A DNA stretch of 38,386 nucleotides from Actinomycetes bacterium (GTDB lineage: Bacteria > Actinomycetota > Acidimicrobiia > Acidimicrobiales > Acidimicrobiaceae), in assembly GCA_021850605.1 (NCBI GenBank), contig JAJZLQ010000102.1, positions 1-38,386 on the forward strand, given 5' to 3'. Position numbers and translations under genes: made by a program. Every line of letters starts with the position of its first letter. Positions within the stretch are counted from its first letter, which is position 1. This document shows positions 1 through 38,386 of the stretch, one piece after another. The notes beneath the pieces were generated by a model. That model had not been told where the DNA came from. It saw nothing but the letters and a program-made list of their open reading frames with translations, and ran no database searches.

Positions 1-1
1 C

Positions 2-394
2 GCCCAAGAGGTCGAGATCGAAGAGTCCAAGCTGCTGGAGGCACTCAAGTTTCGCTCCGAGCCCCTTTCTCTCTCCGAGCCCCTACGTGAGGACGGCGAC
101 GCCGAACTTGGGGATGTGGTCGAGGATCGGGCGGCCGAGTCGCCCTTCGAGATGGCGGCCACCTCTCTGCTTCCGGTCGAAATTGCGCGTCTGCTCGCGC
201 CGCTCGACGATCGCGAGCGCGAGATTCTCAAACTGCGCTTCGGCCTTGATCGAGGCGAGCCGCGCACGCTGGAGGAAGTAGGCGAGCACTTCAACCTCAC
301 CCGTGAGCGCATTCGCCAGATCGAGGCGCGCGCCATGTCCAAGCTGCGCCATCCTTCTTCCGATACCGGCGCACGCGACCTGCTCGCTCTCTAG
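2..394 (+). CDS. RNA polymerase sigma-70 factor, C-terminal part (partial)
   Basis: The frame is open from the left edge, so the N-terminal part lies outside the window. About 130 residues remain: the end of region 3 followed by a complete region 4. Region 4 contains [15 protein letters not shown] and the region 4.2 helix-turn-helix with [19 protein letters not shown], which contacts the -35 promoter element. The RERIRQIE signature and the preceding linker are typical of primary (SigA/RpoD, group 1) or closely related group 2 factors rather than ECF factors. The product would direct core RNA polymerase to housekeeping-type promoters. The stop is only 6 bp from the stop of the convergent thioesterase gene, leaving no room for a separate terminator. 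Which paralogue this is cannot be settled without the N-terminus. Confidence 0.93.
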
Positions 395-400
395 CATCCC

Positions 401-1225
401 TCAGCCCATCGGAGCCAGGATCGCCAGCTGGCGGGATTGCGCCACCATTCTTCCGTCCGCGGTGAAAACCTCGCCGTCCTCCTCGATGAAGCCCCCACTT
501 GCCATCCGGGTTCGGAAGCGGACGAGGCAGTAAGCGTCGTCGGCGATCGGGAGGGGATCATCGGTTGCCCGAAAGTGTACGCTCAGGTCCACCGTTGGAG
601 TGGCGTAGCGGCCGGCGAGCTTCGAATAGACCGCCGGAAGCCAGCCATCCGTATAGACGACCAGGGCGAGCGAATCGGTGGGCCTGTCCTCCGCCAGCCG
701 CATCCACCCTCCGGTTTCGGCGGTCGGACTTTCGGAGAAGGGCGGGTAACCGGTCGCGAACCTCTCCTTGAACTGACTTCTCATCTCGACCAGAGGTTCC
801 ACGATGTCGTCGAGGGGTGGGCATTCCTCCGGTGGCGCCACCTTGGGCGCCTCCACGTCCTGGAAGTCCGGGCCCGGTTGCGGGGTGATGAAGGCGGCCA
901 TTGCCTTGGCGACGAGCCTGTCGTCCTGGAACATGCGCCCACTGATGAAGGTCGCCGAGCGTCCGGTCTTCTCCACCGTGGTCAGCACTTGGAAAGGCTT
1001 CGTCGCCGGTGGAGCCAGATAATGGACAGTGAACGAGCGAACGCGCCGGAAGGGGTCTCCCACCCGGTCGGTCAACGAGCGCAGTATGCAAGCGGCGATG
1101 TAGCCGCCGTTGGGGCCGCGGCCGGTGGACCAGCCGGGGACGATGATGCCGGCAAAGGCGTCGTCTCCTATTCGCGATACCGAGGTCTCCTGGTCGAACC
1201 GGGTGTCGAACGGCAGGTTGGCCAT
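401..1225 (-). CDS. TesB-like acyl-CoA thioesterase (double hotdog)
   Basis: 274 residues, the usual size of TesB-type or acyl-CoA thioesterase-like proteins made of two fused hotdog folds. The N-terminal hotdog contains GRGPNGGYIAA, the typical glycine-rich turn before the long hotdog helix, followed by the strand FTVHYLAPPATKPFQV. The C-terminal hotdog contains TVDLSVHFRA and ends in AQSRQLAIL, as in this family. It probably hydrolyses acyl-CoA esters in the cytoplasm; chain length and physiological role cannot be read from sequence. No signal peptide or membrane segment is seen. The gene is convergent with the sigma factor gene and stands alone on its strand, with the structured region at 1312-1446 upstream of it in antisense orientation. 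Confidence 0.88.
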   Translation of the reverse strand: MANLPFDTRFDQETSVSRIGDDAFAGIIVPGWSTGRGPNGGYIAACILRSLTDRVGDPFRRVRSFTVHYLAPPATKPFQVLTTVEKTGRSATFISGRMFQDDRLVAKAMAAFITPQPGPDFQDVEAPKVAPPEECPPLDDIVEPLVEMRSQFKERFATGYPPFSESPTAETGGWMRLAEDRPTDSLALVVYTDGWLPAVYSKLAGRYATPTVDLSVHFRATDDPLPIADDAYCLVRFRTRMASGGFIEEDGEVFTADGRMVAQSRQLAILAPMG

Positions 1226-1311
1226 GATGTTTTCCTTTGCGGGTCTTGGTCGGCTGTGGCATAGAAGTTATCCGAACCAGGCACTACCGCGCTGTCGTTG
1301 CAGCCATTGGG

Positions 1312-1446
1312 GCCCTGACGGAGGGTCAGTGACCTGGGATAACGAGACATAGGTCGCCTGGCGGCGTCAAAGGCCCAGGTACGCCCTAGGCTCTAATCTG
1401 CCTGGGCGCACCGGTTATGCGGCTGCCTACCGGGCAGCCTTTCTCT
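1312..1446 (+). ncRNA. Candidate structured RNA: four successive hairpins ending in a terminator-like stem
   Basis: In the roughly 240-bp gap between the thioesterase start and a 25-codon ORF, four perfect inverted repeats follow each other: CTGAC/GTCAG (1315-1319/1325-1329), GACCT/AGGTC (1331-1335/1351-1355), GCCCAGG/CCTGGGC (1373-1379/1401-1407) and GGCTGCC/GGCAGCC with a 5-nt loop (1421-1427/1433-1439). The last is followed by TTTCTCTC, as in an intrinsic terminator or attenuator on the plus strand. It lies 25 bp upstream of the small ORF. No consensus of a known riboswitch (TPP, FMN, cobalamin, c-di-AMP) was recognised. It could be a small RNA, a leader attenuator, or chance pairing in GC-rich DNA. 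Transcription and strand are inferred. Confidence 0.3.
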
Positions 1447-1464
1447 CGGTACAGTGAGGTTGCA

Positions 1465-1542
1465 ATGAAGAAAGTGTTCTTTCTCTTGGTTTTGGTCGCG
1501 CTGGGCGCTTTGGCTGCCAAGAAGCTCAAGGCGTCTGCCTGA
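1465..1542 (+). CDS. 25-residue single-pass membrane peptide (DLW-39-like?)
   Basis: A 25-codon ORF starting ATG, preceded 5-10 nt upstream by a GTGAGGT stretch that can serve as ribosome binding site. The peptide starts MKK, has a hydrophobic core VFFLLVLVALGALAA and ends with KKLKASA, so it is a plausible N-in single transmembrane peptide. It resembles the start of the small actinobacterial DLW-39 family (MKK-hydrophobic-K), but it lacks the D-L-W tail and is shorter. It lies alone on the plus strand between the structured region at 1312-1446 and a symmetrical terminator at 1567-1601. Function unknown. The coding call rests on the RBS, the amphipathic layout and the terminator. Confidence 0.45.
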   Translation: MKKVFFLLVLVALGALAAKKLKASA

Positions 1543-1566
1543 TCCAGTGACTGGCCGTTTCGAACG

Positions 1567-1601
1567 GGCGCTTCTCGGCGGGTTTTCCGCAGGGGAGCGC
1601 C
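1567..1601. terminator. Bidirectional hairpin between convergent genes
   Basis: GGCGCTTCTC (1567-1576) pairs with GGGGAGCGCC (1592-1601) with two G-T wobbles. An inner stem GCGG/CCGC (1578-1581/1587-1590) closes on a GTTTT loop. The stem lies between the 25-codon ORF and the oppositely oriented HAD gene, where a shared terminator would be expected. No long T tract follows on either strand. Confidence 0.45.
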
Positions 1602-1628
1602 TTCGGCTTTAACGGCGCGACCTGCTAC

Positions 1629-2456
1629 CTAATCCTGGATCGGAAGCATGAGGGCGGCGCGCAATTGCTCCGAGAGGTGCCTCACTCTGACCAGAAGGTA
1701 GACGCTGGCGGCGGAGACGGAGACGATGCCGGCGCTGAGGGCTATCAGGCCAATCGGGGCCGACGAGCGGATCTCCCCCTCACGGACTCGCACCGGATTG
1801 GAGAATGACTCCACCGGCCAGTTGCGCTCCTTGGCGATCTTTGCCAGTACGCGGTCGGGATTCACTGCGATCGGATGTCCGACCGCCTCCAGCATGGGCA
1901 GGTCGGTGTAGGAGTCCGAGTAGGCGTAGGCGTCCTCGAGCGAGAAGCCGTAGCGATCGGCAATCGATGCCATGGCCTCAGCCTTGTAGGGGCCATAGGC
2001 GTAAAACTCCATCTCCCCGGTGTAGCGACCGTTCGCATCCACCTTCGAGACCGTGGCTATGACCCCGTCGACGCCCAGCCTCTCACCTAGCGGGGCGACG
2101 ATCTCCTCCGGGGAGGCGGAGACGATGTAGACCAGATCACCCTTGGCCTTGTGCTCGGCGATACGGTCGAGTGCCTCCTTGAAGATCAGCGGCTCGACGA
2201 TCTCGGTCATGGTCTCGGCGACGATTGCCGAGACGAGCGATCGCTCCCACCCCTTGGTGAGGGAAAGCACCGTCTCGCGCAATTTGTTGAGCTGCTTCTC
2301 GTTCGCACCCGTGTACTTGAAGACCAGCTGCGCATAGGCCGAGCGCAGGATGCTGCGTTTCGAGAGCAGCCCCTCCTTGTAGAAGGTGCGTCCGAAGGCA
2401 AGCATCGATGCCTTCGCAATTACCGTCTTGTCGAGGTCGAAGAAGGCGGCGTTCAC
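1629..2456 (-). CDS. HAD-IB family phosphatase with C-terminal membrane segment
   Basis: 275 residues. Haloacid dehalogenase motif I is FFDLDKTVIA at residues 5-14, with the nucleophile and acid/base aspartates in DLDKT. Motif II is the serine in IVSASPEE, motif III the lysine in YGPYKAEAM, and motif IV SDSYTDLPML supplies the Mg2+-binding aspartates. The family is SerB-like subclass IB; members dephosphorylate small phosphate monoesters (phosphoserine, lysophosphatidic acid and others), and the substrate is not evident here. The last 45 residues contain a hydrophobic stretch, IGLIALSAGIVSVSAASVYLLV, followed by basic residues. This suggests tail-anchoring to the membrane, a common arrangement in actinobacterial members. 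The gene follows the helicase-like gene on the same strand with a 22-bp gap and may be co-transcribed with it. Confidence 0.9.
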   Translation of the reverse strand: MNAAFFDLDKTVIAKASMLAFGRTFYKEGLLSKRSILRSAYAQLVFKYTGANEKQLNKLRETVLSLTKGWERSLVSAIVAETMTEIVEPLIFKEALDRIAEHKAKGDLVYIVSASPEEIVAPLGERLGVDGVIATVSKVDANGRYTGEMEFYAYGPYKAEAMASIADRYGFSLEDAYAYSDSYTDLPMLEAVGHPIAVNPDRVLAKIAKERNWPVESFSNPVRVREGEIRSSAPIGLIALSAGIVSVSAASVYLLVRVRHLSEQLRAALMLPIQD

Positions 2457-2478
2457 GCTTCCATCCTAACGAGGCAAG

Positions 2479-4746
2479 CTAAGGCCCGGATGGGCCGAGT
2501 CCGGCCACCAGTGCTCTGGCAAGTTCGGTTGCGCCGTCCTTGGAGAGCGGCTCGTTGTTGTTCCCGCATTTGGGACTGACAATACAAGAAGGGCAGCCTC
2601 TTTCACAGGCACAGGTCTCCAGAACCGAAAGAGTGGCGCGCGCCAGGTCGGCGAGCCGATCGTAGGCCAGGTCGGCTATGCCGCTTCCGCCCTGGGCGCC
2701 ATCGTAAATCGCGACCAACCCCTGCGGCTCCGCCACCGAGATGCCCATACCTGGCATCATCTCCTGCACTGCCGGGCTCGAAACCCCACCTACGTCCCAC
2801 CGGTCGCAGATTGCCACGAGTCCCATTACCCCGATTGCGGTGTGCTCGAGCGCGTGTAGGGCGCCGGGCAGCCTTTCGCCGTCCATGGCGGCCTCCAGCT
2901 CTCCGCCGAAGACTATGAAGAGGGCGTCGGTGTCCAGGCGCCGCGGCGGCAGGTGCGACTCGACCACTCCGCGAAGAGTCCCGTCATCCCCGATTACCTC
3001 GTGTCCGACGTGCATTTCGAGCACCGCAAGCCTGGAAGTCCCGGTCTGCACACCGCCGCGTGCAACGCCTAGGTTGCGTGCTTCGTAGAAGCGGTAGTGC
3101 GATTCGGTGACCACCTTGGTGTGCACCGGCTCATCGAGCTCTTCCACCATAACGGTTCCGGTGTGCTCGTCGATGGCGGTCACAAGGTACCGCCCTCCGC
3201 GATGGCGATAGACGGCTCCAAGGTAGGCACTCGAGGCGATCCGCTCCTCGTCCAATTCCTCCAACACCTCGCCGGCGCCGGTGACCAACAGGTAGCGGCG
3301 ATGCTGCTTCCCTCGGAGGCTGCGGTTGCGCTGGGGCTGGGTGGCGCCGGTGAAGACGTAGCCATCGGGAGTGGCGGCCACCTGGCGCCGCTCTTGCAGC
3401 ACCCGGAACGCTGACTCGATAAGCGCCGTCATCGTGGCGTCGCCGCCGGACCACGCGTCAGGGTCGACGCTTGATTCCGCGGACGCGCATGTCAGCTGGT
3501 AGAGCAGCACCTCCTGGTTCCACGGGTTGATCGCAGCCTGCTCGTTGGGGCGTACCCCCAGCTCCTGGGCATGTGCGGTCATCCAGGAGTCGAGCAGGTC
3601 GCTCTCGGCTATGAATATTCCCAGCCCCAGTCCTCCTCCGAGGCGTGCGAGGTCTCGCCTGAAGCGGCTCAGGACGCCGGGAAAGCCGACCTCCACCAAG
3701 ACGTCGAAGTCGCCGATCCCCTCCGGTAGGGCGGAGGTGGCAACCACCACCGCAACGTCCTGACGTTCTATCAGTTGCTCCAGCTCGGCCCTGGTCTCCT
3801 CCAGGTACCCACCCCGATAGGAGATGACGCGCCCCGCGAGCTCTTCGGGAGCGCGATCGATCGTGTAGCCGGCGATCAGCTCGGCCTGCATCCTCGACTG
3901 CGTCAGCACCAGCACCCTCTCACCCAGCCTGGCCGCGGTGGCGGCCATCGCCGAGGCGATAGTGGCCGGAGCCTTGGACTCGGACATTCTTGCCGGGTCG
4001 ACCATCGCCACCAGCACTTCGGTTGCCTCGGCCCTGGTCAAGGGAACCCTGTGTGCCGGGCGGCGCAAGAGGGTCTCGAAGAAGCGCTCTGGCTCGCCCA
4101 GCTCACTTCCGGTGGCCGCGAACGAGAGCTCGCGGCCGAAGTCGGCGCGTATGGCGTGCTCAAGGCGGGCAAGGATGTGGTGCAGGTGGGAGCCGAGGAG
4201 GCCCCGCATGGAGGTCAGGTCCCAAACCCATACCTCGGCCAAGGACTCGAGCAGCGCGCCAAAACGATACCGGTCCGGCAGGACGTCGCGGTGGAGGTTC
4301 TCCGGCGTGGCAATAACCAGGTCGGAGCGGGCGCTCATGATCGGACCCGCCTTGCGTGAACGCAGCCTGGCGAGCTCGGCGACAAGCAGGCCAGGAGCTG
4401 TGATCGACAGCGTTGTCGCAAGGCTGCGGCTGGCCGGCAAACCGGATGTCACCACCATCAGGCGCGTTCCCTCCGCGCGCAACGCCTGCGCCCTTTTAAC
4501 CAATGCCTCGGTTTGGCCGGAGTTGGGCGGGCCGTAAAGGAGTTGGGATCCACTGTCGTTTTGGGGGCCCTGCGGCTCCCACGCCGGCGAGAAGCCGCCG
4601 ATCAGCAGCGCCGCCATAGCGGGCTCGCCTCCCGCTTCGATGGCCAGCGCCTCCAACAGTGCCGAGAACCGTGCGTCGGCTGTTTTGGGCTCGGCGTCGA
4701 ACGCCGCGCCGGAGCCCCCACTCTCTTGCCCGCTCTCGGAGCCCAT
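2479..4746 (-). CDS. Degenerate DEAD/DEAH-like helicase (MrfA/YprA relative) with DUF1998-type C-terminus
   Basis: About 755 residues with the overall layout of the MrfA/YprA-type superfamily 2 helicases: two RecA-like domains, then a DUF1998-type domain ending in a cysteine cluster (CACERGCPSC ... C, near residues 712-727), which in MrfA binds a metal. The ATPase motifs are altered. The Walker A position reads GPPNSGQT (about residues 72-79) without the lysine. The DEAH/DEIH position reads VWDLTSMRG (about 174-182), although the neighbouring GSHLHHILARL matches the family. Motif VI, normally QQAGRAGR, reads RFRRDLARLGG (about 361-371). The frame is intact and long, so the protein seems maintained. 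ATP-independent DNA binding or a scaffold role is inference. The start was chosen at ATG 4746 because TAGATT lies 8 nt upstream, giving a leaderless mRNA; an in-frame TTG at 4764 is the alternative. Confidence 0.82.
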   Translation of the reverse strand: MGSESGQESGGSGAAFDAEPKTADARFSALLEALAIEAGGEPAMAALLIGGFSPAWEPQGPQNDSGSQLLYGPPNSGQTEALVKRAQALRAEGTRLMVVTSGLPASRSLATTLSITAPGLLVAELARLRSRKAGPIMSARSDLVIATPENLHRDVLPDRYRFGALLESLAEVWVWDLTSMRGLLGSHLHHILARLEHAIRADFGRELSFAATGSELGEPERFFETLLRRPAHRVPLTRAEATEVLVAMVDPARMSESKAPATIASAMAATAARLGERVLVLTQSRMQAELIAGYTIDRAPEELAGRVISYRGGYLEETRAELEQLIERQDVAVVVATSALPEGIGDFDVLVEVGFPGVLSRFRRDLARLGGGLGLGIFIAESDLLDSWMTAHAQELGVRPNEQAAINPWNQEVLLYQLTCASAESSVDPDAWSGGDATMTALIESAFRVLQERRQVAATPDGYVFTGATQPQRNRSLRGKQHRRYLLVTGAGEVLEELDEERIASSAYLGAVYRHRGGRYLVTAIDEHTGTVMVEELDEPVHTKVVTESHYRFYEARNLGVARGGVQTGTSRLAVLEMHVGHEVIGDDGTLRGVVESHLPPRRLDTDALFIVFGGELEAAMDGERLPGALHALEHTAIGVMGLVAICDRWDVGGVSSPAVQEMMPGMGISVAEPQGLVAIYDGAQGGSGIADLAYDRLADLARATLSVLETCACERGCPSCIVSPKCGNNNEPLSKDGATELARALVAGLGPSGP

Positions 4747-4849
4747 CCCGGCCGAATCTAGCAAGCCGGCGAAGGGCGCGCGCTTGCCCAGCTTGAGGCG
4801 GGACTCTGGATAATTTTTAGATGCATTATGTCGAATATAGAGATCTTTT

Positions 4850-4869
4850 ATTGGACGTACTGGTCAAAT
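4850..4869. promoter_or_regulatory. Candidate operator upstream of the molybdoenzyme operon
   Basis: An imperfect inverted repeat, ATTGGAC-N6-GTCAAAT, lies 43 bp before the ATG of the Fe-S/NrfD gene in the AT-rich intergenic region 4765-4911, the lowest-GC stretch of the neighbourhood. Possible -10 hexamers TATAGA are at 4836-4841 and 4880-4885, and GGGGG at 4901-4905 is the ribosome binding site. The dyad is not a canonical FNR box (TTGAT-N4-ATCAA). The regulator is unknown. Confidence 0.35.
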
Positions 4870-4911
4870 AAAGAGAGCATATAGAAAGTCACTGTCATAT
4901 GGGGGTTTTGC

Positions 4912-6504
4912 ATGAGCCAGCAGCAGGCGCGTCCGGGGACGCGGCCGGCGACCCGTCCTGACGGGGGACATCCGGTCGCGCTGCGGCGGCACGAGGGGGA
5001 ACGCTGGGTAAAGGTCTTGGACCAGAGCCGCTGCATCGGCTGTCATGCGTGTACCACCGCTTGCAAGAGCGAGAACGAGGTGCCCCTGGGCGTTACGCGC
5101 ACCTACGTGAAGTCCGTCGACGTCGGAACTTTCCCCAACGTGCGGCGAAACTTTCAGGTGACCAGGTGCAACCAGTGTGATAACCCCCCGTGTGTGGCCG
5201 CATGTCCCACCGGAGCCATGTACCAGCGGCCCGACGGGATCGTCGACTTCGACAAGAAGATCTGCGTGGGCTGCAAGGCGTGCATGGCGGCCTGTCCTTA
5301 CGACGCCATATTCATCAATCCGGAGGACCACTCCGCCGAGAAGTGCAACTTCTGTGCGCACCGGCTCGACGTCGGACTCGAACCCGCCTGTGTGGTGGTC
5401 TGCCCGACCGAGGCGATCTTCGTTGGCGACCTCAATGATCCCACCTCCAAGGTTTCGCGCGTTATCAACCGTGAGGCCGTCTCGGTGCGCAAGCCGGAAA
5501 AAGGCACCGCGCCCGGCGTCTTCTACAAGGGCGCACACAAGTCCACGCTCGATCCCCTGGCCGCCAGGAGACCGGCTGGATCGACCTTCATGTGGTCCGA
5601 GAAGATCGAGAACCACAAGGTGACGAACTCGGGAGCACCGGTAGGCGCGCACGTCAACTCGTCTGCGAGGGCGGTGGTCTCCTACGACATGACACACGCA
5701 GTGCCCTGGAGTTGGAAGGTGAGCCTCTACACCTGGACCAAGGGCATCGCCGCCGGGGTGTATCCGGTGGTGCTGGTCATGGCGCTGCTCGCGGGTCAAC
5801 CCCTCTCCGGAAACCTGGTGCGCTACGTTGCGCCGGGCATTTCGCTTCTGGCGCTGATCGTAACCGGGATACTCCTGGTCGCGGATCTAAAGCACCCGGA
5901 GCGCTTCCTGCTAATCCTGATCCGGCCCCAGCCACGGAGTTGGCTCGTCAAGGGCGGCTTCGTGCTCACGGGGTACGGCGCGGCGCTCGCCCTGGCCCTG
6001 GTCTTGGGATATCTGGGCAACCAGGGCGCACTCAGGATCGTGGGAATGGTCTCGGTCCTGCTCGGTGCGGCCACCGCCGGATACACCGCGTTCCTTTTCT
6101 CCGAGTCGAGGGGCAGGGACCTCTGGCAGAGCCCGCTACTGCTCCCACAGCTACTGGTGCAGGCCGCAATGCTGGGTGCGGGGTTCGCGGTGCTCGTCAA
6201 GGGCAGCCTCGCCGGGAGCGCCTCTCACGCGGCTGTCCCCCTCTTTGTCGGACTGGTGCTGCTGCACTCGCTTCTCGTCTCGGCGGAGGTCTTTACGGGG
6301 CATCCCAGCGCGAACGCGAAACTCGCGCACTGGGAGATGACCAGGGGTTCCATGTCGGGCTGGTTCTGGCTCGGGAACCTGGGAGTACTGGCCGGATTGG
6401 CCGCGCTTCTTCAACCGGATGTCGGAGTCGCACTCTGCTACGTGGGGATGATCGCCTACGAGCACAGCTACGTCCGCTCCGCCCAACTCGTTCCGCTCGC
6501 CTGA
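4912..6504 (+). CDS. Fused 4x[4Fe-4S] electron-transfer subunit and NrfD/PsrC membrane subunit
   Basis: 530 residues joining two subunits that are normally separate. Residues 1-200 are a PsrB/NrfC/DmsB-type ferredoxin with four cysteine sets: C41-C44-C47-C51, C86-C89-C94-C98, C118-C121-C124-C128 and C145-C148-C160-C164, enough for four [4Fe-4S] clusters. A linker of about 70 residues leads to an NrfD/PsrC-type quinone-interacting membrane domain (about residues 265-530) with eight or so hydrophobic segments, for example VYPVVLVMALLAG and ISLLALIVTGILLVADL, plus the conserved-looking KHPERF. It should pass electrons between the membrane quinone pool and the catalytic subunit encoded next. No signal peptide is present, so the Fe-S part probably lies in the cytoplasm. 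GGGGG is well placed before the ATG. The gene is first in a three-gene operon. Confidence 0.9.
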   Translation: MSQQQARPGTRPATRPDGGHPVALRRHEGERWVKVLDQSRCIGCHACTTACKSENEVPLGVTRTYVKSVDVGTFPNVRRNFQVTRCNQCDNPPCVAACPTGAMYQRPDGIVDFDKKICVGCKACMAACPYDAIFINPEDHSAEKCNFCAHRLDVGLEPACVVVCPTEAIFVGDLNDPTSKVSRVINREAVSVRKPEKGTAPGVFYKGAHKSTLDPLAARRPAGSTFMWSEKIENHKVTNSGAPVGAHVNSSARAVVSYDMTHAVPWSWKVSLYTWTKGIAAGVYPVVLVMALLAGQPLSGNLVRYVAPGISLLALIVTGILLVADLKHPERFLLILIRPQPRSWLVKGGFVLTGYGAALALALVLGYLGNQGALRIVGMVSVLLGAATAGYTAFLFSESRGRDLWQSPLLLPQLLVQAAMLGAGFAVLVKGSLAGSASHAAVPLFVGLVLLHSLLVSAEVFTGHPSANAKLAHWEMTRGSMSGWFWLGNLGVLAGLAALLQPDVGVALCYVGMIAYEHSYVRSAQLVPLA

Positions 6505-6529
6505 GCGAAGTCAAAGCCAGGAGGACGGC

Positions 6530-9463
6530 ATGTTCAAGAAATCCGAAGAGGGGCTGGGCCGCAGGCTTCTGAAACTGCGCGCCGAGGCCGAATCCCGCGG
6601 GGAGACCTTCTATCAGGGCCCTTCGAGGGGGGCATTGATGTCTTTCCCGCCCATCGAGCGATGGGACGATTGGGAGGAGCTCGACTCAAAGGCGTGGCCC
6701 GAGAGGCGCAAGCGTAGCTACACGCTCATCCCCACCACCTGTTTCAACTGTGAGTCCGCGTGCGGCCTTCTCGCCTACGTGGACAACCAGACCGGAGCGG
6801 TGCGCAAGTTCGAGGGCAACCCGATCCATCCCGGCTCGCGTGGACGCAACTGTGCCAAGGGGCCGGCTACCTTGAACCAGATTCAGGACCCTGATCGCAT
6901 CCTCTACCCGCTCAAGCGGGCGGGAGAGCGAGGAAGCGGCAAGTGGGTCAGGGTGAGCTGGGACGAGGCGCTGGACGATCTTGCCGCGCGCGTACGCACG
7001 GCCATCCAGGAAGGTCGTACCGACGAGGTCATGTGCCACATCGGGCGTCCGGGCGAAGACGGCTTCACTGAGCGGGTTCTCGCCTCCTGGGGTGTTGACG
7101 GGCATAATTCGCACACCAATGTCTGCTCCTCGGGTGGTCGCGCCGGCTGGCACTACTGGGCGGGAATCGACCGCCCCAGCGCCGACTACGCAAACGCCAA
7201 GGTGATAGTGCTGATCTCGGCGCACTTGGAGACGGGACACTACTTCAACCCACACGCGCAGCGCATCACCGAGGCCCGGGCCAAGGGCGCCAAGCTCATC
7301 GTGATGGATACCCGGCTCTCCAACACCGCCACGCATGCCGACTACTGGCTCTCGCCTCAACCGGGCAGCGAGGCGGCCATCAACCTCGCGATCGCAAACC
7401 ACATCATCGCCACCGGTCGTTACAACCGGGAGTTCATAAGGCGGTGGTGGAACTGGGAACAGTACATGCGTGAGGCTCGGGGAGTGGCCGATCCCACCTT
7501 CGAAGCCTTCGAGGAGGTGCTCCGCAACCTATACGCGGAGTTCACCTTCGACTACGCGTCGGCCGAGTCCGGGGTGGAAGCTTGGGTCCTTGCCGAAGTT
7601 GCCGAGGTCGTGGCGGGGGCGGGCACAGCCCTGGCTGCGCACACCTGGCGCTCCGCCGCCGCTGGCAACCTGGGGGGTTGGCAGGTTTCGCGAACGCTGC
7701 TACTGCTCAACGCCCTGCTCGGGGCAATCGCCACGCCGGGCGGGACATTCCCCAACGCCTGGAACAAGTGGGTTCCGAGGCCAATGCACATGCCCCCACA
7801 CCCGACCAAGTGGAACGAGCTGTCCTGGCCGATCGAGTACCCGTTGGCGATGAACGAGCTTTCCTTCCTCTTGCCCCACCTGCTCAAGGATGGGCGGGGC
7901 AAGCTCGATGTCTATTTCACGCGGGTCTACAACCCGGTTTGGACCAATCCGGACGGCATGAGTTGGGTGGAGGTCCTGCGTAACGAGGCCATGGTCGGAT
8001 GCTACGTCTCACTCACCCCGACCTGGAACGAGACGGCCTACTTCGCCGACTATGTGCTTCCGATGGGCCATTCATCCGAACGCCACGACCTCATGTCCTA
8101 TGAGCAGTACGACGGCCAGTGGATCTCGTTCCGCCAGCCGGTACTGCGCGCCAAGGCGCTTGCCGAGGGCAAGGAGGTCATCGATACCCGGGAGGTCAAC
8201 CCGGGCGAGGTGTGGGAGGAGAACGAGTTCTGGATGGAACTCTCCTGGCGCATCGATCCTGATGGATCGATGGGGATCAGGAAATTCTACGAGTCCCCCG
8301 TCGATCCCGCCAGACGCATGAGCGTCGATGAGTATTACGCCTACATCTTTGAGAACTCGGTCCCCGGCCTGCCCGAGGCGGCGGCGGCCGAAGGGCTGAC
8401 TCCGCTCGAGTACATGCGCAAGCGGGGAGCGTTCGAGATTGCACGTAACGTTGGCAAGGTATACGAGCAGCCGCTTGAGGCCGAGGAGATCGACGGCGCC
8501 TTCATCGATGCGGTCTCAAAGCGGGTTTACTCACCCACTCCCAAGCCCGCCGCAAAGAATATCGTCCCCACGGGCGATCCTGACCCCGACGGCGAGGGGC
8601 GCCGCCCGGTGGGCGTCAACGTGGACGGCGAGCTATTGAAGGGATTTCCCACCCCGAGCGGCAAGCTGGAGTTCTACTCGTCGACGCTCGCCTCATGGGG
8701 TTGGCCCGAGCATGCCATTCCCGGCTACATCAAGAGCCATGTGCACCCGGAGAACATGGATCCCGACCAGTTGGTGTTGATCAGCACTTTCCGCCTGCCA
8801 GTACAGATCCACACCCGAAGCGCCAACTCCAAATGGCTGGACGAGATCGCCCACACCAATCCACTTTGGATCCACCCTCAGGATGCGGAGCGCCTTGGGA
8901 TAGACGCCAACTCCATGGTCAGGGTGGAAACCGAGATTGGCTACTTTGTGGTGAAGCCTTGGATCACCGAGGGGATCCGACCGGGTGTGGTCGCCTGTTC
9001 CCACCACATGGGGCGCTGGAAGCTGCAGGGCCACGGCCAACGGCAGCTCATGCGTACTGTGGAGCTGAACAACGAGGAAACCCGCTGGCATCTCGAGCCC
9101 AAAGAGCCTGTGAAGCCCTATGCGAGCGAGGACCCCGATACCCAGCGCATATGGTGGGGTGACGTTGGTGTCCACCAGAACCTGACCTTCCCGGTCCACC
9201 CCGATCCCATATCGGGGATGCACTGCTGGCACCAGGCGGTTCGAATAACCAAGGCGTCCTCCGACGACCTGCACGGCGAGGTCTACGTCGATACGGCTCG
9301 CTCCCGTGCGGCCTACAAACGTTGGCTGGAGATAACCCGCAGCGCCTACGGGGTCTCCCCAAACGGCACCAGACGCCCTCGCTGGCTGATGAGGCCCTTG
9401 AAGCCCTCCGCGCAAGCCTTTGCCTTGCCTGCGCGCAACGAAGAGGAGGCGACACGGCCATGA
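6530..9463 (+). CDS. Molybdopterin oxidoreductase catalytic subunit (DMSO reductase family)
   Basis: 977 residues. The N-terminal [4Fe-4S] motif is C71-x2-C74-x3-C78 ... C108 (CFNCESACG ... NCAKG). This is followed by the family signature VRVSWDEALDDLA and by HTNVCSSGGR, whose C199 is the likely Mo ligand, as in the Psr/Phs/Nap/Fdh branch. The C-terminal molybdopterin-binding domain begins near LVLISTFRLPVQIHTRS. It should be a bis-MGD enzyme that oxidises or reduces an inorganic or small organic substrate. Substrate cannot be assigned; polysulfide, tetrathionate, arsenic, selenium and sulfite enzymes share this architecture. The protein is longer than many family members. GRRLLK at residues 10-15 resembles a twin-arginine motif, but no hydrophobic segment follows, so a cytoplasmic location is inferred. 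It follows the Fe-S/NrfD gene by 25 bp and overlaps the chaperone gene by 4 bp. Confidence 0.92.
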   Translation: MFKKSEEGLGRRLLKLRAEAESRGETFYQGPSRGALMSFPPIERWDDWEELDSKAWPERRKRSYTLIPTTCFNCESACGLLAYVDNQTGAVRKFEGNPIHPGSRGRNCAKGPATLNQIQDPDRILYPLKRAGERGSGKWVRVSWDEALDDLAARVRTAIQEGRTDEVMCHIGRPGEDGFTERVLASWGVDGHNSHTNVCSSGGRAGWHYWAGIDRPSADYANAKVIVLISAHLETGHYFNPHAQRITEARAKGAKLIVMDTRLSNTATHADYWLSPQPGSEAAINLAIANHIIATGRYNREFIRRWWNWEQYMREARGVADPTFEAFEEVLRNLYAEFTFDYASAESGVEAWVLAEVAEVVAGAGTALAAHTWRSAAAGNLGGWQVSRTLLLLNALLGAIATPGGTFPNAWNKWVPRPMHMPPHPTKWNELSWPIEYPLAMNELSFLLPHLLKDGRGKLDVYFTRVYNPVWTNPDGMSWVEVLRNEAMVGCYVSLTPTWNETAYFADYVLPMGHSSERHDLMSYEQYDGQWISFRQPVLRAKALAEGKEVIDTREVNPGEVWEENEFWMELSWRIDPDGSMGIRKFYESPVDPARRMSVDEYYAYIFENSVPGLPEAAAAEGLTPLEYMRKRGAFEIARNVGKVYEQPLEAEEIDGAFIDAVSKRVYSPTPKPAAKNIVPTGDPDPDGEGRRPVGVNVDGELLKGFPTPSGKLEFYSSTLASWGWPEHAIPGYIKSHVHPENMDPDQLVLISTFRLPVQIHTRSANSKWLDEIAHTNPLWIHPQDAERLGIDANSMVRVETEIGYFVVKPWITEGIRPGVVACSHHMGRWKLQGHGQRQLMRTVELNNEETRWHLEPKEPVKPYASEDPDTQRIWWGDVGVHQNLTFPVHPDPISGMHCWHQAVRITKASSDDLHGEVYVDTARSRAAYKRWLEITRSAYGVSPNGTRRPRWLMRPLKPSAQAFALPARNEEEATRP

Positions 9464-10314
9464 GCATCGCCGGTGCGGACGAGCGCGCCCGCGCCGAGGT
9501 CCTGCGCGCCTGCTCCGAGGTGGTTGCCAACGCCGGGCTTCACTCTGAGATCCGGGGGTTGTTCGGGTTGGAAGGGTTTAGCCCGGCCGACCACACCGAG
9601 GTCTTTGCGCTCGAGCTGCTTCCGGACGCCTGTATTTACCTGAGCCCTGGGGCACAGCTCGGTGGGGAGCCCGCCGAGCGCGTCAGCGGCTTCCTGGTGG
9701 CCGCCGGATTGGAACCGGTACGGGAGGCGACATCGCTCGCCAACCAGTTGGTCATGATCGCCGACTTGATCGACCAGCTCCTCAAGGCGTCGGCCGGCAG
9801 CCAGGAGGCGGCGGCTCTTGAGAAGGTTCTGGCGGTGCTGCTTTTCGAACACGTCCTGCCCTGGGCGCCCGCCTATGCGACGGCGACGACGCGCCTGGAG
9901 CCTCGCCTCTCCGCTTGGGCCGGTGCATTGGTCGGGACGCTGGCCGAGTTGGCCGCATCGCTGGAGCTGCAGAACTGGGAGATGACACCGTCGGTTCTAG
10001 GTGGGAGAAGCAAGGCTGTCGAGGAGGCCTCGGACTTCCCGGCGATGGCGGCCTCACCGTTCCTCTGTGGGACTTTTCTGACTAAGCGCATACTCTTCGA
10101 ACGTGCTTACGAGGCCGGGTTGGCTCCTCGCATCGGTTCACGGAAGTTCATAATCGCGTCACTTCTCGAGCAATCCCCAGCGGCAGCCGCGGTGGTGCTG
10201 CGCGAGGAGGCGGAGTTTCAGGCTGAGCGCTGGACGGAGCTTGCCTCCGCTTTCGGGGTGCCGCTCGCCTCTTGGGCCGACAGTGCGGCGGCCTTCTCGG
10301 CTTCTCTCGCGTAG
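9460..10314 (+). CDS. TorD/DmsD-type molybdoenzyme assembly chaperone
   Basis: 284 residues starting at an ATG that overlaps the previous stop (ATGA at 9460-9463), with AGGAGG placed 11-16 nt upstream. The protein is mainly alpha-helical and contains FLTKRILFERA and FEHVLPWAPAYA; the latter matches the conserved TorD-family segment around a H-x3-W-x-P pattern. Such chaperones bind the apo-catalytic subunit, help insert the bis-MGD cofactor, and often guard a Tat signal. The catalytic subunit here has no obvious Tat signal, so the role is more likely folding and cofactor loading. The C-terminal extension of about 100 residues, ALREEAEFQAERWTEL-like and alanine-rich, is longer than in typical TorD (about 200 residues). 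Assignment rests on both sequence pattern and operon position. Confidence 0.78.
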   Translation: MSIAGADERARAEVLRACSEVVANAGLHSEIRGLFGLEGFSPADHTEVFALELLPDACIYLSPGAQLGGEPAERVSGFLVAAGLEPVREATSLANQLVMIADLIDQLLKASAGSQEAAALEKVLAVLLFEHVLPWAPAYATATTRLEPRLSAWAGALVGTLAELAASLELQNWEMTPSVLGGRSKAVEEASDFPAMAASPFLCGTFLTKRILFERAYEAGLAPRIGSRKFIIASLLEQSPAAAAVVLREEAEFQAERWTELASAFGVPLASWADSAAAFSASLA

Positions 10315-10382
10315 CACCACCGCGGCCGGGGTGTCCGGTCCCTCTCAGGCGGTGATTACACGAAGGCTGCGCCGTGCCTCGG

Positions 10383-11063
10383 CTATTGCCTTGGGAGCGC
10401 CTTCTCTCCGACGAGGATTGCCTTGATCTCGGCCTCGGAGTCCTCGGTGACCAGCGCAACCACCTCGTCGCCATCATGAAGCATGGTGTTCCCGCGAGGC
10501 ACGATCACGTTGTCTTGACGGATGATCGCCACGATGGATGCGGTTTTGGGCAGACCGAGTTGCGCGATTTCGAGACTGTTGGCGGGGGAGTCCTCCGCCA
10601 GGGTTACCTCCACCAGCCGAGCACCGCTCTTCTCGAAAGAGAGCAGGCGAACCAGGGTCCCAACCGAGACCGCCTCTTCGACCAGCGAGGAAAGCAGGTG
10701 GGGGGTTGAGACCGAGACATCCACGCCCCAGGTCTTGTTGAAGAGCCAATGGTTCTTGGGGTTGTTCACCCTTGCGACCACGCGTGGGACCATGAATTCC
10801 TGCTTGGCCAGCAGCGAGACGACAAGATTGTCCTCGTCGTCGCCCGTGGCGGCCACCACCACGTCGGCCTCCGCAAGGCCGGCCTGCTGCAGGGAGGAGA
10901 CCTCGCATGCGTCGGCTACGAGGAAGCGGCAGGGAATTTGCTCGGCGAGCTTTTTCACTTCCTGCTCGTTCTGCTCGATGACCAGCACGTCATGCCCCGC
11001 GGCCTGTAGGTCTTCCGCGATGAAGGAGCCGACGCTCCCGGCTCCGGCAATTACAACCTTCAT
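10383..11063 (-). CDS. ceoC: TrkA-type potassium uptake regulator CeoC
   Basis: 226 residues: an RCK-N (TrkA-N) Rossmann domain with the dinucleotide-binding loop GAGSVGSFIAE (residues 7-17) and the acidic residue IEQN at the end of strand 2, then an RCK-C domain from about residue 140. ATGDDEDNLVVSLLAKQEF and VVARVNNPKNHWLFNKTWGVDV closely follow mycobacterial CeoC as I recall it. RCK proteins bind NAD(H) or ATP and gate K+ transporters from the cytoplasmic face. Its ATG overlaps the stop of ceoB by 4 bp, so translation is probably coupled. Together with the KimA-like gene divergent from this pair, it forms a K+ homeostasis locus. Confidence 0.9.
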   Translation of the reverse strand: MKVVIAGAGSVGSFIAEDLQAAGHDVLVIEQNEQEVKKLAEQIPCRFLVADACEVSSLQQAGLAEADVVVAATGDDEDNLVVSLLAKQEFMVPRVVARVNNPKNHWLFNKTWGVDVSVSTPHLLSSLVEEAVSVGTLVRLLSFEKSGARLVEVTLAEDSPANSLEIAQLGLPKTASIVAIIRQDNVIVPRGNTMLHDGDEVVALVTEDSEAEIKAILVGEKALPRQ

Positions 11064-11722
11064 GGCCGATTCTCCTTGCCGCCAAGCGCGCTGTCCAATG
11101 AAACCATGGCGTTCCGTTCGACCATGAAGTGCATGATGTCGCCCTCCTGGGCGACGATGTCAGCCTGGAAGAGGCGCGTGCTGGTGCCTCGGGTGAGTAG
11201 CACCGGCTTTACACCGCTGATCTCGTCCAGACGGCCTAGCCGTTTGCCCAGCAGGTGCTGTGGTACCGTCTTTTCGACCAGCACCACGTTGCCGTTCGGG
11301 TCGGTCCAGTCGGGCTGGCTGGCCGAGTCAAAGATGCGGCGCATGGCTTGGTCCGTCGTCCAGGTGACAGTTGCGACTGTCTGGATGCCCAGCCTGCGGT
11401 AAATTTCCGCCCGGCGCGGATCGTAGATACGCGCCACCACTTTTGGAACCCCGTAGACCTCACGCGCAATCCTGGCGGTGAGGATGTTGGAGTTGTCCCC
11501 GCTGGTCACCGCGGCAAGAGCACCGGCTGAACCGATATCCGCCATTTCCAGGTGCTGGCGGTCGAATCCCAGCCCGTTGATGGCCCTTCCTGAGAACTTT
11601 TCGCCGAGCCTACGAAAAGCGGAGGCATTCTTGTCGATGATTACAACTGAATGTCCCTCGACCGAGAGGCGAGTAGCCAGCTCTGAACCAACCCGCCCGC
11701 ACCCGACGACGATTATATGCAC
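11060..11722 (-). CDS. ceoB: TrkA-type potassium uptake regulator CeoB
   Basis: 220 residues from a GTG start at 11722. This start has AGGTGG at a proper distance upstream and puts the first residues directly on the Rossmann strand HIIVVGCGRVGSELA; an upstream in-frame ATG at 11812 would add 30 basic residues that the family lacks. NAD-binding glycines are GCGRVG, with VIIDKN at the end of strand 2. SGDNSNILTARIARE and KVVARIYDPRRAEIYRRLGI match actinobacterial CeoB. The RCK-C part covers the last 70-80 residues. It is the first gene of the ceoB-ceoC pair and divergent from the KimA-like transporter, with 137 bp in between. Confidence 0.9.
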   Translation of the reverse strand: MHIIVVGCGRVGSELATRLSVEGHSVVIIDKNASAFRRLGEKFSGRAINGLGFDRQHLEMADIGSAGALAAVTSGDNSNILTARIAREVYGVPKVVARIYDPRRAEIYRRLGIQTVATVTWTTDQAMRRIFDSASQPDWTDPNGNVVLVEKTVPQHLLGKRLGRLDEISGVKPVLLTRGTSTRLFQADIVAQEGDIMHFMVERNAMVSLDSALGGKENRP

Positions 11723-11818
11723 GGTAAACCACCTGGTTTTCTTCGTCGCCCGGCGATAAGCCCTCAAGGCTCGCCGGACTCGTGGTTCACAGATGGGGAA
11801 GCCCACCCGCACCGTCGA

Positions 11819-11850
11819 TATAGTGTAGGTTTTGCAGCAGATAGCGGAGG
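11819..11850 (+). promoter_or_regulatory. Likely promoter -10 and RBS of the KimA-like gene
   Basis: TATAGT at 11819-11824 fits a -10 hexamer. GGAGG at 11846-11850 lies 9 nt before the TTG start at 11860. No convincing -35 element was found at 17 bp spacing, and no c-di-AMP (ydaO) riboswitch signature is present in the short leader. Confidence 0.4.
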
Positions 11851-11859
11851 CCGTTTACC

Positions 11860-14277
11860 TTGAACGACAGCGCTGCCGAGAACGGTGCAGCCTTAGAGCA
11901 GGAACAGGCGGGCACCAGGGTTGACGGCGCTGCGAGATTCAGTGGTGCCAAAAGCCATGGTGGACGTCCGGAGGCGATGGCCCTACTGGGGTCGTACGAC
12001 CTGCCTGAGACGCGTAGCTACCGTCTGAAAAACTTCCTTCTTGGCAAACCCCTTGTCAATGAGCAGATGAAGGGCGAGCGGCTAGGCAAGCCCACCGCCC
12101 TCGCGGTGCTCTCCTCCGACGTCATATCGTCCAGTGCCTACGCCACCGAGCAGATTCTGACCGTGCTGGTGCCGGTGATCGGCCTGGCCGCCTTCTCGCT
12201 GGTGCTCCCGGTCAGTGTCCTGATCCTGGTCGTCCTGGCTGCCGTGGCCGCCTCCTACTTCCAGGTCGTTAAGGCCTACCCCAAGGCCGGTGGCGCCTAT
12301 GTCGTCGCGCGCGACAACTTCGGCCCCAAGATCGCCCAGATCGCCGCAGTGGCGATCATGATCGATTACACGGTGACGGTGGCAATCTCCGTCGCGGCCG
12401 GCGTCGACGCGATCTCCTCAGCTGTACCGGCCTTGGCGCCGTACAATCTCGATCTATCTCTCGTCTTCGTGGTGTTGCTTGCCTATGGCAATCTGCGCGG
12501 CGTGCGTGAAGCAGGACGCATCTTCGCTCTGCCGGCCTATTTCTTTATGGTCAACATGGCCATCATGCTTGGCCTCGGCATCTATAGGGCGTTGACGCAC
12601 CAACTTCATTATCTGCCGTCCCACGTTCACGGTGCCCTGAGTCTTGGCCACGGTGGATCGGGCCTATTGCTGGGTGCTTCGCTCTTCATCTTCCTGCAGG
12701 CATTCGCCAACGGCGGCACCGCGCTGACCGGCATCGAGGCCGTCTCTACCGGCATCTCCATCTTTAGAACTCCACAGTGGAAGAACGCCCGTATCGTCCT
12801 GGTGGCCATGGCGACGATCCTGGGACTTCTCTTCTTCGGCCTCTCCTTCCTCGCCTCCCACATCCATCCGATTCCGCGTGTCAGCGGAACCCCGACCGTG
12901 ATATCCATGATCGGCCAGACCGTGTACGGGCAGAGTCTGCTGGGCAAGGTCTTCTACTACCTGCTGCAGACATCCACCTATTTCATCCTTATATTTGCCG
13001 CAAACACCAGCTTCAACGGTTTTCCCTTCCTGGTCTCCTTCGCTGCGGAGGACTCCTTCCTTCCTCGGCAGCTGGCTCGGCGGGGCCATCGACTGGCGTT
13101 GTCGAACGGCATCATCCTCCTTACGGTGGTCTCGGAGCTGATCCTGATCGCCACTCGGGCCAGGGTCTCCGCGCTCGTGGCGCTGTACGCCATCGGCGTC
13201 TTCACCGGCTTCACCATGGCCAGCGGCGGGATGCTGAAGCATCATCTGAAGTACCGCGAGCCCGGGTACCGCCGCGGCTTTGCGGTGAACCTTCTCGCCA
13301 CCGTTCTCTCCGCCATCGTCGTGATCGTCTTCCTGGTTACCAAGTTCAAGGAGGGCGCCTGGGCGGTACTCGCCGCCGGCATACCGCTCGTTTTCCTCTT
13401 CATCCGTCTCAACCGCCGTTATGTCGCAGAGGAGGCCGAGCTCGAGCAGGGCGTTGCCACCGCCTGCGAGGCGCCGGTGCTACGCAGGCACAAGGTGATT
13501 CTTTTCGTAGAGAACCTCGACCTGGCAACTGCGCGTGCAATCCAATACGCACGCACCCTTACTCCGGACGAGATCCGTGCGGTTCATATCGAGATCGACG
13601 CGAAACAGGCGCGATTGCTTGAGCAGGAGTGGTCGCGGCTCGGGGTGCGCCACCTCGACCTGGAAGTCGTCGAGTGCACCGACCGCAGGATTCGCAGGGC
13701 GGCCTTGGACGTGGTCGCCGAGGCGGCACTGCCGGGTGACTCCGAGGTGACGGTGCTCCTGCCCAGGCGGGTATACCCCGGTTTCATGCAGCGAATCCTC
13801 CACGACAGGACTGCCGATGCGTTGGCAAAGGTGCTTTCCCAGCTACCGCACGTGAACGCGACCATCATCCCCTTCGAGGTGGTGATCGGGGGCACCGACA
13901 AGGTCATCTTCGATACGCGCCCGAAGCTTCCCGGAGAGAAGGAGACGGCCCTTCCAGCGCACGAGACGGAGGCCTTTGGCACGCGGCTCCTGGAAGGCGC
14001 TGTTCCGATCGGGAACGTGGCATATCGTCGTCCGGCCAAGGTGGCCGGGCGTGTAAGGTCGGTTCGCGTCCAACCCATGGATTCGGTTCCGTCGCTGGCG
14101 GTGCGCCTGGAGGACGGAACCGGCGGCATCCTCCTCGTCTTTGCGGGCAAGCGGCAGGTCCCCGGCATCGAGCCGGGCCGCCGTATGACGGCCGAGGGTA
14201 CCGTGGGCGAAATTGAGGGCCACATCGCCATGATGAACCCGACCTACGAGTTCGCGCCGGTCGAGGACGACGACTAG
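11860..14277 (+). CDS. KimA-like APC-family K+ transporter with C-terminal OB-fold-like domain
   Basis: 805 residues, TTG start chosen for the GGAGG upstream. After a 45-residue polar N-terminus, residues 55-525 hold about twelve membrane segments of the KimA (YdaO) type: LSSDVISSSAYATEQ in TM1 and MIDYTVTVAISVAAGVDA in TM3 keep the acidic and tyrosine residues that line the K+ site in Bacillus KimA. FAANTSFNGFP is also as in KimA. Residues 525-715 form the cytosolic domain. Residues about 720-800 are an additional beta-rich domain (VAGRVRSVRVQP ... VRLEDGTGGILLVF ... MTAEGTVGEI) resembling the OB-fold proteins encoded separately near ceoBC in mycobacteria. The likely role is proton-coupled K+ import, perhaps controlled by c-di-AMP and by the adjacent CeoB/CeoC. 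Confidence 0.88.
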   Translation: MNDSAAENGAALEQEQAGTRVDGAARFSGAKSHGGRPEAMALLGSYDLPETRSYRLKNFLLGKPLVNEQMKGERLGKPTALAVLSSDVISSSAYATEQILTVLVPVIGLAAFSLVLPVSVLILVVLAAVAASYFQVVKAYPKAGGAYVVARDNFGPKIAQIAAVAIMIDYTVTVAISVAAGVDAISSAVPALAPYNLDLSLVFVVLLAYGNLRGVREAGRIFALPAYFFMVNMAIMLGLGIYRALTHQLHYLPSHVHGALSLGHGGSGLLLGASLFIFLQAFANGGTALTGIEAVSTGISIFRTPQWKNARIVLVAMATILGLLFFGLSFLASHIHPIPRVSGTPTVISMIGQTVYGQSLLGKVFYYLLQTSTYFILIFAANTSFNGFPFLVSFAAEDSFLPRQLARRGHRLALSNGIILLTVVSELILIATRARVSALVALYAIGVFTGFTMASGGMLKHHLKYREPGYRRGFAVNLLATVLSAIVVIVFLVTKFKEGAWAVLAAGIPLVFLFIRLNRRYVAEEAELEQGVATACEAPVLRRHKVILFVENLDLATARAIQYARTLTPDEIRAVHIEIDAKQARLLEQEWSRLGVRHLDLEVVECTDRRIRRAALDVVAEAALPGDSEVTVLLPRRVYPGFMQRILHDRTADALAKVLSQLPHVNATIIPFEVVIGGTDKVIFDTRPKLPGEKETALPAHETEAFGTRLLEGAVPIGNVAYRRPAKVAGRVRSVRVQPMDSVPSLAVRLEDGTGGILLVFAGKRQVPGIEPGRRMTAEGTVGEIEGHIAMMNPTYEFAPVEDDD

Positions 14278-14405
14278 CGCCAGCCCGGATGAAGCGGAGC
14301 ATGGCACTTGGTATGCCAATTTGAGCTCGGCGCGCCAAGCGGAGGCCGCTTGCCCGTATGTTTGTTAGGGCAGAAGATGGCCGCGCCCGAAAGCGGGCTG
14401 CGGAA

Positions 14406-14411
14406 TAGTTT
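14406..14411 (+). promoter_or_regulatory. Candidate -10 element of topA (short or absent leader)
   Basis: TAGTTT ends 9 nt before the topA ATG, so transcription would start at or within a few bases of the start codon. The preceding 140 bp hold no gene but contain two small perfect hairpins, AAGCGG-AGG-CCGCTT (about 14337-14351) and GCCCG-AAAG-CGGGC (about 14386-14399). The latter may end the KimA transcript. Confidence 0.35.
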
Positions 14412-14420
14412 AGGCAGCAG

Positions 14421-17153
14421 ATGGCGAAACCACTTGTCATAGTCGAGTCACCGGCAAAGGCGAAGACGATCTCCAAGTTTCTCGGATCCGGGTACATGGT
14501 CGAGTCCTCGATTGGTCACATCCGTGACCTGCCTACCAGCGCCTCCGAAATTCCGGCCGCTCTCAAGAAGGAGAAGTGGGCCCGCCTAGGTGTCGACGTG
14601 GATAACGGCTTCAAGCCGCTGTACGTCGTCAGCGACAAGAAACGTGCCCAGGTCAAGCGATTGAAGGACCTCGTCCGTGATGCCAGTGAACTCTATCTGG
14701 CGACAGACGAGGACCGCGAAGGCGAATCGATCGCATGGCATCTGGTCCAGGTGCTGGCACCACGGGTGCCGGTGCGCAGGATGGTCTTTCATGAGATTAC
14801 CGAATCCGCCATAAATGAGGCCATCGAGCACACGCGCTCGATAGACGCCGATCTGGTCAGCGCCCAGGAGGCGCGCCGAATCCTCGATCGGCTATATGGC
14901 TACGAAGTTTCTCCGGTTCTGTGGAAGAAGGTGAAGCCGGCACTATCGGCGGGACGTGTCCAGAGCGTGGCGACACGCATCCTGGTACAGCGCGAGCGCG
15001 AGCGCATGAGCTTCTCCAGCGCCTCTTACTACTCGGTTCAAGCCGTCGGTGCCAAGCAGCGCTCCTCGTTCGAAGCCAGTCTGACGGCTTTGGACGCCGC
15101 GCGGGTGGCGACGGGCCGTGACTTTGCCGCCGATGGCCACCTGGACCGGGCAAGGCTGAAGAACGCCAAGGTGGTCGTGCTCGATGAGCGCTCCGCACAG
15201 GTGGTCGCCGATGCCCTGCGCTCCGGGACCCTCCATGTCGAGGCGGTCGAACAGAAGCCCTATCGGCGCTCTCCCGCCCCTCCTTTCAGGACCTCCACCT
15301 TGCAGCAGGAGGCCGGGCGCAAGCTCCGGTTCTCTTCCAAGAGGACCATGGCCGCGGCGCAGCGGCTTTACGAAGCGGGCCACATTACCTACATGAGGAC
15401 CGACTCGACTTACCTTGCCGAGGCGGCGGTGGCACAGACAAGGTCGATCATCTCCGATGCGTTTGGGCCCGAGTTCATGCCAAAGGCCGCCCGCAACTAT
15501 CGCAATTCGGTTAAGAATGCCCAGGAGGCCCACGAGGCAATCCGCCCGGCCGGTGATCGCTGGGCCTCGCCTGCGGAAATTTCCAGGGCGGTCGGCTCGG
15601 ACGAGGCCAAGCTCTACGACCTGATCTGGAAGCGCACCATCGCCTCTCAGATGACCGACGCCACCGGCACCTCGGTTTCGGTGCGTTTCTCCGCGCCGCT
15701 TGGCCTGAGCGGCCCGGTGGGGAGTCCTGAGGGCGAAGTTCTCACCCCGGGGACGGCCTACCTCGCGGCATCCGGCACCACCATTGCGCACCCCGGCTTC
15801 CTCCGGGTCTATGTGGAGGATACGGATGACGGTGATGACTCCGGCGACGAGCGGGACGCGATTCTCCCCTCGTTTACCGAGGGAGAGACCGTGGAAATAT
15901 CCGAGGTAACCGCCGCCGGACACACCACTACGCCGCCGCCGCGCTTCACTGAGGCGTCCTTGGTGAAGGCGTTGGAAGAGCTTGGTGTGGGTAGGCCTAG
16001 CACCTACGCCAGCATCATCTCGACCATCCAGGATCGCGGGTATGTCTTCAAGCGGGGAACGGCGCTGGTGCCCTCTTTCGTGGCCTTCGCCGTCGTCTCT
16101 CTTCTCGAGCAGTATTTCGGCTCGCTGGTTGACTACAATTTCACCGCGGAACTCGAGGACCGGCTGGACAAGATCGCCAATGGCGAGGAACCGGCGGTCC
16201 CGTACCTGGAGCAGTTCTACTTTGGCAATCACGCTCCGGGATTGAAGGGCCTGGTGGAGAGCCAGCTGGAGGAGATTGATCCCAGGGCCATCAACACTCT
16301 TCCCCTCGGGACCGGCCCGGATGGCAGCGAGTGCGTAATCAGGGTGGGCCGTTACGGGCCCTTTATCCAAATGGGTGAGCGTACCGCCCCGATTCCTGAC
16401 GGGATCGCCCCTGACGAGCTGACCATGGACAAGGCACTGGAGCTGCTCGAGTCGGTACAGTCCGAGCGCTTCCTGGGCATTCACCCGGACCTTGAACTGC
16501 CCGTTTACGTCAAGGTCGGCCGCTTTGGCCCCTTCGTCCAGCTTGGCGACGCCGATGCCATGCCGAAGGGGACGAAGCCGAAGACGGCGTCTCTTTTCTC
16601 GGCCATGACTCCACAGGCCATCACCCTTGAGCAAGCGGTGGAGCTGCTCTCTCTCCCGAGGGTGGTGGGCTTGGATCCCGAGGGTGGGCAGGAGGTGCTG
16701 GCCGCAAACGGCAAATTCGGCCCGTACATAAAGCGTGGTGCGACTTCAAGGAACTTGGAATCCGAAGAGAGGATCTTCTCGATAACCCTCTCGGAGGCCC
16801 TGGAGCTACTAGCGACCCCCCAGGCTGGCCGGGGCCGTCGTAGCTCCACCTCCGTTGAGCTTGGCGTCGACCCCGATGGCCGCAAGGTGGTACTCCGCTC
16901 CGGCCGCTTCGGCCCCTACCTGAGCGATGGAGAGGTCAACTGCTCGGTGAAGCAGTTCGAGGTGGAGGAAGGTCTGAAGCTGGAGCGCGCGATCGAGCTC
17001 CTGGCCGAGAAGCGTGCAAGCACGCCCGAAGGGGTGGCAAAGGCGCCGCGCCGCAAGGCGGCCGGGACTACCACCCGGAAGACCGGTACCAGCGCCGCTA
17101 CAAATCGGAGAACCGGTAAGGCGTCGTCGGCTCGAAAGAGCAATGCCGACTGA
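14421..17153 (+). CDS. topA: DNA topoisomerase I (type IA)
   Basis: 910 residues. The Toprim domain opens with KPLVIVESPAKAKTISKFL and has the metal site in ATDEDREGESIAWHL (D-x-D-x-E). The catalytic tyrosine is in HITYMRTDST. EELGVGRPSTYASIISTIQDRGYV is the typical type IA signature. Four C-terminal topoisomerase repeats are visible: GRYGPFIQMGE, GRFGPFVQLGD, GKFGPYIKRG and GRFGPYLSDGE. A basic Lys/Arg/Thr-rich tail ends the protein; both features are usual in actinobacterial TopA, which lacks the zinc fingers of the E. coli enzyme. It relaxes negative supercoils by single-strand passage. The last codons overlap the start of tmk by 11 bp, so the two are probably co-transcribed with holB. Confidence 0.97.
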   Translation: MAKPLVIVESPAKAKTISKFLGSGYMVESSIGHIRDLPTSASEIPAALKKEKWARLGVDVDNGFKPLYVVSDKKRAQVKRLKDLVRDASELYLATDEDREGESIAWHLVQVLAPRVPVRRMVFHEITESAINEAIEHTRSIDADLVSAQEARRILDRLYGYEVSPVLWKKVKPALSAGRVQSVATRILVQRERERMSFSSASYYSVQAVGAKQRSSFEASLTALDAARVATGRDFAADGHLDRARLKNAKVVVLDERSAQVVADALRSGTLHVEAVEQKPYRRSPAPPFRTSTLQQEAGRKLRFSSKRTMAAAQRLYEAGHITYMRTDSTYLAEAAVAQTRSIISDAFGPEFMPKAARNYRNSVKNAQEAHEAIRPAGDRWASPAEISRAVGSDEAKLYDLIWKRTIASQMTDATGTSVSVRFSAPLGLSGPVGSPEGEVLTPGTAYLAASGTTIAHPGFLRVYVEDTDDGDDSGDERDAILPSFTEGETVEISEVTAAGHTTTPPPRFTEASLVKALEELGVGRPSTYASIISTIQDRGYVFKRGTALVPSFVAFAVVSLLEQYFGSLVDYNFTAELEDRLDKIANGEEPAVPYLEQFYFGNHAPGLKGLVESQLEEIDPRAINTLPLGTGPDGSECVIRVGRYGPFIQMGERTAPIPDGIAPDELTMDKALELLESVQSERFLGIHPDLELPVYVKVGRFGPFVQLGDADAMPKGTKPKTASLFSAMTPQAITLEQAVELLSLPRVVGLDPEGGQEVLAANGKFGPYIKRGATSRNLESEERIFSITLSEALELLATPQAGRGRRSSTSVELGVDPDGRKVVLRSGRFGPYLSDGEVNCSVKQFEVEEGLKLERAIELLAEKRASTPEGVAKAPRRKAAGTTTRKTGTSAATNRRTGKASSARKSNAD

Positions 17154-17766
17154 GGTGAAACGCGGCCGCTTTCTGGTCATCGAAGGCGGAGACGGGGTCG
17201 GCAAGACGACCCAGGTGGCCGCGGTGGCCGCAGCTCTCAGCGCGGTGGGCAAGTCCATCAGGGCAACCCGGGAGCCCGGTGGCACGGAACTGGGAGAGCA
17301 GTTGAGGGCGCTCTTGGCCAGTGACCACGAGATCGACCCGATCGCCGAGGCGCTGCTCCTGCTCGCAGCCCGGGCCCAGCATTGCGCCGAAGTGATACGG
17401 CCGGCGCTCGCGCGCGGAGAGTGGGTGCTGTCCGATCGCTTCGAGGGTTCCTTCTACGCGTATCAGGGTTACGGACGTGGGATACCGCTCGCAGACCTCG
17501 AGACCGTGAACAACTTCGCCGCCGGCGGCGTTCGGCCGGATCTGACCATCCTGCTAAGCAGCCAAGTGGTGGGAGGTCATCGCAAGCTGGACGGCTCGGA
17601 TCGGTTCGAAGGAATGGGTGAGGACTTCCAGTCCCGTGTGGAGGAGGGCTACTTGGTGCTCGCCGAACGGCACGGCTGGGAGGTAGTTGACAGCCACGGC
17701 AGCCGTTCGGAGGTCACTGAGCGCATCTTGGCGGCGATAGAGCGTCGTTTGGGGATCGAAGCATGA
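17143..17766 (+). CDS. tmk: Thymidylate kinase
   Basis: 207 residues from ATG 17143; GTG 17155 is an alternative start four codons later. P-loop IEGGDGVGKTTQ near residues 13-24, DR motif in VLSDRFEGSFYAYQGYGRG, and TREPGGTELGEQLR typical of bacterial TMK. It phosphorylates dTMP to dTDP with ATP, the last dedicated step of dTTP supply. The lid region after the DRF motif, GSDRFEGMGEDFQSRVEEGY, carries the arginine-rich pattern in modified form. The gene starts inside topA and its stop overlaps the holB start (ATGA), consistent with a topA-tmk-holB operon. Confidence 0.95.
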   Translation: MPTEVKRGRFLVIEGGDGVGKTTQVAAVAAALSAVGKSIRATREPGGTELGEQLRALLASDHEIDPIAEALLLLAARAQHCAEVIRPALARGEWVLSDRFEGSFYAYQGYGRGIPLADLETVNNFAAGGVRPDLTILLSSQVVGGHRKLDGSDRFEGMGEDFQSRVEEGYLVLAERHGWEVVDSHGSRSEVTERILAAIERRLGIEA

Positions 17767-18824
17767 GCAGGGTCGATGCCTCACCACCACCGGTATTGCT
17801 CCGACTGGGGTTCCAGGCCACGCTCGCCCCGGTCCTGGCCGCGCACCTGGCCTCTCCGCGACACGCATACCTCTTTCTCGGGCCGCCCGGCAGTGGCAAG
17901 GAGGAGTGGGCAACCGCCTTTGCGGCGGCACTGATATGCCCGAACGGGGGCTGCGGCGAATGTGGCGACTGCCGTTCCGCGCTTGCCGGCACCCACCCGG
18001 ATGTCAACGTGTTCGCCAATCGCGACGGCTCGATGTCGGTGGAGGACGCACGCCGCGCCATCAGGTACGCCTCCCTCTCGCCATCGGGAGCCAGATACCG
18101 GGTGGTTGTTCTCGAGGAGTTCGAGAATATCGGACGTGTGGCGCCGGTTCTGCTCAAGGCCATTGAGGAGCCGCCGCCGTCGACACTGTACGTTTTGGTC
18201 GCATCAGCGGCCGGAAACGAGATGGCCACCATCGCATCCCGGTGTGTAAAGGTCAACTTCCCGCCGGTCGACGCTCGGGAGATCGAGAGCCTTCTGATTG
18301 CGCGCGGCGCCGATGCGGGCGAGGCCGCGAGTGCCGCCGAGCTGTGTGGGGGCAGCCTGGCCAAGGCGCGGGAGCTGGTGGCCGGAGGCTTCCTGCCCCG
18401 CCGGCTTTCGCTATGGCGTGGCGCGGCGAGCGAGCGACCGCGCAGCGGCTTTGAACTTATGCGCCAGGCCGGCGCCTTGACGGGGTTCGTGGACGAGGTG
18501 GTGGCCGATCGCAAGCGGGAAGGCGAGGCGGCCCTGGCGCAGCTTCGTGAACGTGTTGCAAAAGGGGGCGCGAGCCGCGGCGTTGTGAAGGAAGCGGAGG
18601 CGGACCTGGCGCGCGAGCTGCGGTGGCTGCGGCGTAGCGAGTTCGAGCTCGGCTTCGCCATCATGCTTGCCCAGCTACGGCCACCGCTTGGCGCGGGTGA
18701 TCCGACGTCGGCTTACCTGGCCTACTCCCGCGTGGAGGAGCGTGTTCGCATTGCAATGCGTCGGCTCGCGGCGGGCGTTAGCGAGGTCAACGTGCTTGGC
18801 GCGCTGTTGGGGGACCAACCATGA
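17763..18824 (+). CDS. holB: DNA polymerase III subunit delta'
   Basis: 353 residues. AAA+ clamp-loader fold: P-loop-like GPPGSGKEEW (Thr/Ser replaced by Glu, as tolerated in delta', which need not hydrolyse ATP), a four-cysteine zinc module CPNGGCGECGDC, VVLEEFENIGRVAPVLLKAIEEPP (sensor/Walker B region with the typical KxIEEPP), and the SRC arginine-finger motif in IASRCVKV. It belongs to the clamp loader that places the beta clamp on primed DNA. It starts within the tmk stop and is followed by tRNA-Thr, a common actinobacterial order. Confidence 0.92.
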   Translation: MSRVDASPPPVLLRLGFQATLAPVLAAHLASPRHAYLFLGPPGSGKEEWATAFAAALICPNGGCGECGDCRSALAGTHPDVNVFANRDGSMSVEDARRAIRYASLSPSGARYRVVVLEEFENIGRVAPVLLKAIEEPPPSTLYVLVASAAGNEMATIASRCVKVNFPPVDAREIESLLIARGADAGEAASAAELCGGSLAKARELVAGGFLPRRLSLWRGAASERPRSGFELMRQAGALTGFVDEVVADRKREGEAALAQLRERVAKGGASRGVVKEAEADLARELRWLRRSEFELGFAIMLAQLRPPLGAGDPTSAYLAYSRVEERVRIAMRRLAAGVSEVNVLGALLGDQP

Positions 18825-18849
18825 AGCTGGCTAGGATTAACGCATCCGG

Positions 18850-18925
18850 GCCCGGGTAGCTCAGTCGGCAGAGCAGCTCACTCGTAATGAGCAGGTCAGG
18901 GGTTCAAATCCCCTCTCGGGCTCCA
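18850..18925 (+). tRNA. tRNA-Thr (anticodon CGU)
   Basis: A complete cloverleaf can be folded: acceptor GCCCGGG/CTCGGGC, D arm with AGTCGGCAGA, anticodon stem GCTCA/TGAGC with loop CTCGTAA (anticodon CGT at 18883-18885), T arm AGGGG-TTCAAAT-CCCCT, discriminator T and an encoded CCA end at 18923-18925. It decodes ACG codons, which are frequent in a high-GC genome. Confidence 0.96.
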
Positions 18926-18949
18926 TTCTTTGCCCTTGCGTTTGACGGC

Positions 18950-19399
18950 TCAGTCGTCCGCGGCGCCGTCTGCGGGCCTCGCCCGGCGGAAAGCCGCGGA
19001 GGCCTCGGCGAGAACAGCCAGCTCGGTGATGTGCAGCGCAGTGAGCTCTTCCAAAGCTTCTTCGCCCATCGGCTCCAGGGCGATTCGAACCATACGCCGG
19101 TCGTTCCGGTCATGCACCCTCCGGATCAGCCCGGCCGCCTCCGCCCGATCGATCAGTCCGACGGCGGAATGGTGGCGCAGCTGTAGATGCTCCGCGATCT
19201 CTCCTATCGTGGGTGCCTCGGCGGAAGGGTGACCCCGCACGGCCAGGAGAAGCTGATGCTGGGAGGGTGAAAGCCCTGCGGCCCGGCATTGCTTCTCACT
19301 CCACGCCAGAAACCGGCGCAGCTGATCCCTGAAGGCGAGGATGTCCCGGTAGTCCTGGTCGCTAAAACGGGTATTGCGGTCTCCGGTTGCGCCGTTCAC
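18950..19399 (-). CDS. MarR family transcriptional regulator
   Basis: 149 residues with a winged helix-turn-helix. GLSPSQHQLLLAVRGHP leads into the recognition region TIGEIAEHLQLRHHSAVGLIDRAEAAGLIRRVHDRNDRRMVRIAL, where the wing DRNDRR is typical of MarR proteins. Flanking helices would form the dimer interface. Such proteins usually repress their own operon until a phenolic or other small ligand, or thiol oxidation, releases them; the single cysteine in EKQCRAAGL is near the N-terminus. Its start overlaps the stop of the ClC gene by 4 bp, so both are read from the ClC promoter, and autoregulation of that operon is likely (inference). Confidence 0.92.
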   Translation of the reverse strand: MNGATGDRNTRFSDQDYRDILAFRDQLRRFLAWSEKQCRAAGLSPSQHQLLLAVRGHPSAEAPTIGEIAEHLQLRHHSAVGLIDRAEAAGLIRRVHDRNDRRMVRIALEPMGEEALEELTALHITELAVLAEASAAFRRARPADGAADD

Positions 19400-21084
19400 T
19401 CGGTTGCCTCGCCCTCCGGGAAGTTGCCGGCAAGGTCATCCGCCGGGTTTGGAGCCGCGCGGCGCCGGCGTAATTGGTCGATCGTCTTCCCTGGATGCAG
19501 AGTAGGTGGCTGGGGTTCATTCTCGGACCGGCGCCGGGCCAGGGCGTCCGTCAGCGCCGAGCGGGGCACCATCCCTACCGGCGTCTCTCCGTCGACCACC
19601 AAAACCTGTTCGGCGCCGGTGGAGAGAAAGCAGTCGAGGACGTCCTGGAGATAGGAAGTGGGGCGCACGATCGGGAGCGTGTCGCGATCGGGAACCTCAG
19701 CCAGTGGCGTCATCACCTGCGCCGCCACTGCAGTGCGGAATGGGTCGACCTGGGTGTCGAATTCCACCCTGTATCCACGCCGCACCAGCTTGTCGGTCAT
19801 GATCCGCTCCGGCAGCATCCAGCCCGCAACCAGCTCGGCAATCGCGAGGCAGAGCAGCATCGGCACGACCAGGTGGTTGGCTCCCGTCACCTCGAGAGCG
19901 AAAACTCCTCCTGTCAGCAGGGCGCGTGCTGCCGCGCCGAAGGTGGCACCCATGGCGACCAGTGCGAAGGCCCCAGGCTGAACGTGCAAGGCGGGCAAGA
20001 GGTGGGCGAAGCCGATGCCGATGGCCTCACCCATGGTCGAGGCGATGAGGAAGATCGGCGCCAGCGTCCCCCCGGAGGTGTTTGACGCCAGAGCGATCCA
20101 CCATGACAACAGCTTTGCGCCTGCCAGTGCAAGCGCCGCTCCTGCCAGGAAGCGCCCATTGACTGCGTCCGTGATGGCCCAGTAGCCGACGGAGAGCGAT
20201 CCCGGCACGGCCAAGCCCACCAGTGCGAAGCCGAGCGCTCCGGCGATCGGATGCCAGAGTTCGGGGATACGCGAGCGCCTGAAGAGGCTTTCCCAGGCAA
20301 AGAGGCCTCGGTTGATGACCACCGCCAGTAACCCTGCGGCGGCCCCGAGTATCGCGAACAAGGGAAGCTGCACGGCCCCGGGAGTCTGGATACCTGCCGC
20401 GTGGAAGAGCGGCTCGGGACCCAAGGCGAGATAGTGGATCTCGGTGGCAACGGCGCAGGCGATGGAGAGAGGCAGCAGCGCCCGCAGGGAACGTTCAAAC
20501 AGGAGCAGTTCGAAGGCCATTATCACCGCGGCAATCGGGGTGGCGAAGACGCCGGCCATCCCGGCCGCGGCTCCAGTGGCGAGCAGGATGCGCCGCTCGG
20601 CCGTTGTCACCGTGAGGATCTGGCCGAGCAGCGACCCGATGCCGCCGCCCGTCACGATTATCGGTCCCTCTGCGCCGAAAGGGCCGCCAGTTCCCATCGC
20701 GATCGCTGCCGACAGCGGTTTGGCTATGACTACGCGAGGGCGTATACGGCTTTCGCGGAGCACGATGGTCTCGAGCGACTCGGGAATACCGTGGCCCTTG
20801 ATGATCGGAGTCCAAAGCGAGAGGCCGACCACTGCGAGTGCGCCCACCACCGCGATGGGGATGAGCACCGGCCCAGGGTGGTAGTGGGACAGGTTTGGCA
20901 AGGAGAAACCTACCCGCTGGAACAGAGCGAGATTGCTGATGAGAGCGACGAGCTTCACCACGATGTAGGCGGCCATACCGCCGACGATCCCCAGCAAAAG
21001 CCCCAAAGTGGCCAGGAATGCCATGCGCGCCGGGGTGGCGCCGAGGCTGACCTCATGACGAGGAGTCGGCCTGAACACGGTCAT
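19396..21084 (-). CDS. ClC family chloride transporter with C-terminal CBS region
   Basis: 562 residues from ATG 21084. About ten or more membrane helices are visible. ClC selectivity motifs are present: KGHGIPES (GxGIPE), GTGGPFGAEGPI with the gating glutamate of H+/Cl- exchangers, and GATFGAAARALLTGGVFALEVTG. The C-terminal 110 residues (QVMTPLAEVPDRDTLPIV ... VLVVDGETPVGMVPRSALTD) form a CBS domain pair that may bind adenine nucleotides. The gating glutamate suggests 2Cl-/H+ antiport rather than a channel. Upstream in-frame codons to 21282 are rejected because they encode polar low-complexity sequence outside the family. The promoter hexamer lies 8 bp before this ATG, consistent with a leaderless mRNA. 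The marR gene follows with overlap. Confidence 0.92.
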   Translation of the reverse strand: MTVFRPTPRHEVSLGATPARMAFLATLGLLLGIVGGMAAYIVVKLVALISNLALFQRVGFSLPNLSHYHPGPVLIPIAVVGALAVVGLSLWTPIIKGHGIPESLETIVLRESRIRPRVVIAKPLSAAIAMGTGGPFGAEGPIIVTGGGIGSLLGQILTVTTAERRILLATGAAAGMAGVFATPIAAVIMAFELLLFERSLRALLPLSIACAVATEIHYLALGPEPLFHAAGIQTPGAVQLPLFAILGAAAGLLAVVINRGLFAWESLFRRSRIPELWHPIAGALGFALVGLAVPGSLSVGYWAITDAVNGRFLAGAALALAGAKLLSWWIALASNTSGGTLAPIFLIASTMGEAIGIGFAHLLPALHVQPGAFALVAMGATFGAAARALLTGGVFALEVTGANHLVVPMLLCLAIAELVAGWMLPERIMTDKLVRRGYRVEFDTQVDPFRTAVAAQVMTPLAEVPDRDTLPIVRPTSYLQDVLDCFLSTGAEQVLVVDGETPVGMVPRSALTDALARRRSENEPQPPTLHPGKTIDQLRRRRAAPNPADDLAGNFPEGEATE

Positions 21085-21092
21085 GAGTGGAG

Positions 21093-21098
21093 AGTATA
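21093..21098 (-). promoter_or_regulatory. -10 element for leaderless ClC-marR transcript
   Basis: On the minus strand TATACT is followed by 8 nt and then the ATG of the ClC gene. No Shine-Dalgarno sequence is present. This spacing puts the transcription start within about two bases of the ATG. Confidence 0.45.
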
Positions 21099-21285
21099 TC
21101 GTGAAGCGATAATTGTGCCCGACGAATGTCCTTTTTCTGCACGGCCCAAGCAATCGGCAAGATTGGTTGCGGCGGCCCTTGTACGTCCGGGCGGGTTGTG
21201 TCAAGATTATTTCAGGCCGGTGCTCGGTGGCCGGGCCTCGCTTGAGTTCGGCGGGAATGTTCGCCGGGCTAGGGATGTGCATAGC

Positions 21286-21501
21286 ATGTTGCTCGGGATA
21301 TTTATCGGCGGAGCCTCCTTCCTCCTCTCTGGCTTTGGCCTGGTCGGACTGCTGCTCTACTTCTTGCCGACGGTTGTGGCCCTACGGCGCAAGGTGCCCA
21401 ACTCGGTATCGGTGCTCGTGATCAACCTCTTCCTGGGATGGTCGATCATCGGCTGGGTGGTTGCGCTGGCGATGGCTGTACGAACCAAGCCCACTTATTA
21501 G
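21286..21501 (+). CDS. Superinfection-immunity-like small membrane protein
   Basis: 71 residues with two hydrophobic helices (LLLYFLPTVVALRRK and INLFLGWSIIGWVVALAMAV). The LFLGWSIIGWVVALAMA segment is the hallmark of the Imm/superinfection immunity family (named after phage T4 Imm, which blocks injection of DNA by a second phage). Chromosomal homologues are widespread and mostly uncharacterised. AGGGA lies about 10 nt before the ATG; a GTG three codons earlier is an alternative start. A GGGAAT-N18-GTG sequence resembling a SigR promoter ends 6 bp before the ATG. The gene is divergent from ClC and lies upstream of the sigR-like gene. Confidence 0.75.
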   Translation: MLLGIFIGGASFLLSGFGLVGLLLYFLPTVVALRRKVPNSVSVLVINLFLGWSIIGWVVALAMAVRTKPTY

Positions 21502-21613
21502 GCGCGCCCGGTAGATCATGTATTCGTGCCCGGTCCGTCCTCGGGCCGAGCAGCTCAGTTGTCCCTCCGGCTGCAGCTTGGCGTCGACGCGAACACGGCG
21601 CGCCCGGGTCGAC

Positions 21614-21640
21614 GGGAATACAGCTTGGCTACCTGGCGTT
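21614..21640 (+). promoter_or_regulatory. SigR/SigH-type promoter (GGGAAT-N18-GTT) of the ECF sigma gene
   Basis: GGGAAT at 21614-21619 and GTT at 21638-21640 are separated by exactly 18 bp, matching the known consensus for Streptomyces SigR and mycobacterial SigH. It lies 40 bp before the sigma factor start codon, pointing to positive autoregulation. Confidence 0.75.
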
Positions 21641-21679
21641 AACGCTGTTCCAAAACTGCAGACATATGATGAAGGTTCT

Positions 21680-22255
21680 ATGGCGGATCAAGAGAGGTTT
21701 GCGGAGGACGCTATGGGCTACATTGACGCCCTGTTCTCGGCGGCCATGCGTATGACGAGAAATGCGGCCGAGGCCGAAGACCTTGTGCAGGAAACTTATC
21801 TGAAGGCTTACAGGGGATACGGGTCGTTCCAGGAGGGCACAAATCTGAAGGCATGGCTGTATCGGATCCTGACCAACACCTTCATCAACTCCTACCGTGC
21901 CAAGAAGCGCCGTCCCGAGGAGAGTGACTTGGATGACGTGGAGGATCTTTACCTCTACCGTCGCCTCGGCGCCCTCGAGGCAGCTCAGGCGGGCCGCTCG
22001 GCCGAGGAAGAAGTTCTCGAGTCATTCACCGATGATGAAGTCAAAGGGGCGATAGAGTCGCTTCCCGAGCAGTTTCGGCTGGCCGTGATACTGAGTGACG
22101 TCGAGGGGTTTTCCTACAAGGAGATAGCGGAGATCATGGATGTGCCGATTGGCACCGTGATGTCCAGGCTGCATCGTGGAAGAAAAGCACTGCAGAAGGC
22201 GTTGTTCGAATTCGGTGCCGAACGTGGACTTGTAGCAGGTCGCAGTGGAAAGTAA
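21680..22255 (+). CDS. sigR: ECF sigma factor of the SigR/SigH thiol-oxidative stress type
   Basis: 191 residues from ATG 21680, preceded by GAAGG. Region 2: [31 protein letters not shown] and [19 protein letters not shown], which read the -10 element. Region 4: [47 protein letters not shown], which reads the -35 element. The sequence is very close to Streptomyces SigR and mycobacterial SigH, which control thioredoxin, protein quality control and thiol metabolism genes during disulfide stress. The adjacent RsrA-type gene starts inside this gene (GTG 22245, 11-bp overlap), indicating coupled translation of sigma and anti-sigma. The upstream region carries the promoter this sigma factor would recognise. 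Confidence 0.92.
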
Positions 22256-22523
22256 TCATTCACACGATACATCTAGCGAATGCCGGGAAGTACTGGCTCG
22301 TCTTTACAGCTTCCTTGACGGGGAATTGACGGAGACAAGACGTCAGAAGATCCGACATCACCTGGATCAATGTTCGCCGTGCTTGGAGGCTTACGAGTTC
22401 GAGGCCGAGTTGCGTCAGATGATCGCGAACAGGCTTCGTGATCGTGTCCCGGATCTATTGCGAGTCAAGATTGCTGCATTGATCGACGTTGAAAAGACGT
22501 CCAGGGTGCGGGGCAAGGAATAA
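22245..22523 (+). CDS. rsrA: Zinc-containing anti-sigma factor (RsrA/RshA type)
   Basis: 92 residues, GTG start overlapping the sigma gene. ZAS motif: [16 protein letters not shown] supplies the first cysteine, and [11 protein letters not shown] supplies the H-x3-C-x2-C zinc ligands. In Streptomyces RsrA these residues hold Zn2+ when reduced and form a disulfide on oxidation, releasing SigR. The extra cysteines found further along in Streptomyces RsrA are absent here, so only the core redox switch remains. The protein should bind and silence the sigma factor under reducing conditions. Confidence 0.9.
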
Positions 22524-22541
22524 TTTCTCCGAGGGTGAGTT
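22517..22541 (+). promoter_or_regulatory. Weak SigR-like promoter before the small zinc-finger gene
   Basis: GGAAT at 22517-22521 and GTT at 22539-22541 are spaced 17 bp apart, one less than the consensus. The GTT is 9 bp before the ATG at 22551, which would give a leaderless mRNA. Suggestive only. Confidence 0.25.
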
Positions 22542-22550
22542 AGTCCTAGC

Positions 22551-22745
22551 ATGGCAAACAGAACCGAAGCAGTAGGTGGAACGCCAGTCTCCGGGATGTC
22601 CCGGGCCTCGAGGGCATATCCCAAGGACCGGGTTTGCAAAGAGCCCAACTGCGGAACTCGGCTCTCCATCTACAACAGCGGCAAGTACTGCTTCACCCAT
22701 CAGCCACTTACCGTGCCCAGAACACGGGGGCGTAAGATCTCCTAA
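22551..22745 (+). CDS. Small zinc-finger protein, third gene of the sigR-rsrA cluster
   Basis: 64 residues. C29-x4-C34-x12-C47-x2-H50 (CKEPNCGTRLSIYN ... YCFTH) makes a probable single zinc-binding knuckle. The N-terminal 25 residues and the C-terminal tail, PRTRGRKIS, are basic and flexible. No family name is recognised, although short actinobacterial proteins with the same C...LSxYN...C..H pattern exist to my knowledge. It follows rsrA by 27 bp with GAGGGTGAG upstream and may be co-transcribed with sigR-rsrA or from its own weak SigR-like promoter. A role as a nucleic-acid-binding or redox-sensitive accessory is possible but unproven. The following metalloprotease gene starts 34 bp downstream. 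Confidence 0.7.
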   Translation: MANRTEAVGGTPVSGMSRASRAYPKDRVCKEPNCGTRLSIYNSGKYCFTHQPLTVPRTRGRKIS

Positions 22746-22779
22746 CGGAGAGTCCACTCTCCTCGGGGAGGTGCGCCAA

Positions 22780-23838
22780 GTGATTGCGTGGACGACGGCC
22801 GCGAAGGTGGCCAAAGGCGTTATCGGAACCTTCCCACCGGAGGATCTGGAGGCACTTGGGAGGACCGAGCAGGAACTCGGCGCCTTCAGTTCCGAAGCCC
22901 TTGCTCTTGTGTCAGCGGCTTCAGGTTTGCATCTTGATAGCGATGTCCTTCCGGTTTCGGTGGTTTCCCGCAGCCAGTGGGTGGATGCGAACGTACGATC
23001 CATGTCGTCGCTGCTCGACCCTTTGGCGGAAAAGCTGACACGCAACATGCCCGGCCCCCTAGGCGCGCTCGGTGCCCAGGCGAGTGCCGTCCAGTTCGGG
23101 CTTTTGTTCGGGTGGATGTCCCGCAGGGTGCTTGGCCAATACGACGCCGCCCTGTTTGCCAACGGAGATGGCGAGGGCGAGGGCTCAACCACTCCGATCT
23201 ACATTGTCGGCTCCAATATCATCACCCTCGAGGCCCGTTTCGGCTTCCCGCGCGAGCAGTTCGAGCGTTGGGTGCTGCTGCACGAACTGACGCACAAGCT
23301 GCAATTCGAGGCCGTCCCGTGGATGGTCGATTATTACCGGGGCCTGGTAAGCAGCCTGATCGAGAACGTGAACCTCGGCCCTGGCGATGTATTCGAGGGC
23401 TTGACCAGGGTGGTCGAAGAGCTGCGGGAAGGCCGCAACCCGCTTCGCGAGTCGGGAGTGGCCGGACTCTTCGTCAACGACCAGCAAAGAGCGATCCTGG
23501 CGCGCCTTGGCGGATTGATGAGCGTACTCGAAGGCCACGGCGACCTGATAATGGGGAGGGCGGCGGCCGGGGTGATTCCCGAGGCGGAGCGCTTTGAAGA
23601 GGCTCTTCATCAGCGGCGGGAGTCGCCGAACCTGGTGGCCAAGATCATCGGTCAGCTTTATGGGCTTGACGCGAAGTTGCGGCAATATGCGGCAGGCAAG
23701 GCGTTCCTCGAGGCAATCGAGGAGGCGGGTGGTCATGAGGCAATTGCAAAGCTGTTCGAGAAGAGCGAGTACATGCCCGACCTCGAGGAGATAAACGCGC
23801 CGGACAAATGGCTCAAAAGGGTGGGTGTCGGCGTCTGA
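22780..23838 (+). CDS. DUF2342 zinc-dependent metalloprotease (F420-biosynthesis-associated family)
   Basis: 352 residues. The start is GTG 22780, with GGGGAG 9 nt upstream; earlier in-frame codons overlap the zinc-finger gene. HELTH at residues 168-172 (VLLHELTHKLQFEAVPWM) is a gluzincin-like HExxH zinc site, followed downstream by EGHGDLIMG with a second conserved histidine/glutamate. Members of this actinobacterial family are annotated as coenzyme F420 biosynthesis-associated proteins or zinc-dependent metalloproteases; their substrate is unknown. In many actinobacteria the gene is adjacent to tilS-hpt, as here. No signal peptide is present. Confidence 0.9.
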   Translation: MIAWTTAAKVAKGVIGTFPPEDLEALGRTEQELGAFSSEALALVSAASGLHLDSDVLPVSVVSRSQWVDANVRSMSSLLDPLAEKLTRNMPGPLGALGAQASAVQFGLLFGWMSRRVLGQYDAALFANGDGEGEGSTTPIYIVGSNIITLEARFGFPREQFERWVLLHELTHKLQFEAVPWMVDYYRGLVSSLIENVNLGPGDVFEGLTRVVEELREGRNPLRESGVAGLFVNDQQRAILARLGGLMSVLEGHGDLIMGRAAAGVIPEAERFEEALHQRRESPNLVAKIIGQLYGLDAKLRQYAAGKAFLEAIEEAGGHEAIAKLFEKSEYMPDLEEINAPDKWLKRVGVGV

Positions 23839-23874
23839 AACGCCCGCGCCTCCCCCGGCCCTAGCATTCATCCC

Positions 23875-24828
23875 GTGTTGGCGATCCTCACGGAGAATTC
23901 GATCCTCCAAAGCCGGGCGGCCATGCGCCTTGCCATTTCTCGGAGCCTCCGGCCTGTGGAAGAGCTGCTTGCAAGCTGTCGCTTCCCGCCCCCTGGCGAG
24001 GCTTTGGACCTCGCAGTCTCAGGAGGCCCGGACTCCGTTGCATTGGCGGCGCTGGCGGCCATGGCCGGCGTAAGGGGTTCGATTTGGCACGTGGATCATG
24101 GGTTGCGTTCCACTTCGGCAGACGAGGCAGGCGCCGTGGAGGAGTTCGCGGGGGTTCTGGGCATGCCTTTCCATCTGGTGCGCGACCCAGTGCCAAGCGG
24201 ACCCAATTTGGAGGCGCGGGCGCGTGCGTTGCGCCGCGACCGGATTCCGGCCGGCGCCGCGACCGGGCACACCATGGATGACCAGGCTGAGACTGTTCTA
24301 ATCAACCTCGCCAGAGGAGCCGGCCCCCGCGGCCTGGCGGGAATGAGGCCCGGACCCTCTAAGCCCTTGCTGGGCATCCGCAGAGCCGATACCGAGGCGA
24401 TCTGCGCCGCTCTGGGTCTCATACCGATCCGGGATCCGAGCAACCAGAGCCCTGACTTCGTGCGTAACCGCGTCAGGCACGAGCTGCTCCCGCTACTTGG
24501 AGAGATCGCCAAGCGTGACCCCATACCGATCCTGGCCCGCAGCGCCGCCGTTTTCCGGGCCGAGGACGACCTCTTGGATTTCCAGGCGTCTGAGCTGGAT
24601 GCAGGGGACGCGGCCGCCCTGGCCGCCGCGGCGCGCCCGCTCCGCATGAGGGCGCTTCGCCGAGCCGTCTCGGCCATATCCGGCTATCCTCCCGACCGCG
24701 CATCACTCGAGCGGCTGGAGGAGCTGATTGTTCGCGGCGGCCGATTCCGGCTTCAGCTTTCCGGCGGGGTCGAGGTGCAGGGCGTGCGAGGGAAGATCGC
24801 CTACCGTCCTCTCGGTCCGCCTGGTTGA
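23875..24828 (+). CDS. tilS: tRNA(Ile)-lysidine synthetase
   Basis: 317 residues. PP-loop ATP pyrophosphatase motif LAVSGGPDSVALAALA (residues about 45-60), HVDHGLR, GHTMDDQAETVLINLARG, and the NQSPDFVRNRVRHELLPLL segment typical of TilS. The enzyme attaches lysine to C34 of tRNA-Ile(CAU), so that it reads AUA. The GTG start has no ribosome binding site; TAGCAT at 23862-23867 ends 7 bp before it, consistent with a leaderless mRNA. Length is typical of short actinobacterial TilS, lacking the long C-terminal domain of E. coli TilS. Confidence 0.93.
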   Translation: MLAILTENSILQSRAAMRLAISRSLRPVEELLASCRFPPPGEALDLAVSGGPDSVALAALAAMAGVRGSIWHVDHGLRSTSADEAGAVEEFAGVLGMPFHLVRDPVPSGPNLEARARALRRDRIPAGAATGHTMDDQAETVLINLARGAGPRGLAGMRPGPSKPLLGIRRADTEAICAALGLIPIRDPSNQSPDFVRNRVRHELLPLLGEIAKRDPIPILARSAAVFRAEDDLLDFQASELDAGDAAALAAAARPLRMRALRRAVSAISGYPPDRASLERLEELIVRGGRFRLQLSGGVEVQGVRGKIAYRPLGPPG

Positions 24829-24864
24829 GCCTCGCCCAATTCAGCAATTGACGGCGACGGGGCG

Positions 24865-24870
24865 TATTAT
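24865..24870 (+). promoter_or_regulatory. -10 hexamer upstream of hpt
   Basis: TATTAT lies 37 bp before the preferred hpt ATG and only 13-16 bp before the alternative TTG/GTG starts. A TTGACG at 24848-24853 is too close (11-bp spacer) to be its -35 element. Confidence 0.4.
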
Positions 24871-24906
24871 CCTCTTTGCGGTTTGGTGAGAGTGGATGGG
24901 AAGAAG

Positions 24907-25470
24907 ATGACATTAGGCGCCCGTGCGTGGAGCGATGAAGATCCGCATCTGTCCGGGGAGCTGATCTCCGCCGAGAAACTCTCCAGTAGGGTTGCCGAAC
25001 TAGGCACGGAGATATCGCGCGACTACGATGGCAGGTCAATCCTGTTGGTGGGCGTGCTCAAGGGGGCCTTCCTCTTCATGTCCGACCTAGCCCGGCAGAT
25101 CGAGGTTCCGGTGGAGTTCGACTTCATGGCGGTGTCCTCCTATGGGGCGGCAACCCAGACGTCCGGCGTGGTCAGGATCCTCAAGGACTTGGACTCGGAC
25201 CTCGTGGGCAAGCATGTGCTTATCGTCGAGGACATCATCGACTCCGGCCTGACACTCTCCTATCTGATTCGTAACCTGAGGTTCCGCAATCCCGCGAGCT
25301 TGGCGGTGTGTGCACTGCTGGTCAAAGACGGAGCGACCTCCCCGGAGATGGACATCAACTACGTCGGCTTCAACATTCCCCCTGAGTTTGTTGTCGGTTA
25401 CGGACTGGATGTGGCCGAGCGATACCGCAACCTTCCTTACATTGCGACCTACCGGGAGACCCTTCCCTAG
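24907..25470 (+). CDS. hpt: Hypoxanthine(-guanine) phosphoribosyltransferase
   Basis: About 187 residues from ATG 24907, which has the purine-rich GGGAAGAAG directly upstream. TTG 24883 and GTG 24886 are in-frame alternatives that would suit a leaderless mRNA from the TATTAT element. PRPP-binding motif [35 protein letters not shown] and DFMAVSSYG are characteristic. It salvages hypoxanthine and guanine to IMP and GMP with PRPP. The order tilS-hpt is conserved in many bacteria. The ftsH gene that often follows hpt in actinobacteria is not here; folE follows after 79 bp. Confidence 0.95.
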
Positions 25471-25549
25471 GGCGGCGCAAATCCCGAGCGGTATCGCTCG
25501 GTTAGTCTTGAAGCGTTGGGCTGGGGTTCGAGGATCGCGAGTGAGGCCG

Positions 25550-26131
25550 ATGGATCATGAGCAAGTGAGGCTAGCAGTAGCCGGGTTGCTCGATGCGCTC
25601 GAACTCGATATGCCCCCCGAGGAACGCGAGCTCACCTCCAAGAGGGTCGCCGACCTATGGGCCGAGCTGCTTTCCGGTGTAGGCGAGGAGCCGGCTGCGC
25701 TGCTCAGGGGTGGTTTTTCCGGCGGCCACCAGGACCTGGTGGCACTCCGGGAGATCCCCTTCTTCTCGATGTGCGAGCACCATTTACTTCCGTTCTTCGG
25801 CAAGGTCTCCATCGCCTATCTTCCCGGGCCCAGTGGGCAGATCGCCGGTGCGTCCAACCTGGCCCGAGTGGTTTCGCTGGTGTCTCGTCGCCTTCAGATC
25901 CAGGAGCGGTTGACGTCTGAGATTGCCGAAGCGGTGATGGAGGGCGTCTCCGCAGCCGGCGTACTTGTTGTCGCCGAGGGCGAGCACCTCTGCATGACCA
26001 TGAAGGACCACACCGATGTCGGCTCCAAGTTGTTGACCACTTCGGTCGTAGGCGCCTTGCGCGATGATCCGGATCTACGCCGCGAGGCGATGTCGCTCCT
26101 CAGGCGCGCCGAGCAGGAGTACATGGGATGA
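25550..26131 (+). CDS. folE: GTP cyclohydrolase I-type protein with altered substrate-site residues
   Basis: 193 residues from ATG 25550 (GTGAGG upstream). T-fold enzyme signature: EIPFFSMCEHHLLPFFGKVSIAYLPG carries the zinc cysteine and the CEHH histidines, EGEHLCM carries the second zinc cysteine, and RRLQIQERLT carries the Gln-Glu that grips the pterin ring. Two places deviate from FolE as I know it. GLSK becomes GASN, losing the lysine equivalent to E. coli K136. The CMxxRG motif becomes CMTMKDHTDVGSK, replacing the arginine equivalent to E. coli R185. Position as first gene of folE-folP-folB-folK argues that it makes 7,8-dihydroneopterin triphosphate from GTP, but efficiency or product could differ. 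The stop overlaps folP (ATGA). Confidence 0.85.
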   Translation: MDHEQVRLAVAGLLDALELDMPPEERELTSKRVADLWAELLSGVGEEPAALLRGGFSGGHQDLVALREIPFFSMCEHHLLPFFGKVSIAYLPGPSGQIAGASNLARVVSLVSRRLQIQERLTSEIAEAVMEGVSAAGVLVVAEGEHLCMTMKDHTDVGSKLLTTSVVGALRDDPDLRREAMSLLRRAEQEYMG

Positions 26132-26904
26132 CAGCGCTCGTGATGGGGGTGGTCAATGTGACCCCCGACTCGTTCTCCGATGGCGGAGACTACTTCGACC
26201 ATGCCAAGGCGATCCAGCACGGGCTCGAGCTGACCGCACTGGGGTGCGACATAATCGACGTGGGTGGTGAATCCACCAGGCCGGGCTCCCTACCCATCGA
26301 TGACAAGGAGGAGTTGCGCAGAGTGCTGCCGGTTGTCGCCGAGCTCTCCAAGCATGTCCGGGTTTCCATCGACACGTTCAAGCCGGCTGTGGCCAGGGAG
26401 GCAATCGGTGCCGGCGCGACGCTGGTGAACGATATCTCCTCCTCACTCGCCGAGGTTGCCGCCTCGGAGGGGGTGGGATGGGTGGCTATGCACATGCAGG
26501 GTGAGCCGCGGACCATGCAGGAGAACCCCCACTACGCCGACGTGGTCGGCGAAGTGGCGCAGTACTTGACCGAGAAGGTCGCATGGGCCTCTGAGCTGGG
26601 CATTGAGGAGGTTTGGATCGACCCGGGTATCGGCTTCGGCAAGTCGTTGGATCACAACCTCGAACTGCTCGCCAACATTGACCGGATTGTTGATCTGGGC
26701 TACCCCGTCCTCGTCGGAACTTCCCGCAAGACGTTCCTGGGGCGTATTGCCGCCCGCTTCGAAGGCGGGATGCCGCCACCCCGCGACCGCCTTGAGGGTT
26801 CGCTCGCCACTGCCGCCTGGTGCTTCGCACACGGTGTCGCCGCCATGCGCGTTCATGATGTCCGCGAGTTGCTCCAGCTCCGCGCCTTGGCCGGATACAG
26901 GTAG
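26128..26904 (+). CDS. folP: Dihydropteroate synthase
   Basis: 258 residues. The N-terminal MGVVNVTPDSFSDGG motif, IIDVGGESTRPGS, VSIDTFKPAVAREA, WIDPGIGFGKSLDHNLELL and VGTSRKTFLG cover the pterin and sulfonamide/pABA binding loops of DHPS. It condenses 6-hydroxymethyl-7,8-dihydropterin diphosphate with p-aminobenzoate and is the sulfonamide target. The ATG overlaps the folE stop by 4 bp. folB begins 6 bp after its stop. Length is slightly shorter than many DHPS because the N-terminus starts immediately at the first beta strand. Confidence 0.96.
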   Translation: MTALVMGVVNVTPDSFSDGGDYFDHAKAIQHGLELTALGCDIIDVGGESTRPGSLPIDDKEELRRVLPVVAELSKHVRVSIDTFKPAVAREAIGAGATLVNDISSSLAEVAASEGVGWVAMHMQGEPRTMQENPHYADVVGEVAQYLTEKVAWASELGIEEVWIDPGIGFGKSLDHNLELLANIDRIVDLGYPVLVGTSRKTFLGRIAARFEGGMPPPRDRLEGSLATAAWCFAHGVAAMRVHDVRELLQLRALAGYR

Positions 26905-26910
26905 CCGACG

Positions 26911-27282
26911 ATGATCGGCGTAGTCGAGTTGGAGCGCATCCGGGTGGAGGGATGCCACGGTGTGGGGGCGGAGGAGCGGAGCCGGCCCCAGGCCTTTGAG
27001 GTGAGCGTCAGGGCCACGCTCGACCTGGCACGCGCCGCAGCCACCGATGACATCGGCGAGGCACTGGACTATTCGCGCCTTGGCGCGCTGGTCGCCGACA
27101 TCGTCCAGGGTGAGAGTTATCACCTCTTGGAGGCCCTGTGTTGGAGAATTGCCTCCGCCGCAGCCGAGCGTTTTCCCACCCAGCGCGTGTGGGTAAAGGT
27201 GGTAAAGGTGAATCCACCGATGCCCGTCCGGTTAGGGCATGCGGCGGTCGAACTGGAGATCGAGGGACACGCGCCGCGGTGA
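26911..27282 (+). CDS. folB: Dihydroneopterin aldolase
   Basis: 123 residues. RVEGCHGVGAEERSRPQAFEVSV carries the active-site Glu, LDYSRLGALV the conserved Tyr, and VWVKVVKVNPPMPV the catalytic Lys of the FolB T-fold. It converts 7,8-dihydroneopterin to 6-hydroxymethyl-7,8-dihydropterin plus glycolaldehyde. Located between folP and folK with 6-bp gap and 4-bp overlap respectively, so it belongs to the folate operon. Active enzymes of this family are octamers. Confidence 0.94.
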   Translation: MIGVVELERIRVEGCHGVGAEERSRPQAFEVSVRATLDLARAAATDDIGEALDYSRLGALVADIVQGESYHLLEALCWRIASAAAERFPTQRVWVKVVKVNPPMPVRLGHAAVELEIEGHAPR

Positions 27283-27839
27283 GGTATTTCGTAGCGCTCG
27301 GCTCCAACCTGGGGGACCCGCTCGCCAACCTGATCGAGGCGTTGCGTCGAATGCCGGGCGTGGTGCGCGTATCCTCCATCTACGTGACTTCGCCCGTTGA
27401 GATGGAGTCCGGAGCGGCACCCGTTCTCAACGCCGTGGCCGAGGTCAGCTTCGGCGCGGGAGCGCATGCTCTCTGGGAGGAACTCTCGCGCATAGAGGAG
27501 CTAATGGGTCGGGAACGTCCTTACCGAAACGCTCCCCGTACTTTGGATCTCGACATCATTCTTGCTGAGGCAGGGGAATTGAACGACAAGGTGCTGACCA
27601 TTCCTCACCCGCGTGCCGCGGGCCGGCTCTTTGTGCTGGCGCCTTTGGCGGAGTTGGACTTAGAAGCAGCCAGGCAGGTGGCAGGTTTTGACTTCGATCC
27701 CGCCCATCTGGGAGACGACGATTACCTCTCGCGTTTCGAGGGCCAGGTGGCCGAAGTTCTGCTTTCCGCCCCAGAGGTCGCCTCGCGCGTATGGCCCAGA
27801 GTAAGCGAAGAAGGGAGTGCCGTTGCTCAGGGTGAATGA
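27279..27839 (+). CDS. folK: 2-amino-4-hydroxy-6-hydroxymethyldihydropteridine diphosphokinase
   Basis: 186 residues from GTG 27279, overlapping the folB stop (GTGA). FVALGSNLGDPLANL, the VRVSSIYVTSPV strand, RNAPRTLDLDIILAE with the two Mg2+-binding aspartates, and IPHPRAAGRLFVLAPLAEL are the HPPK signatures. It transfers pyrophosphate from ATP to 6-hydroxymethyl-7,8-dihydropterin, supplying the FolP substrate. The C-terminal 40 residues extend past the usual HPPK core and overlap the panC start by 23 bp, tying folate to pantothenate genes. Confidence 0.95.
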   Translation: MRYFVALGSNLGDPLANLIEALRRMPGVVRVSSIYVTSPVEMESGAAPVLNAVAEVSFGAGAHALWEELSRIEELMGRERPYRNAPRTLDLDIILAEAGELNDKVLTIPHPRAAGRLFVLAPLAELDLEAARQVAGFDFDPAHLGDDDYLSRFEGQVAEVLLSAPEVASRVWPRVSEEGSAVAQGE

Positions 27840-28680
27840 TCCGCTCGAGCTTTTCGCCCGGACCGAGGAGTTTCGTGCCCGGGGTGCGCGGGTCGGTTTG
27901 GTACCGACGATGGGAGCCCTGCACGAGGGGCACTTCAAGCTGGTGGAGGAGGCGAAGCGTCTGTGCGACGTGGTATGCGTCTCCGTCTTCGTGAATCCTC
28001 TCCAATTCAACAACATCACCGACTTCGACCGTTACCCGCGCGACATCGAGGCGGACGCGGCCGCGCTGGAGGCCATCGGCGTGGATGCGGTATTCCTGCC
28101 CCGGGTCGAGGACATCCATCCTTCCCCGGTAAACATGCATATCAGCACCGCCGGAATAGTCGAGCGGCAAGAGGGAGCGCACCGTCCCGGGCATTTCGAC
28201 GGTGTGGCCACCGTTGTTTCCAAACTGTTCATCGCGGCCGGGAGGGCCAGGGTCTTCTTTGGGGAGAAGGATTACCAGCAGACACGGGTCATCGCCGACT
28301 TGATCAGGGAGTTCCACTTTCCGGTGGAGATGGTGGTGGTGCCGACAGTGCGTGAGGTGGACGGCCTCGCGCTGTCCTCCCGTAACCGTTTGCTGTCCTC
28401 CGCGGCTCGAAAAGCCGCCCCCGCAATGTACCGTGCGTTCCGTACGGGGCGCTCCAGCGCAGTTCCGGGAAGTGCCACGGCGCCGGTGATCGACGGCATG
28501 CGCGGCGCCATCGAGAGCGCCGCGCGCGAGGCCGGAGCTGAGCTCGCCATCGATTACCTGGAGGCCGCGAGCGGGGTGGATCTTCACCCAGTCGAACGTT
28601 TCGAGGCGGACACGAGGTTCTTCATTGCAGCTAGCTACGATGGAGTCCGCTTAATCGACAACGTCGCCGTCTTCGAGTAG
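27817..28680 (+). CDS. panC: Pantothenate synthetase
   Basis: 287 residues, GTG start at 27817 with AAGGGA just upstream, inside the folK end. VPTMGALHEGHFKLVEEAK holds the HIGH-like nucleotide site. VSVFVNPLQFN, HRPGHFDGVATVVSKLF, VFFGEKDYQQTRVI and LALSSRNRLLS (KMSKS-like region) are all typical of PanC. It joins pantoate and beta-alanine with ATP. panD (beta-alanine from aspartate), frequently next to panC, is not in this window, so beta-alanine must come from elsewhere. coaX follows after 17 bp. Confidence 0.96.
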   Translation: MPLLRVNDPLELFARTEEFRARGARVGLVPTMGALHEGHFKLVEEAKRLCDVVCVSVFVNPLQFNNITDFDRYPRDIEADAAALEAIGVDAVFLPRVEDIHPSPVNMHISTAGIVERQEGAHRPGHFDGVATVVSKLFIAAGRARVFFGEKDYQQTRVIADLIREFHFPVEMVVVPTVREVDGLALSSRNRLLSSAARKAAPAMYRAFRTGRSSAVPGSATAPVIDGMRGAIESAAREAGAELAIDYLEAASGVDLHPVERFEADTRFFIAASYDGVRLIDNVAVFE

Positions 28681-28697
28681 TAGGAAGGCCTGGAGGA

Positions 28698-29519
28698 ATG
28701 CTGCTGGTAATCGATGTCGGCAACACGAATACCGTGATCGGCGTCTACGAAGCCTCCAGTCTGAACGGCCCCGAAGAAGCCCGCCAACGTCAGGCGGACA
28801 CAGGTCTCACTCATCACTTCAGAATTGCCACCGTCGAGGAGCGTACCGCCGACGAACAGGCGCTGCTCATGGTGCAATTGCTGGGCATGAAGGGCCTGGA
28901 TCACCTGAACTCGATCTCCGGCGTGGTCATCTCCTCCACGGTTCCGTCGGCCACGCAGGCTCTGAGGGAGATGGTCGAGCGGTGGTTCGGCACCACACCG
29001 CTCATCATCGGTCCTGGCGTGCGCTCAGGCATGCCGATCCTTTACGACAACCCCAAAGAGGTCGGCGCCGACCGCATTGCCGACGCAGTGGCGGGGCGCG
29101 ATCTGTACGGAATTCCATTGGTGGTGGTGGATTTCGGTACAGCCACCACCTTTGACGCGGTCAGCAGCCGGGGTGAATATCTCGGGGGAGCAATTTGCCC
29201 GGGGGTCGAGATATCAATGAATGCGCTGGTGGCAAGTGCCGCGGCCCTGCGTAAGGTCGAGCTGACGCCACCTCGGGGCGTGATCGGACGCTCGACGGTC
29301 GAGTCGATGCAGTCAGGTGCGATCTACGGTTTCGGGGCGCAGGCCGATGGTATGGTGAGGGCCTTCCGAGCCGAGCTTGGGCCGGAGACCAAGGTGGTTG
29401 CCACTGGTGGCCTGGCAGCGGTGATCGCCCCGTTCTGCGACCAGATCGATGCGGTCGAGCCTTGGCTGACCCTGCACGGCCTCCGCCTCCTCTACGAGCG
29501 CAATATCCTGGCCCGCTAG
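28698..29519 (+). CDS. coaX: Type III pantothenate kinase
   Basis: 273 residues. N-terminal LLVIDVGNTNTVIGVYE is the phosphate 1 loop of the acetate-kinase/Hsp70 fold. IVVDFGTATTFDAVSSRGEYLGGAICPG contains the phosphate 2 aspartate and the pantothenate site. DNPKEVGADRIADAVAG and VVATGGLAAVIA are also typical CoaX segments. It phosphorylates pantothenate in the first committed step of CoA synthesis and, unlike CoaA, is not feedback-inhibited by CoA. GGAGGA precedes the ATG. It closes the folate-pantothenate gene run; a GGCCC-CTTCC-GGGCC hairpin at about 29526-29540 follows. Confidence 0.95.
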   Translation: MLLVIDVGNTNTVIGVYEASSLNGPEEARQRQADTGLTHHFRIATVEERTADEQALLMVQLLGMKGLDHLNSISGVVISSTVPSATQALREMVERWFGTTPLIIGPGVRSGMPILYDNPKEVGADRIADAVAGRDLYGIPLVVVDFGTATTFDAVSSRGEYLGGAICPGVEISMNALVASAAALRKVELTPPRGVIGRSTVESMQSGAIYGFGAQADGMVRAFRAELGPETKVVATGGLAAVIAPFCDQIDAVEPWLTLHGLRLLYERNILAR

Positions 29520-29596
29520 CCCCGCGGCCCCTTCCGGGCCTGTGCCTGCATCGCGAATAGACTCAATGCGTCTGGCACAACGAGCATCGAGGGCAA

Positions 29597-31018
29597 ATGG
29601 CGGAAGAGTTGAGCATTCCCTACCGTTACGAGGTGACCGCGCACGCCGGTGAGTTGGTGGCCGAGTACTCCGGTCTTGCGGAAGGCGAAAGCTCCGGGAT
29701 CAAGGTGTCGGTCGCTGGAAGAGTGATGCTGCTCAGGGTGCAGGGAAAAGTCGCCTTTGCCGAGCTTCGTGACGAGACCGGATCAATCCAGCTTTTTGCG
29801 CGTGCGAACGACCTCGAGTCCTTTGAAGCGTTCTGCTCGCTTTCACTCGGGGATTGGATCGGCGCATCCGGAGAGGTGGCAAAGACGCGCCGGGGTGAGC
29901 TCTCGGTTTTCGTCGATTCCTTCGTGCTGCTCGCCAAGGCGCGGCGCGGCTTCGGCGACAAGTGGCATGGGATCAACGACGTCGACACTCGCCACCGCCA
30001 GCGGTACGCCGACCTTTGGGCCAACCCGGAGGTGCGCGCGGCTCTCAGGACGCGCTTTCGGATACTTTCGATAATGCGCAAGTCCCTGGAGGCACGTGGG
30101 TTCATCGAGGTCGAGACGCCGATGCTCCACCCGATATCCGGAGGCGCGCTAGCCCGGCCGTTCGTGACGCACCACAACGCGCTGGACATGGATCTGTTTC
30201 TGCGTATCGCGCCGGAGCTTTACCTGAAGCGCCTGGTCGTGGGCGGCTTCGAGAAGGTATTCGAAATAGGGCGTGTCTTCCGCAACGAGGGCATATCTCC
30301 ACGGCATAATCCGGAATTCACCATGCTGGAGCTCTATCAGGCTTACGCGGACTATGGCGACATCATGGAGCTCACCGAATCGCTGGTGAACGAGATCGTC
30401 ACCACGCTCTACGGTGCGTCCAAGATCGTCTACCAGGGCCGCGAGCTCGACTTTGCGCCACCCTGGCGGCGCGCAACACTCGAGGAGCTGACCAGTGAGA
30501 CGCTGGGCGTCGAGGTGACCACTGACCTGGGGCGCGAGCGCCTGGCGGAGATCGCCAACGGGGTCGGTATCAAGGACGACCCGAGCTGGGGAGCGGGGAA
30601 GCTGATGCTCGAGATTTACGAGAAGACCACCGAGGCCACTCTTTGGGACCCGGTCTTTGTGACGGACTTCCCGACCGAAGTCTCTCCCTTGTCGAGAGAT
30701 CACCGTTCCAAGACGGATCACGTCGAGCGCTTCGAGGCCGTTGTGGCCGGACGAGAACTCGCCAATGCCTTCTCCGAGCTGAACGATCCTGACGTGCAGC
30801 GCGAGCGCTTCGCTCACCAGGTCGAGGTGGGACGGGCGGGGGACGAGGAGGCCATGTCGATGGACGAGGACTACATCCGCGCTCTCGAGTACGGCCTTCC
30901 GCCCACCGGTGGGTTGGGAATCGGTATCGACCGGCTCGTGATGCTTCTGACCGACAACTCCCAGATCCGCGAGATCATCGCCTTCCCGACGATGCGTCCC
31001 GAGCAGGAGCGCGACTAG
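29597..31018 (+). CDS. lysS: Lysyl-tRNA synthetase, class II
   Basis: 473 residues. N-terminal OB-fold anticodon-binding domain ([23 protein letters not shown]), then the class II catalytic core: motif 1 with [21 protein letters not shown], motif 2 with [23 protein letters not shown], motif 3 with [27 protein letters not shown] and [24 protein letters not shown] are LysS-specific. It charges tRNA-Lys. TAGACT at 29558-29563 may be its -10 element, giving a leader of about 25 nt with GAGGG before the ATG, so lysS can be transcribed apart from coaX. No T-box signature is visible. Confidence 0.96.
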
Positions 31019-31222
31019 CCGCGTATCCAACCTGCGTGTCGAATGGCCTGCCCGGGTCCTACACGTTATCGGCCACCCCGCGCACCGAGGGAATTTGCAG
31101 AGGGCCGACCTAGCTGAAATGACCGGTACAAGGGACTAGGCCCAGGGGACTCCACCGTGGGAGCTGCGCGGCGGATCCGGCTGGGGCCGGCCATTCTGGG
31201 TTGAGTTAGCCTGGAGCGCACC

Positions 31223-32056
31223 ATGTCGCATGACCCCCGACCCGGTAATGAGTTCTTCGAGGCGAATCTTGCTTACTGGGAAGCCGCGGTGCCTGCGCAT
31301 CGCCGCTCCGCGTTTTACCGCATCGATGAATGGATAGCGGAGGGCGCACCTCCTCGTGCGTGGGAGCAAGCATTGCTTGGCGATGTCGCGGGCCTCGACC
31401 TTGTACATCTGCAGTGCCACTTTGGCAAGGATTCGCTCGCCTGGGCGAACGCAGGTGCGAACGTGATCGGAGTTGATTTCTCCCCTGCCGCCATAGATCA
31501 GGCGCAGAAGCTTGCCAAACGCCTCGGCCTCTCATCCCAGGCCCGTTTCGTCCTCGGCGACACCTACGACGTCCCCGAGCTGCTTCCGCCATCTTCCGCA
31601 GATCTGGTCTACGTCAGCCTGGGAGCCCTAATGTGGCTCCCTTCCATCGATCGCTGGGCATCAGTGGTAGCTCATTTGCTACGGCCGGGTGGACGCCTGT
31701 TTCTCCACGAGGTACACCCCATCGGGCTCATCCTCGACCGTGCGCAGGACGGGTGGATGCTCAGGGGGAGCTACTTCGAAAGCGGCGACCCGATGGTTGA
31801 CACCTCCGAGGGTTCTTACACCGACGGTGCGGAGAGCGTGGGTACGCACACCACCTACTCCTGGAATCACAGCCTCTCCGAGGTGATCTCGGCTCTCCTG
31901 CGTCATGGTCTCGCGGTTACCCACTTTGAGGAGCATCCGTGGACCTCCTTTGCTCAATTCCCCGAGATGCGAGGTGAGAACGAGCACTTCGAGACGCCGG
32001 CTGATTGGGTGCCGATGCCCTTGAGCTATACCGTCATGGCTATCCGGTCCACCTAG
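31223..32056 (+). CDS. Class I SAM-dependent methyltransferase
   Basis: 277 residues with a Rossmann-type SAM fold. Motif I is degenerate, HLQCHFGKDSLAWANAGANVIGVDFSPAAIDQA, with CHFGKDS in place of E-x-G-x-G. Motif II/III includes FVLGDTYDVPELLPPSSADLVYVSLGALMWL, and the post-motif HLLRPGGRLFLHEVHPIG is typical. The degenerate LQCHFGxDSLxWAxxGAxVxGVDFSxxAI pattern defines a widespread actinobacterial and proteobacterial group whose substrate is unknown. GGAG lies 7 nt before the ATG. It stands apart from lysS by 204 bp of otherwise featureless DNA and ends convergently with the small membrane protein gene. Confidence 0.88.
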   Translation: MSHDPRPGNEFFEANLAYWEAAVPAHRRSAFYRIDEWIAEGAPPRAWEQALLGDVAGLDLVHLQCHFGKDSLAWANAGANVIGVDFSPAAIDQAQKLAKRLGLSSQARFVLGDTYDVPELLPPSSADLVYVSLGALMWLPSIDRWASVVAHLLRPGGRLFLHEVHPIGLILDRAQDGWMLRGSYFESGDPMVDTSEGSYTDGAESVGTHTTYSWNHSLSEVISALLRHGLAVTHFEEHPWTSFAQFPEMRGENEHFETPADWVPMPLSYTVMAIRST

Positions 32057-32164
32057 GGGGAGCGGGCTTTGGCGAGGCGTGGGGTATTCGCCGCAAAGTC
32101 CGATGCATGTCCCGCCGGCTCCTGGCAATGGTTCCGGCCGGCTCCGGTAACCCGGCTTCGGCGC

Positions 32165-32437
32165 CTATCGCATGCGGCGATAGCCACGAGTTGCAAGTGT
32201 GGCGATGCCGCCGGCCACCCCTCCCAGCGCTGCGGAGGGAACGCCGAGCTCGAGCGCGGCGAAGGCCGCGGTGGGCGGGTAGATCACGAGACCTATCACC
32301 AAGCCGACGGCGCCTCCTGCGGCCCCTGCGGCTATTGCCCAGCGGGCAGGTCTCGGTATCACTGAAAACCGCATCCTGCACCTGCTCGAATGTTTGGTCG
32401 CCGCGGCAGCATGATGGCCGTGTTGCGAATCCGTCAT
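32165..32437 (-). CDS. Small membrane protein with His-rich N-terminus
   Basis: 90 residues. A good ribosome binding site (GGAGAG, about 8 nt before the ATG) supports it. Residues 1-30 are polar, with HGHHAAAATKHSSRC, followed by two Gly/Ala-rich hydrophobic segments (WAIAAGAAGGAVGLVIGLVIY and FAALELGVPSAALGGVAGGIATLA) and a basic end GYRRMR. It is predicted to be a hairpin-like two-pass membrane protein. No family recognised. The His cluster could bind metal, but this is speculation. The crp-like gene lies 54 bp upstream on the same strand and could share a transcript. Confidence 0.55.
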   Translation of the reverse strand: MTDSQHGHHAAAATKHSSRCRMRFSVIPRPARWAIAAGAAGGAVGLVIGLVIYPPTAAFAALELGVPSAALGGVAGGIATLATRGYRRMR

Positions 32438-32491
32438 TCGATCACTCTCCGATCCGAGGTGATCTTCCTCGGCCCAAGACGGGTGTTCTTT

Positions 32492-33169
32492 TCAGCCTGC
32501 GATGATCTGCAGCTGCTTGCGGTTCTTGATCCTGTAGTTGCGGTCGTTGACCTCTATGTAGCCGGCGCGAACAAACGTGGCAAGCGTCTTGTTCACACGC
32601 TCCCTGGAAGCTCCGATCAATCCGGCAAGTTCTTCCTGGGTTAGCGGAAGTGTGAACTCGTCGCTCTCTCCGGCCAGCTCGATGATCCGCTTGGCGGTCC
32701 TACCGGTAACGTCCAGGAACATGGCGTCGGTGAGCGCATCGTCGGTCTGGCGCAGCCGTCCCGCCAGCAGCCTGAGAAGTGACCAGAGAAGCTTTGGCCT
32801 TGACTCTATCGCCTGGCGGATCGGGGCATAGGGAACTTCGATGACCTCGCAGCGCTCTATGGCCCTGGCTGTGCCCGACCGCCCCTCCTGGTCAAAGAGC
32901 CCCATCTCCCCGAAGAGATCCCCGGTCTCCATGATTGCCACGATCGACTCCTTGCGATCGAGGAAGGACTTGACGATTCCGATTCGTCCCGAAAGAACTA
33001 CGAACAGCGAGTTGGCGGCGTCGTTTTCGTGGAAGATCTCCTGATTTCGTCGGTAGCTCGTGATCTTGTGATAGGCGAGCACTGCGCCCAGGGTTTCCTC
33101 CTCCAAGGCCTGGAAGAGCGGCGTACGAGACAACAGGTCGACGATATCCACGCTGAGATTCTTATCCAT
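32492..33169 (-). CDS. Crp/Fnr family transcriptional regulator
   Basis: 225 residues. The N-terminal cyclic-nucleotide-binding beta barrel (residues about 15-125) contains VVLSGRIGIVKSF and METGDLFGEMGLFDQEGRSGTARAIERCEVIEV, with the GE-x-G-L segment of the phosphate-binding cassette. The dimer helix is around 128-150, and the winged HTH TLPLTQEELAGLIGASRERVNKTLATFVRAGYIEV is near residues 172-205. There is no N-terminal cysteine cluster, so it is not an O2-sensing FNR; cAMP or another ligand is possible. It is close to actinobacterial Crp/GlxR-type proteins. The gene is divergent from carD, and an inverted repeat sits between its start and the likely promoter. Confidence 0.93.
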   Translation of the reverse strand: MDKNLSVDIVDLLSRTPLFQALEEETLGAVLAYHKITSYRRNQEIFHENDAANSLFVVLSGRIGIVKSFLDRKESIVAIMETGDLFGEMGLFDQEGRSGTARAIERCEVIEVPYAPIRQAIESRPKLLWSLLRLLAGRLRQTDDALTDAMFLDVTGRTAKRIIELAGESDEFTLPLTQEELAGLIGASRERVNKTLATFVRAGYIEVNDRNYRIKNRKQLQIIAG

Positions 33170-33181
33170 TGCCCCACCCGT

Positions 33182-33199
33182 TTCAACCGTGGACTTGAA
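33182..33199. promoter_or_regulatory. Inverted repeat TTCAA-N8-TTGAA in front of the Crp-like gene
   Basis: A perfect 5-bp dyad separated by 8 bp lies 12 bp upstream of the Crp-like start codon, downstream of AT-rich -10 candidates on the minus strand such as TAATAG. Its position would suit an autorepression site. It does not match the canonical Crp site TGTGA-N6-TCACA. Confidence 0.35.
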
Positions 33200-33299
33200 C
33201 TACGGTCCTATTACACCTAAAATACCGACCTTCGCCCCGGGCCCTTGGCCTCTCTTCGGCTCTAGAATTAACAAGGCTAGGCTGAAGACCGGGAGAATC

Positions 33300-33779
33300 A
33301 TGAATTACGAGGTTGGAGACAAGGTTGTGTACCCGCATCACGGCGCCGCCGTGATCGAAAAGCGGGAAGCAATGAACCTCCTCGGCGAGACCCGCGAATA
33401 CCTCGTACTTAAGCTCGCTTACGGTGATCTTACCTTGAAGGTGCCGGTGGAAAAGGCCGAAGAGGTCGGAATCCGGGAGGTCATCAACGACGAGGAGGTC
33501 GAGGAGGTCTTCGCCGTCCTGCGCAAGAAGGACGCGCGGATGCCCACCAACTGGTCTCGCAGATACAAGAACCACGTTGAGAAGCTCAAGTCCGGCGACA
33601 TCTACCAGGTGGCCGAGGTGGTAAGGAACCTGTCGATTCGCGATAAGGACAAGGGTCTTTCCGCAGGCGAGAAGCGGATGCTTTCCAAGGCTCGCCAGAT
33701 CCTGGTCTCCGAGCTCACCTTCGCGCTCAGCGTCTCCGAGGAGGAGGCCGAGGCCAAGCTCGACGCGGCCCTGGCATAG
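33300..33779 (+). CDS. carD: CarD/CdnL-type RNA polymerase-binding transcription regulator
   Basis: 159 residues from ATG 33300, with GGGAG immediately upstream. The N-terminal CarD_CdnL_TRCF Tudor-like domain (YEVGDKVVYPHHGAAVIEKRE ... YLVLKLAYGDLTLKVPVEKAEEVGIREV) binds the RNA polymerase beta subunit. The C-terminal helical domain (NWSRRYKNHVEKLKSGDIYQVAEVVRNL) contacts promoter DNA and stabilises open complexes. CarD is essential in mycobacteria and is commonly upstream of ispD-ispF, as here. TAGAAT at 33263-33268 is the likely -10 element. Confidence 0.96.
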   Translation: MNYEVGDKVVYPHHGAAVIEKREAMNLLGETREYLVLKLAYGDLTLKVPVEKAEEVGIREVINDEEVEEVFAVLRKKDARMPTNWSRRYKNHVEKLKSGDIYQVAEVVRNLSIRDKDKGLSAGEKRMLSKARQILVSELTFALSVSEEEAEAKLDAALA

Positions 33780-33791
33780 GTTTATCCGCCG

Positions 33792-34463
33792 TTGTCGTCA
33801 GATCCGAGCGGCCCCAGAGTTTGGACCGTGATCGTGGCGGCCGGAAGCGGCGCCCGCTTCGGAGGACTGAAGCAACTCGTCGAAATCGGATCCAGCACCG
33901 CCCTGGACATGGCAATTGCCGCTGCGCTTTCTGTAAGCGATGGGGTGGTTGTGGCGGTACCTGCCGAGATGGTTGCTCAGCTCCGGCGGCCGGGCACTCT
34001 AACGGTTCCAGGCGGAGCGACGCGAGCGGAGTCCGTGCGCTGCGGGCTCGATGCCGTTCCAGCTCAGGCAGAGGTGATCCTGGTCCACGATGCAGCGCGT
34101 CCAATGGCGACTCCAGCCCTGTTCAGGCGGGTGGTAGACGCCCTGGTTGCCGGCGAGGAGGCCGTGGTTCCGGTCGTTCCCGTGGTCGATTCGCTGAAGC
34201 GTCTCGAAGAGGACGGCTCCCTTCACTCGGTCCCGAGGGAGGGCATGTTCGCCGCCCAGACCCCGCAGGGTTTCCGTGCCCAAGTCTTACGGGCCGTCCA
34301 TTCCGTCTGCATCGAGACCACCGACGACGGAGGTGCCGCCGAGGCAATGGGATTCCGGGTGGTCCCGGTTGAAGGAGAACAGACGAACCTGAAGATAACC
34401 AATGCCGCTGACCTTGTGGTCGCGCGCGCCTTGGCGCAGTTTCGCATCGAGGAGGCGAAGTAG
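33792..34463 (+). CDS. ispD: 2-C-methyl-D-erythritol 4-phosphate cytidylyltransferase
   Basis: 223 residues, TTG start at 33792 chosen as the only early start that keeps the first beta strand whole; no clear ribosome binding site is seen. VWTVIVAAGSGARFGGLKQLVEI is the CTP-binding loop, ESVRCGLDAV and VILVHDAARPMATPALFRRVV are core motifs, and AAQTPQGFRAQVL and TDDGGAAEAMGFRVVPVEGEQTNLKITNAADL are IspD signatures. It makes CDP-methylerythritol in the MEP isoprenoid pathway. The stop overlaps the ispF GTG by 1 bp; carD ends 12 bp upstream. Confidence 0.95.
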   Translation: MSSDPSGPRVWTVIVAAGSGARFGGLKQLVEIGSSTALDMAIAAALSVSDGVVVAVPAEMVAQLRRPGTLTVPGGATRAESVRCGLDAVPAQAEVILVHDAARPMATPALFRRVVDALVAGEEAVVPVVPVVDSLKRLEEDGSLHSVPREGMFAAQTPQGFRAQVLRAVHSVCIETTDDGGAAEAMGFRVVPVEGEQTNLKITNAADLVVARALAQFRIEEAK

Positions 34464-34966
34464 TGCCGGCGGAGAGCGAGTTGAGGCGCTTGAGAGTTGG
34501 TAGCGGCTTCGATCTGCATCCGCTTTCCACCGACCCTAGGCGCCGGTTCGTACTTGCGGGAGTCGAGGTGGCGCTCTCTCACGGTCCTATGGGACATTCG
34601 GATGCCGACGTGGTATCCCATGCCATTGCGGATGCGATACTTGGTGCGGCCGGACTGGGGGGCATCGGCGACCACTTTCCCGCGTCGGATCCGGCGCTCG
34701 CGGGAGCCGACTCGGTGAAACTCCTGGCCCGATGCGTTCGAATGGTTACTGACGCGGGCTTCGAGATCCTCAACGCTGACGCCACCGTGATTCTTCAGGC
34801 ACCGCGCTTGGCGCCTTACAGGTCCGCGATGGAGGCGAAAATGACCGAAGTTCTCGGCGCCCCAACCTGCGTCAAGGCCAAGAGCCCTGAAGGAGTCGGG
34901 CCGCTTGGGAAGGCTGAGGCGGTGGTATGCACGGCATCCCTTCTTCTTCTCGCCCCCAGGCCATGA
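34463..34966 (+). CDS. ispF: 2-C-methyl-D-erythritol 2,4-cyclodiphosphate synthase
   Basis: 167 residues, GTG start overlapping the ispD stop. VGSGFDLHPL supplies the Asp/His zinc ligands, HSDADVVSHAIADAILGAAGLGGIGDHFP contains the third zinc histidine and the conserved core, and INADATV-like LNADATVILQAPRLAPYR and VKAKSPEGVGPLGKAEAVV complete the family pattern. It cyclises CDP-methylerythritol 2-phosphate with loss of CMP, two steps after IspD. IspD and IspF are thus made in stoichiometric order from one transcript. cysS, often next to ispF in actinobacteria, is not present. Confidence 0.95.
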   Translation: MPAESELRRLRVGSGFDLHPLSTDPRRRFVLAGVEVALSHGPMGHSDADVVSHAIADAILGAAGLGGIGDHFPASDPALAGADSVKLLARCVRMVTDAGFEILNADATVILQAPRLAPYRSAMEAKMTEVLGAPTCVKAKSPEGVGPLGKAEAVVCTASLLLLAPRP

Positions 34967-35075
34967 AGTACGGTCAGCGCAATTAGTATTTTCGACTTTG
35001 CCGGTAGCGGGATTACGTCACCGGAGGCCGCGGGACCCAAAGGCTCCCCCTGCCTGGCCCGGAAGGAATTGACAT

Positions 35076-35903
35076 ATGGCCAAGGAGCCTCGAAACAAGG
35101 GCCAGAATCGACGCCAGGACGGTGAGCGCCGGCAGGCGCCGAGGCGCCGCTCCCTAGGTGGCGAGCAGATAGAGGGCCGCCAGGCTGTCAGGGAACTGCT
35201 CATCGCGGGCCGCCGTCGGGTCGAATTCGTATGGATCGAGGAGTCGGTACAGCGGAAGGGCGTCGTCGAGGAAATCGTGAGCCTGTGCGTTTCGCGGCGC
35301 GTTCCGCTGATAACGGCTTCTCGCCGCAAGTTCGAGCTCGCCACGCGGTCCGAGGGGCACCAGGGCGTTCTTGCCCGTGCCGCGGCGCTGCGCGAAGTGG
35401 ACCTGGAAGAGCTGGTAGAAGGCTCGGGAAATCCCTTCCTGGTGGTGGTGGACGGGATCACCGATCCCCACAACCTGGGGGCCGTGCTTCGTTCGGCCGA
35501 GCTGGCAGGCGCCACAGGGGTGGTGCTTCCCCAGAATCGGACTTCGCTTATCACTCCCACAGTGGCCAAGGCGGCTGCGGGAGCCGTGGAGTATCTCCAG
35601 TTCGCCCTGGTTCCGGGCGTACCGAATGCGCTCCTCCAGCTCGAGAAGATGGATGTGACTCGAATCGGGCTTGATGTCCGCGGGAAGGGCAGCGTCTACT
35701 CGCTCAATGCCGGCGAGGCCTCACGGGTCGCCCTGGTGCTCGGGGCGGAGGATCGCGGCATCGCCCGGCTTACGGCTGAGCGGTGCGACCGCCTGGTGCG
35801 GATACCTCAGGTGGGGAGGCTCGACTCGCTCAACGTCTCCAATGCGGCGGCGATCACGCTCTTCGAGCTGGCAAGATTGCGTCGTCCGCCTGAGAACTCC
35901 TGA
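35076..35903 (+). CDS. rlmB: 23S rRNA (guanosine-2'-O)-methyltransferase RlmB/TrmH family
   Basis: 275 residues, GGAAGGA 8 nt before the ATG. The basic N-terminus of 30 residues (NKGQNRRQDGERRQAPRRR) is typical of actinobacterial members. An L30e-like substrate domain (residues 33-105) begins with IEGRQAVRELL. The SPOUT knot domain contains LVVVDGITDPHNLGAVLRSAELAGATGVVLP (motif 1 with the catalytic N-x3-R), LVLGAEDRGIARL (motif 2) and IPQVGRLDSLNVSNAAAITLFEL (motif 3). It probably 2'-O-methylates a guanosine of 23S rRNA. It is followed convergently by tRNA-Thr(UGU). Confidence 0.93.
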   Translation: MAKEPRNKGQNRRQDGERRQAPRRRSLGGEQIEGRQAVRELLIAGRRRVEFVWIEESVQRKGVVEEIVSLCVSRRVPLITASRRKFELATRSEGHQGVLARAAALREVDLEELVEGSGNPFLVVVDGITDPHNLGAVLRSAELAGATGVVLPQNRTSLITPTVAKAAAGAVEYLQFALVPGVPNALLQLEKMDVTRIGLDVRGKGSVYSLNAGEASRVALVLGAEDRGIARLTAERCDRLVRIPQVGRLDSLNVSNAAAITLFELARLRRPPENS

Positions 35904-35923
35904 TCAGGACATAGAAAAAGCCG

Positions 35924-35996
35924 AGCCGGTGGTGGGACTCGAACCCACGACCTGACGATTACAAGTCGCCTGCGCTACCAGCTGCGCCACACCGGC
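35924..35996 (-). tRNA. tRNA-Thr (anticodon UGU)
   Basis: Reads on the minus strand: acceptor GCCGGTG/CACCGGC, D arm GCGC-AGCTGGTA-GCGC, anticodon stem GGCGA/TCGTC (one G-T pair) with loop CTTGTAA (anticodon at 35961-35963), T arm GTGGG-TTCGAGT-CCCAC, discriminator U. No CCA is encoded, unlike the other tRNA-Thr of this window. Confidence 0.96.
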
Positions 35997-36331
35997 CTTT
36001 TCTCCTGACGTCCATGTCCAGGGGATTTCAATAATAAGAGAAGATGTCGGCGGGGTGGGCGCCTTGCCGCGCTCGTTTCAACGCCAACCGCTGCTCCGGG
36101 TGTTTCGCTGCCGGCGGACCCTTTGCCTTTCCGGATTCGCCAGGCACCGAAGAGCAAACCTTTTGGCTCCAAGCCCACGCAGAGTGATGCAATGATGGCC
36201 TTGATCGAGAACTTACCGGGTAAGCATGCAGCTAATGCGGCAAACTACAATAATGTTATTTACGGGCGTTGTCGTTCTGGGGACCGCAGCGATCGTGGGG
36301 CCGAACCCGATGGCCACGGGGAGGAAAGCTC
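35997..36331 (+). other. Gene-free upstream region of the repeat protein
   Basis: No convincing gene in 335 bp. The right half is AT-richer than its surroundings. TACAAT at 36246-36251 could be a -10 element for the downstream gene, without a good -35. GGGGAGG at 36319-36325 is a strong Shine-Dalgarno sequence 6 nt before the ATG at 36332. Confidence 0.4.
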
Positions 36332-38386
36332 ATGGTTGAGGGCAGATATCCATCTGACGACCTCTTCCGCGGCGACTTCGACCCCCAGGTCCGCAAGAAG
36401 AAGTCGGCTGCTGCCAAGAGCATCGAGCGCAGAGCAACAGCATCAAAGTCCCCTCGTTCCCAGCTCAAACGCGGCCTAGCTGTACTCGCCGGCAAGACGG
36501 AAGAATTGCCAAAGGAGTTGCTCCGAGAATCCGGCTCCGATACTTCCAACGACGATACCAAGTTGGCATCGGAGATCCCCACCGCCGCCAACCGGCCGCG
36601 GCCCGGCCGCGTAGCGCGAGGTCTCGGAAGCAAAGCGGATTCCAGCGACAGATCCGCGTATACGGCTTCGGCGCAACCGGCCCCGCCCTGGTCCCGCCGT
36701 CTTTTTGGTCGCACAGCACGCGACCTTCCAATGGCCGGCGAGGTTGAACCGGAAGACGCGGTCGATGCCGGGAGTGCCGGCCACTCCTCGATTTCTGACC
36801 TGTTCACTACTGAGTCACCTGGCGAGGGCCACGAGATGGGTCAGGCGGAACTCGCGGGCCCGGTATTCTTCGAGGAGGATGAGCCTGCCTATATGGAGAG
36901 GCGTCATCGCTTCTTCTCCCGGTCCCATGCAGAGGCTGAACCCCACCCACCGCAACGAGATACCGACGAGTTCGATGGCTCTGACCAGAACCCCGACGAT
37001 TTCGTCGCCGAGCCGACGCCGCCCGGACTCTCCGAGAGCATGCGGCGCTTTTTCTCCCAAATTTCCCACGCGCCGCACCCCGAAGACAAGTCCGAGCCGC
37101 CCGTCGACGAAGCTCCGGTTGAGATCGAAGGGACCGGCGACCAGCAGGTGGCAAACGACGGCCTCTGGTTTTCCGAGGACCACAGTGTCGCGGCTGTGCA
37201 CGAAGTCGGCGATCAACCACCGCCCTTGCCCCAGGCGGAGCTCGCCGTTTCCGACGAGCCGGAGACGGGTGATCCTCATCAGGTCGCCGAGGATGATTTC
37301 GTCGCCGAGCCGACGCCGGCCGGACTCTCCGGGAGCGTGGGGCGCTTTTTCTCCCGTGTCGCCAAATCGCTTCGAGCCGAGGATGAGCCGACCAATCTCA
37401 TACGAGGCGGTTCATTGGCAGGCGACAGGACCGGCCTCTCTTTCGAGTCGGATTTGACGACTCCGCCCGACGAGCTGAATGACGTGACCGACACAGAGCG
37501 AGACCAAGAGGAATCACTCGCCACGATGGATAGGCAACCGGATCTCGACGAGCCGGAGACGGGTGATCCTCATCAGGTCGCCGAGGATGATTTCGTCGCC
37601 GAGCCGACGCCGGCCGGACTCTCCGGGAGCATGAGGCGCTTTTTCTCCCAAATTTCCCACGCGCCGCACCCCGAAGGCATCGGGGCTCACTCCGCAATGA
37701 AGGATCCCCCTACAGGTCCGGAGACGGAAACCACCGGCTGGATTGGCTCCGGGGATGGCATCGGCCAGACTGGACCTCGCCACAAGGCTTCACCTGCAGG
37801 CGGAATCGTCGGATTGCCGGCGCCCCTTTCAGGGATGCTCGAGGCAGCAAAGCACTTCTTCTTCCGGGTGGAGGAGATTGAGTCGGGGGCGCATCACCCG
37901 CCGCCGAGCCCGGATCACGAGATTCCAAGGGCGGAGCGTTTCAGCTCCCGAATAGACGTACTGGGAGCGTCGGCCGCACGGTTGGGCAGGTCAATCTGGG
38001 CCGAACCAGAGGTTGCGTCAAGGGCCGGGGCCGAGTCTTCACTCGAAGCCTCACAGCCCGTCACCCAAGAGGGATCTATTTTTGCTGACTCTGAGACTGC
38101 CGTAGGTAGAGCTGCCGCGACTTTCAATACTCCTGCGCGGAGGCCCAGGGGGCGCCACTTCGCAGGATCAGGAGCGAAGTGGGAGCCTCCCAAATGGGCA
38201 GTGGATGCCGAAAGCGACGCTCTCCCTCCGATCACGTCCGGCCGGGCTGCAACTCCGCTCGAAAGCGACGCTCTCCCTCCGATCACGTCCGGCCGGGCTG
38301 CAACTCCGCTCGAAAGCGACGCTCTCCCTCCGATCACGTCCGGCCGGGCTGCAACTCCGCTCGAAAGCGACGCTCTCCCTCCGATC
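36332..38386 (+). CDS. Large acidic, probably disordered repeat protein (C-terminus beyond window)
   Basis: A frame of 685 codons opens at ATG 36332 behind GGGGAGG and has no stop before the window ends. No signal peptide, membrane segment or known enzyme motif was recognised. Residues 20-55 are basic (RKKKSAAAKSIERR ... QLKRGLAVLAGK). The remainder is rich in Glu, Asp, Pro, Gly and Ser and looks disordered. A motif of the type [R/H]-[R/H/K]-F-F-[S/F] recurs: ERRHRFFSRSH (from residue 189), MRRFFSQISHAPHPE (from 237), VGRFFSRVAKSL (near 336), another MRRFFSQISHAPHPE (near 434) and AKHFFFRVEEIE (near 506). It is framed by near-identical DDFVAEPTPxGLS blocks. The visible end is three and a half copies of ESDALPPITSGRAATPL. 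A scaffold or multivalent binding role is only inference; the family is unknown. Confidence 0.75.
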   Translation, partial: MVEGRYPSDDLFRGDFDPQVRKKKSAAAKSIERRATASKSPRSQLKRGLAVLAGKTEELPKELLRESGSDTSNDDTKLASEIPTAANRPRPGRVARGLGSKADSSDRSAYTASAQPAPPWSRRLFGRTARDLPMAGEVEPEDAVDAGSAGHSSISDLFTTESPGEGHEMGQAELAGPVFFEEDEPAYMERRHRFFSRSHAEAEPHPPQRDTDEFDGSDQNPDDFVAEPTPPGLSESMRRFFSQISHAPHPEDKSEPPVDEAPVEIEGTGDQQVANDGLWFSEDHSVAAVHEVGDQPPPLPQAELAVSDEPETGDPHQVAEDDFVAEPTPAGLSGSVGRFFSRVAKSLRAEDEPTNLIRGGSLAGDRTGLSFESDLTTPPDELNDVTDTERDQEESLATMDRQPDLDEPETGDPHQVAEDDFVAEPTPAGLSGSMRRFFSQISHAPHPEGIGAHSAMKDPPTGPETETTGWIGSGDGIGQTGPRHKASPAGGIVGLPAPLSGMLEAAKHFFFRVEEIESGAHHPPPSPDHEIPRAERFSSRIDVLGASAARLGRSIWAEPEVASRAGAESSLEASQPVTQEGSIFADSETAVGRAAATFNTPARRPRGRHFAGSGAKWEPPKWAVDAESDALPPITSGRAATPLESDALPPITSGRAATPLESDALPPITSGRAATPLESDALPPI
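36995..37084 (+). repeat. Mosaic repeat copy 1 (DDFVAEPTP ... FFSQISHAPHPE)
   Basis: This 90-bp stretch is nearly identical to 37586-37675, in the same reading frame and 591 bp apart, differing at only a few bases. It encodes DDFVAEPTPPGLSESMRRFF followed by SQISHAPHPE. Confidence 0.9.
37253..37336 (+). repeat. Mosaic repeat copy 2 (DEPETGDPHQVAEDDFVAEP ...)
   Basis: These 84 bp are identical to 37547-37630, 294 bp away and in the same frame. Identity at DNA level, including third codon positions, indicates recent duplication or gene conversion. After the block, copy 2 diverges to VGRFFSRVAKSL. Confidence 0.9.
37547..37675 (+). repeat. Mosaic repeat copy 3, combining the blocks of copies 1 and 2
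   Basis: The first 84 bp equal 37253-37336. The part 37586-37675 matches 36995-37084. Copy 3 therefore has the front of copy 2 and the back of copy 1, suggesting recombination between repeats. Confidence 0.88.
38210..38386 (+). repeat. Perfect 51-bp tandem repeat running off the window
   Basis: Three complete identical units (38210-38260, 38261-38311, 38312-38362) and the first 24 bp of a fourth. Each unit encodes the 17 residues ESDALPPITSGRAATPL in the frame of the repeat protein; 51 is a multiple of three, so copy number changes keep the frame. The total number of copies is unknown. Confidence 0.95.

Follow-up and report, generated by a model that had tools for sequence, protein, structure and literature searches.

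The open reading frame that runs off the end of the window (the whole stretch of 38,386 nucleotides analysed here, which is all of contig C48) covers the 5′-most two thirds of a gene encoding a LytR_C membrane protein. The complete product is almost certainly a LytR_C-only membrane protein of the same kind as VirR and Cei. The family is ordinary and the form is unusual, as the part encoded in the window, at positions 36332-38386 of the forward strand, is a long N-terminal tail that is predicted to be disordered and cytoplasmic. The assignment is based on the 685-codon open frame, on matching contig ends, and on an unbroken orthologue in G004, a genome of the same genus. An earlier note, made from the window alone, had described an unrecognised large acidic repeat protein. 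The large, acidic and repetitive character is confirmed, while "unrecognised" no longer applies, since the hidden 3′ part of the gene encodes a transmembrane (TM) helix and a LytR_C domain. The interpretation in that note is thus partly supported.

The open frame at the contig end

The source genome (G000) is assembled into 154 contigs totalling 2.56 Mb and is 91% complete. Translation of 36332-38386 gives 685 residues without a stop codon. A strong ribosome binding site, GGGGAGG (36318-36324, forward strand), lies 7 nt 5′ of the ATG and is identical in five species. The basic N-terminus and acidic body proposed earlier are borne out by the charges, with a net +6 for residues 1-66 and a net -55 for residues 67-640. 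The body is rich in Pro, Ser, Ala and Gly, lacks Cys, and has a composition on the disordered side of the charge-hydropathy boundary, as expected for the probable disorder that had been suggested. The frame is open at the window edge because the contig ends within a perfect 51-bp tandem repeat. GC content by codon position is 0.685/0.547/0.674, a contrast below that of most neighbouring genes. Every indel between G000 and G004 consists of whole codons. Taken together with the dN/dS values given below, this indicates real protein constraint on the frame, beyond chance.

When the window part was searched by itself against Pfam, NCBIfam and PDB sequences, no usable match emerged, in agreement with the earlier failure to recognise a domain there. 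Matches to eL19 (E about 1-2) were rejected as composition noise. Beyond close congeners, no relatives of the tail were found except for one weak, chance-like match.

Continuation on a second contig and an unbroken orthologue

A search of the frame against its own genome returned one further match, the end of contig C19, which carries the same 51-bp repeat. The end of C48 overlaps the reverse-complemented C19 exactly over 106 nt, or over 55 nt with one repeat unit less. Both overlaps stay in frame, since the unit is 17 codons long. Outside the window, the frame continues for 284 residues (G000:C19 44717-45571, reverse strand) through the remaining repeats, a basic stretch, the TM segment TVAMVISVCLILAIVLGIG, a Thr-rich linker and a C-terminal domain. 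The stop codon, which the earlier note had proposed to find by extending the contig, overlaps the start of otsB. Taking the minimal repeat copy number, we infer a protein of ~934 residues (685 + 249) in G000.

In G004, the whole gene lies in one piece on a 22-kb contig and encodes 899 residues that are 79-81% identical. As the G004 gene is unbroken, the join between C48 and C19 is dispensable for the identification. The gene is also split over two contigs in G011, G003 and G010 (L012/L013, L014/L015 and L016/L017, respectively), and in G011 and G010 a contig end carries tandem repeats. Assemblies thus seem to be broken repeatedly by repeats within the gene.

Family identity

The Pfam LytR_C family (PF13399, cut-off 22.2 bits) matches both the G004 protein (50.2 bits, E=5e-13) and the C19 part of the G000 protein (52.9 bits, E=7e-14). 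A clear match to a known family, which according to the earlier note would refute its reading, was therefore obtained once the gene was traced past the contig end. N-terminal to LytR_C is a single TM helix, with a hydropathy peak of 2.7 at TVAMVISVCLILAIVLGIG and a helix at residues 715-734 in a low-confidence AlphaFold2 (AF2) model of the G004 protein. Basic residues immediately precede the TM helix and a Thr-rich linker follows it. These sequence features fit an N-terminus inside and a LytR_C domain outside. An envelope association was one among several guesses in the earlier note, and the TM helix and LytR_C domain agree with it.

The catalytic LytR_cpsA_psr domain (PF03816) is absent from the 899-residue G004 protein in Pfam searches, which rules out an LCP (LytR-CpsA-Psr) ligase. 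G000 encodes two enzymes that combine LCP and LytR_C, on C18 and C28. VirR and Cei are members of the LytR_C-only class (PMC11832169, PMC7831098). With the LytR_C domain profile, the best solved structure was VirR (Rv0431; 2m5y), with an E-value of 0.0015. Foldseek also ranked 2m5y first (probability 0.97, E=0.038), starting from a weak AF2 model of the domain (pLDDT 55). The sole NCBIfam match of the full G004 protein was the Cei model NF035953, at 15.6 bits. Scores against this model, 15.6-16.5 bits, are far under the 150-bit cut-off, and the protein is thus not a Cei equivalog.

VirR of M. tuberculosis likewise consists of a single TM helix and a solo LytR_C domain, without an LCP domain, and the tail of ~700 residues is found only in the protein described here. 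VirR is a small protein, of ~164 residues in total, and its gene neighbourhood differs from the locus described below. The links to vesicles and virulence are those of VirR. Cei (Rv2700, an envelope integrity protein) also has the TM and LytR_C-only layout, and differs in lacking the giant tail and in the low similarity noted above. LCP proteins with a LytR_C tail, such as Lcp1 (Rv3267), have the LytR_C domain in common with our protein, whereas the catalytic LytR_cpsA_psr domain is present only in the LCP proteins.

Locus and distribution

The gene lies in the order carD, ispD, ispF, rlmB, tRNA-Thr (antisense), LytR_C gene, otsB, otsA, an arrangement found throughout the genus and, for the most part, across the family and order. 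The gene had been placed beyond a conserved block, as a plausibly lineage-specific gene, but it belongs to that block order-wide: orthologues were found at the same position in related genomes throughout the order, where the earlier note had advised looking. A profile of the TM helix plus LytR_C had matches in 28 of the 42 genomes of the family and in 193 of the 297 of the order, and most frames from outside the genus have about 170-350 residues. Lineage specificity is confined to the predicted cytoplasmic tail, in both its length and its sequence. Among the long LytR_C frames fetched from elsewhere in the order, none carries a giant tail. Those of G106, G231, G272, G312, G260, G314 and G078 had been read upstream of the real start, those of G176 and G037 are LCP+LytR_C enzymes, and that of G089 has a different layout. 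In g72, another genus of the order, LytR_C-only orthologues carry C-terminal Gly/Ser repeat extensions (L091 1322-3247 and L092 1265-2713), so length also varies on the predicted outer side.

Within the genus, G001, G002, G007, G008 and G009 have short tails of about 40-70 residues. These proteins, and those at the same locus in other families, are about 170-350 residues in total and have the same LytR_C domain and the same locus order; within the genus they also have the start motif G[RQ][YF]P.D[DE].F in common with the long-tailed proteins. The tail measures 626 residues in G006, 716 in G004 and at least 425 in G005, where the contig is cut, and it is long but contig-broken in G000, G003, G010 and G011. 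In total, 7 of the 12 genomes of the genus, all in one clade, have a tail of ~600-750 residues, or apparently so where contig-broken, the length in G010 and partly in G003 and G011 being inferred from broken contigs. In a five-gene tree, the seven genomes with long tails group together (ultrafast bootstrap 84%), the deeper nodes being weakly supported. This is consistent with a single expansion, and the tail probably grew once, from about 40-70 to about 600-750 residues.

Organization and evolution of the tail

The tail begins with a conserved anchor (residues 1-66, 36332-36529, forward strand, as are all the following features), GRYPSDDLFRGDFDP..RKKKSAAAKSIER..SQLKRGLA.LAGKTEELP, which is 74-98% identical across five species. 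Its start motif GR[YF]P.D[DE].F is kept in the short-tailed G002, G009, G007, G001 and G008, with GQYP in three. An acidic-aromatic motif, FFEEDEPAYMERRHRFFSRS (residues 179-198, 36866-36925), is conserved in G004, G011 and G003, unlike the flanking tail. The recurrent blocks noticed earlier resolve into two sets. A repeat search found three copies of ~104 nt, 68-98% identical and spaced ~295 nt apart. Unit 1 (36955-37058) ends in the amphipathic motif GLSESMRRFFSQISHAPHP, at which AF2 predicts a short helix in G004. Unit 2 (37252-37355) ends in GLSGSVGRFFS, followed by RVAKSLRA, and has the top hydrophobic moment in the tail. Unit 3 (37546-37649) ends in GLSGSMRRFFS, followed by QISHAPHP, with a predicted helix at residues 432-439 in G004. 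A single related motif, AKHFFFRVEEIES (37850-37890; predicted helix 497-510), and the motif GRHFAGSGAKWEPPKW (38150-38199) are both conserved in G004, G011 and G003. The second set is the 51-bp tandem repeat (38209-38386; 100% in TRF), which encodes the 17-residue unit ESDALPPITSGRAATPL in 3.5 perfect copies up to the contig end and recurs at the end of C19.

The FF motifs rank near the top of the tail in hydrophobic moment, and two of six motif peptides exceeded shuffled sequences at p<0.03. A full-length AF2 model of the G004 protein, from a shallow alignment, has a pLDDT of 34. At this very low confidence, helices N-terminal to the TM helix appear only at residues 41-52 and at three FF motifs. 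As the pLDDT is low even across the LytR_C domain, the model is weak evidence for disorder; composition and this shallow-alignment model together suggest a disordered tail.

We calculated dN/dS between G000 and G004, with the TM and LytR_C part taken on C19. The ratio comes to 0.06 over residues 1-66 and 0.35-0.72 over the middle, with 0.31 in the juxtamembrane stretch and 0.026 in the TM helix plus LytR_C; rlmB, otsB and otsA have 0.08-0.13. The ends are strongly constrained and the middle more weakly, yet below neutrality. Most of the tail is difficult to align in G011 and G003, yet both keep the motifs R[RI].FGR, FFE[ED][ED]EP.Y, SG..[RK]RF.S, AK.FFF[RQ][VI]EE and GRHFA..G..WEPP.W. In G006 and G005, the FF motifs are absent and the two have their own common motif, EDS.LF.Y...EL.MPE. 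The G006 tail (626 versus 716 residues in G004) likewise runs from basic through acidic to basic, while its sequence shows little similarity. The repeats are species-specific: G000 has the 51-bp unit and G004 a related 17-residue unit in two copies, G010 a different 17-residue unit and G011 another, longer one.

A conserved leader and an inverted repeat

The 5′ leader (36240-36331, forward strand) is near-invariant: each of four congeners matches it at 87-89 of 92-93 nt, so that just 3-6 alignment columns differ. For the three more distant of these congeners, four-fold sites of rlmB are only 36-49% identical, synonymous sites of this neighbouring gene being close to saturation, and the next 100 nt 5′ of the leader are about 41-68% identical. 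A uORF in the leader was ruled out, since a 1-nt indel between species breaks the frame. A structured RNA leader lacks support, as folding was no better than for shuffled sequences (z 0.06 to 1.04) and an Rfam search of the leader returned no family. A scan upstream for a consensus sigma-70 promoter found nothing.

The leader starts with a degenerate inverted repeat, ACTACA-ATAA-TGTTAT (about 36244-36259, forward strand), which overlaps a possible -10 box (TACANT). Other congeners have ATTACA-N4-TGTAAT or ATAACA-N4-TGTTAT at a similar place. Exact copies number 0-5 per genome, and in G002 and G006 one lies 5′ of the LytR_C gene and one ~50 nt 5′ of a SepX/GlpR-like gene (NCBIfam SepX_GlpR, E=5e-7, under the cut-off). 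When one mismatch is allowed, there are 8 sites in the G000 genome versus 1 for a reversed-pattern control, but across the genus exact copies show no general enrichment relative to the control. The support for the palindrome is therefore its positional conservation, not its abundance. Copies at the rsmG-par locus lie within the rsmG coding sequence (N-Y-I-x-V-I), and a link to that locus was rejected. In six congeners, the inverted repeat is seen upstream of the LytR_C gene and ~50 nt upstream of the SepX/GlpR-like gene (window 36243-36260; L104 2475-2490; L132 2091-2106; L149 1036-1051). It is possibly a shared operator or promoter element, and a regulator common to the LytR_C gene and the divisome gene is plausible from the sequences.

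Possible function of the tail

VirR binds Lcp1 via LytR_C and is located at the nascent wall, and its loss leads to more mycobacterial vesiculation (PMC11832169). By analogy, the LytR_C ectodomain would partner the two LCP ligases of the cell, with which it would attach glycopolymers to peptidoglycan. The tail would be a long polyvalent tether on the cytoplasmic side, in which the N-terminal motif and the basic-aromatic amphipathic motifs (L...[MV]..FFS.[IV]), separated by acidic Pro-rich linkers, may attach to the membrane surface or to a partner in the cytoplasm and thereby gather the protein at sites of wall building. As a whole, a VirR/Cei-type protein in partnership with LCP ligases and tethered by its tail is our best explanation, which we consider slightly on the probable side. 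The tethering step itself, in which the tail would link to the growth or division machinery, is a tentative proposal. In favour of the explanation as a whole are, among other points, the palindrome in common with the SepX/GlpR-like divisome gene and the short motifs, several of them predicted helices, that are conserved amid a diverged tail. The absence of the FF motifs from G005 and G006 counts against one binding function conserved across the clade. The fuller version, in which a ~700-residue scaffold of single origin uses multivalent FF motifs to join division or growth factors to LCP-type wall assembly outside, co-regulated with the sepX/glpR-like gene through a shared operator, we regard as unlikely.

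The main rival to the tether is a tail that swelled neutrally, by replication slippage and segmental duplication where length hardly matters, into a near-passive linker, leaving the N-terminal anchor and TM-LytR_C as the only working parts. The middle dN/dS of 0.35-0.72, set against 0.03-0.06 at the ends, and the species-specific repeats of G000, G004, G010 and G011 also fit such a loosely constrained linker, and the G000 and G006 sub-clades have no clearly common motifs except at the N-terminus. However, dN/dS is still below 1 and all indels are in frame, the FF, FFEEDEPAY and WEPP.W motifs persist in G011 and G003 amid a hard-to-align tail, and the G006 tail is similar in length and charge order despite deep divergence. 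We think neutral swelling rather improbable. More doubtful still is that amphipathic motifs on the inner membrane face and a bulky tail crowd and bend the membrane, thereby affecting vesicle release or envelope shape. The basic-aromatic amphipathic motifs would suit this and VirR loss does change mycobacterial vesicle output, but the loss raises vesiculation, so that VirR limits vesicles (PMC11832169), and the motifs are absent in G005 and G006. The separate lineage-specific large acidic protein of the earlier note was a natural reading of a window part without a Pfam or NCBIfam match and with tail relatives practically confined to close congeners. It can be set aside almost entirely, as the G004 frame runs uninterrupted into the TM helix and LytR_C, the G000 frame continues on C19, and same-locus orthologues occur order-wide.

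Whichever role the tail has, a disordered cytoplasmic tail appears to have grown roughly tenfold or more on a conserved envelope protein within one genus, and the short-tailed sister species are natural controls for what long disordered bacterial tails do. The case also illustrates that tandem repeats in a tail can break assemblies, mask the identifying domain and yield apparent orphans. The LytR_C-only class is poorly understood and relevant to actinobacterial wall integrity.

Other genes in the window

A molybdopterin oxidoreductase cluster (4912-10314) includes one ORF that combines a 4Fe-4S electron-transfer subunit with an NrfD-type membrane subunit, a 977-residue catalytic subunit that has no match at equivalog level, and a chaperone-like ORF of the NarJ type. 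In an 805-residue ORF (11860-14277), the match to amino acid permeases is confined to residues 78-493, leaving ~300 additional C-terminal residues without a match. A CRP-type regulator (32492-33169; cNMP-binding and HTH_Crp_2 domains) is divergent from carD and lies beside carD in G004 too.
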